This document shows, in pieces, positions 1 through 64,000 of a stretch of DNA of 64,000 bases. This DNA is from Candidatus Binatia bacterium (GTDB taxonomy: Bacteria; Vulcanimicrobiota; Vulcanimicrobiia; Vulcanimicrobiales; Vulcanimicrobiaceae): the NCBI GenBank assembly GCA_035544215.1, contig DATKHY010000007.1, positions 992,001 through 1,056,000 of the forward strand, in the 5' to 3' direction. Position 1 is the first letter of the stretch, and the number at the start of each line of letters is the position of its first letter. The position numbers and the translations under genes were made by a program. The notes under the pieces are model-generated. The model did no database searches, was not told the DNA's origin, and saw nothing but the letters and a program-made list of their open reading frames with translations.

Positions 1-861
1 CTACACGATCCGTCGCGCGCTCACCTCGCCGGAACCGAGAACGTCGAGGCGCTGGAGCTGGCCTTGGCCAACGGCATGATCACGACGGCGCGCGACGCGC
101 TCTTCAACATCGCGAACTCGTGGCTGTTCTGTGACGATTCGCCCGCGTCGCCACACGCGGCGCGCGCCGTGCGCGACAGTCTCGCCGACGCGCTGGCCGC
201 CCCATCGCGCGCCGACGATCCGGTGCTCGCCGCGCTGTCGCTCTGCTCGTACGGCCGCTACGCGGAAGCCGCCGACCTGATCGATCGCATCGCAGCGCCA
301 AACGGCGCTAGCTCAGACTGGTTGCCGATGTTCTTCGGACCCGTCACCGCGACGAAGCGCGCGCGCATCCTCTTCAAGGCCGCGAAGTTTGCCGACGCAG
401 AAAAGGCCGCGGCCGGTGCGCTCGAGGCGTGGGAGGAATCGCGATTGGGCGGAGACGGCACGGCCCTGCGCGTCCGCGCCGAGGCGCTCGAGGCACTCGG
501 CGACGCGCGCGCCGCGACTGCGGCGATCGAAGACGCGATCGCCGCGCTCGAGCCCCTCCAACCGGTCCACCATCTCGTCGGCGCGTATCAGTGCGCGCAC
601 CGCCTGACGCGCAAACGCGCCTATCTCGACCGGGCTCACGACCTCGTGGCCGTGCTGAAGCGCGCCGACATGCCGAGCGACGGAGCGCAGCTGACACCGC
701 GCGAGCGCGAGATCGCGCGGCTCGTCGCGCGCGGTTACAGCAACAACGCCATCGCGGCTCGCTTGGATATCAGCACGCGCACGGTCGAGAGCCACGTGGC
801 ATCGATATTCAGCCGCCTATCGATTCGTGCGCGCTGGCAGCTGACGCCGGACCTCTTGTAG
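1..861 (+). CDS. LuxR-family transcriptional regulator, 5' end missing
   Basis: The reading frame is open from base 1, so the start lies upstream and only the last 286 residues are visible. The final ~55 residues form a LuxR/GerE-type helix-turn-helix: LTPREREIARLVARGYSNN, then the recognition-helix region STRTVESHV. The preceding ~220 residues are Ala/Arg-rich and helical, like the TPR-like or sensory region of large LuxR (MalT/LAL-type) activators; that reading is inference. A P-loop would lie outside the window. The HTH assignment is secure; ligand and targets are unknown. It ends about 60 bases before a palindromic operator that belongs to the next cassette. Confidence 0.85.
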   Translation, partial: LHDPSRAHLAGTENVEALELALANGMITTARDALFNIANSWLFCDDSPASPHAARAVRDSLADALAAPSRADDPVLAALSLCSYGRYAEAADLIDRIAAPNGASSDWLPMFFGPVTATKRARILFKAAKFADAEKAAAGALEAWEESRLGGDGTALRVRAEALEALGDARAATAAIEDAIAALEPLQPVHHLVGAYQCAHRLTRKRAYLDRAHDLVAVLKRADMPSDGAQLTPREREIARLVARGYSNNAIAARLDISTRTVESHVASIFSRLSIRARWQLTPDLL

Positions 862-926
862 CTACTTTTTGGCCAGCGGAGGCCCGGTGCCACACGGCGA
901 CCAGCCTGCGAGGGCTTATAAGACAC

Positions 927-954
927 AAAAATGTGGTCAAATGACCACATTTTT
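927..954. promoter_or_regulatory. Perfect 13-bp-arm palindrome, likely operator
   Basis: The arms aaaaatgtggtca (927-939) and tgaccacattttt (942-954) are exact reverse complements around a 2-base centre. The element ends 14 bases before the ATG of the winged-helix gene. A weak -10-like GATACT follows at 955-960 and there is no Shine-Dalgarno before the ATG at 969, so transcription could start at or next to the start codon. A dimeric repressor bound here would cover the -35/-10 region. Autoregulation by the adjacent gene product is inference. The stem could also form a hairpin, but with no T-tract placement or gene end that explains a terminator. Confidence 0.75.
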
Positions 955-968
955 GATACTATCGGTCT

Positions 969-1298
969 ATGCTCAACATGAAGCTTTTCGGCAGCCCATC
1001 GCGATCCAGGATCCTGACGCTTGTCGCACTTCTCGATCAAAGCTATCCGAGGGAACTAGCCCGACTTAGCGACGCCCCGCTGCCCAGCGTTCAGCGAATC
1101 GTAAACGATCTCGAGCGGGAAGGCGTCGTTGCCACCCGGATCGTCGGACGCAACAGGGAGGTTAGCCTGAATCCAAGGTTCTACGGCGCGGACGAGCTTC
1201 GATCTCTTCTCTTGAAGTATGCGAAGCGCGACCCCGAGCTCGAGCGCCGAGCTTCGGCGTTACGCAGACGGCCGCGGCGCGCGGGGAAACCGCTGTAG
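969..1298 (+). CDS. Small winged-helix DNA-binding protein (possible antitoxin/repressor)
   Basis: A 109-residue protein. Residues ~8-70 look like an ArsR/MarR-type winged helix: a helical start, SVQRIVNDLEREGVV as the recognition helix region, and RIVGRNREVSLNP as the wing. The C-terminus is strongly basic (RRRPRRAGK). The palindrome at 927-954 lies directly upstream. The nucleotidyltransferase-like gene starts 1 base after its stop, so the two are translationally coupled. A small HTH protein coupled to a nucleotidyltransferase resembles the layout of AbiEi/AbiEii and MNT-type toxin-antitoxin pairs. Direct AbiEi homology is not claimed. It could also be an ordinary autorepressor. Confidence 0.8.
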   Translation: MLNMKLFGSPSRSRILTLVALLDQSYPRELARLSDAPLPSVQRIVNDLEREGVVATRIVGRNREVSLNPRFYGADELRSLLLKYAKRDPELERRASALRRRPRRAGKPL

Positions 1299-1299
1299 G

Positions 1300-1830
1300 A
1301 TGCCCCGCATAACCGAAGCCTCCTCGCTTACGGACGTCTGTTTTGCCATTTGCACGGCGTTGCAACGCGCTGGTACGATCGCCGTATTGACTGGCGGAAG
1401 CGCCGCCACATATTATGCCCCGGAAGCGTATCAGTCCGGCGACGCCGACTTTGTGATTACGTTTCAGAGCGATCCAGCAGGTGCGGGCGCGGCAGTACGC
1501 AGCCTCGGCTATCGCGACATGGGCGGCACATATCGTCACGACAGGAATGTCTTCACGCTGGAGTTTCCCCCTGGCCCGCTAGCCGTTGGTGACGACCTCA
1601 TCCGCTCTTACGAGACGGTCACTCGAGGCCAAGAAATTCTCTATGTCCTGTCACGGACCGACTGCGTCCGCGATCGGCTAGCCTCCTTCTACTTTTTCGC
1701 GGACCGCAGCGCGTTGGCAGCGGCGGTGGCGGTTGCAGCGAGGCCGGTCGATCTTGCCCTCATCGAACGCTGGAGCGACAGAGAAGGCCACGCTTCACGC
1801 TTCGCGGAGTTTCTGGGATATCTCCAATAA
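1300..1830 (+). CDS. Nucleotidyltransferase-like protein (DUF6036/AbiEii-like)
   Basis: A 176-residue protein; the ATG at 1300 follows the previous stop by 1 base. It shows the polymerase-beta nucleotidyltransferase signature: GGS at residues ~28-30, followed after 13 residues by D-A-D. Further on, DCVRDRLASFYFF resembles the conserved segment of DUF6036 and AbiEii-like families. It is far smaller than AbiEii (~300 aa), so it would be a minimal version. An open frame extends 27 codons upstream inside the winged-helix gene, but the coupled ATG is the better start. Inference: toxin or RNA/protein-modifying enzyme controlled by its partner. A housekeeping nucleotidyltransferase cannot be excluded. 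Confidence 0.75.
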   Translation: MPRITEASSLTDVCFAICTALQRAGTIAVLTGGSAATYYAPEAYQSGDADFVITFQSDPAGAGAAVRSLGYRDMGGTYRHDRNVFTLEFPPGPLAVGDDLIRSYETVTRGQEILYVLSRTDCVRDRLASFYFFADRSALAAAVAVAARPVDLALIERWSDREGHASRFAEFLGYLQ

Positions 1831-2151
1831 GCGCGCGACGCTCCCAGGCACGTCCACCCTTCGACTTCGCTCGCTGCGCTCGCTACGCTCAGGGTGACAA
1901 GGGATGGGTTATTTCTTGACGAGTGGCTACCAGGCGATTCCGAGCGGCCCCCGCGATGGAAAGCGCAACGCCCGCGGCGATAAGCGCGCGAGAGGTGAGC
2001 ATGGTCCGGCGCTTCCGCCCGAGACACAAGTCTTCCGCCGAACGTCACCAACGGACCTTCGATCCGTTAATGTAGCAATGGCAAACGTGGGCGTTCCCGT
2101 CACGCGGCGCGTACAGGATTTCGCGACGCCGCGCCGTGAACCGATACGCTC
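1831..2151. other. Intergenic region before the YncE-phosphoesterase gene
   Basis: This 321-base gap holds one copy of the dispersed palindromic repeat (1855-1902). After that I see no convincing gene. Short open frames on both strands have no Shine-Dalgarno and no recognisable protein. The sequence before the ATG at 2152 has no clear -35/-10 pair. Confidence 0.6.
1855..1902. repeat. Dispersed palindromic repeat, copy 1
   Basis: The copy reads acccttcgacttcgctcg, then alternating gctcgct/acgctc runs, then cagggtgacaa. The same cttcgact...ctcagg(a/g)tgacA core recurs near 12.0, 18.7, 27.1, 30.9, 57.0-57.4, 57.8 and 59.6 kb. The arms can fold into a hairpin. Confidence 0.8.
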
Positions 2152-4350
2152 ATGAAGATCGCGGCTTACATCGCTCTGCTCGCAATTATCGGCGCAGCGG
2201 GAGGGTCGGCGCCGAATGTCTTGCCCAACGGCTGGGTGCTGAACGCGCCGACCGGCACGGTCGTGCGGACGGGGACGATGCCGCAGGCCGCGGCGCTCTC
2301 GCCGGACGGCGCCACGCTGGCCATCGTCGAGGCGGGCTTCAATCCGCCCGACCTCGCGCTCTACGCGACCGGCGACCTGCACCTCGTGCGACGCGTCGCG
2401 TTGGCGGGTGCCTTCGGCCGACCGGTGTGGACGCCGCACGGCATCCTGGTCGCAGGCGCGAACGCCAACGCGATCTTCGTGATCGATCCGGCACGCGGCA
2501 GCGTCCGCGCGATCCCTCTCGGGCGCGGAACTTATCCGGTCGCGGTCGCGGCGAGGGGCGGCGTCGTAGCTGTGGCCACCGATCTCGACGCATCCGTGCG
2601 CATCGGCGCGCTCGGCGATCTGCGCGGGGCGCGCGCTATCCGCGTCGGGGAACATCCCGGCAACATGGCGTTCACCGGCGACGGCGGCGCGCTGTTCGTC
2701 ACGGTGAAGTCCGGCCGCTATATCGCTCGCGTGAGCGTGCGTGACGGCACGGTGCGGCGCATCCCCACCGACCTGCATCCCAGCGACGTGCTCGTGGTCG
2801 GAGGGCGGCTCTACGTCGCACAAGCCGACGCGGACACCGTCGCGGCCTACGACGTCGCGAGCCTGCGGCGCCTGAGCGACGTCTTCGTCGGAACGGTGGC
2901 CGGCTCGATCGGCTCCTCGCCCAACTCGCTCTCCGCGCGCGGCGACTCAGTCTTCGTGACGCTCGGCGCCGCCAACGAGGTCGCGGTGCTGCGCAACGGC
3001 GCCGTCGCCGCGCGGCTGCCCACGGGGTGGTATCCCACCGCCGCCGTCGCCGCCGGCGATCGTCTCCTCGTCGTCGACGGCAAGGGCGAGGGCACGAAGC
3101 CGAACCCCGACTTCGACGTGTTCAGTCACAGCAACCGCGGCTACATCGCCGCGACGCAATTCGGCTCGATACGAGTGGTCGCGCTCAACGGCGGCGCGCC
3201 GCCCAATCCGCAAGGCGCGCAGTATCTCGGCACGCGGCCGGCCGATACCATCGTGAATGCGAACGGCCCGATCCGCCACGTGTTCTTCATCCTCAAGGAG
3301 AACCGGACGTACGACCAGATTCTCGGCGACATGCCGCAGGGCAACGGCGACGCGCACCTCACGTTCTTCGGGGCGCGCGTCACGCCGAATCAACACGCGC
3401 TCGCGCAGCGCTTCGGGCTCTTCGACAACTTCTACACGAGCGGCGAAGTGAGCGACGCGGGCCACAACTGGGCCGACGGCGCCTTCGCCAACGACTACGT
3501 CGAGCGCACCTGGCCGCCCGCCTACGGCGACCGCAACAACAACGACTACACGGTTACCGGCACGGGTGCAGGGGTACCATCCGGGGGTTACATCTGGGAC
3601 GCCGCACGGCGCGCCGGCGTAACGTTCCGCGACTACGGCGAGCTCGCGCAGTGGCCCGCGATCGAGGGCCACGTGCCGACCACCGCGCCGAGCCTGGGCG
3701 GTCGCTTCGATCCGCGCTACGTCCCGTGGAACCTCGACTACAGCGACGTCGACCGCTACCGCGAGTGGAAGCGCGAGTTCGATGGTTTCGTCGCGACCAA
3801 CTCGGTGCCGCAGTTCGAGTTCATGTGGCTGCCCAACGATCACACGGCGGGCATTCGCCCGGGCAAGCTGACGCCGGCGGCCTACATCGCGTCCAACGAC
3901 TACGCGGTAGGGCTGATCGTCGCGGCGATCTCGCACTCGAGCATCTGGAGCTCGTCGGCGATCTTCATCACCGAGGACGACGCGCAGGACGGCGCCGATC
4001 ACGTCAGCGACCAGCGCTCGACGCTGTATCTCGCATCGCCGTACGCGCGCGGCGGAGCGATTCACGAGCACTACTCGACCGTCAGCGTGCTGCGCACGAT
4101 CGAGCTGCTGCTCGGCATGCAGCCGCTCTCGAACTACGACGCGACGGCAATGCCGCTCTACACCGCGTTCGGCGCAACGCCGAACCTCGCGCCGTTCGAC
4201 GCCACGCCGCCGCAGATCGACCTGAACGCGCGCAACGCGCGCACCGCCTACGGCGCCGCGATCAGCGAGCGCCTCGACTTCAGCCGCCCCGACGCCAACC
4301 CGCCCGGCGTGCTCGGACGGCTCATCGACTCCGCGTATCGGCGCCGCTAG
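2152..4350 (+). CDS. Secreted YncE-type beta-propeller / phosphoesterase fusion
   Basis: A 732-residue protein with an N-terminal signal peptide (residues 1-20). Residues ~40-330 form a YncE/YVTN-like propeller: repeats containing SPDG, LFVTVKSG, LYVAQADADTV and similar blades. Residues ~365-700 match the phosphoesterase (phospholipase C-like) family, starting at HVFFILKENRTYDQILGD. Further family hallmarks are FDNFYTSGEVSDAGHNWA and FITEDDAQDGADHV. The length fits known bifunctional YncE/alkaline-phosphatase proteins. It probably acts in the periplasm or outside the cell on phosphate esters; the substrate is unknown. Its stop overlaps the end of the convergent methyltransferase gene by 4 bases. 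Confidence 0.88.
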   Translation: MKIAAYIALLAIIGAAGGSAPNVLPNGWVLNAPTGTVVRTGTMPQAAALSPDGATLAIVEAGFNPPDLALYATGDLHLVRRVALAGAFGRPVWTPHGILVAGANANAIFVIDPARGSVRAIPLGRGTYPVAVAARGGVVAVATDLDASVRIGALGDLRGARAIRVGEHPGNMAFTGDGGALFVTVKSGRYIARVSVRDGTVRRIPTDLHPSDVLVVGGRLYVAQADADTVAAYDVASLRRLSDVFVGTVAGSIGSSPNSLSARGDSVFVTLGAANEVAVLRNGAVAARLPTGWYPTAAVAAGDRLLVVDGKGEGTKPNPDFDVFSHSNRGYIAATQFGSIRVVALNGGAPPNPQGAQYLGTRPADTIVNANGPIRHVFFILKENRTYDQILGDMPQGNGDAHLTFFGARVTPNQHALAQRFGLFDNFYTSGEVSDAGHNWADGAFANDYVERTWPPAYGDRNNNDYTVTGTGAGVPSGGYIWDAARRAGVTFRDYGELAQWPAIEGHVPTTAPSLGGRFDPRYVPWNLDYSDVDRYREWKREFDGFVATNSVPQFEFMWLPNDHTAGIRPGKLTPAAYIASNDYAVGLIVAAISHSSIWSSSAIFITEDDAQDGADHVSDQRSTLYLASPYARGGAIHEHYSTVSVLRTIELLLGMQPLSNYDATAMPLYTAFGATPNLAPFDATPPQIDLNARNARTAYGAAISERLDFSRPDANPPGVLGRLIDSAYRRR

Positions 4351-4922
4351 AGCACGAACGGCACGAGCATCTTCGTGTGCCGCCGGTAGGCGGCGTATTG
4401 CTCGGGGAACTCCTGCTCCAGGATGTGCTCCTCGGTTCGCGCGGCATAGATGAAGTACGCGCCGGCGACGGCGAACGGGATCAGCCACAAGACGCTCTCC
4501 CCCAGTGCCGAGCCGATCATCGCGAGGAAGATTCCCGAGTAGATCGGGTGGCGCACGTACGCGTACGGGCCGGACGTTACGAGCTCCGGCGCCTCTTTTC
4601 GCGACATCGGCAGCCCCCAGTTTCTTCCGAGATGAACGCGCGCCCAGATCGCGATTGCGACGCCGAGCGCGCAGAGGATCACGCCCGCGATGCCCAAACG
4701 CGGATCGACCGTGACGAAGCCCGGGTGCGCCACGTGCAACGAGTGCCTGATGACCGGAATGCGCAGCACGAGCAAAATCAGCACGATGAGCGCCAAGCGC
4801 AGCTGCGCTTGGCGCCACCAGTCGATGCCGCTAACGCTTCGCTTCGCGCCGAATGCCGTGACCAACCAAACCAGGACGAAGGTCAGCCACAGCGCGCCGA
4901 TGATCCAGCGATAGGTTATCAC
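4347..4922 (-). CDS. Isoprenylcysteine carboxyl methyltransferase-like membrane protein
   Basis: A 191-residue integral membrane protein with ~4-5 hydrophobic segments. The ICMT/PEMT-type motif lies at GLPMSRKEAPELVTSGPYAY, followed by VRHPIYSG. That motif binds S-adenosylmethionine in this family. It starts with GTG, which overlaps the stop of the upstream secreted-repeat gene (GTGA), so the two are coupled. Bacterial members are mostly uncharacterised; isoprenylcysteine is unlikely to be the substrate. Methylation of a lipid or small hydrophobic acceptor is inference. Confidence 0.85.
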   Translation of the reverse strand: MITYRWIIGALWLTFVLVWLVTAFGAKRSVSGIDWWRQAQLRLALIVLILLVLRIPVIRHSLHVAHPGFVTVDPRLGIAGVILCALGVAIAIWARVHLGRNWGLPMSRKEAPELVTSGPYAYVRHPIYSGIFLAMIGSALGESVLWLIPFAVAGAYFIYAARTEEHILEQEFPEQYAAYRRHTKMLVPFVL

Positions 4923-5821
4923 TCACGCGCGGGTGGGAGGCGGTCGTTGGACGCGTCGATCGGATGCGCGACGATGCGATAGTCGAACTCGACGTTGCCG
5001 CGGCCGCGCTCGGTCTCGCGCACCTGGAAGCCCGTCGCGGTCTTGACGCTCACGTACAAGCCGCGCGTGTCGCCCAGCGGCGTGAGGAATACGTAGTACC
5101 AGCGCTTGTCCGTCATCGCGGCGAAGCCCGGGTCGAGGCGCACGTTAGCCGCGCCACCGACGAGGCGGGCCGTGCCGACGTCTTCGATCGTCGCCGTCGC
5201 CGACTCAGGCGAGTACGCGATCACGCGTTCACCGTTGCCGTTGCGATGCTCCGACCGCAGCGCGGCGCCGCCGGTGATGGTCCCGGTGCACGTCAGGTTC
5301 GCGCTCGGATCCATGGTGCAGTTGGTCTTGTTCTTCGGATTGTCTCCGATGAAGATGTTCGTGGCCGCGTTGTTGGCCACCGCGCGAAGCGCCGTCTCTC
5401 CAGGTCCCGTCGACTCCGCGTTAACGCCAACGCCCAAGTTGCTGAAGCCGCGCACGCCGGCGTCGAGCTTATGCCCCGATGAAAAGCCGGCGACGCCGTC
5501 GCCGTTAGAGGACTCTCCGACCACGCCGGTCGCCAATCCGGCCGTGCCCCGGCTGACGCCGCGCACGCCGGCTTTCCCGCTGACGGAGCGTGTCAGGCCT
5601 TCGACCCCGTCGCCCGCCGAGAAGCCGAAGACGCCCTTCGTGTTGAGTCCGATCGAACGGCCTTCGACGCACGCGTTACCCGCCTTGCAGTGGAAGACCA
5701 TGTTGCTGCCGGTGTTGGGGAGATCCGCCCGTACGATACCGAGACTCGAAACCGCGATAGCCGCGCCGACTGCAACCATGCCGAGTAGAGTCAACTTCTG
5801 CTGCGATAAAAATGAAGACAT
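4919..5821 (-). CDS. Secreted Gly-rich repeat protein, possibly beta-helical
   Basis: A 300-residue protein. The start at 5821 is preceded by AAGGAGG at good spacing; the open frame reaches further up but lacks such a site. Residues ~10-33 form a signal peptide or anchor. Residues ~55-150 carry degenerate repeats of the type GVxG(F/L/V)S (GVEGLTRS, GVRGVSRG, GVVGESSNGDGVAGFSS), which suggests a beta-helix or surface repeat fold. The C-terminal ~110 residues form a different domain (LDPGFAAMTDKRWYYVFLTP). The order is repeats, then C-terminal domain. No enzyme signature is seen. Coupling to a membrane methyltransferase is unusual. Confidence 0.75.
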   Translation of the reverse strand: MSSFLSQQKLTLLGMVAVGAAIAVSSLGIVRADLPNTGSNMVFHCKAGNACVEGRSIGLNTKGVFGFSAGDGVEGLTRSVSGKAGVRGVSRGTAGLATGVVGESSNGDGVAGFSSGHKLDAGVRGFSNLGVGVNAESTGPGETALRAVANNAATNIFIGDNPKNKTNCTMDPSANLTCTGTITGGAALRSEHRNGNGERVIAYSPESATATIEDVGTARLVGGAANVRLDPGFAAMTDKRWYYVFLTPLGDTRGLYVSVKTATGFQVRETERGRGNVEFDYRIVAHPIDASNDRLPPARE

Positions 5822-5892
5822 AGTTTCCTCCTTGCGCGCATCTTCAAAGTCGCTGACACCGTTTCCGCTCGTCCGGGGTTCCACGTTGCACC

Positions 5893-6915
5893 ATGAGCAC
5901 GAAGACGATGCGGGCCGCAGTCGTGCCGTCCGCGCAAGATCACCGACAGGAAATGCGCGACGTCCCCGTCCCGGAGCCCGGTCCGGGGCAAGTGCGCGTC
6001 AAAGTCGAGGCGTCGGGCGTCTGCCACAGCGATGCCGTCACCGTTTACAGCGTTTGGCCGGGCATCGCGTATCCGCGCGTTCCCGGGCACGAGATCGCGG
6101 GTAGGATCGACGCGCTCGGTCCGCAGACGACCGGATGGAGCGTGGGCGATCGCGTCGGAGTTGGCTGGCACGGCGGCCACGACGGCACGTGCGACCGCTG
6201 TCGCCGCGGCGACTTCATCACGTGCCGCAATGGTCAGGTCCCGGGCGTGACCTACGACGGCGGGCACGCGGAATACGTGGTCGCGCCCACCGTCGCGCTC
6301 GCGCGCATTCCCGACGAGCTGACTGCGGAGGAGGCCGCGCCGTTGATGTGCGCCGGCATCACGACGTTCAACTCGCTGCGTCACAGTCCGGCGCGCGCCG
6401 GCGACATCGTCGCGATTCTCGGCGTCGGCGGCCTGGGGCACTTAGGCGTGCAGTTCGCGAGCAAAATGGGTTTCCGGACCGTGGCGATCGCGCGTGGACG
6501 CGACAAGGAGGAGTTCGCGCGATCGCTAGGCGCGCTGCACTACATCGACAGCCAGGCCTGTGACGTCGGCGCGGAGCTGCAGAAGCTCGGCGGCGCGAAG
6601 GTCGTGCTCTCGACAATCACCGCCGCTTCGGGAATGGAGCCCGTGTCGAACGGTCTCGACGTCGACGGGCAGCTGCTGGTGGTCGGCGCGGCGGCGGAGC
6701 CGCTCCCGATCGACACGGCGGCGATGATCGGCAAACGCAGCTCGGTAAAGGCCTGGCCGTCGGGCACGTCCGCCGACTCGGAGGACACTCTGCGCTTCGC
6801 AGTGCAGACCGGCGTTCGCGCGATGATCGAGACGCTGCCGCTCGAGCGCGCCGCGGAAGGTTTCGAACACATGATGAGCGGCAAGGCACGCTTCCGCGTC
6901 GTGCTGCAGCCCTAA
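5893..6915 (+). CDS. Zinc-dependent alcohol dehydrogenase
   Basis: A 340-residue medium-chain dehydrogenase of usual length. Catalytic-zinc ligands are C44 (GVCHSD) and H66-E67 (PGHE). The NAD(P)-binding Rossmann motif is GVGGLGHLGVQFA near residue 173. The structural-zinc lobe has C100, C103 and C111, but the first of the usual four cysteines is aspartate (D97, in HGGHDGTC). The structural zinc may therefore be held differently or absent. The start at 5893 shares a ~70-base divergent intergenic region with the secreted-repeat gene. A 59-codon gene follows after 11 bases with a strong Shine-Dalgarno. The substrate cannot be read from sequence. Confidence 0.9.
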   Translation: MSTKTMRAAVVPSAQDHRQEMRDVPVPEPGPGQVRVKVEASGVCHSDAVTVYSVWPGIAYPRVPGHEIAGRIDALGPQTTGWSVGDRVGVGWHGGHDGTCDRCRRGDFITCRNGQVPGVTYDGGHAEYVVAPTVALARIPDELTAEEAAPLMCAGITTFNSLRHSPARAGDIVAILGVGGLGHLGVQFASKMGFRTVAIARGRDKEEFARSLGALHYIDSQACDVGAELQKLGGAKVVLSTITAASGMEPVSNGLDVDGQLLVVGAAAEPLPIDTAAMIGKRSSVKAWPSGTSADSEDTLRFAVQTGVRAMIETLPLERAAEGFEHMMSGKARFRVVLQP

Positions 6916-6926
6916 CAGGAGGGACG

Positions 6927-7106
6927 ATGTCGCAACTGAGATACGGCGATCGCGTGACGATCGAGAACCTCGGGATTGAGGGCGAGGTGATCGAGGTCGA
7001 CACGCGTTCGGTAGTCGTGCGCTACAAGAAAGCCGACGGTGAGCTGGTCGAGCACCGCTTCCGGCCGGATGACCTGCGGTACATTCCCAAACCGCAGCTG
7101 GAATGA
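6927..7106 (+). CDS. Small 59-residue protein, possible SH3-like barrel
   Basis: The ATG at 6927 is preceded by aggaggga, the best Shine-Dalgarno in this part of the window. The 59-residue product begins MSQLRYGDRVTIENLG and continues with alternating hydrophobic/charged strands (GEVIEVDTRSVVVRYKK), ending YIPKPQLE. The pattern of G-D-x-V-x-I plus short strands resembles small SH3-like barrels. No family is recognised. It sits 11 bases after the alcohol dehydrogenase stop, so co-transcription is likely. No hydrophobic segment or signal peptide. Confidence 0.7.
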   Translation: MSQLRYGDRVTIENLGIEGEVIEVDTRSVVVRYKKADGELVEHRFRPDDLRYIPKPQLE

Positions 7107-7152
7107 TCGCTGCGCGCCTGGCGAAACACGGGCGGGACTATGTATAGGCCGC

Positions 7153-8301
7153 TTATCCCCTTTGCGGCCCGTACTTGAACGACGTCCCGGTATTGAAAAC
7201 CACGACCGGCGTAGCCGGCTGAGCCCGTCGCTGCGACAGCGCACGCAGCGCCGCCAGCGTCGCGCCCCCTTCCACGCATGCGTCGACGCCTTCGCCGCGA
7301 TGCAGGTCGCGCATCGCCGCGACGGCAGCATCGTCGGAGACCGCGACGGCGGCGCCGCGCGATTCGCGCAGTGCGCGCAGCGTTAGCCGGTCTCCGATGC
7401 CGCTGGGAACGCGCAGGCCCCACATCCGCGTGAGAGCGTGCTCGACGCGCGTTGCGCTTTCATCGCCCCTTTCGAACGCGCGCACGATCGGCGCGCAACC
7501 CTCGGCCTGAACGGCAACCATCGCGGGGCGCTCGGCGCCGATCCAGCCCAGCCGTTGCAGCTCATCGAAGGCCTTCCACATCGCAACGAGCCCCGTTCCG
7601 CCGCCGGTCGGGTAGACGATCGTTCCGGGAACGCGCCCAAGCTGTTCGACGAGCTCGTACCCCATCGTCTTCTTGCCTTCGACGCGATACGGCTCGCGAA
7701 ACGTCGCAACATTGAAGGCCCCGCTTTCGCGCGCGTATTCCGCGGCAAGGCGCCCTGCGTCGTCGATCAAGCCGTCGACCAAGACGACTTCCGCGCCGTA
7801 GTCCTGTATCTCGCCGATGAGCGGTGACGGCGTGTCGCGCGGAACGTAGATGCGCACCGGTATACCGGCGCGCGCACCATACGCTGCGAGCGCGCCGCCG
7901 GCGTTGCCGGCACTCGGCGCGACGAACGACGTCGCGCCCAGGCGCTTTCCGACGGTCACGGCAACCGACATGCCGCGCGCCTTGAACGAGCCCGTCGGAT
8001 TCTGCGATTCATCTTTGACGTAGAGCTCGTCGAGCCGCAGCTCGCGTTCGAGACGAGGCAGTCGCAGCAGCGGCGTTGCGCCCTCGCCGAGCGAGATGGG
8101 GTCCTCGTCGCCGGCGATCGGCAGCATCTCGCGATAGCGCCACATCGTCCACGGACGCGCCGCCACGGTTTCGCGCGACATCGCGGCCACGTCGTAGCGG
8201 ACCAGCAGCGGCGCGCCGTCGTGCGCGCAGACCGTTGCTAGTTCACCCGCGGAATAGCGATGATTTCGGTCGCGCGAACATTCCAGCAGCGACGGCAGCA
8301 C
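7153..8301 (-). CDS. thrC: Threonine synthase
   Basis: A 382-residue PLP enzyme of fold type II. The Schiff-base lysine is K107 in GSFKARG. The phosphate-binding loop follows at SAGNAGGALAAYG, and the TGGGTG motif lies further on. It converts O-phosphohomoserine to threonine; diaminopropionate lyase or other fold-II enzymes are less likely given the N-terminal segment. That segment (LECSRDRNHRY...TVCAHDGAPLLVRYD) is where many thrC proteins have a CxxC...CxxC zinc ribbon, but only one cysteine of each pair remains. It starts with GTG 1 base after the permease stop, so the two genes are one operon. Confidence 0.85.
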   Translation of the reverse strand: MLPSLLECSRDRNHRYSAGELATVCAHDGAPLLVRYDVAAMSRETVAARPWTMWRYREMLPIAGDEDPISLGEGATPLLRLPRLERELRLDELYVKDESQNPTGSFKARGMSVAVTVGKRLGATSFVAPSAGNAGGALAAYGARAGIPVRIYVPRDTPSPLIGEIQDYGAEVVLVDGLIDDAGRLAAEYARESGAFNVATFREPYRVEGKKTMGYELVEQLGRVPGTIVYPTGGGTGLVAMWKAFDELQRLGWIGAERPAMVAVQAEGCAPIVRAFERGDESATRVEHALTRMWGLRVPSGIGDRLTLRALRESRGAAVAVSDDAAVAAMRDLHRGEGVDACVEGGATLAALRALSQRRAQPATPVVVFNTGTSFKYGPQRG

Positions 8302-8302
8302 G

Positions 8303-9721
8303 TTACGCGGCCACTTTCGGCGAGACCTCGGTGCGCGCCCAGATGAAGTAGACGGGAACCGCGCTCAACACGATCGCGAAGCCCATCAGCCCATCCATCG
8401 GATAGGCCACGCAGGTCGCGATCGCGACGCCCCACGATGCCAGCATGAAGACGGCGGTCGACACCGGATGCCACGGTACGCGAAAGCCTTCAGCGCGCGC
8501 GACGCCGTCCCGCCGGTCTCGAGCGCGCAGCACGAAGAGCGCGAGTGCGAGCAGGCCGTTGAACGCGGAGACGACCGCGATCACGTAGTTGAGGATATGT
8601 CCGTAGCCCGCCGAGAGCGCGATAGCGATCGCGACGGCGGCTTGCAGGATGACCGCGACGACCGGCACGCGCGTTCGCGGATCGATCCACGCCACCGCGC
8701 GAAAAAAGAGTCCATCGGCGGCCATCGCGTGATACAGGCGGGGCACGGTTAACATACGGTTGCTCATGAATCCGAGCGTCGTCACCGCAATGGCGATCGA
8801 TGCGAGCCGCGTTCCGTTCGAGCCGACGGCGTTGGAGATCACGGCCGTCGCGGGAACGTCGGTGTGGGCGAGACCGCCGACGCCCAGGACGCGAACGCAG
8901 GCGACGTTGAGCGAAATATAAACAAACGCCACACCGATCATTCCCAGCGTAAGCCCGACCGGCATCGTTCGCGCCGCATCTTTCGTCTCGGCGGCTAGGA
9001 AGTTTGCCACCGTGGCGCCGGCGTAGGCGAAGAGCACGGGAACCAACGCGACGCTGAACGCGCCGATAACACCGAGCGGAGCGGCCGGCGCCATCCCGAA
9101 TTGCGCGGAGGCGTGCGGACGCGCGACGAGTCCGGCGGCGATGATCCCGAGCACCGCAGCAACCTTCAAGATCGTCAGTGCGTTTTGAAAGCTCGCGCCT
9201 AGCCGTACGCCGAGCGCGTTGAGGAGCGCGAGCACGCCAAGCGCGACGGCGGCAACTAACGCGGGTGCCAGCGTAAGGCCGGTTAGCGACAGAAAGTATC
9301 CTGCGAACAGGATCGCCGCAGCGGCGAGGCCGCCGCTGTAGGATGCGAGCATCCCCGACCATCCGAAAGCGAACCCGGCGATCGGATGCAGCGCGTCGCG
9401 AAGATACGCGTACATGCCGCAATCGTTGGGGCGTCGGGCGGCGAGTTCCGCCAACACGAAGGCGCCAAAAAGCGCGATGATTCCGCCGGCCGCCCACGCC
9501 GCGAGAATCAGCGCGGCATCGGGCGCGCGATGCGCGACGACTGCCGGCGTTCGAAAGATGCCCGAGCCGATTACGCTGCCCATCACGATCAGCGCCATGT
9601 CGAACGCCCTAAGCCGCCGCACCAATCCGGCCATACCGCGACTTAGCGCACGCGTGGCTTGACCGCCTTTAATTTCCGCCCATGGCTCGGTAACGCACGG
9701 ACTGCCCCGTCGAGTCGGCAT
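8303..9721 (-). CDS. APC-family amino acid permease
   Basis: A 472-residue membrane protein with about 12 hydrophobic segments. The first carries the APC-superfamily signature VMGSVIGSGIFRTP. It probably imports or exchanges amino acids across the inner membrane; the substrate is unknown. The chosen ATG gives a ~40-residue hydrophilic N-terminus. An alternative start at 9634 (MAGLVRRLRAFDMAL) would be more usual for the family. Threonine synthase follows 1 base downstream, which hints at a substrate in the threonine/homoserine group; this is inference. Confidence 0.88.
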   Translation of the reverse strand: MPTRRGSPCVTEPWAEIKGGQATRALSRGMAGLVRRLRAFDMALIVMGSVIGSGIFRTPAVVAHRAPDAALILAAWAAGGIIALFGAFVLAELAARRPNDCGMYAYLRDALHPIAGFAFGWSGMLASYSGGLAAAAILFAGYFLSLTGLTLAPALVAAVALGVLALLNALGVRLGASFQNALTILKVAAVLGIIAAGLVARPHASAQFGMAPAAPLGVIGAFSVALVPVLFAYAGATVANFLAAETKDAARTMPVGLTLGMIGVAFVYISLNVACVRVLGVGGLAHTDVPATAVISNAVGSNGTRLASIAIAVTTLGFMSNRMLTVPRLYHAMAADGLFFRAVAWIDPRTRVPVVAVILQAAVAIAIALSAGYGHILNYVIAVVSAFNGLLALALFVLRARDRRDGVARAEGFRVPWHPVSTAVFMLASWGVAIATCVAYPMDGLMGFAIVLSAVPVYFIWARTEVSPKVAA

Positions 9722-9864
9722 CGCGTTAAGACTTTCGTTACGTCAACGTCGGCGAAAGCAGGGGCAGTTCTACTCAGACTTGACCGTGACGCCGAACGGG
9801 AAAAACTCACCGGCCCTTAACGCTTGCTAGGGTTACTCATAGCCGGTCGGGGGTATGCTGACGC

Positions 9865-10653
9865 ATGAGCATTTTACAATTTATTCGCGCCGCGTTGGTT
9901 GCGGTCGTCGTTGCTTCCGTTCCGGTGGCCGGATCGGCGCAAGTCTACGTCGGCGTAGGCATCAACATCGCGCCGCCCGTGATTCCGGTCTACGTGCAGC
10001 CGCCGTGTCCGGCGCCCAACTACATCTGGGAGCCGGGCTACTGGGCTTGGGGTCCCGCCGGCTACTACTGGGTGCCCGGCACGTGGGTGCTGGCGCCAGC
10101 GGTCGGACTGCTCTGGACGCCCGGCTATTGGGGCTGGGGCTCAGGACTGTACTACTGGCATCGCGGCTACTGGGGACGCACCGTCGGATTTTACGGCGGC
10201 ATCAACTACGGCTTTGGCTACTACGGCGCCGGCTACGTCGGCGGCGGATGGTACGGAGGGGTCTTCCGCTACAACACCGCGATTACACACGTGAATACGA
10301 CCGTGATTCACAACACCTACGTCAACAAGACGGTGATTAACAACTACAACACCTCGCACGTAAGCTACAACGGCGGGCACGGCGGCGTTCAAGCGCATCC
10401 GACGCAAGCGCAGGTCAACGCCCGCACGTACGGCCAGGCACCCACGACCGAACAGAAGAACCACGAGCAGATGTCCGGCCAGAACCGCAACCACTACCAG
10501 TCCGTCAACCACGGGCAGCCGCAGACCGGCGCCGTGACGCATCCCTACAACTCGAACAATCGGCCCGCGCACTACGCGCCGGTGACCGACGCGGATCGGC
10601 AAGCGGCACACGTGCATGAGTCTCCGCCTAAGGGCGGAAAGCCTCCGCGCTAG
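9865..10653 (+). CDS. Secreted YXWGXW-repeat protein
   Basis: A 262-residue protein with a signal peptide (residues 1-26, cleavage near GSAQV). Residues ~50-135 are aromatic repeats of the YXWGXW type: YWAWGPAGYYWVPGTW, YWGWGSGLYYWHRGYW, then Tyr/Gly-rich sequence. The C-terminal half is Asn/His/Gln-rich and polar, without repeats of the same type. Such proteins are known only as a repeat family of unknown function in cell envelopes. It ends in a 4-base overlap with the convergent small secreted gene. Confidence 0.8.
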   Translation: MSILQFIRAALVAVVVASVPVAGSAQVYVGVGINIAPPVIPVYVQPPCPAPNYIWEPGYWAWGPAGYYWVPGTWVLAPAVGLLWTPGYWGWGSGLYYWHRGYWGRTVGFYGGINYGFGYYGAGYVGGGWYGGVFRYNTAITHVNTTVIHNTYVNKTVINNYNTSHVSYNGGHGGVQAHPTQAQVNARTYGQAPTTEQKNHEQMSGQNRNHYQSVNHGQPQTGAVTHPYNSNNRPAHYAPVTDADRQAAHVHESPPKGGKPPR

Positions 10654-11054
10654 CTTTTACGGCACATCGGCGGAGTCGGCGTCGGTGGTTCCATCGATAA
10701 GTGAACCACCCACGTCTTTCCTTTGGAATGCACGTCGAACTTGTGTTGTATGGGCAAGCTAAAGCTCGGACTTACCACAGTGCATTTGTACATCGTGGTA
10801 CCCTTGCACGTCGTCGATGAAGCCTGCTGCAAGACGATAAAGGATCGGTTCAACCCGGTCGTTACCGCATACGTCGTAATACGAGCCGCATCACACGATT
10901 GCGGCAGCGTTACATAAGCTTGAATTACAAATGTCGACCTGCTATTTACGCCGGCGCTGACGGTCGTCGCCGTTGCAGGCTGCCAGGGCGCCGCCGAGGC
11001 GGGCGTTGACGGAAGAACGATCAGCGCCGCCGCTGCTAGAGCAAGATAACGCAT
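10650..11054 (-). CDS. Small secreted protein of unknown function
   Basis: A 134-residue protein with a clear signal peptide (MRYLALAAAALIVLPSTPASA). The mature part has four or more cysteines (SCDAAR, TTCKGT, YKCTVV, MCRKS), which suggests disulfides and periplasmic or extracellular location. A Pro/Thr stretch lies near the end (MEPPTPTPPMC). The gene is visibly less GC-rich than its neighbours, which may reflect recent acquisition. No family is recognised. Confidence 0.7.
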   Translation of the reverse strand: MRYLALAAAALIVLPSTPASAAPWQPATATTVSAGVNSRSTFVIQAYVTLPQSCDAARITTYAVTTGLNRSFIVLQQASSTTCKGTTMYKCTVVSPSFSLPIQHKFDVHSKGKTWVVHLSMEPPTPTPPMCRKS

Positions 11055-11116
11055 AGTACTAAAGCCTCCTCGCTAGGACGCTTTATCGGGAACGAACCGC
11101 CTACCCCCTTTTTAGC

Positions 11117-12004
11117 CTAGCCCAAACTCCGCCCGAGCGCCTGAAGCTTCTCCGGGTTGCGGACCACGTAGATCGCGGACACTCGCCCGTCCGCGATTTC
11201 GAGTGCCGCGACCTCTTGCACGCCGGCGCGATTGAACGTCACGATGCCGGGCAGCCCGTTGAGCGTCACGGCCTCGATGCGCACGATGTCGCGCCAGCCT
11301 TGCAGCTCCTTGAGTCCGAAGAGCAGCTTCGTGACGCGCTCGGCCCCGATTACGGGCACTGTTGCCGCCGGAATCTTGCCGCCGCCGTCGGCCGTGAAGA
11401 CGACGTCCTTTGCCAGCAGCTGCTGCAGCACGGCGGGATCGTCGTTCTGGATCGCCGCCAAGAACGCGTCCCGCACGCGCAGCAGCTCCTTGCGGTCGGT
11501 GCGCGAGTGACGCCCCGCGTCGCGAACGTGTTCGCGCGCGCGCGTCGCGAGCTTGCGCACCGCGGGCTCCGCGCGCCCCAGCGTGTTGGCGACCTCGGCA
11601 AACGGCACGTCCAGCACGTCGTGCAGCAGGAAGGCCGCACGCTCGAGCGGCGCGAGCCGTTCCAATGCGAGCAACAGCGCGAATGAGATGTCGTCGGCCA
11701 GCGTGGCCGCGACGGCTGGATCGTCGGCGCCTTCCGAGACGACCGGTTCGGGCAGCCACGGTCCAACGTAGACCTCGCGTTTGGCGCGCGCGGATCGCAA
11801 ACGGTCGAGGCAGAGACTCGTCACGATCGTCCGCGCGAGCGCGCGTTCGTCCCGCACCTCCTCGTTATCCAGCGCGGCGCTCCAGCGCAGGTACGCATCT
11901 TGCGCCACGTCCTCGGCCTCGCCGTACTCGCCGAGCATCCGATAGGCGTGGCGCACGAGCTCCGCGCGCATCGCCTCGAACCGCTCCGCGCGCTGCGAGA
12001 TCAC
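11117..12004 (-). CDS. ECF41-type RNA polymerase sigma factor
   Basis: Annotated from the GTG at 12004, which gives 295 residues, the usual ECF41 length. An open frame runs further upstream but lies inside the neighbouring gene. The order is sigma2 (HAYRMLGEYGEAEDVAQDAY), sigma4 (ALERLAPLERAAFLLHDVLD...VRKLATRAREHV), then a SnoaL-like C-terminal domain. That domain carries the two motifs known for ECF41: DGGGK (FTADGGGKIPAA) and NP-D/E-KL (VRNPEKLQAL). In ECF41 these tune activity in place of a separate anti-sigma factor. The gene upstream is a carboxymuconolactone decarboxylase homologue, the classic ECF41 partner, and a matching promoter lies before it. Confidence 0.9.
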   Translation of the reverse strand: MISQRAERFEAMRAELVRHAYRMLGEYGEAEDVAQDAYLRWSAALDNEEVRDERALARTIVTSLCLDRLRSARAKREVYVGPWLPEPVVSEGADDPAVAATLADDISFALLLALERLAPLERAAFLLHDVLDVPFAEVANTLGRAEPAVRKLATRAREHVRDAGRHSRTDRKELLRVRDAFLAAIQNDDPAVLQQLLAKDVVFTADGGGKIPAATVPVIGAERVTKLLFGLKELQGWRDIVRIEAVTLNGLPGIVTFNRAGVQEVAALEIADGRVSAIYVVRNPEKLQALGRSLG

Positions 12005-12006
12005 GC

Positions 12007-12054
12007 CCTTCGACTCCGCTTCGACAGGCTCAGCGTCGCTCAGGACAGGCTGTA
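12007..12054. repeat. Dispersed palindromic repeat, copy 2, overlapping a gene end
   Basis: The sequence cccttcgactccgcttcg, then acaggctcagcgtcgctcag, belongs to the dispersed family. It lies between the sigma factor start (12004) and the carboxymuconolactone decarboxylase coding end. The decarboxylase reads into it: its stop at 12040 is the TGA of the repeat's cctgagc motif. Confidence 0.75.
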
Positions 12055-12594
12055 CTGGGAAAGCTGCATCGGCACGGTTTCGCCGCCGACGCGCAGGCGC
12101 ACGCATGCGTGACCGTGGCCGATCGCGTACTTGAACGTTGGGTACGCCTGTGCCGCTAGGATCGCGTACGCGAGCGACACGAGCCCGGCGCGGCCCCAGC
12201 GCCGCAGGATCTCCACGCGCGCCTCGTCGCCGCTGCCGTCGCGCGCGATCGTCGCGAGCGCGAGCTCCACACCGAGCAGCGCTTCCTTTGAGCACTTGGC
12301 GTAGTCGCGCTCGAGGATCGCGCGAATCGTCTGCGGCTTCACGCCTGCCGCCTCAGCCATCGACACGCCGAGCTGCAGGCACGGTCCGCAGTCGGCGGCC
12401 TTGCCGGAAGTCAGCGCGGCGCCATAATATGCGTCGAGCGGAACCTTCCGGTAGCTCCCCAACTTTTGGAGTCCCTGCATCGGCAGCACCGCGCCCACGC
12501 CGGCTTCGTCGACGATCTCTTGCATGTAGCCCGTATCGTAGCCCCAGCGCCGGCCGAACTTCTCGAGCTGCTTTTTGACTAACCACTTGAACAT
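12040..12594 (-). CDS. Carboxymuconolactone decarboxylase/AhpD-like protein
   Basis: A 184-residue protein of the CMD/AhpD fold. The redox-type motif is C69-G-P-C72 (AADCGPCLQLGV), typical of AhpD-like peroxidase-associated proteins. The N-terminus (MFKWLVKKQLEKFGRRW) is amphipathic. It is the COE-class partner that ECF41 sigma factors control, and its promoter region matches their target. The last residues (SLS) and stop codon come from a dispersed repeat copy, so the original C-terminus may have been longer or different. The function is probably in oxidative or electrophile stress; this is inference. Confidence 0.85.
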   Translation of the reverse strand: MFKWLVKKQLEKFGRRWGYDTGYMQEIVDEAGVGAVLPMQGLQKLGSYRKVPLDAYYGAALTSGKAADCGPCLQLGVSMAEAAGVKPQTIRAILERDYAKCSKEALLGVELALATIARDGSGDEARVEILRRWGRAGLVSLAYAILAAQAYPTFKYAIGHGHACVRLRVGGETVPMQLSQYSLS

Positions 12595-12619
12595 GATGTT
12601 TTCCGTCCTCCGCTCCTTA

Positions 12620-12645
12620 GACGGGACAGCCCACCGGAAAGTGAC
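12620..12645 (-). promoter_or_regulatory. Putative ECF41-dependent promoter
   Basis: On the minus strand the -35 is GTCAC (12641-12645) and the -10 is CGTC (12620-12623), separated by 17 bases. The consensus I recall for ECF41 is TGTCACA, 16 bases, CGTC; this site reads cGTCACt-N16-CGTC. The ATG of the decarboxylase is 26 bases downstream, with GGAGG at 12607-12611 between them. The match with the sigma factor gene next door makes an autoregulated operon likely. Confidence 0.65.
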
Positions 12646-12654
12646 GCGGACCTT

Positions 12655-14304
12655 CTATATCCCCAACGCGGAGCCGGCGGGGGTGCGCCTGTCGCTGCCG
12701 CCTTCGGGCGCGCCCGTTCGCGGATCGACGACGATGATCTGCGCCGAGCCCCATTTCGCGAAGCGGCGCAGCGCGTAACCCATCGCGCGCAGCTGCTGAG
12801 CCGTCGCGCCCGAGAACGCTCCGGGCTCGTGTTGCAACTCGTCGGGCAGCCACTGCATGTGCGTGCGCGGCGCGTCGACGGCGGCCTGTGCGCTCATGCC
12901 GTAGACCAGCACGTTGAGGATTGTCGCCAACACGATCGTGATGATGCGAGATCCGCCCGGGCTTCCGGTCACCATGCGCAGCGCGCCGTTGCGCGTGACG
13001 ATCGTGGGGGCCATCGACGAGAGCGGCCGCTTCCCCGGCGCGATCTCGTTGCGGACTCCCTGCACGAGTCCGTACAGGTTCGGCACGCCCGGCTTAGCCG
13101 TGAAGTCGTCCATCTCATCGTTGAGCAGAAACCCGGTGTCGCCCGCGACGACTTCGGCGCCGAACGAATCGTTGATCGTGTAGGTCACCGCGACGGCGTT
13201 TCCCCAGCGATCCACGATCGAGTAGTGGGTCGTGTCGGCGCTCTCGTTTGATGGCGGGCCGAGACCGGGGTGCACGTCGGCCGAACGCGTCGCATTATCG
13301 GGCGGGATCTTCGCGCGCAGCTTCGCGGCGTAGGCCGGCGCGAGCAGCTGCGCGACGGGGTTGCTCACGAAGCCCGGATCGCCGAGATACGCGTTGCGAT
13401 CGGCGTATGCGAGGCGCTCCGCCTCGGTCAGGTAGTGGATCGTCCGCGCGCTTTGCCGGCCCCAGAGGCCAAGCGGATACGGCGCGACGATGTTGAGGAT
13501 CTCGCAGAGCGTCACGCCGCCCGAACTCGGCGGCGGCGCCGACGCGATGTCGTAGCCGTGAAAGCTGCAGTGCAGCGGCGCGCGCTCCTCGACGCGGTAG
13601 CTCGCGAAGTCGTCCAGCGTCAGGATCCCGCCGTGCGCGTCGCTCGCCGCGACGACGGCCTGCGCGATCGGCCCGCGGTAGAACGCGTCGGGGCCATCGC
13701 GTGAGATCAGCGCGAGCGTGCGCGCGAGCTGCGGCTGCGCGTAGCGGGCGCCGGCGCGCTCGCCCGAGCCAGGCCAAAGCTCGTCGCCCGGCCCGACGAC
13801 GAAGCCGTCGCGCGCGAGCCCGATTGCCGGCGCGAGCAGCTGCGCGCGCGACATCGTCCCGAACTCGCGCCGCGCCGTCTCCAATCCCGCGACCGTCCCC
13901 GGCACGCCGACCGCGAGCCAGCCCTTCGTCGACGCCGACGGCCGCACGTTGCCGCGCGCGTCGAGATACATCGAGCTCGTCGCGCGCTCGGGCGCCATCT
14001 CGCGAAAGTCGATGAAGCGCTCGCGCCCGTCGTACAGGCGGAACAGCATAAAGCCGCCGCCGCCGATGTTGCCGCAACACGGGTCGGTCACCGCGAGCGC
14101 GTAACCGACGGCCACCGCCGCATCGACGGCGTTGCCGCCCGCGCGCAACACGTCGACGCCCACCTGCGTGGCAGCGTGCTGCGCTGAGACCACCATCGCG
14201 TGAGAGGGTGGGGCAGCGCCGCCGCTCAGCAGCGCCGCGGCGAGAACTACTGCTGCTTTGCGCAGCTTCCGTGGCCGGTCATCGCCTTGCCCTTTTCCGT
14301 CCAC
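12655..14304 (-). CDS. ggt: Gamma-glutamyltransferase
   Basis: A 549-residue N-terminal-nucleophile hydrolase of normal size. The autoprocessing nucleophile is T358 in SADTTHYSIVD. Earlier family motifs are present (LRAGGNAVDAAVA, CCGNIGGGGFM, SSGGVTL), as is the late GSPGGSRI loop. It cleaves gamma-glutamyl bonds such as glutathione in the periplasm. The hydrophobic stretch at residues ~16-36 is a signal peptide behind a charged N-region. The ATG at 14304 lies 58 bases inside the preceding gene; no better in-frame start was found. Confidence 0.92.
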   Translation of the reverse strand: MDGKGQGDDRPRKLRKAAVVLAAALLSGGAAPPSHAMVVSAQHAATQVGVDVLRAGGNAVDAAVAVGYALAVTDPCCGNIGGGGFMLFRLYDGRERFIDFREMAPERATSSMYLDARGNVRPSASTKGWLAVGVPGTVAGLETARREFGTMSRAQLLAPAIGLARDGFVVGPGDELWPGSGERAGARYAQPQLARTLALISRDGPDAFYRGPIAQAVVAASDAHGGILTLDDFASYRVEERAPLHCSFHGYDIASAPPPSSGGVTLCEILNIVAPYPLGLWGRQSARTIHYLTEAERLAYADRNAYLGDPGFVSNPVAQLLAPAYAAKLRAKIPPDNATRSADVHPGLGPPSNESADTTHYSIVDRWGNAVAVTYTINDSFGAEVVAGDTGFLLNDEMDDFTAKPGVPNLYGLVQGVRNEIAPGKRPLSSMAPTIVTRNGALRMVTGSPGGSRIITIVLATILNVLVYGMSAQAAVDAPRTHMQWLPDELQHEPGAFSGATAQQLRAMGYALRRFAKWGSAQIIVVDPRTGAPEGGSDRRTPAGSALGI

Positions 14305-14762
14305 GTCTCATTATACGTTATCGTCGAAGCGCCAAAAGCGTAGGTCGTCTTATCGTGCGTCGGATCCGGGGGATATCCACCCTCGAACGTCATCGTCGTC
14401 GCGGTCGGCGATGCCTTGGCGATACCGATGCCCCAATCACCGCCGGGCAGTGTGTTACCACCCATGGCTACGTACTGATCCTTCTTGTTATCGTACCCGA
14501 ACAACGTGGCGCCCTCGTGGGCCGGCGTCGTCCCATACACGCCCGTCTTCCCGAGGATCAGGAGCCAGTTGGCGTTTTGGCTCGTAATCGTAAGCGTCGA
14601 CGTCCGGGTGCCCTTCGGACCGTGGTACGTGCAGCTCCAGGTACCCGGCGTCATCGTGAGGAGCACCGGCTGCTGCACGGCCGCGCGCGCGAGAGCGATC
14701 GTGCCGCCGAGGGCGAGCGTCGCTAGGCAAATAGCGTACAGAGAACTCCGAGAAAAGCTCAT
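14247..14762 (-). CDS. Secreted W-[ST]-C-T-Y-H family protein
   Basis: A 171-residue protein with a signal peptide (residues 1-28). The motif TPGTWSCTYHGPKG (C44) is followed by ANWLLI, ATLFGYDNKKDQ, and a late cysteine at 167 (GHGSCAKQQ). The protein at 26584-27048 shares the same order of motifs and both cysteines, so the two are paralogues. The pattern resembles lipocalin-like DUF1579 proteins, but assignment is tentative. It overlaps the start of gamma-glutamyltransferase and is probably in the same transcript. Confidence 0.7.
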   Translation of the reverse strand: MSFSRSSLYAICLATLALGGTIALARAAVQQPVLLTMTPGTWSCTYHGPKGTRTSTLTITSQNANWLLILGKTGVYGTTPAHEGATLFGYDNKKDQYVAMGGNTLPGGDWGIGIAKASPTATTMTFEGGYPPDPTHDKTTYAFGASTITYNETWTEKGKAMTGHGSCAKQQ

Positions 14763-14796
14763 GATTGCGTCCTTTCTGGGGCGATATACCTGGCTT

Positions 14797-15962
14797 TTAC
14801 CACGCTGCGCCGGCCATCCTTGGCCCTGAAATTTTCCACTTCTGTCCGGTCACGTCGGCGCAGGCATCCATGATTAGCCGGTTGTTTCTGCCGTCGTTGG
14901 CGATGTCGAGACACTTGCCCGGTCCGGTAAACTCCGACTGCAGGCGCCAGTATCCCGCCGTTCCGTTTGCCTGGATGCTCCACGTCTGTCCGCTATAGTT
15001 GCCGCACGTCGCCATGGTCAGCCGGTTGTTGTAGCCGTCATTGACGACGTCCAAGCACTTCGCAGGGCCGGTGAACTCGGTTTTTAGCCGATACGTGCCG
15101 GAAGCAGTCGCGCTGCTCACGCTCTCGTCGCTCGGCCCACCGCTCGGGGAGGTTTGGACGATGGACTTGGCCAGACGCTCTCCACTCGCGGCATAGCCAC
15201 GAAGAAACTGGCTCCCCGGTTTCCAGATCGAACCGTCTGCAAAGGTCACTTGCGTCACGCGGGCGCTTTCGTTCGTCATCCTGCGCACGACGCGGGGCGC
15301 CCAAATCCGCCCGTTAAAGCAATGATTGTCGATGTTCACCGGCGGCGTGAACGTGCCCTTATCCGTCCATCCGTAGTTGGCCTCAACGCCTCCGTCGCGT
15401 TGGTTACGACGAAGTCAAAATCTACGTCCGTCACGACCTTCGTCGTGACGTTTCGGAACGAGACGCACTGGAGGAAGGTCGACCCGTACCCGCTCGTGAG
15501 CGATGCACGATATGCGTAGATCGGATTGGAGCCGTTGTTCCTTACGCGAACGCCGATTCGCAGCTCCGGTGCCGGCGTCGGTCTCGGGGTAGGCGTGGCC
15601 GCGGGGGTAAGCGGCGCGGCGGACGGGCGCGACCAAAACGTGCCGTTCCTCCAGTCGATCCTTCGCAGGTCGTTCGAGATGCGTCCGGTGACGTGTGCAC
15701 TGCCAAAGACACCCCAGTTCGTGTCTAGCGTGCTGGGGTTCACGAAGTGTCCCGTGGCAGTCGCGCCACGTTCGTTGGTCAACGACACCGAAGTGCCGCC
15801 TTGACTGATGCGGCAGGGCGCGGATACGTCATCGTTGGCGTACCACGTGCCGCTGATGCTGGGAAGCGTGCCGGCGTGCACCGCCGTCAACGTTCCGAAA
15901 GCGATCGTCAAACTGGCGCAGATAGCCGCGATACTTGCAATTTTAATGCGAAGGGATCTCAA
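14797..15962 (-). pseudogene. Multidomain secreted lectin split by a frameshift
   Basis: Two overlapping frames read as one gene. The 5' part (15336-15962) has a signal peptide, a GTWYANDD...WRNGTFWS domain, a Pro/Thr linker (TPAATPTPRPTPAP) and the start of an Ig-like domain ending VDFDFVVTNATEAL. After that the frame degenerates to Arg-rich sequence and stops. In the other frame, NYGWTDKGTFTPPV continues directly into the 3' part (14797-15339). That part has GRIWAPRVVRRMTNESARV and a RICIN-type beta-trefoil with Q-x-W motifs (SGQTWSI, TGQKWKI). A one-base indel near 15375-15385 explains both. It may be a true mutation or an assembly error. Confidence 0.75.
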
Positions 15963-16064
15963 ATAAGGGAGCGAAACCCAACAACCCGAGCGCCGAGATT
16001 CTTTAGGGGGTCTCGAAACGCTGACACCCGATCACCCCATCCCGCAGTGAAAGGGAGGCCACAT

Positions 16065-17606
16065 ATGGCACGCTTCACGGCGTTTGCGCTGCTCTTCTTC
16101 GTCTCGGTCGGTCTTAGTTCGCTCGCTGCCGCCGTGCAGAACGCGCCGGCGGCACGTGTGCCGCGGTTCGAGCCAGCAACGTGCCCGAAGCTGCAGGGCG
16201 TGGAATGGCTTGCCCACGCAACCTGCGGATATCTCGTCGTGTCCGAAGATCGCAGCCGGCGCAACGGTCGTACCATCCGGCTGCTGGTCGCAAAGCACAG
16301 CGCACAGTCGGCGGCAAAACGTCCCGATCCCGTGCTCTTCTTAGCCGGAGGACCGGGCGACATCGCGCCGCTTGAGGTCGGTGTGGTTCTTATTGCGCCC
16401 AACTTCATTCGCGACCGCGATATCTGGGTAGTAAGTCAGCGCGGCACCTGGTTCTCAAAGCCGGCGCTTACTTGTGCGGCGACGAACGATTTCGCTAGGG
16501 CACTTCTCGGCATGCGCTTCTATTCCGATGCCACCGAACGCGCGCATTTGGCTGCGACTGCAGCCTGTCACCGCGAGCTCACCGCCACCGGCGCCACCCT
16601 CAAAGCGTATAATTCTACCGAGAGCGCCGCCGATATCGCAGACCTTCGCAACGTGCTCGGCATTGCCAAGTGGAACGTTTACGGGAACTCCTACGGCACC
16701 TATCTGGCGCAGACGCTGATGCGCGACTACCCGCAAGGCATCAGAAGCGTCGTCCTCGATTCGGTACTGCCGACGACGTACACGATCCCCGCAAACTGGT
16801 GGAACGCGCGCTACGGCTTTGACAACATCTTCAAAGCCTGCGCGGCCGAACCGGCGTGCAACGCCGCACATCCGCATCTCGAAGAAACGTTTACACGACT
16901 GGTCAATCAGCTCGAAGCCAAGCCGTTGACTACAACGGTAAGCGACCCCGCCACCCACCAGAGCGTCACCGTGGTGCTCGACGGCGGCGCGTTGATCGAC
17001 TGGCTTCGCAACCAGACGTACACCGTTCCAACGCTCCAAGCGGTACCAGACGTCATCGCTGGGCTCGCTTCCGGACGTCGCGCTTCTCTCGAGGCGATCG
17101 CCAAAGATCGGGCAGGTCGAGCGCCGCCTTACCGTCCTAACGTCCCCGTTCTCGGCGACGGACTCGCCTTCGGCGTCAGTTGCCGCGAAGATTATCCGTT
17201 CGCGACGCCGGCAGAACTCGCCGCTGCCGGCCGTGAAGCGTTTCCGAACTTTCCCGACTCGATCCAACGTGAGGGCGTCGGCGGCTGGGCGTACGTCAAC
17301 CAAGACTGTGGTAACGTCTGGAAAGTCCCCGCCGCTCCGAGCACGATGCACCTGCCCGTCGCAAGCAGCATCCCGACGCTGCTTATGTCCGGCACGTTCG
17401 ATACCTTGACGTCGCTCGCCGGCGCAAAAGCTGCAGCTTCACGCCTGTCGCGCGCGACACTCATCAGCATACCGGGAGTTGGCCACGGGGTTGGGCTCTG
17501 GTCTCCGTGCGCCCAAGCGGTTATCGTGTCGTTTTATGCCGCTCCCGACCGTGCGCCCGACACGTCTTGCGTCAGCGCGGTAAAACCAGCGGAGTTTACC
17601 AGGTAA
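16065..17606 (+). CDS. Secreted alpha/beta hydrolase (TAP-like peptidase family)
   Basis: A 513-residue protein from the ATG at 16065, preceded by AAGGGAGG; the open frame reaches 318 bases further up without such a site. A signal peptide spans residues 1-23. The nucleophile elbow is GNSYGTYLAQ, typical of proline-iminopeptidase/tripeptidyl-aminopeptidase relatives. Before it, LFLAGGPGDIAPLE is the oxyanion-hole HGGPG-like loop. The C-terminal TAP-like segment has SGTFDTLTSLAGA (Asp) and GVGHGVGLWSPC (His). It probably cleaves peptides or esters outside the cytoplasm. Confidence 0.88.
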   Translation: MARFTAFALLFFVSVGLSSLAAAVQNAPAARVPRFEPATCPKLQGVEWLAHATCGYLVVSEDRSRRNGRTIRLLVAKHSAQSAAKRPDPVLFLAGGPGDIAPLEVGVVLIAPNFIRDRDIWVVSQRGTWFSKPALTCAATNDFARALLGMRFYSDATERAHLAATAACHRELTATGATLKAYNSTESAADIADLRNVLGIAKWNVYGNSYGTYLAQTLMRDYPQGIRSVVLDSVLPTTYTIPANWWNARYGFDNIFKACAAEPACNAAHPHLEETFTRLVNQLEAKPLTTTVSDPATHQSVTVVLDGGALIDWLRNQTYTVPTLQAVPDVIAGLASGRRASLEAIAKDRAGRAPPYRPNVPVLGDGLAFGVSCREDYPFATPAELAAAGREAFPNFPDSIQREGVGGWAYVNQDCGNVWKVPAAPSTMHLPVASSIPTLLMSGTFDTLTSLAGAKAAASRLSRATLISIPGVGHGVGLWSPCAQAVIVSFYAAPDRAPDTSCVSAVKPAEFTR

Positions 17607-17857
17607 TTACCGCGGCGGCGGGCTCCACCATAGATCGATGCTGGGGGTTCCGGGCGGTCCCGACCAATACCCAATGGTGTTATCCTGTCAGGCTTTTCTA
17701 GGCTTAAATAGCGTCCTTGATCGTCGCGAACGACGAACCCCAGGACTCTGAGACGGTCAAGATTGTTCCTCACGGAGGCCAGCCAGTCGCGCGATTTCCT
17801 GAACAGATCGGTACGATCAAGCCGTTCGATTTCAAGAAGGACTTGTGTGGCGTACAT
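17534..17857 (-). CDS. Possible remnant of a winged-helix protein
   Basis: The open frame encodes 107 residues. The first ~58 look protein-like, with SVRNNLDRLRVLGFVVRDD resembling the end of a winged helix. The rest overlaps the hydrolase gene antisense and looks random. The 5' end overlaps the SIR2-like frame by 11 bases, and a plausible alternative frame exists on the plus strand (17711-17860). This is probably a truncated gene in a decayed patch; it may also be spurious. Confidence 0.25.
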   Translation of the reverse strand: MYATQVLLEIERLDRTDLFRKSRDWLASVRNNLDRLRVLGFVVRDDQGRYLSLEKPDRITPLGIGRDRPEPPASIYGGARRRGNYLVNSAGFTALTQDVSGARSGAA

Positions 17858-18299
17858 CGGCTTAAACGAATATTTAGATCCGTATAAGACCGAAATTGTG
17901 CCTACGGCAGCGACGCCCGGTATTAATCGTTTTCTCGCGCCATTCTTATTTACACAAAGTGGTATAAAGCCGTTGACGTCAGTTGAAATTTCTCGGCGCT
18001 ACGTGCGGTACTACGATTCACTTGCGCAGAGCGATGCAGCGGTCGTCGTCGGTTTCGGTTTTAATGCGGACGACGGCCACATTAACTCTTTGTTCCGAAA
18101 GGCACTCGAAGAAACCAACCTGCGCTTGATAATACTGCAATATCTGCCTGCCGGAAAATTTGATGCTTCGAAAGCGCTCGAGGAACTGCGACGCTTTCTG
18201 CGCCTGGATGCCGCTGATCATATCACCGTACTACCAGTAACCAAGAGCCGGAAGGTTCAAAATAGGTCATGGTTAGATGCCGTCCTAGATGTGCTCTAG
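17847..18299 (+). CDS. SIR2-like domain protein, C-terminal part only
   Basis: The GTG at 17847 has agaagga 5 bases upstream and gives 150 residues. YIGLNEYLDPYKTEIVP, then SDAAVVVGFGFNADDGHINS and LRLIILQYLP match the C-terminal half of SIR2-like proteins. The NAD-binding N-terminal half (GAG...) is missing. SIR2-like domains of this kind are frequent in anti-phage NADases. GC is clearly lower (about half of the bases) than in the flanks, so this is probably a remnant of an acquired defence gene. A short standalone function is possible but less likely. Confidence 0.55.
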   Translation: MAYIGLNEYLDPYKTEIVPTAATPGINRFLAPFLFTQSGIKPLTSVEISRRYVRYYDSLAQSDAAVVVGFGFNADDGHINSLFRKALEETNLRLIILQYLPAGKFDASKALEELRRFLRLDAADHITVLPVTKSRKVQNRSWLDAVLDVL

Positions 18300-18418
18300 A
18301 CACGGAAGGGTCTTACTTCTTTCATGAACTCCGGAGCAATTCCCGGGTTCAACAGATGCAGGCCAGCGCGCCGAATCAAGGCGGCATGTTCGCACTTACG
18401 TGCAGTTGTGACCGCCAT
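18296..18418 (-). CDS. Short open frame, 40 residues, possible remnant
   Basis: It begins MAVTTARKCEHAALIRRAG and ends FMKEVRPFRV, with its stop overlapping the SIR2-like stop by 4 bases. Composition looks protein-like but there is no good Shine-Dalgarno and no recognised family. It could be the C-terminal end of a lost gene or a small antitoxin-like peptide. Weak call. Confidence 0.2.
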   Translation of the reverse strand: MAVTTARKCEHAALIRRAGLHLLNPGIAPEFMKEVRPFRV

Positions 18419-18466
18419 GGGTTCTTTGCTAGCGCTTTTTGCTAGAACCGCGAAAGGGGTGGCAAG

Positions 18467-18613
18467 ATGTCCCTTACTTCGACTCTTAGAGGGCTAGCAG
18501 AGCGCTCGAGCAGCCAAACGTTCCAGCGTTCGTTCGCTGTAATTCTGGTTGCCGAAGCTGTGACGATTGGCGTCGCGTGGCTACTGCTCGGATTCGGCGG
18601 CGTAGCGTTTTAG
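18467..18613 (+). CDS. Possible 48-residue single-span membrane peptide
   Basis: The ATG at 18467 follows aaaggggtgg. The product starts MSLTSTLRGLAERSSSQ and has one hydrophobic span (FAVILVAEAVTIGVAWLLLG) before its stop. It lies in the lower-GC patch with no partner. A direct repeat ttgctag is found just upstream (18426-18443). Support rests only on the start context and the membrane span. Confidence 0.35.
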   Translation: MSLTSTLRGLAERSSSQTFQRSFAVILVAEAVTIGVAWLLLGFGGVAF

Positions 18614-18718
18614 TTAACTTAGTTCACCGACGTGCAGCGACGCGCAGTATTTGTCGCCGTCGCAGTCGCTCGGCCCGTTCTTCGAGGCGGCGATGATCCC
18701 GAGCCCGTCGGCGATCAT
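18614..18718 (-). pseudogene. C-terminal gene remnant
   Basis: The minus strand reads MIADGLGIIAASKNGPSDC, then DGDKYCASLHVGELS and a stop. The frame looks like the end of a real cysteine-containing protein but is cut off upstream by the palindromic repeat at 18732-18780. Upstream coding sequence is not found. Confidence 0.25.
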
Positions 18719-18731
18719 TAGGTTGTCGCCA

Positions 18732-18780
18732 CGTCATCCTTCGACAGGCTCAGGATGACACCGACAGGCTCAGGATGACA
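18732..18780. repeat. Dispersed palindromic repeat, copy 3 (doubled)
   Basis: The core gacaggctcaggatgaca occurs twice in tandem (18743-18760 and 18763-18780), preceded by cgtcatcctt. The element abuts the gene remnant at 18614-18718 and lies just after the end of the Asn/Gly-rich gene. Confidence 0.8.
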
Positions 18781-18790
18781 AAGTAAGGCT

Positions 18791-19654
18791 CTACATCGCC
18801 GTAAGCGTCAGCGTCTCCGTGTTCAGCTGATAGTTGCCGGCCTGAACGAGATTGTTCGGGTTGGCGCAGATCACGCTGTTCTGCGGACCGTACACCACCA
18901 CGAGACCCGACGGCCCGCACTGCACCTGCACGAGCTGATAGTTCGAGAGGAACGTCGCTCCGGGGCTGCTCGGCTGCACCTGATACGACGTGTACGTGAC
19001 GTTGTTCGACGCGATCGAACCGTACACGGCAGCGCCGACCGCCGCCGACGTCACGCCTATAGCCATCGCGCCCCAGAACCCGCCGCCCCAATAACCGGCC
19101 GCGGGATACCACGCGGTGCCGCGGTTCCAGCCCCACGCCGTGTTGTTGGCGTAGACCGGATTGCGGATCACTGTGTTGCCGCTCACGTTCACGTTGCGGT
19201 TGACCGTATTGTTGTTGAAGTTGTTCCGGTTGACGTTGCCGTTGTTGACGTTGCCGTTGTTGCGGTTCCCGTTGTTGACGTTGCCGTTGCCGCGGTTGCC
19301 GTTGTTGACGTTGCCGTTGCCGCGGTTCCCGTTGTTGACGTTGCCGTTGCCGCGGTTGCCGTTGTTGACGTTGCCGTTGCCGCGGTTGCCGTTGCCGCCG
19401 CTAACGTTGCCGCGGTTGCCGTTGCCGCCGCTAACGTTGCCGCGGTTACCGCCGCCTTGCGGGCGCGTATCGCGCCCGAGGTTGAAACCGCCACCGCCGC
19501 CGCCGGATGGCCGTGTTCCACCGCCGCCGCCGCGCATGCCTCCGCCACCGCCACCGCCGCGCATGCCGCCCCCGCCGCCGCCGCCCGGACGTGCCGATGC
19601 CAGTGCCGGCTGCAACGCGAACAGAACCGCGAGTAAAACGCTAAGATATCTCAT
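18791..19654 (-). CDS. Secreted Gly/Asn-rich repeat protein
   Basis: A 287-residue protein from the ATG at 19654, which overlaps the previous stop (TGATG). A signal peptide (MRYLSVLLAVLFALQPALAS) is followed by Gly runs with MRGGGGG units, then ~10-residue GNGNVNNGNR repeats (residues ~75-150). Next comes an aromatic region (WGWNRGTAWYPAAGYWGGG) with a hydrophobic stretch, then a compact C-terminal domain with two cysteines (VQCGPSG, VICANP). It looks like a surface or matrix protein. The upstream gene is a coupled secreted protein, so they probably act together. Confidence 0.75.
   Translation of the reverse strand: MRYLSVLLAVLFALQPALASARPGGGGGGGMRGGGGGGGMRGGGGGTRPSGGGGGGFNLGRDTRPQGGGNRGNVSGGNGNRGNVSGGNGNRGNGNVNNGNRGNGNVNNGNRGNGNVNNGNRGNGNVNNGNRNNGNVNNGNVNRNNFNNNTVNRNVNVSGNTVIRNPVYANNTAWGWNRGTAWYPAAGYWGGGFWGAMAIGVTSAAVGAAVYGSIASNNVTYTSYQVQPSSPGATFLSNYQLVQVQCGPSGLVVVYGPQNSVICANPNNLVQAGNYQLNTETLTLTAM
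19225..19450. repeat. In-frame tandem repeat, mostly 30-base period
   Basis: Units of the form gttgttgacgttgccgttgc plus cgcggttgcc repeat several times, encoding GNGNVNNGNR. A second unit (gccgccgctaacgttgccgc) encodes NVSGGNGNRG. Codon-level similarity between copies suggests copy number can change by slippage. Confidence 0.8.
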
Positions 19655-20115
19655 CACTTCACCACCTTGTCGATCGAGCCGATCATGTTCACATACGTGC
19701 CGCGAGCCGTCGTGAACGAGCTCACGATGCCCTTCGCGGGCACCTTCATCGTGGAGCGCGCGAGCGCTTGCGGCTGATCGGTCATGTTGACGTAGACAGT
19801 TCCGTTGCGAAAGTCGAGCGGGCTGGTCTTGCCGGCCTGAACGAGCGTCGCGCTCGTCACGAAGCAAACCAGCACTGCGCCTTGGTATGCGCACGCCGCG
19901 CGATTGATCACGAGCGTGCCCTTTCCATCCGCTGACGTGATGAACAGCGCGTTGTGAATGACTTTAATGACCGCGTCGTGGTAGGTGTTGCGCGCGCCGT
20001 TCGGCTGCTGGATCGTCACCGTGCCCATGGCCTGGGCCGGTGCCGCGGTAAGGCCCGTCGCCGAGGCGAGCGCCAGCGTCGCCGCCGCAGCGGAGCCGAA
20101 AAAGCTTAGTTTCAT
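19654..20115 (-). CDS. Secreted protein of unknown function
   Basis: A 153-residue protein with a signal peptide (residues 1-29, AAPAQA). The mature region has short strands (GTVTIQQPNG, ALFITSADGKGTLVINRAAC, GTVYVNMTDQ) suggesting a small beta domain, and two cysteines (ACAYQG, LVCFVT). It is translationally coupled to the downstream Gly/Asn-rich protein (TGATG). No family recognised. Confidence 0.7.
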   Translation of the reverse strand: MKLSFFGSAAAATLALASATGLTAAPAQAMGTVTIQQPNGARNTYHDAVIKVIHNALFITSADGKGTLVINRAACAYQGAVLVCFVTSATLVQAGKTSPLDFRNGTVYVNMTDQPQALARSTMKVPAKGIVSSFTTARGTYVNMIGSIDKVVK

Positions 20116-20351
20116 GGTAATTTTCCTTCGGAGCCTCGCCAGCTAAACGGAGGCTCGATACAGATTTCGGCGGCAGGCGGCGGCCTACTGCCCGGGGCCG
20201 GCTCCGGCCCTCTAGCCGAGGGTCTTAACGCTTTTTTCATAGATGGGCGCTACGCTCGGCCCACGGTCTGAGGGGTCGCGCCAAGGCGAGGTGGCAGTGT
20301 CTGGGGGATACCGAGCGAGCGCCGCGGCACCTCAGCCGTCCTTCGACGGAG
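20116..20351. other. Intergenic region without a gene
   Basis: This stretch holds GC-rich hairpins (ggccggctccggcc at ~20197-20210; ccctctagccgaggg at ~20208-20222) and a partial palindromic repeat near 20337. The promoter of the minus-strand secreted pair must lie at its left end, but I see no clear hexamers. Confidence 0.5.
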
Positions 20352-21071
20352 CTACGGCGAGAGCTTGATGTACGTCGGGCGGGAGCCGAACAGGGCCGCG
20401 AAATCGGCGGCGGTCATGCCGCTCTTGATGCGGCGGCGCGTCAGTTCGTACGGCGATTGCGCGTCGGTTTGAAAGCGTGGATCCGTCGTGAAGCCGAAGA
20501 TCAGTCCCGCCTGCTGCTCGAGCGTGATCGTCTCCGCGTCGAAGGCGCCGCTCGGGTACGCGTAGGCGAGCACGCCGGAGTGCAGACGTGCGCTCAGCGT
20601 TTGAACGCAGCGATCGATTTGATAGCTCTGCGCCGACGCTCCGAGCTCCGACAGATCGACGTGCGTCACGCCGTGACAGCCGATCGACATGCCGGCGCGC
20701 GACATCGTCTCCACCTGGTCCCAGCTCATGTGCCGCGGCGTGCCGATCGTTCCCACATTGACGAAGAACGTCGCCACGTCGCCGTAGCGCTGCAGGATCG
20801 GAAACGCGTAGCTGAACTGGTCGGCGTAGCCGTCGTCGAAGGTTATCAGCACGTCGCGCGCGACCGAGCGATGTTCGCGCAGGTCGCGATCCAGCTCGGC
20901 GATGCCGACCGTGTGCAGCCCCTGATCGTGCAGGTACTGCAGCTCCCCCGCGAACTGCGCCGGCGGGACGGTCAGCGCCTCGGAGATATAATCGCCGGGC
21001 GCACTCACGTCGACGCGGTGATACATCAACACCGTCGGAAACGCGAGCAGCACCGCGAGCAATACGCCCAT
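20352..21071 (-). CDS. Polysaccharide deacetylase
   Basis: A 239-residue NodB-fold protein with a short signal peptide or N-terminal anchor. Motif 1 is TFDDGYADQ (catalytic Asp and metal Asp). Motif 2 is GCHGVTHVDLS (metal His residues). Later motifs include AYAYPSGAFD. It probably removes acetyl groups from peptidoglycan or a surface glycan in the periplasm. The lipoprotein gene ends 26 bases upstream on the same strand, suggesting one operon. Confidence 0.9.
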   Translation of the reverse strand: MGVLLAVLLAFPTVLMYHRVDVSAPGDYISEALTVPPAQFAGELQYLHDQGLHTVGIAELDRDLREHRSVARDVLITFDDGYADQFSYAFPILQRYGDVATFFVNVGTIGTPRHMSWDQVETMSRAGMSIGCHGVTHVDLSELGASAQSYQIDRCVQTLSARLHSGVLAYAYPSGAFDAETITLEQQAGLIFGFTTDPRFQTDAQSPYELTRRRIKSGMTAADFAALFGSRPTYIKLSP

Positions 21072-21097
21072 GGTTTTACATCGTTCTACAGGAGCGG

Positions 21098-21571
21098 CTA
21101 TTCGACCCGCAGCGGGGCCTGTTCGACCTGTTTGACACCCGCGGTGTTTCGGGCGATGATGTCGAGCTCGTAGGAATGGCGGCGCGAGAAGGGCGGCAGC
21201 TCCAGAATGCGGGTGTGGAAGCGGTAAACCCCCGGCGCCACGTGCGCGCTATTGATCGAGAACGCCGCCGTGCGCACCTCGACGGAGGCGACGTTCGTGC
21301 TCACCACGATCGTGCCGTCGAACCACATCCCGGGATGCAGGGTCAGCGTGGGAAACCAGATCGCCACGATTTGGGGCTGGGCCTCGGGTTTGGCGACCGG
21401 GGGCGTCGGCCACGCGTTTGGTTTCTTAGGGCCGACGAAGAGATTCGACGGAATCGAAACGGTGTTCGGCGAACAAGCAGCGACCACGATTGCGAGCGCT
21501 CCCGAAAGCAAGCTTATAAGGGCGCCGTGAAAAGGGTTTCGAGGCACGTTTAAGGATGAGCGCCGAAACAT
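21098..21571 (-). CDS. Lipoprotein with Ig-like C-terminal part
   Basis: From the ATG at 21571 the product has 157 residues with a lipobox (LAIVVAAC). A GTG at 21547 is an alternative start. The mature part has an immunoglobulin-like look (WFDGTIVVSTNVASVEVRTA, GVYRFHTRILELPP), suggesting a small beta-sandwich on the envelope. The open frame extends 49 codons upstream across the divergent gene, which is rejected as start. The ATG shares the CATG with the plus-strand start at 21570. Confidence 0.7.
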   Translation of the reverse strand: MFRRSSLNVPRNPFHGALISLLSGALAIVVAACSPNTVSIPSNLFVGPKKPNAWPTPPVAKPEAQPQIVAIWFPTLTLHPGMWFDGTIVVSTNVASVEVRTAAFSINSAHVAPGVYRFHTRILELPPFSRRHSYELDIIARNTAGVKQVEQAPLRVE

Positions 21572-22685
21572 GGATCTGATGGAATTGCTTTCCCCTCCCA
21601 AAGAAGCCGAGCCTTCCACACCCCGCATCGATTTCATCATCGAACCCTCGGGACTGGCGACACGGCTGGATTGGTTAGTCGCATTGGCTGGCGTCTGGAT
21701 CGTCACCGGGCTCTTCATCGACGCGCATCAGCACCTCTTTCTCTCCGTCGAATCGTTCTTCAATCCGTGGCACATGACGATGTACAGCGGCGCCGTCTTC
21801 GCCGCGCTCGTGCTGTGCGCGTCGATCCTCGGAAATTATCGCGACGCCGGCTCGTTCTGGAAGGCGATTCCGCCCGGCTATTCGTTGAGCGTCGTCGGCG
21901 TCGCCGCACTGCTCGTGGGCGGCGCGCTCGACTTCGTCTGGCATGCCATCTACGGATTCGAGCACCAGCTCGATCTGCTGTTGAGCCCGCCGCACCTCTT
22001 CTTGCTCACGGGTCTATTCCTCCTGATCACCGGTCCGGTTCGCAGCGCGATGCGTCGGCCGAACGCGCCGAATCTCTTCGAGCAGCTGCCGATGCTCATC
22101 TCGCTCGGACTCGCGATCGAGATCATTCAGTTCGTCACGCAGTTCGCGTTCTATCCGGAGGCGCTGCGGCGCGATCATCCGCTCTCGCAAGCGGCGTTCC
22201 CGCGCGAGCAGTTCGTGCTCTCCGTGCTGCTCTATTATCGCCAGGCGCTCGAGCTCTCGATCGTGCTCTGGCAGAGCTTGCTGCTCGCCGCAGCGGTGCT
22301 GTACATGGTGGTGCGCAGGCGACTGCACTTCGGCGCGCTCGCTCTGCTGTGCGTTTTCGTGAAGCTCTGGGTCGGTGCCGAGCTGTCCAGCGATGCCATG
22401 GAGCTGGTACTGGTCGTGCTCGCCTCCGTCGCGGCGGGCCTCGCCGGCGACGCGATCGTCGCGTGGTTGCGGCCGTCGGCGCGTAAGCCGAATGCGTTTC
22501 GCCTCCTCGGATTCTGCGTTCCAGCGGCGTATTTTGCCGCGTACTTCCTGTTCGCCGTTCCGTTCGGCGGCACGTGGTGGGACGCGAGCCTCGTGTTCGG
22601 CTCGATCGCCGTTTCCGGGCTGGTGGGGCTGTGCGTCAGCCAGCTCTTGCTCGCGGGAGCGCAAACCAACACCGCGACTGCATGA
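21570..22685 (+). CDS. Polytopic membrane protein of unknown function
   Basis: A 371-residue protein with about 9-10 hydrophobic segments. A notable stretch is LDFVWHAIYGFEHQLDLLLS followed by PPHLFLLTG: conserved-looking W/H/E/D residues near a membrane face, of a kind I associate with uncharacterised actinobacterial membrane proteins. The glycosyltransferase gene follows with an ATGA overlap. The start codon overlaps that of the divergent lipoprotein gene. Function unknown; metal or ligand binding by the His residues is speculation. Confidence 0.75.
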   Translation: MDLMELLSPPKEAEPSTPRIDFIIEPSGLATRLDWLVALAGVWIVTGLFIDAHQHLFLSVESFFNPWHMTMYSGAVFAALVLCASILGNYRDAGSFWKAIPPGYSLSVVGVAALLVGGALDFVWHAIYGFEHQLDLLLSPPHLFLLTGLFLLITGPVRSAMRRPNAPNLFEQLPMLISLGLAIEIIQFVTQFAFYPEALRRDHPLSQAAFPREQFVLSVLLYYRQALELSIVLWQSLLLAAAVLYMVVRRRLHFGALALLCVFVKLWVGAELSSDAMELVLVVLASVAAGLAGDAIVAWLRPSARKPNAFRLLGFCVPAAYFAAYFLFAVPFGGTWWDASLVFGSIAVSGLVGLCVSQLLLAGAQTNTATA

Positions 22686-24220
22686 GGCTGTATCCAAGCG
22701 CGTACGTCATCGCGCTTGCGACCACCGTCCTACACCTCGCCTTCTGTCACCGCTTCGGCTACTACCGCGACGAACTCTACTTCATCGACTGCGCCAAGCA
22801 TCTGTCGTGGGGCTACGTCGATCAGCCGCCGCTCGTACCGTTCTACACCTGGCTGACCGCGCCGCTCGGCTATGCGGTTTGGGCGCTACGCTTCCTGCCC
22901 GGCGTGCTCGCGGGCCTCACCGTGCTGTTCGGCTGCGCGATCGCGCGCGAGTTCGGCGGCCGCGGCTTCGCCCAGACGCTCACGGCGCTGGTGATCGCGC
23001 TCGCCCCGGGATTGATCGGCATCGCGTACGGCCTCTCCACCGAGATGCTCTCGCCGGCCGCGTGGACGGCGCTGATCTACCTGACCGTTCGCCTCGTCAA
23101 CACGCGGGACAGCCGCCTCTACATTCCGATCGCACTCGTCGTTACCGTCGCGATGTACTCGAAGTATTCGATCGCGGGCTGCGCGATCGCGCTGGCCGCC
23201 GGTCTGCTGATCGCGGGTCAGGCGCAGCTGCTGCGCTCGCGCCGGCTCGCGCTCGGCATCGTTGTCGTCGTCGTGCTGTTGCTGCCCAACGCGATCTGGC
23301 AGATCACCCACGGCCTGCCGATGCTCGAGGTGCTCCACAACGATCAGCTCAATCGCCACGCGCTCGCCAACGGCATGGCCGACGAGTCGCGCTACCGCGG
23401 AATCAACGCGCTGTACATGATCGGCCTGCAGTTCGCGTACAACAACCTACTGTTCGCGCCGGTCTGGGTCTGGGGCTTGGTCTGGCTGTGGAATGAGCGG
23501 CAGTACCGGTTTTTGTGCGTCGCGTATCTGCTGCTGCTCGGGGTTCTGATCTGGACGATCGGGCGCGGGTACTACATCCAAGGCATGTACCCGGCGCTGT
23601 TCGCTGCGGGCGCGGTGGCCATCGAGCGCGCACTGGCGGCGCGGCCGCGGTGGCTGCAGCCCGCGCTGCTCGGCGCGACGCTCGTCGCGGGACTGCCGTG
23701 GATTCCGCTCTCGCTGCCGGTGCTGTCGTTACCGGCGTACATGGCGTACGAGCGCGCGATCGGCCTGAGCCGCCCCGCGCCGCCCGACGGCAAGAGTCAT
23801 CTCATCAACCCGATGTTCGCCGATCAGCTCGGCTGGAAGACGATGACGCAGACGGTCGCGGGCGCGTACTGGTCCCTGCCCCCCGCGCAGCGACGCATCA
23901 CCGCGGTCTTCGCCGATCGCTACGCGTACGCGGGCGCGCTCGACTATTACGGCCCGCGCTACGGACTGCCCACGGTCATCAGCCCGAACAACCAGTACTA
24001 CCTATGGGGAACGCGCGGCTACAGCGGGCAGTCGATACTGGCCGTCGGCGCGACGGATTACTACCTGCTGCTGCACTGGTTCGGCAGCGTGCGACAGATC
24101 GCGGTCTACCGCAACGACTATCGCTGGATGCTCGAGGGGCCGCTGCCGATTTACATATGCACGCGTCCGCGCGTGCCGCTCGCGGCGATGTGGCCGGCGT
24201 TCAAATACTACGGCCTATAA
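22682..24220 (+). CDS. ArnT/PMT-type membrane glycosyltransferase (GT39-like)
   Basis: A 512-residue protein from the ATG at 22682, overlapping the previous stop (ATGA). About 10-11 membrane spans are followed by a soluble C-terminal periplasmic domain. The first periplasmic loop has the catalytic-type motif YYRDELYFIDCAKHLSWGY, then DQPPLVPFYTWL. Such enzymes move a sugar from a polyprenyl-phosphate carrier to a lipid or protein in the periplasm. The acceptor is unknown. Coupling to an uncharacterised membrane protein suggests a shared pathway. Confidence 0.88.
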   Translation: MRLYPSAYVIALATTVLHLAFCHRFGYYRDELYFIDCAKHLSWGYVDQPPLVPFYTWLTAPLGYAVWALRFLPGVLAGLTVLFGCAIAREFGGRGFAQTLTALVIALAPGLIGIAYGLSTEMLSPAAWTALIYLTVRLVNTRDSRLYIPIALVVTVAMYSKYSIAGCAIALAAGLLIAGQAQLLRSRRLALGIVVVVVLLLPNAIWQITHGLPMLEVLHNDQLNRHALANGMADESRYRGINALYMIGLQFAYNNLLFAPVWVWGLVWLWNERQYRFLCVAYLLLLGVLIWTIGRGYYIQGMYPALFAAGAVAIERALAARPRWLQPALLGATLVAGLPWIPLSLPVLSLPAYMAYERAIGLSRPAPPDGKSHLINPMFADQLGWKTMTQTVAGAYWSLPPAQRRITAVFADRYAYAGALDYYGPRYGLPTVISPNNQYYLWGTRGYSGQSILAVGATDYYLLLHWFGSVRQIAVYRNDYRWMLEGPLPIYICTRPRVPLAAMWPAFKYYGL

Positions 24221-24256
24221 AGAGGAAACGCCGCCGTTCGGGTAAGACCTAGCCGT

Positions 24257-24961
24257 ATGGAAAACGTGCACGCTGAACGCTCCGCCGGCTGGTCCGTCCT
24301 GTGCTACGTCGGCGTCTTGGTCATCGCGACGCTGCTCAACAACGGCATGCCGTCGGTCGACGTTCGTCCCGCAACCGCGGCGCTGCTGATCGACGCGCAC
24401 CGCTTCGGCCTGCTGCTGGGCGCCTGGCTCACCTTTCCCGCCGCGGCCTTCTTCCTGTGGTTTCTCGTCGGTCTGCGCAGCTATCTGACCAACGCGCCCG
24501 GGCGCCAGGAAGGGCTACCGACGTTCGCGATGATCGCCGGGATCGTGATGGTCGCCGGCTCGCTGCTGGCGGCGGCGCTCGAGAGCGCGGCGCTCTACGC
24601 GCCGCCCGACGAGTTCGCGCACAACGGGCTCGTCGGCGTCTACGACGCCTTCATCCTCACGCAGGGCGGCCTCGGCTACGGCGCGGTGGCGATCTTCCTT
24701 TTCGCGGCAGCGCACAGCATGCGCCGGCACGAGTCCGCGCCGGGCTGGCTCGCAGCGCTCGGGTATCTCGCGGCATTAGGCTCGGCGATCGCAACGTTCT
24801 CGATCTTTTTCACGAGCACGTACGCATTCATGGCGCCCGGCCAGATGGGGCCCGGCGTCTTCGGGGCAATCCCCGCCGCGATCTGGCTCGTGTGCACCGG
24901 CGTCGTCTTGATTCAGAGCAAGCGCGGCGCCGCGTCGGCAAGTACGTCGGCCGCGTCGTAG
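24257..24961 (+). CDS. Six-span membrane protein of unknown function
   Basis: A 234-residue protein with about 6 hydrophobic segments and no recognised motif. Its last ~49 bases overlap the 3' end of the convergent SRAP gene. The C-terminus is low-complexity (KRGAASASTSAAS). It follows the glycosyltransferase by 36 bases and may be co-transcribed. Confidence 0.7.
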   Translation: MENVHAERSAGWSVLCYVGVLVIATLLNNGMPSVDVRPATAALLIDAHRFGLLLGAWLTFPAAAFFLWFLVGLRSYLTNAPGRQEGLPTFAMIAGIVMVAGSLLAAALESAALYAPPDEFAHNGLVGVYDAFILTQGGLGYGAVAIFLFAAAHSMRRHESAPGWLAALGYLAALGSAIATFSIFFTSTYAFMAPGQMGPGVFGAIPAAIWLVCTGVVLIQSKRGAASASTSAAS

Positions 24962-25533
24962 TTCGCGTTATTCACCCGCGTCGACACCTCGCGCACCGTC
25001 ATCAGCGCAGGATCGAACGGCGTCAAGAGCGATCCGGCGACCTCCGGGGGCAGCGGCTCCGGATCCAACCAGAGCGCGACTTTATCGCCGGTCAGCATGA
25101 CCGGCATGCGATCGTGAATCGGCGCGACCGCTGCGTTGGGCTCGCACGTGACGACGTCGCACGCGGCCGTGCCGTCGAGCGGTTCCCATAACCCGGCGAA
25201 AGCGAATGGCTCGCCCGAGCGCAGCGTGTAGTAGTACGGCCGGCGGTCCTTCCATTCATAAAAGCCGTCGGCGAACTCGACGCAGCGCCGCCGAACGCCG
25301 CCGCGCCGCGCGAGGATCGACTCCGCGCGGATGTTGATGCGCCCGCGCACGCCCCAGCGCAGCGCCTCGACGGTATCCCGCCCGTCGTTGCGCACGCCGA
25401 GCACCTCTTGCGACGGCGCGATGTTGAAGCGCGGCAGCCCGGTCTCACTGAACTCGCGGAGCTCCGGAAATTTCAGATACGGAAACGCCGCCCGCAGCGC
25501 CCCCGGCTTGGTTAGCGTGAACCGCCCGCACAT
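24913..25533 (-). CDS. SRAP family protein (YedK/HMCES-like)
   Basis: A 206-residue protein of usual size. The catalytic cysteine is C2 (MCGRFTL), which becomes the N-terminal residue after Met removal and forms a crosslink to abasic sites in single-stranded DNA. Other family residues are present: FNIAPSQ, NIRAES, GFYEWK and HDRMPVM. It protects abasic sites at replication forks. It overlaps the neighbouring gene end convergently; no operon partner is visible. Confidence 0.93.
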   Translation of the reverse strand: MCGRFTLTKPGALRAAFPYLKFPELREFSETGLPRFNIAPSQEVLGVRNDGRDTVEALRWGVRGRINIRAESILARRGGVRRRCVEFADGFYEWKDRRPYYYTLRSGEPFAFAGLWEPLDGTAACDVVTCEPNAAVAPIHDRMPVMLTGDKVALWLDPEPLPPEVAGSLLTPFDPALMTVREVSTRVNNANYDAADVLADAAPRLL

Positions 25534-25639
25534 GGCGGGCCCTGTTTAACCCCTCGAGGAGGCATCCCCCTGCCCTGCCGCGTCCGGTTGTGGCATAATG
25601 GGGACGCTTCCCGAAGCCTTTCGGACGAGGAGAAATACT

Positions 25640-26584
25640 GTGTATAAACGCTGCTTCTTAGCCTGTCTCGCGGCCGCGCTGGCGTGGGCGCCCGGCGGCG
25701 CGCTCGCGCAGCAAACCGGCCCGCGTCCCTCGATCGCGGTGCTGGACTTCAACACGAACGGCCTCACGTCGAACTGGTACGGATCGTTCCAGCCCGGCGT
25801 GGCGCTCAGCGACCTGCTCACCGACCGGATGGTCAATGCGGGGCACTTCAACGTGCTCGACCGCACCCACCTGAGCTCGACGCTGGGCGAGCACCAGCTG
25901 GGGGCGAGCGGCGAGGTCGACCCGCAGTCGGCGATCACCGCGGGCAAGATGACCGGCGCGCGCTATCTCGTGACCGGTAACATCCTGCAGCTCGACCAGA
26001 CGGGCCAGAGCGGCGCGAACGCGGGAAGCTTCCTGCCGTACCCGTTCTCGGCAGCCGCGGGTAGCGTCAACACGCATAAGGTGACGATCAAGGTCGCGGT
26101 GCGCGTGATCGATGCGCGCACCGGACAGATCGTTCAGAGCTTCTCCGACGAGGAGACGCGCTCGGGGACGTCGTGGGGCGCCGGCGGATTCACCGGCGGC
26201 ACCTGGGGCTCGTACAGCAACGAGCAGTTCGTCAACAGCGACATGGGCCACCTGATCGACGACGAGGCCGACAAGATCGTCGCGTCTATCGATCCGAGCC
26301 GCTTCAACTCCGGTCCCGTCGCGGCGACGCTGACCGGACACGTCGCCGCAATCGACGGACACAACGTCATCATCGACATCGGCTCCAACTACGGCGTACA
26401 GCCGGGTCAGCAGTTTGACATCGTCATGACCAAGTCGCTGGTCGACCCGACGACGCACCAGGTGCTGCACGTCAGCGAGAACATCGGCAAGCTGCAGATC
26501 GACACCGTCAGCTCCAACGCCTCGGTCGGCCACGTGATCTCCGGCCGCGCGGCGGTGCGCGTCACCGTAACGTCGAGCCCATAA
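25640..26584 (+). CDS. CsgG/HfaB-like secreted protein
   Basis: The GTG at 25640 has AGGAG 7 bases upstream and gives 314 residues with a signal peptide. The N-terminal part resembles CsgG-type proteins (SIAVLDFNTNG, FNVLDRTHL, GARYLVTGNI). The C-terminal ~90 residues (LTGHVAAIDGHNVIIDIGSN) form a separate beta domain. CsgG homologues build outer-membrane channels or act as adaptors. No curli subunits are nearby, so curli export is not supported. The next gene overlaps by TAATG. Confidence 0.78.
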   Translation: MYKRCFLACLAAALAWAPGGALAQQTGPRPSIAVLDFNTNGLTSNWYGSFQPGVALSDLLTDRMVNAGHFNVLDRTHLSSTLGEHQLGASGEVDPQSAITAGKMTGARYLVTGNILQLDQTGQSGANAGSFLPYPFSAAAGSVNTHKVTIKVAVRVIDARTGQIVQSFSDEETRSGTSWGAGGFTGGTWGSYSNEQFVNSDMGHLIDDEADKIVASIDPSRFNSGPVAATLTGHVAAIDGHNVIIDIGSNYGVQPGQQFDIVMTKSLVDPTTHQVLHVSENIGKLQIDTVSSNASVGHVISGRAAVRVTVTSSP

Positions 26585-27048
26585 TGAGGTTCGTAATAGC
26601 GGTTGCGCTGCTGCTGGGCGCGATCGGCACGACACCGTCGTCGCGCAGTGACCCGATGACGTCGCTGCGCTTCCTGGTGGGCAACTGGACCTGCACGTAC
26701 CATCAGGGCCCATCGCGCGTCACGTACAAGGCGGCGTTCGAGTACGCCCTGGCCGGCAACTGGCTGCGCGAGCGCGACGTCTGGACCGGCGGTGGCGGCG
26801 ACGAGGCGCTGTTCACGTATCAGCCCAAGCAGCACGCGTGGATCGTCGTCGTCGTCGAGCCCGACCGCAGCGCCACTCTGTTCAAAGGCACCGGCCCACC
26901 GGCGCACGTCTTCTATCGCGGCATCTATCCCGATACGAGCATGAGCGAGCACATCGACCACACCTCGCCTACGCAGTACACAATCCACTTCTCGCAAACC
27001 GCAAAGGGCAAGACGATCACCTCTAACGACGTCTGCACCCGTAGTTAG
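26584..27048 (+). CDS. Secreted W-[ST]-C-T-Y-H family protein, paralogue
   Basis: A 154-residue protein with a short signal peptide. The motif LVGNWTCTYHQGPSR (C37), NWLRERDVW, EALFTYQPKQHAW and a late cysteine (C151, DVCTRS) line up in order with the protein at 14247-14762. FLVGNWTC recalls DUF1579 lipocalin-like proteins. The start overlaps the CsgG-like gene's stop (TAATG), so the two are in one transcript. The conserved cysteine pair suggests one disulfide closing a small barrel. Confidence 0.72.
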   Translation: MRFVIAVALLLGAIGTTPSSRSDPMTSLRFLVGNWTCTYHQGPSRVTYKAAFEYALAGNWLRERDVWTGGGGDEALFTYQPKQHAWIVVVVEPDRSATLFKGTGPPAHVFYRGIYPDTSMSEHIDHTSPTQYTIHFSQTAKGKTITSNDVCTRS

Positions 27049-27056
27049 CCTCTCTT

Positions 27057-27213
27057 TGCCGTCCTTCGACTCGCTGCGCTCGCTCAGGACTGCGAGGCAC
27101 GCGCGTCCTTCGACTTCGCTCGCTACGCTCGCTACGCTCAGGATGACACAGGGAGTCCCTCGACAGAGCCTGTCCTGAGCGAGCGAAGCGAGTCGAAGGG
27201 CTCAGGATGACAA
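27057..27213. repeat. Cluster of dispersed palindromic repeats
   Basis: At least three copies are packed between two convergent genes: cgtccttcgactcgctgcgc, cgtccttcgacttcgctcgc and cctgtcctgagcgagcgaag. They lie in both orientations and can form long hairpins. The position just after both stops would suit bidirectional transcript ends; that role is inference. Confidence 0.8.
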
Positions 27214-27223
27214 TCGGAGGCAG

Positions 27224-28732
27224 CTACGTGCCGGTGACGCGGGCGACGACGCGCTCGACCTTGACCACGCGCGTCTTCGTCCAGCGGTCGTGCAAGAGAA
27301 CGCGCCGCCAGATGAAGCTCAGCGGCACGATCGCCCACCATACGAGAAAAACGATGAAGTAGCGCGCGATCGTGCGCATGATGCTGGGTTTGCGAAAGTC
27401 GGTCGTGACGACGCGCAGCCCGGCGATCATCATGCCGAAAGTCTGTCCGGCGAAGATCACGAGCACCGCCAGATACAGCGGGAACCAGAAGAAAAATCCG
27501 AGCCGGCGAACGAAGCCGTTGGTGAATGCCGCGATGGAGTCGGCTGTGATCGGCTGGTTGTTTCCGAGGTCGACCCCGATTCCCAGATCGGTCAGCACGA
27601 ACGGCCCGAGCCGCGCCTCTTCGGTCGGGGTCGCCTGCGGCGCCGGCGTGGCCGGCGGAGGCGTCGCTTTTGTCCCGCGCGCATGCTGCTTGCCGCGTAT
27701 CGTGACGTTCCCGAGCGCCGACGACGTCTCGACGTCGCCGGGCGAGATCGTCACGTTCGTGTTTCCCCTGTGGGTCCCGCCGGCGACGCTGCCGCCGAAC
27801 GACGTGATGATCGCGCTGACGACGACCGCGTCGATACCCCATGCGGCGAAGCGCCGCCACCAGCCGGCGCAGTCGCGCGTCGCGACGGTGGTCTGCCCCG
27901 GCGCGGCCAGCGCCGGCGGCTCGTCGCTGCGCTCGCGCAGGAACCACGCCTCGGCGTTCTCGTAGCGCTGCGTCGCTTCAAAGGCACGCAGCGACGCGAT
28001 CCGCCGCGTCGCATACGGTTCGCTGCTCAGCCACTCGCCCCAGCGCAGCACCGAATCGCTCTGCACCTCGGCATCCTGCTGCGCGAACTTCTCGTAGTCG
28101 ACCATGCGGCCGAAGGAGTGAAATGCCGCCATGCCCATCGCCCGAATCGCGGCGTCGACCGAGCCGCAGCACAGCAGGCCGACCTTGTCACAGGTCAGCG
28201 CGCAACGCCGCAGCCACGCGCCGAAGATCAGCGAGATCAGCGGGTTCTCGTTGCCGTTGACGCTCAGCAGCGAATGGAAGCGCGTGTGGCCGGCCGCGAT
28301 GTGGCCGAGTTCGCGGCCGATCATGAAGGCCAGCTCGTCGTCGGAGAAGAGCTCGATCCAGTGACTCGAAAGCACGAGCGCGTACGGCTCGCCGAAGCCC
28401 AGCGCAACGACCGGAACGTAATTGTCCTCGCGGACGAAGACGAACGGCATTGGAATCTCCAGCGCAGCGCACGCGCCCTTGACGATCGTGAAGACGCGCG
28501 GATACTGCGTTTGGTGCACCCGCACGCTGGACCCGAGCAAGCGCCCGCGCGCCAGCGTGACGTAGACCATCGCGATCACGATGAAGAGCGCCACCTGCGA
28601 CGCGCCAATCGACTCGTGGAGCACGTACCCGATCAGCAGCGCCGCGGGGAATGCCAGGAGCGCCGTCATCCAGAACGACGCGCGTTCCGACGGCTCTCGG
28701 AGCGAGCCAGGCCCCGCAAAGAGGAAATGCAC
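27224..28732 (-). CDS. M48-like/RDD membrane fusion with a lost zinc site
   Basis: A 502-residue protein. Two N-terminal membrane spans precede an M48 (HtpX-like) peptidase-like region at residues ~65-230. The HExxH motif is R140-E-L-G-H144, so the first zinc His is Arg. The downstream motif usually ExxxD is A178-L-T-C-D182, so the third ligand (Glu) is Ala. Both can be reached by single base changes. Residues ~288-480 are an RDD domain (GWWRRFAAWGIDAVVV). Two metal ligands are missing, so proteolysis is unlikely. A structural or regulatory membrane role is inferred. It follows the Nramp-like gene on the same strand, 6 bases downstream. Confidence 0.85.
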   Translation of the reverse strand: MHFLFAGPGSLREPSERASFWMTALLAFPAALLIGYVLHESIGASQVALFIVIAMVYVTLARGRLLGSSVRVHQTQYPRVFTIVKGACAALEIPMPFVFVREDNYVPVVALGFGEPYALVLSSHWIELFSDDELAFMIGRELGHIAAGHTRFHSLLSVNGNENPLISLIFGAWLRRCALTCDKVGLLCCGSVDAAIRAMGMAAFHSFGRMVDYEKFAQQDAEVQSDSVLRWGEWLSSEPYATRRIASLRAFEATQRYENAEAWFLRERSDEPPALAAPGQTTVATRDCAGWWRRFAAWGIDAVVVSAIITSFGGSVAGGTHRGNTNVTISPGDVETSSALGNVTIRGKQHARGTKATPPPATPAPQATPTEEARLGPFVLTDLGIGVDLGNNQPITADSIAAFTNGFVRRLGFFFWFPLYLAVLVIFAGQTFGMMIAGLRVVTTDFRKPSIMRTIARYFIVFLVWWAIVPLSFIWRRVLLHDRWTKTRVVKVERVVARVTGT

Positions 28733-28738
28733 GAGACG

Positions 28739-30004
28739 TTACGTTCCGTGCGCCATGAAATAGAACATCCCGACCGTCGCGCCGCCCATGAGCGCGAAGG
28801 TCGCCCATCCCCACGCGCGCGCCAGGCGCGAGCTCGTCCATTCGCCCATCAGCTGCTTGTTGGACGCAAGCGACACGATCACGCCGATGAGCGGCACCGC
28901 CGCGATGCCGTTGAGCACCGCGGACCAGAAGAGCGCCTTGATGGCGTCGATGTGCAGCAGGTTCATCGCGATCCCGATGAGGATGCCGGCGGCGATGATC
29001 GCATAAAAGCGCGGCGCGCGACCCACCGGCTCGCTCAACCCCTCGCGAAAGCGAAACGTCTGCGCGGCCACGTAGGCCGACGAGGTCGCCAGCACCGGGA
29101 CCGCGAGGATTCCCGTGCCGACCATGCCGAGCGCGAAGAGCAGCTCCGCGAAACGGCCCGCCAGCGGGCGTAGCGCCTCCGCGGCCTGCTGCGCCGTCGC
29201 GATGTCGTGACGCCCGTGCGCGCCCAGCGTCGACGCCGTGGTCACGATGATGAAGAACGCGACGAGGTTCGAGAAGATCATCCCCGTGTTTACGTCGGCG
29301 TGCATGTTGTGGATCTGTTTCTCACTGGTTCCGCGGCGGTCCGCGATCGTCGTCTTTCCGGCCTCCTTGTCCTCCTCGACCATCAGCGACGACTGCCAGA
29401 AGAACAGATACGGCGTGATCGTCGTTCCCAGGACGCCGACCATCGTGGAAAGCCACCCCGAATCCAGCCGTACGCGCGGGACGGCGAAGTGCAGGAACAC
29501 ATCGCCCCACGGCGGCCGAACGACGAACGCGGTAATCACGTATGCAAACAGCGCCAGCGTCAGCCACTTGAAAATCTGGGCGATCTTCGCGTACGACAAA
29601 TACGTCTGCACCGCGATCAGCCCGATCCCGAACAAAAAGACGAGCGCGTCGACCGGCAGCGGCAGCACCAGGTGCAGCGCGTCGGCCATGCCGCCGATGT
29701 CCGCCCCGAGGTTGAACGTATTGGCGACGATCACGAGCGCGGCGAGCGCGTAGGCAAGCCAGAACGGCAGGCGCTTGCGCATGATCGCGGCGAGGCCCTC
29801 CCCGTTGACCATCGAGATGCGCGCGCACATGCCCTGAATCACCGACATCATCGGCGTCGAGATCAGCGTCAGCCACAGCATGGAGTAGCCCGTCGCGGCG
29901 CCCGCGACGGAGTACGTCGAGATGCCGGACGGATCGTCGTCCGCCGCGCCCGTGATGAGGCCCGGCCCGAGTACGCTAAAGAACTTGCGGATTCGTAAGA
30001 GCAC
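28739..30004 (-). CDS. Nramp-family transporter with altered metal motifs
   Basis: A 421-residue protein with about 11 membrane spans and the LeuT fold expected of Nramp. In TM1 the usual DPGN is D24-P-S-G27. In TM6 the usual (A)xxMPH is T194-T-I-T197-P-Y199, so the transition-metal-binding Met and His are replaced. Nramp-related magnesium transporters (NRMT) are known to lack the selective Met. A substrate other than manganese or iron is therefore likely; Mg2+ is one guess. It precedes the M48-like/RDD gene in an apparent operon. Confidence 0.85.
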   Translation of the reverse strand: MLLRIRKFFSVLGPGLITGAADDDPSGISTYSVAGAATGYSMLWLTLISTPMMSVIQGMCARISMVNGEGLAAIMRKRLPFWLAYALAALVIVANTFNLGADIGGMADALHLVLPLPVDALVFLFGIGLIAVQTYLSYAKIAQIFKWLTLALFAYVITAFVVRPPWGDVFLHFAVPRVRLDSGWLSTMVGVLGTTITPYLFFWQSSLMVEEDKEAGKTTIADRRGTSEKQIHNMHADVNTGMIFSNLVAFFIIVTTASTLGAHGRHDIATAQQAAEALRPLAGRFAELLFALGMVGTGILAVPVLATSSAYVAAQTFRFREGLSEPVGRAPRFYAIIAAGILIGIAMNLLHIDAIKALFWSAVLNGIAAVPLIGVIVSLASNKQLMGEWTSSRLARAWGWATFALMGGATVGMFYFMAHGT

Positions 30005-30034
30005 CGGGCCGCTTATACCCGGCTTGAGGCCGAG

Positions 30035-30850
30035 CTAGGCGGGAGGCAAGAGTCCGGCGATCTCGCCGCCGCGCAGCGCGTCGCTTGTCACGCCGAGGTC
30101 GCCGTCGTGCAGTCTGCGTGCGGCTTCGGCGAGTGCCGTCATCGAGAGGCGATAGAGCGCGCCGCCGAAGCTGATGCGTCGCACGCCCGCCGTGGACAGT
30201 TTCTCGAGCGCGACGACTCCGTCGTCCGGGCCGATCAACACGTTGACCGGCTTGGGCGTCACGGCACGCACGACGGCGACGATGGAATCCATGTCGGGCA
30301 GTCCCGGCGCGTACAGCACGTCGGCGCCGGCCTCTGCGAATGCGGTCAACCGGCGGATCGTGTCGTCGAGGTCGGGACGGTCGTTGATGAAGTTGTCGGT
30401 GCGCCCGGTGAGCAGGATCTTGCCGCGCGACGCGCCGGCGGCGGCGCGCACGCGCGCGACCGCCGCGTCGAAGTCGTGAATCGGCCGCGACGGGTCCGCG
30501 GTCGTGTCCTCGATGCCGAGGCCGCCCAATCCGGCGTCGATCGCGGCGCGCACCGTCGCGGCGCAGTCCTCCGGATCGGGGCCGAAGCCGTCTTCGAGGT
30601 CGCCGTTGACCGGGAGGCCGCTGATGCGGGCGAGCAGCGCCGCGTGCGCGACCGCTTCGTCGCGCGAGACCGCGTGACGTCCGTCTTGGCGGCCGAGCGA
30701 AAACGCGAAGCCCAGCGACGTGCTGCCCAGCGCCGCGAATCCGGCGCGCGCGAGCAGCGCGGCCGACGCACCGTCCCACGCGTTGGGCATGATGAACGCG
30801 CCCGGACCCTCATGCAGTTCGCGAAACCGTTCGTACGCTGAGCTCGACAT
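30035..30850 (-). CDS. Isocitrate lyase/PEP mutase-family enzyme
   Basis: A 271-residue single-domain protein of the PEP mutase/isocitrate lyase superfamily. PNAWDGASAALLARAGFAAL is its start pattern, and NGDLEDGFG holds the Mg2+-binding acidic residues. GIEDTT and TGRTDNF follow. The isocitrate-lyase catalytic cysteine loop (KKCGH) is absent, so it is neither isocitrate lyase nor methylisocitrate lyase of the usual form. C-C or P-C bond lyase activity on a small oxoacid is likely. The substrate is unknown. Confidence 0.88.
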   Translation of the reverse strand: MSSSAYERFRELHEGPGAFIMPNAWDGASAALLARAGFAALGSTSLGFAFSLGRQDGRHAVSRDEAVAHAALLARISGLPVNGDLEDGFGPDPEDCAATVRAAIDAGLGGLGIEDTTADPSRPIHDFDAAVARVRAAAGASRGKILLTGRTDNFINDRPDLDDTIRRLTAFAEAGADVLYAPGLPDMDSIVAVVRAVTPKPVNVLIGPDDGVVALEKLSTAGVRRISFGGALYRLSMTALAEAARRLHDGDLGVTSDALRGGEIAGLLPPA

Positions 30851-30879
30851 GCGCTACCTCGTTCGACTGAGTTTATCCC

Positions 30880-30932
30880 GAGCGCTTCGACTCCGCTCAG
30901 CACAGGCTTCGTCGAGGGCTCAGGATGACAAG
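30880..30932. repeat. Dispersed palindromic repeat, copy 5
   Basis: The copy contains cgcttcgactccgctcagca, then gtcgagggctcaggatgaca. It separates the divergent PEP-mutase-like and PDZ-GAF receptor genes, so it lies within their promoter region. Confidence 0.75.
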
Positions 30933-30962
30933 AGGGGTGGCCGAAGAATGCGGCTTTCTTAG

Positions 30963-32717
30963 ATGAAGTCCTGGGAACGGCTCGCGGCGCTCTTCGCGGC
31001 GGCCGTCGCGATCGCGCTCAACGTCGCGGCGTCCGTCCAACTCTTCACGCCGCCGAGCACGTTCGGGTACCGGCTTGTCTACGCCGACGGCAACCGCGTC
31101 GTCGAAGTCGACCCCGGCACGTCGGCCGCCCACGCGGCCATCCGCGCCGGCGATCGACTCGACTTCTCGCGCTCGAGCCTGCACGATCGCATCGTCGGCC
31201 TCGACTATCAGCCGCCGATCGCCGGCGAGCAAACGTCATTTAGCATAACACAACGCCCGAAAACGCTGACGGCCACGCCGCTGACCGCAGCGGAGGCGCG
31301 GCGGGCGACGTTCTCGCCGCTGACGTCGTTTTTGCGGCTGACGGGATTCGCGTACATCGTCGTTGCGCTGGTCATCCTGTTCCGTCGACCAAACCGCATG
31401 ACGTGGGGACTCTTTCTGTATCTCGTCTCGGCGACGGACGTCGCGCTGTTCCGCTTTCCCATTTGGCTTCTGCCGATCGCGCAGCTCGCGTCCGACATCT
31501 TGGCCGTCGCCGGGCCGATCGGTCTCGTGATCTTCGCGGCGCGCTTCCCCGGCGACAATCCCACGGGACGGCGCGTCTGGCTCGACCGCCTCGCGATCCC
31601 GATCGGCGCGCTCTTCGTGATCCCCAACCTCGCCTGGGACGGCGAGTCGTTGTTTGGAAGCGGCAGCCCGGCCCCGTGGATGTCGCTCGGCTCGGTCGCG
31701 GGTGCGCTCGCACTGATCGCGATCGCGGGCGTCACGCTCGTCACCGCGTACTTCAGCGTGGGGCGCACGCAGCGGCAGCGCTTCGCGTGGGTCATGGTCG
31801 GGGTGCTATTCACGCTGGTCAGCTATGCGTCGGAGTGGGCGCGTTATTGGTCCACTACCTACACGCTGGTCACATCGGATGTTGCCGCCTGGATAGCCGT
31901 CGTGTGCTACGCAATCGCCCCGTTCGCGATCGCCTACGCCGTAGTGCGCCAGCGCGTCTTCGACATCTCGTTCGTCGTAAGCCGCGCGCTGGTGTACACG
32001 ATCCTGACCGGTTCGATCTTCGCGGTCTTCGCGTTCGTCGAGTGGCTCGCGGCACGCATGATCGAACAGACCGGCATTACCATCATCTTGGTCGCGCTCA
32101 CGGCGATCGGCATTGCGTTCTCGCTCGAGGCCGCGCACGCGCGGATTGAAGCCTTCGTAGAGGGCATGCTCTTCCGCCGCCGCCACCTGGCGGAGCGGCG
32201 TCTCGCCGAGGTGGCGGCCGGCCTGCCCTTCGCCGAGAACGGCGCCGTCGTAGATGCGGCGCTCGCGCGCGAACCCGTCGAGGCGTACGCGCTGACCCAC
32301 TCGGCGCTCTTCAAGCGCAACGAAAACGGCGACTTCATCTGCGGCGACGAGCCGCTCGACGCGACCGTCTCGCTAAAGTTGCTCGGTACGCGCCACGCCG
32401 TTCGGCTCTCCAACGGCGATGTGGTGATTGCCGTTCCCGTCTTCGTGCGCTCGCGGCTCGAGGCCGTCGCGCTGTACGGTGCGCACTCCAACGGTGAAGA
32501 CATCGACCCCGACGAGGCCTCGTCGCTCGAGGCGATGTGCGCGGCGGCCGGCACGGCCTACGACCATCTCGACGCGATGCGCATTCAGCGTGAGATCGCG
32601 CGCTGGCGCAGGTTCGCCGAGCGGCAGTCCCGCGAGCTTGCCGCGCTACGCGAAAGAAGCTCGTTACTCGGCGAGCATCTCGCTAGCGATGATGCTCAGG
32701 GGAACCGTCCCGTGTGA
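30963..32717 (+). CDS. PDZ-membrane-GAF receptor without an output domain
   Basis: A 584-residue protein. One N-terminal span precedes a short extracytoplasmic PDZ-like domain (VVEVDPGTSAAHAAIRAGDR). About 8-9 spans follow, then a cytoplasmic GAF-like domain (residues ~410-550) and a helical tail (IARWRRFAERQSRELAALRE). The family layout resembles the sensor half of histidine kinases or HD-GYP proteins, but no kinase, cyclase or phosphatase domain follows. It must signal through a partner, or it is truncated. Its end overlaps the convergent DUF885 gene by 54 bases. Confidence 0.75.
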   Translation: MKSWERLAALFAAAVAIALNVAASVQLFTPPSTFGYRLVYADGNRVVEVDPGTSAAHAAIRAGDRLDFSRSSLHDRIVGLDYQPPIAGEQTSFSITQRPKTLTATPLTAAEARRATFSPLTSFLRLTGFAYIVVALVILFRRPNRMTWGLFLYLVSATDVALFRFPIWLLPIAQLASDILAVAGPIGLVIFAARFPGDNPTGRRVWLDRLAIPIGALFVIPNLAWDGESLFGSGSPAPWMSLGSVAGALALIAIAGVTLVTAYFSVGRTQRQRFAWVMVGVLFTLVSYASEWARYWSTTYTLVTSDVAAWIAVVCYAIAPFAIAYAVVRQRVFDISFVVSRALVYTILTGSIFAVFAFVEWLAARMIEQTGITIILVALTAIGIAFSLEAAHARIEAFVEGMLFRRRHLAERRLAEVAAGLPFAENGAVVDAALAREPVEAYALTHSALFKRNENGDFICGDEPLDATVSLKLLGTRHAVRLSNGDVVIAVPVFVRSRLEAVALYGAHSNGEDIDPDEASSLEAMCAAAGTAYDHLDAMRIQREIARWRRFAERQSRELAALRERSSLLGEHLASDDAQGNRPV

Positions 32718-34400
32718 GAGCAGATCGTCGTGGAAGGCCTGGAGGTCGAACGCGCTGCCTTTCTTGGTCTTGTACTGCACGAGCAATGCCTCGATCTCCG
32801 TCTTGCCGACGGCGTAGTCGAACGCCTGACCCGGCCCCAGCGCGAAGCGGCTGACCTCACCCAGCGCGGTGTCGGCATCGACCCCGGCGTTGGCCTGGAA
32901 CCATTTCACCGACTGCTCGAAGGTCCACGCGCCCGTCGCGAGCTTCGTGTCGACGATCGCACGCGCGCCGCGTAGCCGCTCGAACTGCGCGACGGCGTAG
33001 CGCCCGTCGAGATCGCTGCCGTACAGGCCGTCGCGTTCCAGCAGCGCCTCTTCGTAGAATGCCCAGCCCTCCGCGAAGACGCTATCGAACGAGAACCGGC
33101 GCACCGGATCGGCGTTGTGCTTGGCGATCGAGAGTTGTAAGAAGTGGCCGGGGAAGCCCTCGTGGCCGCTCGTCATCAGCACACGGTCGCGGTCGAAGTC
33201 TTCGAAGACCGCGCCGCCCGTGGCCGCCTTGGCCATCTGAGCGTTCGGGGGCGGTACGAAGTATATGCCATCAACCTGCGTGGAGAGAATCGGCGGCGGA
33301 TTCATCGACGGCCCCGGCAGGATCGGCTGCAGAAACCCCGGCGTCTCGACGATCTTCATCTTCCCGACGAAATCCGGAATCGTCACGATGCGTTTGTTTG
33401 CGATGAACGCGCGCAGCGTGTCGAGCTGCGTCTGGAAGAACGCGAACTGCGCGTCCTTCGTCGTGGGCGTCATGCCGCCGCCGTTGGCCGCCGCCTGCAC
33501 CGGGTTGGAGAGGTTGACGCCCTTGGCCTTCGCCTCGGCCTTGATTTTGCGCTCGGCGGCGATCGCGGCGTCGAGCGTCTTCTGCCCGATGGCCGCGATC
33601 TGATCGGCATCGTAGGGCAGCAGCAGCTCGTTGCGCAGCATCGCGTTGTACGCGTCCGCACCCATCTCGTAGTTGATCGGCCAGCTCGGGGCATTGTCGT
33701 GCATCCACTTCGTCCACTCCGTCATCGACGCGACGAGCGCGTCGCGCGCCTTGACGAAGCGCGCCCGCTGATCGGCCGGCAGCTGCGCCGACATCGGCGT
33801 CAGGACATAGTAGAAGAGGCCCGGCGCGAGCGCGAGCTGCTTGAGCGCGACCTGCGCCTGCAAGCGTCCTGGATGCGTGATCTGCGGCCGCTGAGCGGCC
33901 ATCCACGCCGGCGCCTTCTCCATGCGCGAGGTCATGTGGTCCCACCACACCGCAGGGTCTTGTTCGTCCTTGTGCAGGATCATCGTGAAGACGGCGCCGA
34001 GGACGGTCAGCGGCGCCGCGGACGGATCCTTGCCGGCCTCCTGATCGGCGATCGCGCGCCGCTGTGCGACGAGAAACGCGCGCATCAGCCGGATGTCGTT
34101 GCGGTCCTGTAGTGTCGCGCCGGTCATGTCGATGGCGTCGACCTTCTGCTCGAAGGACGACAGCATCGTCTTAAAGTGCGCGATCCCGGCCGGTGTCGGA
34201 TCGCTCCAATCGCCGTCGTGGCTGTAGTCGCCGAGGAAGGTCGCGACCTCCGGCGCTGCCGCCAGGAAATCGTTGACGGCCTGCAGCTGCACGGCCGCGA
34301 TCTGCGCGGCGGGGGCGTTCTGCGCGGGCGTACTCTGCGCGGACAAGGGCGAAAGCGCGATCAATGCGGCCGCAACGGCGGCCGGAATCCGTACGTTCAT
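32664..34400 (-). CDS. DUF885-family putative metallohydrolase
   Basis: A 578-residue protein with a signal peptide (residues 1-21). Family hallmarks are the zinc-type motif GHEGFPGHFLQLSI and FAEGWAFYEEALL, both seen near the last third, plus the closing PGQAFDYAVGK. Members are related to M32-like/gluzincin peptidases, but activity is mostly uncharacterised. It is probably periplasmic, acting on peptides. It lies on the same strand as the serine hydrolase gene 42 bases upstream. Confidence 0.88.
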   Translation of the reverse strand: MNVRIPAAVAAALIALSPLSAQSTPAQNAPAAQIAAVQLQAVNDFLAAAPEVATFLGDYSHDGDWSDPTPAGIAHFKTMLSSFEQKVDAIDMTGATLQDRNDIRLMRAFLVAQRRAIADQEAGKDPSAAPLTVLGAVFTMILHKDEQDPAVWWDHMTSRMEKAPAWMAAQRPQITHPGRLQAQVALKQLALAPGLFYYVLTPMSAQLPADQRARFVKARDALVASMTEWTKWMHDNAPSWPINYEMGADAYNAMLRNELLLPYDADQIAAIGQKTLDAAIAAERKIKAEAKAKGVNLSNPVQAAANGGGMTPTTKDAQFAFFQTQLDTLRAFIANKRIVTIPDFVGKMKIVETPGFLQPILPGPSMNPPPILSTQVDGIYFVPPPNAQMAKAATGGAVFEDFDRDRVLMTSGHEGFPGHFLQLSIAKHNADPVRRFSFDSVFAEGWAFYEEALLERDGLYGSDLDGRYAVAQFERLRGARAIVDTKLATGAWTFEQSVKWFQANAGVDADTALGEVSRFALGPGQAFDYAVGKTEIEALLVQYKTKKGSAFDLQAFHDDLLSHGTVPLSIIASEMLAE

Positions 34401-34442
34401 GCCGCTTCTACGGGCGCCTCGGCCGGATTGTTTCGGCAGCCG

Positions 34443-35639
34443 CTAGAGCTTGCCGGCGGCATGCAGCGTCTTATAGATCGCCACCGCGAGCTGACCCGAC
34501 TGGTTCTGCTTGCTGTCGGGCTGGCTGTTGATGCCGAACGCGATCACCGCGTCCTGACGCGGAAAGTACAGGTGCAGCATGCGATAGCCGAGCGTCATCC
34601 CTTCGTAGAACCAGACGGTTCCGACCACGGGCTTCGTTATCTGCGCGACGCCGAGGCCGAACGCGCCCGGATCTTGCAGGCTCGTCTTGCGGATCGGTTT
34701 GCCGGTCTTCTGCGAGACCAGACTCATCAGCTCGGCGCGCTGCTTGGCCGCGAGGATGCTGCCGGTGTAGAGCGCGCGAGCCCAGCGCGTGACGTCGATC
34801 GGCGTCGAGACGATGCCGCCCGCCCCCTGCATCCACGAGACGCTGAGGTCGCGCATGTCCTTGCCGAGCAGCGGCGCCAGGCCCGCGTCGTCGGCATCGT
34901 GGTTGAAGAAATATCCGGACGTCAAGCGATCGGTGACGCTCGGCGGATACGCGTAGGGCTCGTAGTAGGTGTCGTCGAGGCCGAGCCCCGCGCGCAGAAG
35001 GCGCCGGTTGAGCTCGTCGGTATAGCTGCGACCCGTGACCTTCTCGATGATCATCTCGGCGAGGACGAAGTTGGTGTTCGAGTACGAGTAGCCCGTCGTG
35101 GCGGCCGGCGCGCCGGGCGTCGTCGGATACGCGTAGCGCACCAGCTCTTGCGTCGTGAAGTGGCGATTCGGATGACTCGCGTAGTCGCGCAGCATCCTTT
35201 GCGAGGAATCGTAGCCGGGGATGCCGCTGGTCATGTGCAGCAGGCGTGAAATCGTGACATTCTTCCAGGCCGGGTATTGCGGCAGCCATCGCCCGAGCGT
35301 CTGATGGATGTTCAGCTTGCCCTCGGCCTCGAGCTGCAACAGCACCACCGACGTGAAAGCCTTGGTGTTGCTGCCGATCTGCCACAGCGTTTCGGGAGTG
35401 ATCGGCGCTCCACCGCCGCCGTACTTGGTGGTTCCGGCCGTGACGTCGATCGTCTGCGCGACGCCGTGCAGGCTGACGCTCAGCGAGATCGCCGAGATGT
35501 GTTCGGGCTTAGCCCGCGCCGCCAGATAGCCGTCGAGATCGCTCTGGAGCGCGGCGCGCAGCGCGGTATCAGGGGAGGCCGTCGGGGGCAGCGCGCCAAG
35601 GAGCGCGCCGCATAGCAGCAAGATAATAAATCTAGGCAT
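34443..35639 (-). CDS. Secreted beta-lactamase-fold serine hydrolase (class C-like)
   Basis: A 398-residue protein with a signal peptide. The SxxK nucleophile is in IGSNTKAFTS. The second motif YxN is YSNTNF. Length and order fit the beta-lactamase class C/penicillin-binding family of esterases and peptidases. A true beta-lactamase function cannot be inferred from motifs. It is directly upstream of the DUF885 gene on the same strand. Confidence 0.88.
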   Translation of the reverse strand: MPRFIILLLCGALLGALPPTASPDTALRAALQSDLDGYLAARAKPEHISAISLSVSLHGVAQTIDVTAGTTKYGGGGAPITPETLWQIGSNTKAFTSVVLLQLEAEGKLNIHQTLGRWLPQYPAWKNVTISRLLHMTSGIPGYDSSQRMLRDYASHPNRHFTTQELVRYAYPTTPGAPAATTGYSYSNTNFVLAEMIIEKVTGRSYTDELNRRLLRAGLGLDDTYYEPYAYPPSVTDRLTSGYFFNHDADDAGLAPLLGKDMRDLSVSWMQGAGGIVSTPIDVTRWARALYTGSILAAKQRAELMSLVSQKTGKPIRKTSLQDPGAFGLGVAQITKPVVGTVWFYEGMTLGYRMLHLYFPRQDAVIAFGINSQPDSKQNQSGQLAVAIYKTLHAAGKL

Positions 35640-35731
35640 GGGCCGCTTGCATTCGCGCCCCGGCCTGAATATCCGGCGGCACAGGCGGGTATAGGATCGT
35701 TAGCCACTTCTGCAAGGAAGGGAGCCCGAAA

Positions 35732-36139
35732 ATGATTCGAGCGATGTCCATCGTTGTATTCCTGCTCGCGCAAACCGGCGTCGCGGGCGTCGCCGCCACC
35801 TGCGCCGGCGCGAATCCGGCGATCACGAAGGTAGCGGTCCAGAGCGTTACGACCGACGGGAAGTTGAATAACTACCACATCGTCGGCACCGTCGTGAACT
35901 TCGGCAGCCAGACGCAGCCGAGCAACACGCTGCAGTTCGTGGATATCTGGCAGTACGGCGTCCGGCTCGACGCTAAGAGCATACGGCCGCTGGCGCCGCT
36001 TCAGTCCGCGACATTCTCCTACCTATGGCAACGCTCGACGGAGGCGGCGCGCGGCACCTCGACGTTGAACTTCCGAATCCGCATGGAGCAAGGCTCCGAC
36101 TGCAACCCGGCCAACGGCATGTACAACTTAACGCTCTAG
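35732..36139 (+). CDS. Small secreted beta-sandwich protein
   Basis: A 135-residue protein whose ATG follows gcaaggaaggg. A signal peptide (residues 1-21) is followed by one domain with CARDB-like spacing (YHIVGTVVNFGSQTQPSNTL and LDAKSIRPLAPLQSATFSY). Two cysteines (ATCAG, SDCNPA) may form a disulfide. No partner is evident. It ends 17 bases before the convergent HxlR gene end. Confidence 0.72.
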   Translation: MIRAMSIVVFLLAQTGVAGVAATCAGANPAITKVAVQSVTTDGKLNNYHIVGTVVNFGSQTQPSNTLQFVDIWQYGVRLDAKSIRPLAPLQSATFSYLWQRSTEAARGTSTLNFRIRMEQGSDCNPANGMYNLTL

Positions 36140-36156
36140 GCGCCCAGTATGGGGAG

Positions 36157-36798
36157 TTAGATACGGAACATCTCGGCGAAGCGGTCGAACAGCCGGCGCT
36201 TGCCGCTGACTCGGACGATGCCGTTTTCGATTGCTTCGTGCGGCGTGATCTCGCCGGCCATGACGGCGCGAATGCCGGGGCCGGCCTCGATCACGCAGTC
36301 GGCGCCGGGAAGCGGCGCCGCCGCCGTTTCGACCGTCCCGTCGTGCACGCGCGCGCTTACCACGACGTCGCCCAGGCGTAGTTCATAGCCGGCGCTGACG
36401 GCGGCCGCCGCGTCGGGGCGGAAGGTCGAACGCAGCGCCATCGCCATCGAATCCGGCGTGACGACCTCGTCGGGATGCGGCTCGCCCAGCGACTTCGCGC
36501 CCCAGCGACCGAACCGGATCACGGCATCCTCGAGTTCCTTGCCGTAGTCGGTCAGCTCGTACACGATCGAGCCGGACGGGCGCGGCAGCACCCGCCGCGT
36601 GACGACCTGCGCGGCCTCGAGCTCCTTGAGGCGCGAGGTGAGGACGTTGCTGGGAATCCCCGGCAGCCCGCGCTGCAGATCGGTAAAGCGCTTCGGCCCG
36701 ACCAGGAGGTCGCGCACGATGAGCAGGCCCCAGCGCTCGCCGAGGATCTCGACGGCGCGAGCGAGGCCGCAGTACTGGCCGTAGGCTCGGTTCGCCAC
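36157..36798 (-). CDS. HxlR-family regulator with SCP2-like C-terminal domain
   Basis: A 213-residue protein starting with GTG. Residues ~5-105 are an HxlR winged helix (LGERWGLLIVRDLLVGPKRF, SNVLTSRLKELE). Residues ~125-210 look like an SCP2 sterol-carrier fold, possibly a ligand pocket. It lies head-to-head with the DoxX-VOC operon, and an operator-like inverted repeat overlaps its own promoter. Cysteine occurs early (YCGLARA) as in redox- or electrophile-sensing HxlR proteins. Control of the DoxX-VOC operon is a strong inference from layout. Confidence 0.88.
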   Translation of the reverse strand: MANRAYGQYCGLARAVEILGERWGLLIVRDLLVGPKRFTDLQRGLPGIPSNVLTSRLKELEAAQVVTRRVLPRPSGSIVYELTDYGKELEDAVIRFGRWGAKSLGEPHPDEVVTPDSMAMALRSTFRPDAAAAVSAGYELRLGDVVVSARVHDGTVETAAAPLPGADCVIEAGPGIRAVMAGEITPHEAIENGIVRVSGKRRLFDRFAEMFRI

Positions 36799-36803
36799 GC
36801 TTG

Positions 36804-36836
36804 CTATTATACAGCAAAAGATATTTTCTGCAATAG
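36804..36836. promoter_or_regulatory. Imperfect inverted repeat, probable HxlR operator
   Basis: The left arm ctattatacagcaaaa and right arm ttttctgcaatag are near reverse complements around gatA. The element covers the -10 and -35 of the regulator's promoter and ends 3 bases before the -35 of the DoxX promoter, so one bound dimer could affect both. Confidence 0.55.
36806..36833 (-). promoter_or_regulatory. Promoter of the HxlR gene
   Basis: On the minus strand the -35 is TTGCAG (36828-36833), the spacer 16 bases and the -10 TATAAT (36806-36811). The start codon follows about 8 bases downstream, so the leader is very short or absent. Confidence 0.65.
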
Positions 36837-36839
36837 TAC

Positions 36840-36869
36840 TTGTTTTTCAAAAGTTTACTTTGCTATAAT
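36840..36869 (+). promoter_or_regulatory. Promoter of the DoxX-VOC operon
   Basis: The -35 is TTGTTT (36840-36845), the spacer 18 bases and the -10 TATAAT (36864-36869). The ATG lies 38 bases past the -10, with aggaggaa in between. This is the clearest housekeeping-type promoter in the window. Confidence 0.7.
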
Positions 36870-36906
36870 CCGGGTCACACCGCTCACCCCCAGGAGGAAC
36901 CCTCAG

Positions 36907-37329
36907 ATGACCGCTCTCATCGATCGGCTGCCCGGAGAGGCTCTCGGCAATAGGCTCGCTCGCTATGGTTTGGTGGCGGCGCGCAGCGTGCTCGGGCTCG
37001 TCTTCACGCTGGCCGGCGCCTCGATCTTCATTCTCATCGGGCATCCGCCGCCGATGCCGCCGGGAGTCGCCGGCACCTTCACTTCGGCGTTCTTCGCGTC
37101 GCACTGGGTCGTGTTCGTCGACCTGGTCGAGCTCGCCGCGGGCGTCCTGCTGCTCGCCAATCGCTTCGTGCCGTTCGCGCTCGTGCTGCTCGCGGCCATC
37201 CTCTCCAACATCCTCGTCTTCCACGCCACGATGCAGCCCGAGACGATTCCGCTACCGCTCATCCTGACGGCCCTGTGGTTCGCGCTCGCGTATCAGCATC
37301 GGGCGACGCTCACTCAACTCTTGAAGTAA
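36907..37329 (+). CDS. DoxX-family membrane protein
   Basis: A 140-residue protein with about 4 membrane spans and DoxX-type features (RSVLGLVFTLAGASIF, VELAAGVLLLANRFVP). The ATG is preceded by AGGAGG. DoxX proteins are often linked to redox or thiol stress and electron transfer at the membrane. It is the first gene of an operon with three VOC proteins and sits opposite the HxlR gene. Confidence 0.85.
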   Translation: MTALIDRLPGEALGNRLARYGLVAARSVLGLVFTLAGASIFILIGHPPPMPPGVAGTFTSAFFASHWVVFVDLVELAAGVLLLANRFVPFALVLLAAILSNILVFHATMQPETIPLPLILTALWFALAYQHRATLTQLLK

Positions 37330-37339
37330 AGGGAAACCA

Positions 37340-37756
37340 ATGACAATGCAACTCCAACCGAATCTGGCATTCAACGGAAACGCCGAAGAGGTGCTCGCGC
37401 ACTATCGCGATGCGCTCGGCGGCGAAATCGAAATCACGCGCTTCGGCCAGACGCCGGCCGCGCAAGAGGTGCCGCCCGAGTGGGCCGGCAAGGTCGTGTA
37501 CGGAACGCTGCGCTCCCCGGCGGGAACGATCAACGCCATGGACGCACCGCCCGGACGCGCCGGCGCCCCCGGTGACAACTTCATCCTCGGAATCCAGACC
37601 GAGAGCCGCGAACAGATCGACGAGATCTTCTCCAAGCTTTCCGCCGGCGGCAGCGTCATGATGCCGCTCGACAAGACGTTCTGGTCGCCGCGCTTCGGGA
37701 TGCTGACCGACAAGTTCGGCATCAAGTGGATGATCAATCTAGTAGAGGCTGCGTAA
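37340..37756 (+). CDS. VOC family protein (PhnB-like), single domain
   Basis: A 138-residue protein of the glyoxalase/bleomycin-resistance/dioxygenase fold, PhnB-like: LAFNGNAEEVLAHYRDALGG and LDKTFWSPRFGMLTDKFGIK. Such proteins are metal-dependent enzymes or binding proteins. The start is 10 bases after the DoxX gene, and the next gene starts 3 bases after its end. Confidence 0.88.
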   Translation: MTMQLQPNLAFNGNAEEVLAHYRDALGGEIEITRFGQTPAAQEVPPEWAGKVVYGTLRSPAGTINAMDAPPGRAGAPGDNFILGIQTESREQIDEIFSKLSAGGSVMMPLDKTFWSPRFGMLTDKFGIKWMINLVEAA

Positions 37757-37759
37757 CGC

Positions 37760-38584
37760 ATGAGCGAACGCGCGCACTATCCGCCCGGCGTCCCCTGTTG
37801 GGTCGACACGCTGCAACCCGATCCGGAGGCCGCAACGCGCTTCTACGCCGCGCTCTTCGGGTGGCAGATCATCGGCCCGGGTGAGACGCCGGGCTCGCCA
37901 CCGGGCAAGTACTTCGTCGCGCAGTCACGCGGACTCGACGTCGCGGGCATCGGTTCGCTGCCGCAGCGCGGCGCGCCGCCGAGCGCGTTCTGGAACACGT
38001 ACGTCGCCGTCGACAACCTCGACGACGCGTGCGCCAAAGCTGCGAACGCGGGCGGCGCGGTCGTCGTGCCGCCGACCGACGCGCCGCCCGCGGGAAGACT
38101 CGCGGCGATCAGCGACCCGTCCGGTGCGACGCTCTCCTTATGGGAGGCGCGGGATCGCGTGGGTGCGCGGTGCGTCAACGAGCCCGCGGCATGGGCGATG
38201 AGCGCGCTCCTCACGCACGACCCCGAGGGCGCTAAGCGCTTCTATCGCGACGTCTTCGGCTGGCAGAGCGACACGTTCACGCCCGGCGGCGCGGAGGTCA
38301 CGCTCTTCCGGCTTCCCGGTTTCGTCGGCGGCGAGCCGCAGCAGCCGGTGCCCCGCGACGTCGTCGCGGTCGCGCTGCCGCTGGGCGCAGACGTCCCCAC
38401 GGGCGTCCCGGCGCACTGGAGCGTGGACTTCTGGATCGACGACGCCGACGCGGCGGCGGCGAAGGCCGGGCAGCTCGGCGGCAGCGCCATGACTCCCCCG
38501 CACGACGCGCCGGGATTCCGGCGCTGCGTCCTCGCGGATCCGCAGGGCGCCGTCTTCTCTTTAAGTCAACTCGTCCGCTTCTGA
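37760..38584 (+). CDS. VOC family protein, two-domain
   Basis: A 274-residue protein with two VOC modules. Module one starts VPCWVDTLQPDPEAATRFYA and module two has LTHDPEGAKRFYRDVFGW. Each ends in an A/G-rich strand with DPQG or DPSG. This layout is known as the glyoxalase-like resistance family. Two modules give one metal site. The operon context suggests detoxification of an electrophile or a small natural product. Confidence 0.88.
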   Translation: MSERAHYPPGVPCWVDTLQPDPEAATRFYAALFGWQIIGPGETPGSPPGKYFVAQSRGLDVAGIGSLPQRGAPPSAFWNTYVAVDNLDDACAKAANAGGAVVVPPTDAPPAGRLAAISDPSGATLSLWEARDRVGARCVNEPAAWAMSALLTHDPEGAKRFYRDVFGWQSDTFTPGGAEVTLFRLPGFVGGEPQQPVPRDVVAVALPLGADVPTGVPAHWSVDFWIDDADAAAAKAGQLGGSAMTPPHDAPGFRRCVLADPQGAVFSLSQLVRF

Positions 38585-38599
38585 AGCTGAAAGACAATC

Positions 38600-39091
38600 A
38601 TGCAAAACATCACGCCGTTCTTATGGTTTGACGATAACGCCGAAGAGGCGGTCAACTTTTACGTCACGACCTTCAAGAACTCGAAAATCGGTTCGGTCAA
38701 TCGCTGGGGCGAGGGAGATTCGGTTTTGACGATCGACTTCGTGCTCGACGGCACGGACTTCGTCGCGCTCAACGGAGGGCGTACGAAGCCCGACGGCGAG
38801 GACCTCGGCTCGCAATTCGACCTGAACGCGTCGTCGGCCGTGTCGTTCGTCGTGAGCTGCAAGACGCAGGCCGACGTCGACGACGTCTGGGAAAAGCTGC
38901 TGCCGGGCGGCGAGACGATGCAGTGCGGCTGGATCCGCGACAAGTTCGGCGTCACCTGGCAGATCGTGCCGGAAGGCATGCTCCACCTGTTCCGCGATCC
39001 CGATCCTAAGCGGGCACAGCGCGCGATGGCCGCGATGATGGAGATGGTGAAGCTCGACATCAACGCGATGCGCAAAGCTGCTAACTCCTGA
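38600..39091 (+). CDS. VOC family protein (PhnB-like), third of the operon
   Basis: A 163-residue PhnB-like protein: ITPFLWFDDNAEEAVNFYVT, then WIRDKFGVTWQIVPEG. A helical tail (KRAQRAMAAMMEMVKLDINA) is longer than in the first VOC gene. It is the last gene of the DoxX-VOC operon. Together the three VOC proteins make a putative resistance or detoxification module under HxlR control. Confidence 0.88.
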   Translation: MQNITPFLWFDDNAEEAVNFYVTTFKNSKIGSVNRWGEGDSVLTIDFVLDGTDFVALNGGRTKPDGEDLGSQFDLNASSAVSFVVSCKTQADVDDVWEKLLPGGETMQCGWIRDKFGVTWQIVPEGMLHLFRDPDPKRAQRAMAAMMEMVKLDINAMRKAANS

Positions 39092-39153
39092 AGCAAAAGG
39101 GTCCCGGGGAACTGCGCCCCATCGGCGAAGCCTGCTAACGGGAGGATGGTCCG

Positions 39154-40080
39154 ATGATCGCACATTTTAAGCATCACGCGTTAGTTGGCGCTAGCGCGTT
39201 TTTGCTGGCGGCTTGCGTTAGTTCGCAATCATTTGCGCCGGCTGCGACGACGCAAACGCCGACAGCGGCACAAGCCTACGCGCGCAACCTTCTTTATGTT
39301 TACCTTAACTCGGTCGAGCTTTACACCTATCCTCGCGGCAAACCGCTCGGCTCGCTCGGCGTCGGAGGCGCTCTTTGTTCAGATAAATTCGGAAATATCG
39401 TTGTGGCCGGTTCGGCCGGCACGAGCCAAGTCTGGGTCTATCCGCACGGAGGCAGCCAACCCATTGCGCACATGTACAACCCGAACAGCCCCAACGGCTG
39501 CTCCGTAGATCCAAGGAGCGAAAACATAGCCGTCGCTGGCGCCTATCCGGGGTCGGTGGTCATCTTTCCATATAACGCCAAACGAGGCTGGAGGCTAGCC
39601 CATGAGTACTTCGACCGGAACATCCACGGGAGCAAGTACTGTGCCTACGATCACCAGGGCAATATTTTTCTTGACGGCGTAACCTATAGCTTAACATTCA
39701 TACTTGCGGAGTTGCGCAAAGGGAGCTCGACGTTCACGACGATCACTTTGGATCGGGTCATACACGCCCCCGGTTCCATGCAGTGGGATGGTAAGGATCT
39801 CGTGATCGAGGACGCCGGTAAAACCTCGTCGAGCCCGGCCGTGATCTATCGATTTGCCATAAGTGGAAGAAAGGGGCATGAGATCGGCGCTACGACCCTG
39901 ACGAACTCGGTGGCCAACGGCCAATTCTTAATAATCGGTCGCACCATCATTGGCCCGGCGAAGCCAGGGTCGCTCTTCGGACTCGGCTTCTGGCCCTATC
40001 CTAAGGGCGGCGCACCGGGAAGGTTCCTTCCCCTTTCCACGTACAATCCTCTAAGTGCGCTAGCCCTAAGCCCTAAGTAA
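39154..40080 (+). CDS. Lipoprotein with beta-propeller-like repeats
   Basis: A 308-residue lipoprotein (lipobox FLLAAC at residues ~17-22) whose ATG follows GGGAGG. The mature part has repeated short strand motifs (LYVYLNSVELYTYPRGKPLG, KFGNIVVAG, WVYPHGGS, GNIFLDG) as in SMP30/NHL-type propellers. It is visibly less GC-rich than its neighbours. No catalytic motif. Ends overlapping the convergent hydrolase gene by 15 bases. Confidence 0.75.
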   Translation: MIAHFKHHALVGASAFLLAACVSSQSFAPAATTQTPTAAQAYARNLLYVYLNSVELYTYPRGKPLGSLGVGGALCSDKFGNIVVAGSAGTSQVWVYPHGGSQPIAHMYNPNSPNGCSVDPRSENIAVAGAYPGSVVIFPYNAKRGWRLAHEYFDRNIHGSKYCAYDHQGNIFLDGVTYSLTFILAELRKGSSTFTTITLDRVIHAPGSMQWDGKDLVIEDAGKTSSSPAVIYRFAISGRKGHEIGATTLTNSVANGQFLIIGRTIIGPAKPGSLFGLGFWPYPKGGAPGRFLPLSTYNPLSALALSPK

Positions 40081-40968
40081 CGCCTCTTCGAACGCGCGCT
40101 CGAACTTCTGCGGCTGATCGAACATCACGAAATGCCGCGAATTCGCGATGACGATCACCTCGCTATTGGGGGCGTGCGCGGCCCAGCGAACGTACGCCGC
40201 CCGCTTTTTGGCCTCGGTCGCGAAGCCTTGGTACGGGTCGATCGCGGGGTCGAATGGGATGATGACGGTGAACGGCACGACGATCTTCGCTAGGCCCGGC
40301 GTGAGATCGAGCGAGAGAGCCGCCTGCATCCACGCGACGATCGCGGAGGGGTCGCTGCGGGCGGCATGCGCCTCGACGGCAGCTACGTCCGCCTTGGACG
40401 TGATCGTATACTGCAAGGTCTCCTTGCGTATAACAGGCCCGACCCGACTCGGCGGCAGGTTGTGGTACGGCGCGACGCTCTTCGCGACGCTCGCATCTCG
40501 CTCGCTTTGAGTCGCGGCCGCGGGGTAGCCGCCCTCCACCGTCACGAGCCCGGTGATATCGCGCGGATAGTGCTCCGCAAAGTACACGCTGAGCGTGCCG
40601 CCGAGGCTGTGCCCGACGAGGATCGGACGATGCAGCGCGTGCTGCGCGATCAAGAGGTGCAGGCCGCGCGCCGCCCGCGCCATCAAGTCGTCGCCCGCGA
40701 CCATCGGCCGCCCGTCGAATCCCGGCAGCGTCACGACGAGGACGTCGTACTTCGGCGATAACGCGTCGATCTGGGCGTTCCACTGCCACGAGCCGCAGAA
40801 CAACGCGGGCACGAAGACGATCGATTGCGCTCCCGGTTTGCCGAAGCGCTCGACGCGCAGGATGCCGCTTTCGAACGTTGCGTAGGGCGCGACGAGACGC
40901 TGCGCTACGGACGCCTCGGCCGGCGGCGCAGGGCACAAAGCCGCGAGGGCCGCCAGTACGGCGAGAAT
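40066..40968 (-). CDS. Secreted alpha/beta hydrolase with unclear start
   Basis: About 300 residues. The nucleophile elbow is LVGHSLGGTLSVY, and the late His lies in ANSRHFVMFDQP. A signal-peptide-like N-terminus (ILAVLAALAALCPAPPAEA) begins near 40968. No ATG, GTG or TTG is in frame near it: an ATT (40968) or CTG (40956) would have to serve. An ATG at 40991 is in another frame, which suggests a one-base indel or a sequencing error in the 5' end. It may be an esterase or haloperoxidase-like enzyme. Confidence 0.75.
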   Translation of the reverse strand: MLAVLAALAALCPAPPAEASVAQRLVAPYATFESGILRVERFGKPGAQSIVFVPALFCGSWQWNAQIDALSPKYDVLVVTLPGFDGRPMVAGDDLMARAARGLHLLIAQHALHRPILVGHSLGGTLSVYFAEHYPRDITGLVTVEGGYPAAATQSERDASVAKSVAPYHNLPPSRVGPVIRKETLQYTITSKADVAAVEAHAARSDPSAIVAWMQAALSLDLTPGLAKIVVPFTVIIPFDPAIDPYQGFATEAKKRAAYVRWAAHAPNSEVIVIANSRHFVMFDQPQKFERAFEEALLRA

Positions 40969-40989
40969 TGTCTGTCGAAGGCGGTGCCC

Positions 40990-43068
40990 ATGGCAGAGCG
41001 CCGAGCGTTGCGCGTGGGCATCGACGTCGGCGGAACGTTCACCGATCTCGTTGCCGTCGAGTCGTGGAGCGGGCGCGCCGTCACGCGCAAGGTCGCGAGC
41101 ACGCCGCGCGAGCCGCAGCGCGCCGTGATGCAAGCGCTGATCGCGCTGTCGGGCGAGTACGAGCCGCGTCCGGCACTGGAGTTCCTCGCCCACTCGACGA
41201 CGATCGCCACCAACGCGCTGCTCGGCCAGCTCGGGCTCGAGCTGCCGCGCACCGCGCTCGTCACGACGCACGGATTCCGCGACGTCATCGAGATCGGCCG
41301 CCAAAACCGCAGCGAGGTCTACAACCTCTTCGTCGAGCGTCCGCGTCCGTTGGTTGCGCGCGACGATCGCCTGACGGTGCGCGAGCGCATGGATCATCTC
41401 GGGAACGTCCTGGAGCCGCTCGACGAGTCCTCCGTCGCCGAGACCTGCGATGCGCTGCAACGCCGCGGGGTCGCGGCGGTCGCAGTTTGCCTGCTGCATT
41501 CCTATGCAAACGACGCGCACGAGCGCCGCGTGACCGACGCGATCGCCGCCGCGCTGCCCGAGGCGCGGATCGCGCGATCGTCGGAGATCGATCCGGAGTA
41601 TCGCGAGTACGAGCGCTTCTCGACGACGGTCGTCAACGCCGCGTTGGCGCCGATCGTCGAGGCCTATCTCGAGCGGCTGATACGCGAACTGCGCGAGCAC
41701 GGAATCGACACGCCGCTGTACGTGATGCGCAGCGACGGCGGGATGGCCGCAGCACAGCGCGTCGCGGCGCGACCGGCCGCGATCGTCGAGAGCGGGCCGG
41801 CGAGTGGGGCGATCGCGACAGCCGCGCTCGGCCGGCGCACCGGCGCGCAACGACTGCTGTCGTTCGACATGGGCGGAACGACGGCCAAGGCCGGCACGAT
41901 TCTCGACGGCGTAGCGCAGGTCGCGCACGAGTTCGAGGCCGCCGGCCGCACGCACAGCGGACGCTCCGTCAAAGGCAGCGGCTATCCCGTGCGTTTTCCG
42001 TTCGTCGATCTGGCCGAGGTGAGCGCGGGCGGCGGCACGATCGCGTGGATCGACGACGCCGGCGCGCTGCGCGTCGGCCCACTCTCGGCCGGCGCCGATC
42101 CCGGACCGGCATGCTATGGCGTCTCCGATCGGCCGACCGTCACCGACGCGAGCGTCGTGCTGGGACGCTTGAACCAGGAGCACTTGCTTGGCGGTGCCTT
42201 TAAGATCGACGCATCGCGCGCGCGCGCCTCCATCGCGACGCTGGCCGAACGCCTCGCACGCGGTATCGAGGAAACCGCCGCAGGCATCGTCGCGCTCGTC
42301 GACGACGCGATGGCCAAGGTGCTGCGCATCGTCACCGTCGAGCGCGGACTCGATCCGCGCGACTTCGTGCTCGTCGCTTTCGGCGGCGGCGGCCCGCTGC
42401 ACGCGTGCGCGGTCGCGAGCGAGCTGCAGATTGCGCGCGCCCTCGTTCCGGCGCATCCCGGCCTCTTCTCGGCATTCGGGCTGCTCGAGGCCGACCTGCA
42501 CGCCAACGACGTGCGTCCGATCCTGCGCTCAACGGGCGACTCCGACGCCGCGGCGCTCGCGCTTTTCTTCGACGAGAGCGAGTCGCGCGCGCGCGACGAG
42601 CTGCTCGCGCAAGGCGCGCACCCCGCGACGATCGCGTTTCGGCGCGAGTACGACGCGCGCTATCGCGGACAGAGCTTCGAGCTCACGATCGAACACGACC
42701 CCGATCCCGCCGAGGTCGCGCAGCGTTTCCATCAAGCCCACCATGCCCGCTACGGTTACGCGGTGCCGGACGAGACGGTGGAGCTCGTCAACGCGCGCCT
42801 GACCGCAAGTGGAAAGATAGCGCGAGGTGATCGTCAGGTCATGCTCCGACAGGCGCAGCATGACAAGGGAGGCAATTCGAAGCGCGACGTGTGGATCGAC
42901 GGATCGTTTGTAAAGGTGGACGTGCATCAACGCGACGCCCTGGCGGACGGTGCGCGACTCGAGGGTCCGGCGATCGTCGAGGAGTACGACAGCACGACGT
43001 GGGTCGCGCCGGGCTGGTCGTTGAGAGTCGAAGGCGACCTGCTCGGTCTAGGGCGGGAGACGAGATGA
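40990..43068 (+). CDS. hyuA: Hydantoinase/oxoprolinase subunit A
   Basis: The ATG at 40990 gives 692 residues, the usual size. N-terminal ASKHA-type motifs: RVGIDVGGTFTDLVAV (phosphate 1) and SFDMGGTTAK (phosphate 2), then VSAGGGTIAWID. It is the ATP-binding subunit of hydantoinase/5-oxoprolinase/acetone-carboxylase-like enzymes. Near residues ~614-628 (RQVMLRQAQHDKGG) it contains an in-frame copy of the dispersed repeat. hyuB follows with an ATGA overlap. Substrate (hydantoin, oxoproline or other) is not evident. Confidence 0.92.
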   Translation: MAERRALRVGIDVGGTFTDLVAVESWSGRAVTRKVASTPREPQRAVMQALIALSGEYEPRPALEFLAHSTTIATNALLGQLGLELPRTALVTTHGFRDVIEIGRQNRSEVYNLFVERPRPLVARDDRLTVRERMDHLGNVLEPLDESSVAETCDALQRRGVAAVAVCLLHSYANDAHERRVTDAIAAALPEARIARSSEIDPEYREYERFSTTVVNAALAPIVEAYLERLIRELREHGIDTPLYVMRSDGGMAAAQRVAARPAAIVESGPASGAIATAALGRRTGAQRLLSFDMGGTTAKAGTILDGVAQVAHEFEAAGRTHSGRSVKGSGYPVRFPFVDLAEVSAGGGTIAWIDDAGALRVGPLSAGADPGPACYGVSDRPTVTDASVVLGRLNQEHLLGGAFKIDASRARASIATLAERLARGIEETAAGIVALVDDAMAKVLRIVTVERGLDPRDFVLVAFGGGGPLHACAVASELQIARALVPAHPGLFSAFGLLEADLHANDVRPILRSTGDSDAAALALFFDESESRARDELLAQGAHPATIAFRREYDARYRGQSFELTIEHDPDPAEVAQRFHQAHHARYGYAVPDETVELVNARLTASGKIARGDRQVMLRQAQHDKGGNSKRDVWIDGSFVKVDVHQRDALADGARLEGPAIVEEYDSTTWVAPGWSLRVEGDLLGLGRETR
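42838..42864. repeat. Palindromic repeat inside hyuA coding sequence
   Basis: Arms gtcatgct (42838-42845) and agcatgac (42857-42864) are exact reverse complements. The core gacaggcgcagcatgacaag resembles the dispersed repeat. It is read in frame as VMLRQAQHDK and lies in a linker before RDVWIDG, a loop position that should tolerate an insert. Confidence 0.65.
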
Positions 43069-44648
43069 TCGATCCGATCGCGGCGGAGATCGCGAAGAGC
43101 GCGCTGGTCTACGCATCGGAAGAGATGGGGATCGCGGTGCGCAACAGCGCGTACTCGCCTAACATCAAGGAGCGTCTGGATCATTCGTGCGCGCTGTTCG
43201 ATCCGCTCGGGCGCTTGATCGCACAGGCCGAGCACATTCCCGTGCATCTCGGCTCGCTGCCGTGGGGGCTGCGGCGCATGCTGGCCATCGTCGAGCTCGA
43301 TCACGGCGGCGTGCGCCAGGGCGAGATGTGGGTCGCGAACGATCCGTACGTCACCGGCACGCACTTAAACGACGTCACGGTCGTGCGTCCGGTCTTCTTC
43401 CAAGGCCGGCTTGCCGGCTACGCGGCGAACAAGGCCCATCACGCCGACGTCGGCGGCGCCGTGCCCGGCTCGATGCCGTCCGACGCGAAGGATCTCTTCG
43501 CGGAGGGGGTCGTCGTGCCGCCGCTGCGCCTCGTTGAGGGCGATCGCGTCGTCGGATCGACCGTCGATCTCTTTCGCGCTAACTCGCGCACGCCCGACGC
43601 GCGCAGCGGCGATCTGCGCGCGCAGGTGGCGGGAAATTACACGGGCGAGCGGCGCCTCCTGGAACTCTATGAGCGCTACGGCTTCGACGGCGTCGAGGCC
43701 GCGATCGCCCGAGCACTCGACGACAGCGAGCTGCGCATGCGCGCCGCGCTGCGTGCGATCGGCGACGGAGTCTTCGAGGCGACCGACTATCTCGAAGACC
43801 TCGGCGGCGCGCCGAGCATCGCGATCGCGCTGCGCCTCGAGCTGCGCGACGGAAGCGCCGAGCTGGATTATTCGGGAACGTCGCCGCAAGTCGGCTTCCC
43901 GCTCAACGCCGTCTTCGGCGTGACGCTCTCCGGCGTGCACTACGCGCTGCGTGCCGTCACCGATCCGACCATCCCGATGAACGACGGGTGCTTGCGCCCC
44001 GTCGCGGTGCGCGCGCCGCTCGGCTCGCTGCTCAATCCGCGACGGCCCTCGCCGGTGTCGGGCGGGAACGTCGAGACGAGCATGCGCAACGCGGAGGTCG
44101 TGCTGCAGGCGCTCGCACGAGCAGCGCCGGAGCGCGTGCCCGCGTGCAGCGGTGGGACGATGAGCAACGTGATGCTCGGCGGAACGCGGCCGGATGGCGA
44201 GACCTGGGCGTTCTACGAGACGAACGGCTGCGGCATGGGCGCCCGCCCGAACTCAGACGGCATCGACGGCATCCACTGCCACATGACCAACACGCTGAAC
44301 ACGCCGATCGAGGCGATCGAACGCGAGTTTCCGCTGCGCGTCGCGCGCTACGAGCTCGCCGACGCGACGGGCGGCGCGGGCCTGCACCGCGGCGGAAACG
44401 GCTTGATTCGCGCGCTGCAGCTGATCGAAGGCTCCGCGCGCGCCACGCTGCTCGCCGATCGCCACACGCTGCGTCCACCCGGTGCGCGCGGCGGCGAATC
44501 CGGCGCGTGCGGGCGGCACACGCTGGAGCGCGACGGCACCGAGACACCGCTGCGTGCGAAGACCACGCTGCCGCTCGAGCCCGGCGACGTGCTCGCGATT
44601 CAAACGCCGGGTGGCGGCGGTTACGGCGCCGGGCGTTCCAACCCGTAG
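43065..44648 (+). CDS. hyuB: Hydantoinase/oxoprolinase subunit B
   Basis: A 527-residue protein coupled to hyuA (ATGA). Family motifs: NSAYSPNIKERLDHSCALFD, ANDPYVTGTHLNDV, NKAHHADVGG, SGGNVETSMR and a C-terminal IQTPGGGGYG. It partners with HyuA in ATP-dependent ring opening or a related carboxylation. The end overlaps the convergent glycosyltransferase gene by 28 bases. No hydantoin racemase or carbamoylase is nearby. Confidence 0.92.
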   Translation: MIDPIAAEIAKSALVYASEEMGIAVRNSAYSPNIKERLDHSCALFDPLGRLIAQAEHIPVHLGSLPWGLRRMLAIVELDHGGVRQGEMWVANDPYVTGTHLNDVTVVRPVFFQGRLAGYAANKAHHADVGGAVPGSMPSDAKDLFAEGVVVPPLRLVEGDRVVGSTVDLFRANSRTPDARSGDLRAQVAGNYTGERRLLELYERYGFDGVEAAIARALDDSELRMRAALRAIGDGVFEATDYLEDLGGAPSIAIALRLELRDGSAELDYSGTSPQVGFPLNAVFGVTLSGVHYALRAVTDPTIPMNDGCLRPVAVRAPLGSLLNPRRPSPVSGGNVETSMRNAEVVLQALARAAPERVPACSGGTMSNVMLGGTRPDGETWAFYETNGCGMGARPNSDGIDGIHCHMTNTLNTPIEAIEREFPLRVARYELADATGGAGLHRGGNGLIRALQLIEGSARATLLADRHTLRPPGARGGESGACGRHTLERDGTETPLRAKTTLPLEPGDVLAIQTPGGGGYGAGRSNP

Positions 44649-46114
44649 CGCGACGCGCAGAGCAGATCGACGACACGGATCGCACTGCGGCGTGGCGAGA
44701 AGCGGCGGCGCGCGTCGGCTGCCGCGAGCTCGCCGTAGCGCCGACGCGCCGCCGGATCGGCGACCATGCGGGCGACGTTCTCCGCGAGCGACGTCCGTCC
44801 ACCGATGAAAGCGACATCGGGCGCGAAGATCGCACGCAGCTCGGCGCGGTCGAGGACGATCGCGGGAATGCCGGTCTGCGCCAGCAGCACGTTGCCGAAC
44901 GCGCTGAGATCCGTCAAGCCGAGATGGACGATGCAGGCCAGCTCAAGCTCGCGATCGCCCAAAAGCAGCTCCGGCGTAATGGCGATTCCCGGATAGTCGC
45001 CGCCGACGACGCCGACCTGGTGGCACGCCAGGTCGTCTGAACGGCGAATCTTGAGCGCGTCGGCGCGAAGTGGCGACGCGCACGGCAGCCACGGCACCTC
45101 GAGCTCCGCGCCGCCGCGCGTGCGAATCGCTGCGGAGCGCGCAGCATCGTCGCCGACCGCGATGCCCGGCGGCTTCGCGAGATCGTCGAACCATGCGATC
45201 GTCGCGGCCGTGCGGAACCGCCGGTCGAGCCTGCGCCACGGCAGAATCGCGCCGTGCACGACGGGATGGCCGAACGCGCGCAGCGCCCCCTCGAGATCAT
45301 CTAGCGCGGCGGCGAACAGCGGATCGTGGCGCCGCGAACGCTGAATCGAAATCGCGCCGACCGCACCGCGCTCTGTGCGCGGTAGCGGCGCGAAGCTCTT
45401 CGCCCAGCGTGCGTAGAATCGCAGCTCGTTCTCGGCCTCGCGCGCGAATCGCCCCGCCGACGCGGCCTCGTAGTGCGCGAAGCGCGCATCCGCGACGTAC
45501 GCGATCCCGCGGCCGTGCTCGCGTGCGCGCAGGCAGAGATCGACGTCTTCGAAGCCGTTGACGAACGCCTCGTCGAAGCCGCCCTCGCCGACGAACCACT
45601 TCGTGCGGACGGCCATCGCGGCGCCCGAGACGGCGAGTGCGTCGCGCGACGTTCGAACCGCCTCGAGCGACGCCGGCAGATTGCGGCAGTAGTAGTGCCA
45701 GTGTGCGTTGCGCAGCAGCACGAGGCCCGCGGCCTGCGTGACGCCGTCCTCGAAGAACAGCGCGCCGCCGGCGATCGCCGTATCGTCGCGTTCAAACGCG
45801 CCCAGCAGCGGCGTCAGCGCATCGCCTAACGGATACGCGTCGTTGTTGAGCAGCAGCGTCACGGGCGCTCGCGCCGCGCGCACGCCGGCGTTGCAGGCGC
45901 CGGCGAAGTTGCGGTTCTCCTCGTGCCGAACGTAGCGCACCCACGGAAACTCGGCGATCGTACGCGGCGTCTCGTCGCTCGAAGCGTTGTCGACCACGAT
46001 CGTCTCGAACTCGAAGGCGCACTCGTTTCGAAGTGCGTCGAGGCTTCGCAGGCAGCGCGCCGTGAGCCACCAGTTGTCGTAGACCGGGATGACGATGCTG
46101 AGAGCGGGCGTCAT
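44621..46114 (-). CDS. Family 2 glycosyltransferase with C-terminal extension
   Basis: A 497-residue protein. Residues ~1-250 are a GT2 domain (SIVIPVYDNWWLTARCLRS, LLNNDAY as the DxD-like acidic pair, GFDEAFVNGFEDVDLCLRA). Residues ~275-497 form a second domain; LAENVARMVADPAARRRYGE recalls the C-terminal of GT-B (GT4-like) enzymes. The layout suggests one chain able to add two sugars, but the second active site is not proven. It lies 10 bases after the sugar porter gene on the same strand. Confidence 0.85.
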   Translation of the reverse strand: MTPALSIVIPVYDNWWLTARCLRSLDALRNECAFEFETIVVDNASSDETPRTIAEFPWVRYVRHEENRNFAGACNAGVRAARAPVTLLLNNDAYPLGDALTPLLGAFERDDTAIAGGALFFEDGVTQAAGLVLLRNAHWHYYCRNLPASLEAVRTSRDALAVSGAAMAVRTKWFVGEGGFDEAFVNGFEDVDLCLRAREHGRGIAYVADARFAHYEAASAGRFAREAENELRFYARWAKSFAPLPRTERGAVGAISIQRSRRHDPLFAAALDDLEGALRAFGHPVVHGAILPWRRLDRRFRTAATIAWFDDLAKPPGIAVGDDAARSAAIRTRGGAELEVPWLPCASPLRADALKIRRSDDLACHQVGVVGGDYPGIAITPELLLGDRELELACIVHLGLTDLSAFGNVLLAQTGIPAIVLDRAELRAIFAPDVAFIGGRTSLAENVARMVADPAARRRYGELAAADARRRFSPRRSAIRVVDLLCASRYGLERPAP

Positions 46115-46124
46115 CGCAACGAGA

Positions 46125-47450
46125 TTAGGCGGCTCGGACGCGGATGCGCTCCAGCAGCTCCTGTTTCGTCTCGGGCACCATCGCGCGCACGAAGACGATC
46201 GTCACGATGCAGAGCGCCGCGTAGAGGGCGAACGTGCCGGAACGCCCCAGGCGCTCGACCATGGTGAGAAAGAACTGCGAGACGAGGAAGTTGCCGACCC
46301 AGTTGCTCAGCGTCGAGATCGACATCCCGAGCCCGCGCGCGCGCAACGGGAAGATCTCCGAGATGAGCAGCCACACGATCGGGCCGAGGCTGAACGCGAA
46401 GCACCCGACGTAGAGCATCATGCTGCCCAGCGCGATCGCGGCGAGCGACCCGGAGAGATGCGGCTGCGCGAACGCGCCCGCTAGCGTCGCAAGCGCGACG
46501 AACATGCCGGCCAGCCCCGCGTAGAGTAGCGGTTTGCGCCCGACCTTATCGACGAAGAAGATCGCGATCAGCGTCATCCCGCAGTTCACGGTCCCGACGA
46601 GCGTCTGAGCGAGGATCGAAGCAGACGCGGAGCCGACGCCGGCCATCTGAAAGATCTGCGGCCCGTAATAGATCACGGTGTTGATGCCGGTGATCTGTTG
46701 CAGTACGGCCAGCGTGATACCGATGAACAACGCGGTTCGGAAGGCCGGATCGCGCAGAGCGTCCCATCCCTGGTCCTTGGCGCGCAGGCCCTCCTCGATT
46801 GACTCCACTTCTTGAGCGCGCTCAGCCGGATCCGGATAGATCCGCTGCAGCTCGTCGCGCGCGCGGTCGCCAAGCAGTATCTTGAAGAGATAGCGCGGGC
46901 TCTCCGGCATGACGAGCATGCCGGCGACGAGCACGACCGACGGAACGACGGCGAGGCCCAGCATCCAGCGCCACTGCCCGTTCGCGGCGAGCGCGTAATC
47001 GACGAGGTACGCGGCGAGGATGCCGACCGTAATCGCGAACTGATACAGCGAGACGAGCGCGCCCCGCACGTTCGCGGGCGCGACCTCCGAGATGTACAGT
47101 GGCGCGACGACCGAGCTGAACCCGATGCCGACGCCTACGATGAAGCGCCCGCACAGGAGGATCGCCTCGTTCGGCGTGAACGCCGAGATGATCGCGCCGG
47201 CGAAGAAGACGACGCCCGCGAGAAACAGGGTCCAGCGCCGGCCGATGCGATCCGCAATCGCCCCAGAGACCGCGGAGCCCGCGATGCAGCCGATCAGCAC
47301 GACGCTGATCGTGAAGGCCTGCTCGCGCACCGCCAACGCGAAGTCCTTGGTGATGAAGAGGATGGCGCCCGAGATCACCCCGGTGTCGTAGCCGAACAGC
47401 AGTCCGCCGAGCGCGGCAACGGAAGCGACGAGGAGAACGTACGCTCGCAT
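46125..47450 (-). CDS. MFS sugar porter family transporter
   Basis: A 441-residue protein from the ATG at 47450; 38 extra codons upstream overlap the divergent gene. About 12 spans. Sugar-porter signatures are present: LFGYDTGVISGA, DRIGRRWT, PESPRYL, QQITGINTVIYYGP and PETKQELLE. It probably brings in a hexose or related sugar with H+. The divergent hydrolase has a candidate start codon in the same CATG. Confidence 0.92.
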   Translation of the reverse strand: MRAYVLLVASVAALGGLLFGYDTGVISGAILFITKDFALAVREQAFTISVVLIGCIAGSAVSGAIADRIGRRWTLFLAGVVFFAGAIISAFTPNEAILLCGRFIVGVGIGFSSVVAPLYISEVAPANVRGALVSLYQFAITVGILAAYLVDYALAANGQWRWMLGLAVVPSVVLVAGMLVMPESPRYLFKILLGDRARDELQRIYPDPAERAQEVESIEEGLRAKDQGWDALRDPAFRTALFIGITLAVLQQITGINTVIYYGPQIFQMAGVGSASASILAQTLVGTVNCGMTLIAIFFVDKVGRKPLLYAGLAGMFVALATLAGAFAQPHLSGSLAAIALGSMMLYVGCFAFSLGPIVWLLISEIFPLRARGLGMSISTLSNWVGNFLVSQFFLTMVERLGRSGTFALYAALCIVTIVFVRAMVPETKQELLERIRVRAA

Positions 47451-47490
47451 GCAGGCGCTTTTGCGAGTCGCGTCAGAACGCTCCTCCATC

Positions 47491-48381
47491 GTGACGCAAC
47501 AGCTCGACCTCGAGGCCGCGCGCGAATACGCCCGCGCGCACGGCCTGCACGCGATGATCGCCATGCGCGGCAGCGACGTGCTGGCGCAGGAGTACTGCGA
47601 TGGTTTCGACGCGCGGACCCCGCATGCGCTCTACAGCGGAACGAAAAGCTTCTGGGGTGTCGCCGCGCTGTACGCATGCGCCGACGGGTTGCTCGAACTC
47701 GACGAGCCGATCGCCGGCACGATCGAGTCGTGGCGGGAGGATGCCTGGAAGCGGCGCGTCACGGTGCGCATGCTGCTCTCGCTGACGGCGGGGTTCGCCT
47801 TCGGCGGGCTCGGCGCGAGCGTGCCGGCGTACCAGAAAGCGCTGGCGACGCCGCTGCGCGACGAGCCCGGCACGCGCTTCACCTACGGCGGCATCCCGCT
47901 CCAGGTTTTTGGCGCGTTCTTTGCGCGCAAGCTGGAGAGGGGCGGCCTAACGCCGCACGCGTACCTGCGCGAACGCGTCCTCGATCCAGCGGGTGTCAGC
48001 GTCGCAAGCTGGCGTAAGCTTCCCGACGGGACGCAACCACTTCCGACCGGCGCATCACTCAGCGCCGAGAACTGGCTCGCCTACGGGAGATTCATCATTG
48101 TTAATTATTCGGCGCTGCGGCCGTGCTTCGAAGGCTCCGCGGTCAACGCTCGGTACGGCCTGGGTTGGTGGCTCGGCGCGAGCGGCGCTCCGCCAGATCT
48201 CGCCTATGCGAGCGGCTCGGCAGGGCAAGCTCTCTATCTCGTGCCCTCACTCGACCTCGCGATCGCACACTTCGGCAGAAGCTCGTCGTACCGGCACGAG
48301 ACATTCATGAAACGGCTCTTCGGCCAGGTTTCAAAACGTGGAAGGAGGGCTCGCGAGACGCGGCATAGTGGCCAGCCATGA
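47491..48381 (+). CDS. Beta-lactamase-fold serine hydrolase
   Basis: The GTG at 47491 gives 296 residues. The SxxK motif is LYSGTKSFWG. The usual YxN is replaced by YGG in FTYGGIPLQVFG, so the second catalytic motif is atypical. The family includes esterases, D-aminopeptidases and penicillin-binding-like proteins. No signal peptide, so it is probably cytoplasmic, unlike the secreted class C-like protein at 34443. An ATG at 47449 overlaps the sugar porter start and is less likely. The next gene overlaps (ATGA). Confidence 0.75.
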   Translation: MTQQLDLEAAREYARAHGLHAMIAMRGSDVLAQEYCDGFDARTPHALYSGTKSFWGVAALYACADGLLELDEPIAGTIESWREDAWKRRVTVRMLLSLTAGFAFGGLGASVPAYQKALATPLRDEPGTRFTYGGIPLQVFGAFFARKLERGGLTPHAYLRERVLDPAGVSVASWRKLPDGTQPLPTGASLSAENWLAYGRFIIVNYSALRPCFEGSAVNARYGLGWWLGASGAPPDLAYASGSAGQALYLVPSLDLAIAHFGRSSSYRHETFMKRLFGQVSKRGRRARETRHSGQP

Positions 48382-49742
48382 AGCAATCATACGCCGCCAA
48401 AGCCGCGGCGTCGTTCGTACTTATCCTTTTGTTCTCCGCATGTTCGTCGTCATCGATGCAGTCGCTGCCCTACATGCAGCACGGCGTGGCGCTCGAGGGA
48501 CTCAACGCGACCGGCGCCGGTAAGATCAAGCACATCGTGTACATCGTTCAAGAGAATCGTAGTTTTAATAATCTCTTTTACGGCTATCCCGGAGCCTACA
48601 CACGCTCGTACGGTATGAATTCGAAAGACCAGTGGATCAGGCTGCAGCCCGAAGGGCTGGCCGCGTACTACGTGATCGATCACTCGGCGGCTGCGATGTT
48701 CGCCGCGTGTAACGGCACGGGCAAGCTGCCCGGAACCGACTGCCGCAACAACGGCTTCGACAGGGAAGTCTCGTTCGGCGGGCCACCCACCAATCCGGAG
48801 TATGTCTACGTGCCGCACAACGAGTCGAAGCCGTACTTCGACATGGCGCGTGAGTGGGTGGTGGCCGACCGCATGTTCCAGTCGCACCTGGACGAGAGCT
48901 TCGTATCGCACCAGTACGTCATCGCCGCGCAGGCCGCCTCGGCGGTCGATCTGCCGTACGGCGCGTGGGGCTGCCAGGGCGGCAAGTACGATCAGGTCGC
49001 GACGATCACGCAGCAACGCAGTCCGTACGGGCCTCCCGAGCGGCCTTGCTGGGATTACACGACGCTCGGCGACGAGCTCGACAAGGCGGGCCTGAGCTGG
49101 CGCTTCTACGCGAGCAAGTACGGCAGCGGATCGAGCGGTTCCGGCGCGTACTGGTCGAGCTATCAGGCCGTGCGCCACATCTATTACGGACCCGATTGGG
49201 CCAAAGACATCGTCTCGCCCAACTGGAAGTTTATCACCGACGTGCGCGCCGGCAAGCTCGCGAACTTCACGTGGATCACGCCGGTGTGCGCCGACTCCGA
49301 TCACGTGAACTGTCCCGGAGGCTATGGACCGTCGTGGGTCGCGGCGCTGGTCAACACCGTCGGCAAGAGCAAGTTCTGGGACTCAACCGCGATCTTCGTG
49401 CAGTGGGATGACTGGGGCGGCCTCTACGACCCGGTCAAGCCGCCTTTCGAAGACTACGACGGCCTCGGCTTCCGCGTTCCGCTGCTCGTCATCTCACCCT
49501 ACGCGAAGCACGGCTTCGTCTCGCACACGCAATACGAGACGGCCAGCGTGCTGCGCTTTGCCGAAGACCTCTTCGGCTTGGATCAGATGGCGGCGGCCGA
49601 CAAGCGCGCCAACTCGCCCGCACCCGACTGCTTCAACTTCCAACAGAAGCCGCGTCCCTTTGTGAAAATCGCCGCGCCCGAACCGCCGAAGTTCTTCATG
49701 GGACCACTCCCCAGCGACGACCAAGCCCCGGACTACGAATAA
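48378..49742 (+). CDS. Phospholipase C/phosphoesterase-family lipoprotein
   Basis: A 454-residue protein with a lipobox (LLFSAC). The phosphoesterase motif is HIVYIVQENRSFNNLFYGYP, followed by FQSHLDESFVSHQY and FVQWDDWGGLYDPV. This family includes phosphatidylcholine- and acid-phosphatase-like enzymes. It is likely anchored to the cell surface and releases phosphate from lipids or esters. Its start overlaps the preceding gene stop by 4 bases. Paralogous in family to the fusion at 2152-4350. Confidence 0.9.
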   Translation: MKQSYAAKAAASFVLILLFSACSSSSMQSLPYMQHGVALEGLNATGAGKIKHIVYIVQENRSFNNLFYGYPGAYTRSYGMNSKDQWIRLQPEGLAAYYVIDHSAAAMFAACNGTGKLPGTDCRNNGFDREVSFGGPPTNPEYVYVPHNESKPYFDMAREWVVADRMFQSHLDESFVSHQYVIAAQAASAVDLPYGAWGCQGGKYDQVATITQQRSPYGPPERPCWDYTTLGDELDKAGLSWRFYASKYGSGSSGSGAYWSSYQAVRHIYYGPDWAKDIVSPNWKFITDVRAGKLANFTWITPVCADSDHVNCPGGYGPSWVAALVNTVGKSKFWDSTAIFVQWDDWGGLYDPVKPPFEDYDGLGFRVPLLVISPYAKHGFVSHTQYETASVLRFAEDLFGLDQMAAADKRANSPAPDCFNFQQKPRPFVKIAAPEPPKFFMGPLPSDDQAPDYE

Positions 49743-49755
49743 TCTCTCGGCGGAG

Positions 49756-52700
49756 CTAGGGCGTTAGCGGGGTCGCGCCGGAAATTGGTTTGAGGCCGGA
49801 TTTCTTCAGCTCCGCTTGGAGCGGCGCGAGCGAGGCGACGTACGCGTTGTATTTCGCTACCGCTGCGGAGTAGGCTGCGTCGAAGCGCCGGCCGTAGTCG
49901 AGCTGTTCGGCGGTGGGCGGAAGCTGCGAGCCGGCGAACCCTGTGCGCGGCACCGACTCGCGCAGCGAGCCGGGACGCTGAATCGAATCTTCGTCGTTCT
50001 TGTAGTCGGCGGTGAAGGCGCCGAACACGTCGCTAAACTGCTGCTGGGCGGCCGCGACGTCGCGCTGCAGCGCCGGATCGTTCTTCGCTGCGGCTGCGGC
50101 TGACTGCAGCGACTTCTTGATCGAATCGAGGTTGTTGAGCGCCTCGTCGATCTTGGAGTAGATCGACGCGTACTTGCGCGCGTAGTCGTACGCGGCGCCG
50201 TACTGCTGCGCGGTCCAGCTGTCGCGCGGATCGCCTGCGACGGTCAAGCTCTGCTGCAGCGTCTTGCCGTCGAGCGTCATGCGCGCCGTGTACGTACCGG
50301 GCACGACCACCGGGCCGCTCTTGGGGCCCTGATAATCTTCCTTGGCCGCACCGTACCACTTCACCGGCGCGTCTTCCGAGAAGTCCCAGACGTAGCGATT
50401 GATTCCCGCCTTGTTCGAGACGTACGGCTCCTCTTTGCCCTTGACCTTATGCGTGCCCCTGACGGTGCGGATCACGCGGCCGGCGCCGTCGAGGATCTGC
50501 AGCGTCGGCGGGCTCTTGGCCGGCGCCGTTTGATAGAAGTCGATGATCGCACCCTTCGGCGGATTGTCGCCGGCGAAGCGCGTGTAGATCCCGAGATCGT
50601 TGGAGTGGTAATGGTATTCGTACGACGTCCGCGGCGAGTAGAGCATCGCTCCGGCGCGCACGGCGTTGCCGAGCTGCTGAATCGAGTTTAGGTCGTCGAG
50701 GATCCAGGTGTCGCGGCCGTGCGTCGCGATCACGAGGTCGTTGAAGCTCGGTTGGATGCGAATGTCGCGCACCGATACGGCCGGCAGGTTGATCCGGAAG
50801 TTCTGCCAGCTCGATCCTCCGTCGAAGGAGATCCAGAGGCCGTTCTCCGTGCCTGCGTAGAGCATGTTCGGATTGCGCGTGTCGGGACGGATCGTCCGCA
50901 CGTACTGGTTGGGCGGCAAGCCGTTGACGATCTTCGTCCAGCTCGCGCCGTAGTCGTGCGTCACGAACGCGTACGGCGCGTAGTCGCCCATCCGATGGTT
51001 GTCGGCGATCACGTACGCCGTTCCCGCGATCAGCGGTGACGGCGCCGTCGTCTCGATGCGCGCGTACTCCGGCGTGCCGGGCGGCGTGACGTTGCGCCAG
51101 TGCGCGCCGGAATCGCGCGTTAGCTGCGCGTAGCCGTCGTCCGTGCCGGCCCAGATCTCGCCGCGATCGATCGGCGAGCCCTCGATGTACAGGATCGTGT
51201 CGGAGTACTCGGCGCCGGACACGTCTTTCGCGAGCGGGCCGCCCGAGGGCAACTGATGCGACTTGATGTTGCGCGTGAGGTCGGGGCTGATGGTCGTCCA
51301 CGTCTCGCCGCGATCGGTCGACTGGAAGATCACGTTTCCGCCAAACCATGCTAGGTGCCCGTCCCACGGCGCGAACGCGATCGGTGAATCCCAGTTGAAG
51401 CGATACTGAGCGGAACTCAGGTCGAACGGCCCGAGAAAGCTGCCGGGAAATGCGTCGTACGGGCGGATGAAGCGCGTGACCTCGGTCTTGCGGTCGAAGA
51501 GCGTGAGCGCGCCGTCCTCGAGATCGGCCCACACGTAGCGCGAATCGACCGGGTCGGGCACGGTCCACACGCCGTCGCCGCCGACGACGTCAACCCAGTG
51601 GCGATCGAGAATGCCCTCGCTGTCGAGCGAGTTCTCCGGCCCGCAGAATCCGCCGTTGTCCTGAAACGCCACGCAGACGAAGTACGGGTTCTCGTTGGAG
51701 AGGCCGACGTGGTAGATCTGCCCGATCGTGAGGTTGCGCGAGAACGACCAGTGCTCGAGGTCGTTGGTCAGCGCGTAGCCGCCGTCCTCGCCAGTGATGA
51801 TCCGCTTGGGGTTCGTCGGATCGATCCAGATCGCGTGGTAGTCGACGTGCACGTCTTTGGCGATCTCGGTGAACTTCTTGCCGCCGTCCTTGCTCTCGGC
51901 GAGCATCTCCGAGACGGCGTAGACGTGGTTGGGATTTTTGGGATCGACCGCGATGTGCGTGAAGTAAAAGGGCCGCTGATCTACGAGCGTGTCACTGCTC
52001 GTCATCGTCCAGTGCGCGCCCGCGTCGTCGGTGCGCCACAGGATGCCGCCCTTCGCCTCGATCAGCGCGAACACTCGATCCGGCCGGCTCGGCGCGATCG
52101 CCAGGCCGATGCGCCCGGAGTAGCCGCTCGGCAATCCGTTGCCCACGAGCTTCTTCCAGGTGCGGCCGCCGTCAGTCGACTTGAAGAGCCCACCGTCGGG
52201 GCCGCCGCTGGTAAACGTCCACGGCACGCGGCGGAAGTGCCACATGCCCGCGTAGACGACGCTGCCGTCCTGCGGGTCCATCGCGACGTCGCTCGCGCCG
52301 CTCGCGGGCCCGAGGTAGAGCGACTTCTTCCACGTCGCGCCGCCGTCGAACGTGACGTAGACGCCGCGGTCCGACGAATCCTTGAACGGATCGCCGAATC
52401 CGCCGACGACGACGTGGCGTGAGTCGCGTGGGTCGATCGCGATGCGCGAGATGCTCCAGACGCCCGCGAGGCCGACGCGCCGCCACGTCTTGCCTCCGTC
52501 CGTCGACTTATAGAGGCCGTCTCCATAGCTGACGTTGTTGCGCGGATTGGCTTCGCCCGTTCCCGCCCAGACCACGCGCTCGTTCGTGGGATCGATCGCG
52601 ACCGCGCCGACCGCTGACACCGACTGCTTCTCGAAGACCGGCGCCCACGTCGCGCCGCCGTTGATCGAGCGCCAGACCCCGCCGCCGGCCGTGCCGAGAT

Positions 52701-52833
52701 AGTAAAGCTGGTCGTCCTGCGGCGTGCCGGCCACCGATGCGACGCGGCCGCCCGAGACCGCGGGGCCGATGGAACGCCAAGCGAGATTCGCATAGGCGGC
52801 TGCCGCGAGCAGGACGGACGAGATCAGCATCAT
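49756..52833 (-). CDS. VPS10/BNR-repeat glycosyl-hydrolase-like protein, copy 1
   Basis: A 1025-residue protein with a short signal peptide. Many Asp-box BNR repeats (KSTDGGKTW, RTDDAGAHW, QSTDRGETW, TRDSGAHW, SFDGGSSW) show a VPS10/sortilin-like ten-bladed propeller, residues ~20-700. A C-terminal Ig-like part and a helical tail (EALNNLDSIKKSLQSA) follow. Such proteins are annotated as glycosyl hydrolases or BNR proteins, but activity is unproven. The start overlaps the stop of copy 2 (ATGA), so the two are translationally coupled. Confidence 0.88.
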   Translation of the reverse strand: MMLISSVLLAAAAYANLAWRSIGPAVSGGRVASVAGTPQDDQLYYLGTAGGGVWRSINGGATWAPVFEKQSVSAVGAVAIDPTNERVVWAGTGEANPRNNVSYGDGLYKSTDGGKTWRRVGLAGVWSISRIAIDPRDSRHVVVGGFGDPFKDSSDRGVYVTFDGGATWKKSLYLGPASGASDVAMDPQDGSVVYAGMWHFRRVPWTFTSGGPDGGLFKSTDGGRTWKKLVGNGLPSGYSGRIGLAIAPSRPDRVFALIEAKGGILWRTDDAGAHWTMTSSDTLVDQRPFYFTHIAVDPKNPNHVYAVSEMLAESKDGGKKFTEIAKDVHVDYHAIWIDPTNPKRIITGEDGGYALTNDLEHWSFSRNLTIGQIYHVGLSNENPYFVCVAFQDNGGFCGPENSLDSEGILDRHWVDVVGGDGVWTVPDPVDSRYVWADLEDGALTLFDRKTEVTRFIRPYDAFPGSFLGPFDLSSAQYRFNWDSPIAFAPWDGHLAWFGGNVIFQSTDRGETWTTISPDLTRNIKSHQLPSGGPLAKDVSGAEYSDTILYIEGSPIDRGEIWAGTDDGYAQLTRDSGAHWRNVTPPGTPEYARIETTAPSPLIAGTAYVIADNHRMGDYAPYAFVTHDYGASWTKIVNGLPPNQYVRTIRPDTRNPNMLYAGTENGLWISFDGGSSWQNFRINLPAVSVRDIRIQPSFNDLVIATHGRDTWILDDLNSIQQLGNAVRAGAMLYSPRTSYEYHYHSNDLGIYTRFAGDNPPKGAIIDFYQTAPAKSPPTLQILDGAGRVIRTVRGTHKVKGKEEPYVSNKAGINRYVWDFSEDAPVKWYGAAKEDYQGPKSGPVVVPGTYTARMTLDGKTLQQSLTVAGDPRDSWTAQQYGAAYDYARKYASIYSKIDEALNNLDSIKKSLQSAAAAAKNDPALQRDVAAAQQQFSDVFGAFTADYKNDEDSIQRPGSLRESVPRTGFAGSQLPPTAEQLDYGRRFDAAYSAAVAKYNAYVASLAPLQAELKKSGLKPISGATPLTP

Positions 52834-55800
52834 GTTGCATTGACTGTTTTGATGGCCGGCAGTTCTTTCATGCCGGCCGCCTTGAGCGCGGCGTTCGTGC
52901 CGGGCAGCACGCCCGTCACGAAGGCGTCGTAGCGGCCGAGTCCGGCGCGATAATCGGCGTCGGTGCGCGCGAGCAGGTCGCTGACCGCGGGCGTGATGAG
53001 CCCGTTCGCGGCGAAGTACGCGGCGAGCACGTCCTCGTGCAGCCGGCCCTCGTCCTCGGTGCCTTCGCCGCGAATGTTGGCGGTGAGCGAATCGAAGAGC
53101 GTCTGCCGCGCGGTCGACGTATCCTGGAGCTTCGCGATCAGCGCGGCGTTATTGACCTTCTTCGCTGCGTCGAGCCCCGTGTCGAGCGCCTTCTTGACCG
53201 AGTCGAGATCGTTGAGAATCGAATCGATCTGGGACACGTGGCTCATCTGGCGCATCGCCGCGTCGAAGCTGCGCTGGTAATCGGCCTGCGTAAACTGCGA
53301 GCGCGGATCCGGTGCAACCCGGAAGTGCTGTACGTTGGTGTGGCCCGACAACGTCATCCGAACGCTGTACTGGCCGGGCACGACCCCCGGACCGGTGGTG
53401 GGCCCGCTAAGAAAGTCGATCTTGGCGCCGGTCCATTTGACCGGTCCGTTCACGTTGAAGTCCCAGATGTATCGGTTCAGGCCCGCCTTGTTAGGGATGT
53501 AGGGAACTTCTTTGCCGCCGACTTTGTGCGTGCCCGAGACGCTGCGGATCACGCGACCGTGCGCGTCGAGGATCTCGAGCTTCGGGGCACCCTTCTGAGC
53601 ATCGCGCTGATAGTACGTGACGATCACGCCATTGGGCGGGTTGTCGGCGGCGTAGTTCGTGTAGGTTCCCTCGTCGTTCTCGTGCAGCGTCCACTCGTAT
53701 GCCGTCCGCGGCGTGAAGAGCCAGGCGGTGCGCGCGACCGCCTGTTGCAGCTCCTGAATCGGGCGAACGTCATCCATGACGTACACGGAGCGCCCGTGCG
53801 TCGCGATGACGAGATCGTCGTCGCGCGGCTGCATGCGGATGTCGTGCACGGATACGGTCGGCAGATCGTTCTTAAAGGACTGCCAGTTCGCGCCGCCGTC
53901 GAACGAGATCCAGATTCCCTCCTCGGTGCCGAGGTAGACGAGATTGCGGTCGCGGATGTCGGGGCGCACCGCGCGCGCCCACTCCTCCGAAGGCAGGCCG
54001 CTGACGATCTTGGTCCAGTTCTTGCCGAAGTCGCGGGTGACCCAGACGTACGGAGCGTTGTCGCCCATCTCGTGGTCGTCCTCGATCGCATACGCGGTGC
54101 CGTCGACGAGCGTCGAGGGGGCTACGGTGGCGAAGCGGCCGAACTGCGGCGCGCCCGCCGGCGTGACGTTGGTCCAGTGCTTGCCGTAGTCGCGCGATAG
54201 CTGCACCAAACCGTCGTCGGTGCCGACCCAGATCTCGCCGCGCGCGCGCTCCGAAGCCTCGATATCCAGGATCGTGTCGCTGTATTCCGCGCCGGAGACG
54301 TCATTGATGATCGGGCCGCCCGCGGGATTCTGGTGCGACTTCAGGTTGCGCGTGAGATCGGGGCTGATCACCGTCCACGTTTTGCCGCGATCGGTCGTCT
54401 GGAAGATCACGTTGCCGCCGGCCCATCCGATGACCTTACCGCTCGCCGTACGCCACGGCGCGAACGCGATCGGCGCCTCCCAGTTGAACCGATACTTGCT
54501 CGTCGAGAGCTGCCACGACTCCGTGCCGGTCTGCAGGTACGGTTGAGCCGACCACTGATCTTGCGTGACGCGGTTGTAGATGGTGATCGAGCCGTTTTGC
54601 GAGTCGCCCCAGATCCAGTTCGGATCGTCGGGCTCCGGGATCGCCCACTCTCCGTCGCCGCCCGCAACGTTTATCCAGTACTTGTTCTGGATTCCCGACG
54701 GATCGAGCGAGTTCGACGGAGCGCACCACCCGTTGTTGTCCTGCAGGCCTATACAAACGGTATACGGATTGTCCGAGCCAAGACCCACGCGATAGGCTTG
54801 AGCGATCGGCACGTTCATCGAGAAGAACCAGTTCTGGCCGCCGTCGAGCGAGAGCACGTAGCCCCCGTCGTTACCCAATAGGATCCGTGTGGGATCGTTC
54901 GGCGCTATCCAGATAGCGTGAAAATCGGTGTGGATCTGAAAACCCCCGACCGCCGTGAACGTCTTCCCGGCGTTGGTGCTCAGCATGACCTGGAACGAGA
55001 CGGCGTAGACTTTGTTCGGGTTCTTCGGATCGACCTCGACGTGCGAGAAGTAAAACGGGCGCGCGTCGACCTGTGTGTCGTCGCTGACCTTCGTCCAGTT
55101 CGCGCCCGCGTCGTCGGAACGCCACAGCACGCCGTCCTTCGCCTCGATAACGGCATAGACGCGATTGCCGTCGCTTGGAGCTACCGCGAGGCCGATGCGT
55201 CCGACAGGATACGCCGGTAAGCCGTGGCCTTCGAGTTTGGTCCAGGTCGCGCCGCCGTCCGTCGATTTGTAGATGCCGTCTTCCGTGCCGCCGCTCACGA
55301 ACGTCCACGGGCGGCGCTGAAACTTCCAGATGCCGGCGTAGATCACGCTCGGGTTCTGCGCGTCCATGGCGAGATCGGATGCGCCGCTCTCGGGTCCGAC
55401 CGAAAGCGTCCGCTTCCACGTGCTTCCGCCGTCATCGGTGACGTAGACGCCACGCTCGGAGCTGTCGGCGAACACGTCGCCGAGCGCGCCGACGATCACG
55501 TGATTGTGGTTGCGCGGGTCGACGAGGATGCGCGAGATGTACTTTGTGCCTTTGAGGCCGACGTTGGTCCAGTGGTCGCCGCCGTCGGTCGTCTTGTACA
55601 CGCCGTCACCGTAGCTGACGTCGTTGCGGGGGTTCGACTCGCCGGAGCCGACCCACACCGTTGCGTCGTTGGTCGGATCGATCGTGACGGCGCCAATCGC
55701 GCCGGCGCCTTGCTTTTCGAACACGGCGTCCCAGGTCTGTCCGGAGTTCTCCGACTTCCAGACTCCGCCGCCCGCCGCGCCGATGTAGTACAGCTTCGCG

Positions 55801-56033
55801 TTGGTCGCCGAGCCGGCCACCGAAGTCACGCGCCCACCCGTCAGCGCCGGGCCCATCTCTCGCCAGCTCATGTTGCCGAAGGCCGGGCCCGGCGATGGAG
55901 TCGGCGACGGCGATACCGACGGCGACGGCGATGGCACGGGAGCAGCGGCGCGGGCGTGACCCGCGTTGAGAAGCGTGAAAGCGAAGAGCGCCGCTAGCGG
56001 CGCAACGCGTCGTAACAACGGACGAACCTCCAT
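52830..56033 (-). CDS. VPS10/BNR-repeat glycosyl-hydrolase-like protein, copy 2
   Basis: A 1067-residue paralogue of the downstream protein, aligned blade by blade (KSENSGQTW, KTTDGGDHW, KSTDGGATW, QTTDRGKTW). After the signal peptide it has a Pro/Ser linker (PVPSPSPSVSPSPTPSP). The C-terminal regions of both have GVIVTYYQ or AIIDFYQ strands and a helical tail (SILNDLDSVKKALDTGLDAA). The gene is first in the coupled pair. The linker may place the propeller away from the membrane. Confidence 0.88.
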   Translation of the reverse strand: MEVRPLLRRVAPLAALFAFTLLNAGHARAAAPVPSPSPSVSPSPTPSPGPAFGNMSWREMGPALTGGRVTSVAGSATNAKLYYIGAAGGGVWKSENSGQTWDAVFEKQGAGAIGAVTIDPTNDATVWVGSGESNPRNDVSYGDGVYKTTDGGDHWTNVGLKGTKYISRILVDPRNHNHVIVGALGDVFADSSERGVYVTDDGGSTWKRTLSVGPESGASDLAMDAQNPSVIYAGIWKFQRRPWTFVSGGTEDGIYKSTDGGATWTKLEGHGLPAYPVGRIGLAVAPSDGNRVYAVIEAKDGVLWRSDDAGANWTKVSDDTQVDARPFYFSHVEVDPKNPNKVYAVSFQVMLSTNAGKTFTAVGGFQIHTDFHAIWIAPNDPTRILLGNDGGYVLSLDGGQNWFFSMNVPIAQAYRVGLGSDNPYTVCIGLQDNNGWCAPSNSLDPSGIQNKYWINVAGGDGEWAIPEPDDPNWIWGDSQNGSITIYNRVTQDQWSAQPYLQTGTESWQLSTSKYRFNWEAPIAFAPWRTASGKVIGWAGGNVIFQTTDRGKTWTVISPDLTRNLKSHQNPAGGPIINDVSGAEYSDTILDIEASERARGEIWVGTDDGLVQLSRDYGKHWTNVTPAGAPQFGRFATVAPSTLVDGTAYAIEDDHEMGDNAPYVWVTRDFGKNWTKIVSGLPSEEWARAVRPDIRDRNLVYLGTEEGIWISFDGGANWQSFKNDLPTVSVHDIRMQPRDDDLVIATHGRSVYVMDDVRPIQELQQAVARTAWLFTPRTAYEWTLHENDEGTYTNYAADNPPNGVIVTYYQRDAQKGAPKLEILDAHGRVIRSVSGTHKVGGKEVPYIPNKAGLNRYIWDFNVNGPVKWTGAKIDFLSGPTTGPGVVPGQYSVRMTLSGHTNVQHFRVAPDPRSQFTQADYQRSFDAAMRQMSHVSQIDSILNDLDSVKKALDTGLDAAKKVNNAALIAKLQDTSTARQTLFDSLTANIRGEGTEDEGRLHEDVLAAYFAANGLITPAVSDLLARTDADYRAGLGRYDAFVTGVLPGTNAALKAAGMKELPAIKTVNAT

Positions 56034-56107
56034 AAAACCACGCAGTAGCCGCGCTCGCGAGACAATCCTGCGCGCGTCAATTCAAATAACTATCAAACCA
56101 CTTCGAG

Positions 56108-56329
56108 TCAGCGCGTCGCGCCGTGGTGGCGTGACTCATACATCGGAACGTTTACATGAATCGCATACCATTGCGACCAGGCAATCATGCCGCACATTAT
56201 CACGAAGAGCCCAACAATAATGACGAGCGCCCAGCGGCGACCCGAGGGACCAGGCCGGGGAGGCCCCTCCCCGGAAGGCGCGCGGGACACTCGGCTCGAA
56301 CCCACCGGCCCCATAATGCGCAGGACCAT
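56108..56329 (-). CDS. Small single-span membrane protein
   Basis: A 73-residue protein. The ATG at 56329 is preceded by AGGAGG (56336-56341) with 6 bases between, a strong ribosome site. After a Pro/Gly/Arg stretch it has one span (WALVIIVGLFVIMCGMIAW). The 5' end overlaps the divergent lytic transglycosylase start at 56316 by 14 bases. No family is known. Support is from the ribosome site and membrane span. Confidence 0.6.
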   Translation of the reverse strand: MVLRIMGPVGSSRVSRAPSGEGPPRPGPSGRRWALVIIVGLFVIMCGMIAWSQWYAIHVNVPMYESRHHGATR

Positions 56330-56963
56330 CGCCAGCCTCCTGGCGACCGCGATCGTTCCATTGTGCTCGTTTCTGGTTACGTGCGCACCCGCGCAAGCCG
56401 CACATCGCGCGGTCCCTGCGACTCCTGTCGCAATCGACGTCTACGCGCGCGTCCTGCGGCACATCAACCCGCTGCTGCCGGCCTGGCAGAGCCGCAGCCT
56501 CGCGCGGCGCGTGCTCGTGAACGCCGTGCGCTGGCGCCTCGATGCGAACATGCTCGTGGCGATCGTCGCCGTCGAATCGTCGTGGCACACCCACGCGGTC
56601 TCGCCGGCGGGCGCGATCGGCCTCGGCCAGCTCATGCCGGGCACGGCCGCGCTGCTCAAGGTCAACCCGCGCGACCCGAACCAAAACCTCTACGGCGCCG
56701 CGCGCTATCTGCGCGGCCTGATGCAGCGCTTCGGATCGAAGCATCCGGACCTCGTCTTCGCCGCCTACAACGCGGGGCCGAAGGCCGTCAGCGAATACGG
56801 CGGCGTTCCGCCTTACGGCGAGACGGAAAACTACGTCGTGCGGGTCGTCGACGCGTGGGAGCGCCTAGGGCGCAACGTCCACCTCCCCGCGAGCGCCTAC
56901 AATCAGTGGCCCGCGCACGGCCTCGACATCGACTACTGGCTCAACGGCACCGAAAACCCGTAA
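56316..56963 (+). CDS. Lytic transglycosylase (SLT family)
   Basis: A 215-residue protein from the ATG at 56316, which gives a signal peptide (residues 1-28); upstream in-frame starts exist but disrupt it. The catalytic Glu lies in VAIVAVESSWHTHAVSPAGA, followed by GLGQLMPGTA and AAYNAGP. It cleaves peptidoglycan glycan strands to anhydromuropeptides in the periplasm. No Shine-Dalgarno is visible, and the start overlaps the divergent small membrane gene. Confidence 0.9.
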   Translation: MRRTIASLLATAIVPLCSFLVTCAPAQAAHRAVPATPVAIDVYARVLRHINPLLPAWQSRSLARRVLVNAVRWRLDANMLVAIVAVESSWHTHAVSPAGAIGLGQLMPGTAALLKVNPRDPNQNLYGAARYLRGLMQRFGSKHPDLVFAAYNAGPKAVSEYGGVPPYGETENYVVRVVDAWERLGRNVHLPASAYNQWPAHGLDIDYWLNGTENP

Positions 56964-56967
56964 CCTC

Positions 56968-57102
56968 GTCATCCTGAGCGGAGGCGCGAAGCGCCGCAGT
57001 TGTCATCCTGAGCGGAGGCGCGAAGCGCCGCAGTTGTCATCCTGAGCGGAGGCGCGAAGCGCTGACTTGTCATCCTGAGCGGAGGCGCGAAGCGCCGCAG
57101 TC
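56968..57102. repeat. Four tandem copies of a 34-bp repeat
   Basis: The unit begins gtcatcctgagcggaggcgc and ends gaagcgccgcagtt; copies start at 56968, 57002, 57036 and 57069. The third copy has a variant tail (gctgact). Copies are contiguous, with no spacers. The family of the unit is the dispersed palindromic repeat. Confidence 0.88.
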
Positions 57103-57364
57103 GAAGGACGGGGCTAGCCGCGCAGTCCTGAGCGACGGCGCATTGCGCCGGAGCCGAAGGACGTGATAGGGGGCAGCTTCTATACAAAACAGTCCAGCGG
57201 GCGCCGTCCTTCGGCTCGCTGAGCTCGCTCAGGACTACTGAGCTAACCCGTCCTTCGACTACGCTCGGCTGCGCCTCGCTCCGCTCAGGATGACATAGCT
57301 AACCCGTCGTTCGACTCCGCCTGTCCTGAGCGAGCGGAGCGAGTCGAAGGGCTCAGGATGACAT
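57103..57364. repeat. Block of palindromic repeat copies
   Basis: Several copies in both orientations: cgtccttcggctcgctgagc, cgtccttcgactacgctcgg, cctgtcctgagcgagcggag and gggctcaggatgacat. Together with the preceding tandem array they make a ~390-base region without genes between the lytic transglycosylase and the GmhB-like gene. The left end of the GmhB-like gene reads into it and stops at 57353. Confidence 0.8.
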
Positions 57365-57828
57365 GGAGAGGATAGCGTTGACCGCGTCGCCGAGCGCGTG
57401 AGGGCCGGCAACTTTTAGCGGGATCGCTCCCGCGTTGCGCGCGGCCTCGACGTCGCTCTCCCGGTCGCCGACGACGACGCAGCACGCCGGATCGACGCGC
57501 AGCGCACGCGCCGCGTCGAGAATCAGCTTGGGCTTCGGCTTACGGCACTCGCAGGCGTCGTCGGGCGCGTGCGGACAGACGAAGAATCCCGCGAACGGCC
57601 CGAGCAACTCGTCGATCCTGCGATTGACCGCGTCTACCTGCTCGGCTGTGATCAGCCCGCGCCCGATCCCGCTTTGATTGCTGACCACCACGAGCGGCAA
57701 CCCCGCCGCGCGCAGCCGGTCGAGCAAATCGCGCGCGTTCGGCGCGGGAACTATCTTAGCGGGATCGCCGTTGAACGGCACGTCGACGACGATCGTCTCG
57801 TCGCGATCGAACAACACCGCACATACCT

Positions 57829-57832
<4 letters not shown>
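57353..57832 (-). CDS. gmhB: GmhB-like HAD phosphatase
   Basis: A 159-residue HAD-IIIA protein. Motif I is VLFDRDETIV, motif II VVVSNQSGIGRG, and later VVVGDRESDVEAA (motif IV). The zinc-type loop is CPHAPDDACECRKPKP, as in D,D-heptose 1,7-bisphosphate 7-phosphatases. A role in LPS heptose synthesis is likely, as is an outer membrane, but related imidazoleglycerol- or sugar-phosphatases are possible. The last residues (SMSS) and the stop come from a repeat copy. GTG start, 12 bases after the thiC stop. Confidence 0.82.
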
Positions 57833-59600
<1,768 letters not shown>

Positions 59601-59617
59601 TCAGTATACGCGTGTTG

Positions 59618-59643
59618 CGCTTCGACTCCGCTCACCGTGACAC
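59618..59643. repeat. Half copy of the dispersed palindromic repeat
   Basis: The short copy cgcttcgactccgctcaccg, then tgacac, lies upstream of the riboswitch where the thiC promoter should be. A TATACT at about 59605-59610 on the minus strand could be a -10; no -35 is clear. Confidence 0.55.
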
Positions 59644-59867
59644 GGCGGTTTGGAACGGCTTTGCTGCCTTGCCCTACAAAATGCCCACAGGCGGGGTTTT
59701 GGGTCGCCTTGCAGGCTAGGGGTTTCTCTTTGCGTTTTTTAGGATAGTTTTAACCCAGGGGGGCCTAGACAGCCAGGGCAAGCGGCTGGTAATTTCAGGC
59801 TGCTAACCGTTCACAATAAGCGATGGCTTCAGAATCGCGGGCGTCATGAGAATCGGGGGGTCATTCA
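59644..59867. other. Intergenic leader before the STAS gene
   Basis: No gene is seen. The stretch has GC-rich direct and inverted segments (cccaggggggcctagacagc, agccagggcaagcggctgg) and an AT-rich stretch (gcgttttttaggatagtttt) that could hold a promoter. A ggggggtcattca ribosome-site-like element precedes the ATG at 59868. It is not a recognised riboswitch. Confidence 0.4.
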
Positions 59868-60158
59868 ATGAAGAAACCGCTTGGTCCCGAGGAAAATCGG
59901 CTCGAACTAGAAGGCGACTGGGACCTCTCCCGTAGGGAAGAGTTGGATTTCCTGTTTAGCGCGCTCCGCTCGGACGAACCGGCGGTGATAGACATGAGCC
60001 GGGCAACCTACATAGACTCAACCGTCCTACACCAGCTCGCCTCGGTACGTCAGCGTTTCAACGGGCACCAGATCACAGTGGTGGCCAATGGCCCGGTAAG
60101 CCGGTTGCTTCGCATGGTAGCCTTCGACAAGATGTTCCGGGTCGTGGACAAGGTCTAG
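59868..60158 (+). CDS. STAS-domain protein (anti-sigma factor antagonist-like)
   Basis: A 96-residue single STAS domain. The phosphorylatable serine region is DMSRATYIDSTVLHQL (S51). Such proteins bind anti-sigma kinases and free a sigma factor, or act in partner-switching control. No RsbW-like kinase or sigma-B-like factor is in the window. It is separated from aceE by ~200 bases, so co-transcription is not certain. Confidence 0.88.
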   Translation: MKKPLGPEENRLELEGDWDLSRREELDFLFSALRSDEPAVIDMSRATYIDSTVLHQLASVRQRFNGHQITVVANGPVSRLLRMVAFDKMFRVVDKV

Positions 60159-60363
60159 CAACCAAAACCGGCTCGTTTTTGCTTTCCCGGGGTCACCCAT
60201 AAACAGCCGGGCGGTCAGAAACGGCAGCATAACGTCGACTCCAGTTTCGCCGTGCCCCGCTTACGTTTAAGTGGGCAAAACCGTTTGGAACCAACCAGGC
60301 TGGCGATTGGATTGGTCCATTTGGATGAGATATGCGTCGCCGACTCAAAACAGGTGGGTCCTG
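60159..60363. other. Intergenic region before aceE
   Basis: No gene. An open frame joins aceE from 60271 but lacks a good start context. Elements include a cccggggtcacccat near 60186 and an aggtggg ribosome site at 60351-60357 for aceE. No clear promoter hexamers. Confidence 0.4.
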
Positions 60364-63036
<2,673 letters not shown>

Positions 63037-63040
63037 GGAC

Positions 63041-64000
63041 ATGAGCCAAACGATCGAGGTGCGCGTTCCCGACATCGGCGACTTCAAGGACGTGCCGGTG
63101 ATCGAGGTGTTGGTCAAGAGCGGCGATCGCGTCAAGAAGAACGACTCGCTGATCACGCTCGAGAGCGAGAAGGCCTCGATGGAGGTACCGGCCGAGGCCG
63201 AGGGCGTCGTACAAGATATCAAGGTGAAGGTCGGCGACAAGGTCTCCGAGGGCGTGGCGATCCTGACGCTCAGTTCGGAGGACGCCGCCGTGGCGCCGCA
63301 GCCTGCCCCTGCGCAGCAACAGCCCACGCCGGCTTCGCAACTCGCGCCTGCTCCGCAACTCGCGCCTGCTCCGCAGGCGACGCCCGCACCCGACGGCCCG
63401 GTGCACGCGGGACCCGCGATTCGGCGCTTCGCACGCGAGCTCGGCGTCGATCTCGCGAACATCAGCGGCAGCGGCCCGAACGGACGCATCACGCGTGAGG
63501 ACGTGCAGGGCTTCGTGAAGGGCGCACTGGAGCGCGGCGGCGCTGCCGCCGCACCGGCATTCGGCGGATTGCCGGCGTGGCCGAAGGTAGACTTCGCGCA
63601 GTACGGCCCGGTCGAGCGCCGCCCACTCTCGCGCATCAAGAAGTTCTCGGGACCGAACCTGCATCGCAACTGGCTGCAAATCCCGCACATCACCAACTAC
63701 GACGAGGCCGACGTCACGTCGCTCGAGGCGTTCCGTAACGAGGTCAACGCCGAGCGCACGAGTGAGCCGCGGCCGAAGCTCACGATGCTGGCGTTTCTCG
63801 TCAAGGCCTCGGTCGCGGCGCTGCAGCGCTACCCCGAATTCAACGCGTCGCTGGACGGCGCTGAGCTCGTGCTCAAGCGCTACTACAACATCGGCTTCGC
63901 GGCCGACACGCCGGACGGCCTCGTCGTGCCGGTGGTCAAGAACGCGGACGGCAAGGGGCTGTTCGAGATCGCGGCCGAGAGCGCGGCGCTCGCGGCGAAG
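63041..64000 (+). CDS. aceF: Dihydrolipoamide acetyltransferase (E2), 3' end missing
   Basis: The frame runs from the ATG at 63041 past the window end; 320 codons are visible. One lipoyl domain (residues ~1-80) has the lipoyl lysine K44 (ESEKASMEVP). An Ala/Pro/Gln linker (QLAPAPQLAPAPQATPAP) leads to the E3-binding domain (GPAIRRFARELGVDLANIS, NGRITREDVQ). The catalytic domain starts near residue 195 (ERRPLSRIKKFSGPNL). The catalytic His-containing end lies outside the window. Confidence 0.96.
   Translation, partial: MSQTIEVRVPDIGDFKDVPVIEVLVKSGDRVKKNDSLITLESEKASMEVPAEAEGVVQDIKVKVGDKVSEGVAILTLSSEDAAVAPQPAPAQQQPTPASQLAPAPQLAPAPQATPAPDGPVHAGPAIRRFARELGVDLANISGSGPNGRITREDVQGFVKGALERGGAAAAPAFGGLPAWPKVDFAQYGPVERRPLSRIKKFSGPNLHRNWLQIPHITNYDEADVTSLEAFRNEVNAERTSEPRPKLTMLAFLVKASVAALQRYPEFNASLDGAELVLKRYYNIGFAADTPDGLVVPVVKNADGKGLFEIAAESAALAAK

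Follow-up and report, generated by a model that had tools for sequence, protein, structure and literature searches.

The locus considered here raises the question of whether a protein that joins an M48-like metallopeptidase domain to an RDD membrane domain is still a peptidase and, if it is not, what it may do instead. The window, by which we mean the whole analysed stretch of 64 000 nucleotides, contains the corresponding gene at 27224–28732 on the minus strand, on which the neighbouring transporter gene described below also lies. The gene is a single open frame of 502 residues with a GTG start, a start call that is backed by the orthologues, which begin with M/V-H-x-LF-x-G-P. Domain-based automated annotation would name the product an 'M48 family metallopeptidase', which, judging from its residues, is probably wrong on activity here.

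Domain organization and predicted fold

The protein was assigned to M48 by profile and by fold. Pfam matched Peptidase_M48 to residues 79–250 (37.5 bits against a cut-off of 20.3) and RDD (PF06271) to residues 289–484 (43.4 bits against a cut-off of 24.1), and both domains were present in all 39 of the aligned members. An AlphaFold2 model of the window protein was built with this 39-sequence alignment (mean pLDDT 79, pTM 0.72). Residues 4–75 (28508–28724) contain two N-terminal transmembrane helices (16–37 and 44–67), identified from the DSSP assignment of the model and from hydropathy peaks at residues 29 and 51. The M48-fold domain follows at residues 76–265 (27938–28507) and includes helices 131–147 and 164–189. 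The RDD domain, residues 286–490 (27263–27877), contributes helices 291–311, 397–428 and 451–474 and carries the Arg-Asp-Asp signature of the RDD family; across the M48/RDD family R294 and D301 are invariant and D482 is near-invariant, being conserved in at least 90% of members. Within the RDD domain a linker (residues 312–396; 27545–27799) is mostly of low confidence, with pLDDT mostly below 50 at 318–368. It is the fastest-evolving part of the protein, with the highest dN, and is missing or short in some orthologues.

The top PDB rows returned by Foldseek were BlaR1, ZMPSTE24, BepA, a putative zinc peptidase (PDB entry 3c37) and HtpX (PDB entry 3cqb), the last of these with a probability of 1.00, a TM-score of 0.63 over the target and an r.m.s.d. 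of 2.5. The E-values for the whole model were weak (best 0.058), and the fold support consists of local matches to M48 proteins. The charges of the basic C-terminal tail and the analogy with HtpX would place the M48 domain in the cytoplasm.

Loss of the zinc ligands and selection on the domain

The active-site helix of the window protein reads G139-R140-E-L-G-H144-IAAG-H149, with RELGH in place of HExxH (codons 140–145; 28298–28315), and its second helix reads RRCALTCDK, with A178-L-T-C-D182 (28187–28201) where M48 peptidases have ExxxD. Two of the three zinc ligands, H140 and E178, are therefore absent, as the initial annotation had described, and neither motif of an active M48 peptidase is found in the window protein. 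The same annotation had regarded the protein as a probable pseudo-peptidase fused to an RDD domain, a view that the orthologue sequences strongly support: position 140 is never His in the 79 distinct family sequences (76 have Arg and one each Lys, Ala and Cys). Orthologues retaining HExxH, named beforehand as the observation that would count against this view, were looked for in these 79 sequences and none was found. The homologous fold, the lost catalytic residues and the retained selection described below are those expected of a pseudopeptidase.

Most genera in two families of the class Eremiobacteria have an orthologue, and a genome nearly always contains a single copy. A phylum-wide search gave a match in 45 of 70 genera, a count that takes in a few distant M48 matches. 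Genome contigs were also scanned with patterns derived from close relatives, which distant members could escape, and gave matches only in Eremiobacterota. A plasmid search returned only distant M48 proteins, and the four examined (L087–L090) retain HExxH.

The remaining active-site positions vary to different degrees across the 79 sequences. Position 141 is Glu in 70 and Gln in nine, position 144 is His in 78 and Asn in one, H149 is replaced by Asn in three and D182 is unchanged in all. Position 178 is Glu in 40, Ala in 17, Thr in 11, Asp in eight and Ser in three (Ala, Thr or Ser in 31); in the genus of the window Ala is found throughout, except for Thr in one member. His is present at position 140 in 10 of the 11 outgroup M48 sequences. 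The nearest M48 relatives (from the same phylum and from Actinomycetota, Bacteroidota and Thermus plasmids) retain HExxH and Glu, with the exception of L136, which has KELGH. In a tree calculated without the site columns the 79 family rows are separated from all other rows by a branch with an SH-aLRT value of 98; the outgroup includes several long branches, and its internal order and the root of the tree are uncertain. Since R140 is near-universal and A178 is limited to the clade of the window, His140 was lost first and Glu178 later: on the aligned sequences the former loss is ancestral to the family and A178 is a clade-level change.

The exceptional relative L136 belongs to another family of the same phylum. 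It is an M48 protein of about 281 codons on the minus strand of a partial contig, retains the Glu ligand, ends in a zinc-ribbon-like tail and is possibly a second, separate M48 protein in which the first His has been lost.

The missing ligands might in principle reflect a sequencing error, a local mutation or a decaying pseudogene, and a few copies in metagenome-assembled genomes (L123 and L086) do carry a stop or a frameshift, these being either assembly errors or real breaks. The probability of this explanation is practically nil: the same substitutions recur in dozens of genomes that are independent of one another, the frames are intact and the dN/dS values lie far below 1, and the recurrence of R140 in the orthologues of these genomes excludes a sequence error or local mutation.

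Beyond the ligands, the surrounding region has been rebuilt. H149 and position 178 are 29 residues apart in 131 of 131 family rows, against 42–51 in the nearest HExxH relatives, so that this segment falls short of that of the nearest active relatives by 13 residues or more; in two very divergent HExxH relatives the spacing is 25–30. The M48 edge-strand motif NA[FY] has been lost across the family and is mostly replaced by P[VAI][VA]. Residues R101, D103, R140, R151, S154, S157, E162 and N163 are near-invariant in the family and atypical of its relatives; five of them (R151, S154, S157, E162 and N163) lie in H149 and the family-specific loop HTRFHSLLSVNGNENP (residues 149–164; 28241–28288).

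Purifying selection on this dead domain is very strong. In eight orthologue pairs its dN/dS ranged from 0.010 to 0.148, and in seven of the eight it was lower than that of the RDD core. These values bear on a reading in which the RDD domain alone is functional, as an ion antiporter like that of H. andaensis, and the M48 domain is a relic. The conserved signature R294, D301 and D482 would fit such a role, and one RDD protein has been reported to be an Na+(Li+, K+)/H+ antiporter (PMC5996927), in which R124, R129, D154 and D158 are essential for antiport. A relic domain would drift, however, and the M48 domain is the more constrained of the two; in addition, deletion of sppI, which encodes an RDD protein of Bacillus subtilis, produced neither a salt nor an alkali phenotype (PMC7568657). 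We regard the relic reading as very unlikely.

Slightly less improbable, but still quite unlikely, is that the protein remains a peptidase that relies on another metal or set of ligands, such as H144 together with C177, C181 and D182 in the derived clade, or on Arg140-assisted chemistry. E141, H144 and D182 are mostly retained (70, 78 and 79 of 79, respectively), which would be compatible with a residual or altered metal site, and C177 and C181 are both present in 31 of the 31 sequences with Ala, Thr or Ser at position 178. Against this, nine sequences have Gln at position 141 and one has Asn at position 144, and the substrate-edge motif is gone from the whole family. C177 and C181 are also missing from most members with Glu178, and the association of the two cysteines with position 178 amounts to only one or two independent pairs on the tree, for which reason they were rejected as a replacement metal site.

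Genomic neighbourhood

An Nramp-related transporter gene of the NRMT type (28739–30004) lies 6 bp upstream of the M48/RDD gene, and from this pairing the initial annotation had drawn the hint of a scaffold or metal-related role. The transporter carries DPSG and TTIT (TTITPY), matching the DxxG-TxxA/T pattern of the Mg2+-transporting NRMT clade; the DxxN and A/CxxM site of Mn2+/Fe2+ Nramp proteins (PMC8806188) is absent from its sequence. Its closest solved relative is PDB entry 7qia (E = 6.5e-48, against 5.3e-18 for the next); that 7qia is EleNRMT follows from the 7QJJ deposition in PMC8806188. The transporter is predicted from these motifs to carry Mg2+ rather than Mn2+ or Fe2+. Most of these genomes also encode several more distant Nramp paralogues.

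A joint function of the two proteins in metal homeostasis, with the M48/RDD protein as scaffold or regulator, would be in keeping with the 6 bp gap on the same strand and with the finding that in 12 of the 16 judgeable genomes of the genus the transporter gene is adjacent or no more than about 0.6 kb away. The linkage is nevertheless limited to this genus, and even there the M48/RDD gene is kept without a nearby Nramp gene in four genomes (G008, G014, G015 and G017). The pair was sought in other genomes and was not found in any other genus: orthologues of both genes are present there but unlinked, with Nramp orthologues of 60–78% identity located elsewhere and, in G037 and G039, occurring without an M48/RDD gene. 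The two genes were accordingly rejected as a conserved pair, the hint of a metal role found no support, and we give a joint function little probability. The transporter is treated as a genus-level neighbour and not as part of the system.

In other genera the M48/RDD gene adjoins UbiA and periplasmic-binding protein genes or a GGDEF/PAS gene, or sits between GntR-ABC and CMD/TPR-regulator genes. An older block of UbiA, PBP, ABC, GntR and TPR-regulator genes is intact in the genome of the window (L194, C7:1312500–1321500), about 295 kb away, and lacks both the M48/RDD gene and the CMD gene. Since the old block survives at this distance without it, the M48/RDD gene has most likely moved, leaving its old neighbours behind, and the transporter is a recent neighbour. 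An operon neighbour at 6 bp can therefore mislead, the transporter pairing having probably arisen by relocation inside one genus.

No neighbour or partner conserved across the whole family was found; GGDEF/PAS, Peripla_BP_6, UbiA, GntR-ABC, CMD, TPR-regulator, BrkB and ADH genes differ by clade. In many genera (L091, L094, L126 and others) a PAS-GGDEF diguanylate cyclase gene immediately precedes the M48/RDD gene on the same strand, with a gap of about 30–140 bp, and in another clade the M48/RDD gene lies 3–33 bp after a periplasmic-binding-protein gene. Short repeated sequences, for example 'gcgctcgctcaggatgaca' and 'cttcgactc', are present in the window at the intergenic positions 27055–27215 and 30880–30940 and resemble dispersed intergenic repeats.

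Proposed mode of action and comparison with known systems

We consider the product of the gene likely to be an M48 pseudopeptidase that is anchored in the membrane, lost zinc catalysis in the common ancestor of the family and most probably works by binding. According to the alignment, the first zinc His was replaced by Arg in that ancestor, the segment between H149 and the Glu ligand is shortened and the substrate-edge motif was replaced. A later return of catalysis appears unlikely because the general base E141 and the ligands H144 and E178 were each lost subsequently in some lineages. As the dead domain is under strong selection and has a near-invariant polar set of its own, it most likely functions by binding a protein or peptide on the cytoplasmic side of the membrane, to which the RDD domain and the N-terminal helices would anchor it. 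The likeliest role, by analogy with the iRhoms, the FtsHi proteins and the RDD protein SppI acting on SppA, would be to regulate another membrane protein, possibly a protease, or to act as its adaptor. The genome of the window retains other M48/M56-type proteins with HExxH-like motifs, and an active cousin of this kind is available as a possible client.

Arg140 may, speculatively, take the place and the charge of the lost zinc and pair with E141 or D182. A more specific version, which we put forward tentatively and consider rather unlikely, is a class-wide membrane regulator in which the M48 zinc pocket has become a metal-free binding pocket in which Arg140 takes over from Zn2+ and R101, D103, R151 and E162 form a new conserved set. 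Such a regulator would recognize one specific peptide or ligand and in this way control another membrane protein. If true, this would be the first description of such a pseudopeptidase system in M48. M48 is not mentioned in a 2024 review of metallopeptidase pseudoenzymes (PMC11266112), and a literature search for M48 with RDD found no papers. The gene is kept in most genera of two Eremiobacteria families, and its stepwise losses date each change.

Like the M48 peptidases (PF01435; HtpX, Ste24/ZMPSTE24, BepA and LoiP), the family has an active-site helix followed by a second helix with the ExxxD site, keeps H149 and D182 and has two transmembrane helices ahead of the domain. It differs from them in that the first zinc His is replaced in all members, the Glu ligand is lost in the clade of the window, the NA[FY] motif is lost, the inter-ligand segment is shorter and an RDD domain has been added. 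The nearest relatives found, at about 25–31% identity, are soluble M48 proteins with zinc ribbons or other tails (L131, L133 and L134 from the same phylum, and others from Actinomycetota and Bacteroidota plasmids). These share with the family the helix R/K-[KR]-x-E-x-[ST]-x-D-R-x-G-L but, unlike it, keep HExxH and Glu, and no RDD domain was seen in those examined; three of them, from G057, have zinc-ribbon-like Cys pairs at the C-terminus.

The RDD half resembles PF06271 proteins such as SppI and the H. andaensis antiporter in its R294/D301/D482 signature and its three hydrophobic segments; unlike either of them, it is interrupted by a variable linker and joined to an M48 domain. In B. subtilis the membrane protease SppA is bound and inhibited by SppI (PMC7568657). 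Metallopeptidase pseudoenzymes act by binding, as regulators or scaffolds (PMC11266112), and those of the ADAM, M14, M16 (alpha-MPP) and M41 (FtsHi) groups have likewise lost zinc ligands and kept the fold. They belong to other peptidase families than the M48/RDD proteins, yet one of them, FtsHi4, has REAAV for HExxH and in this way also carries Arg in place of the first His.
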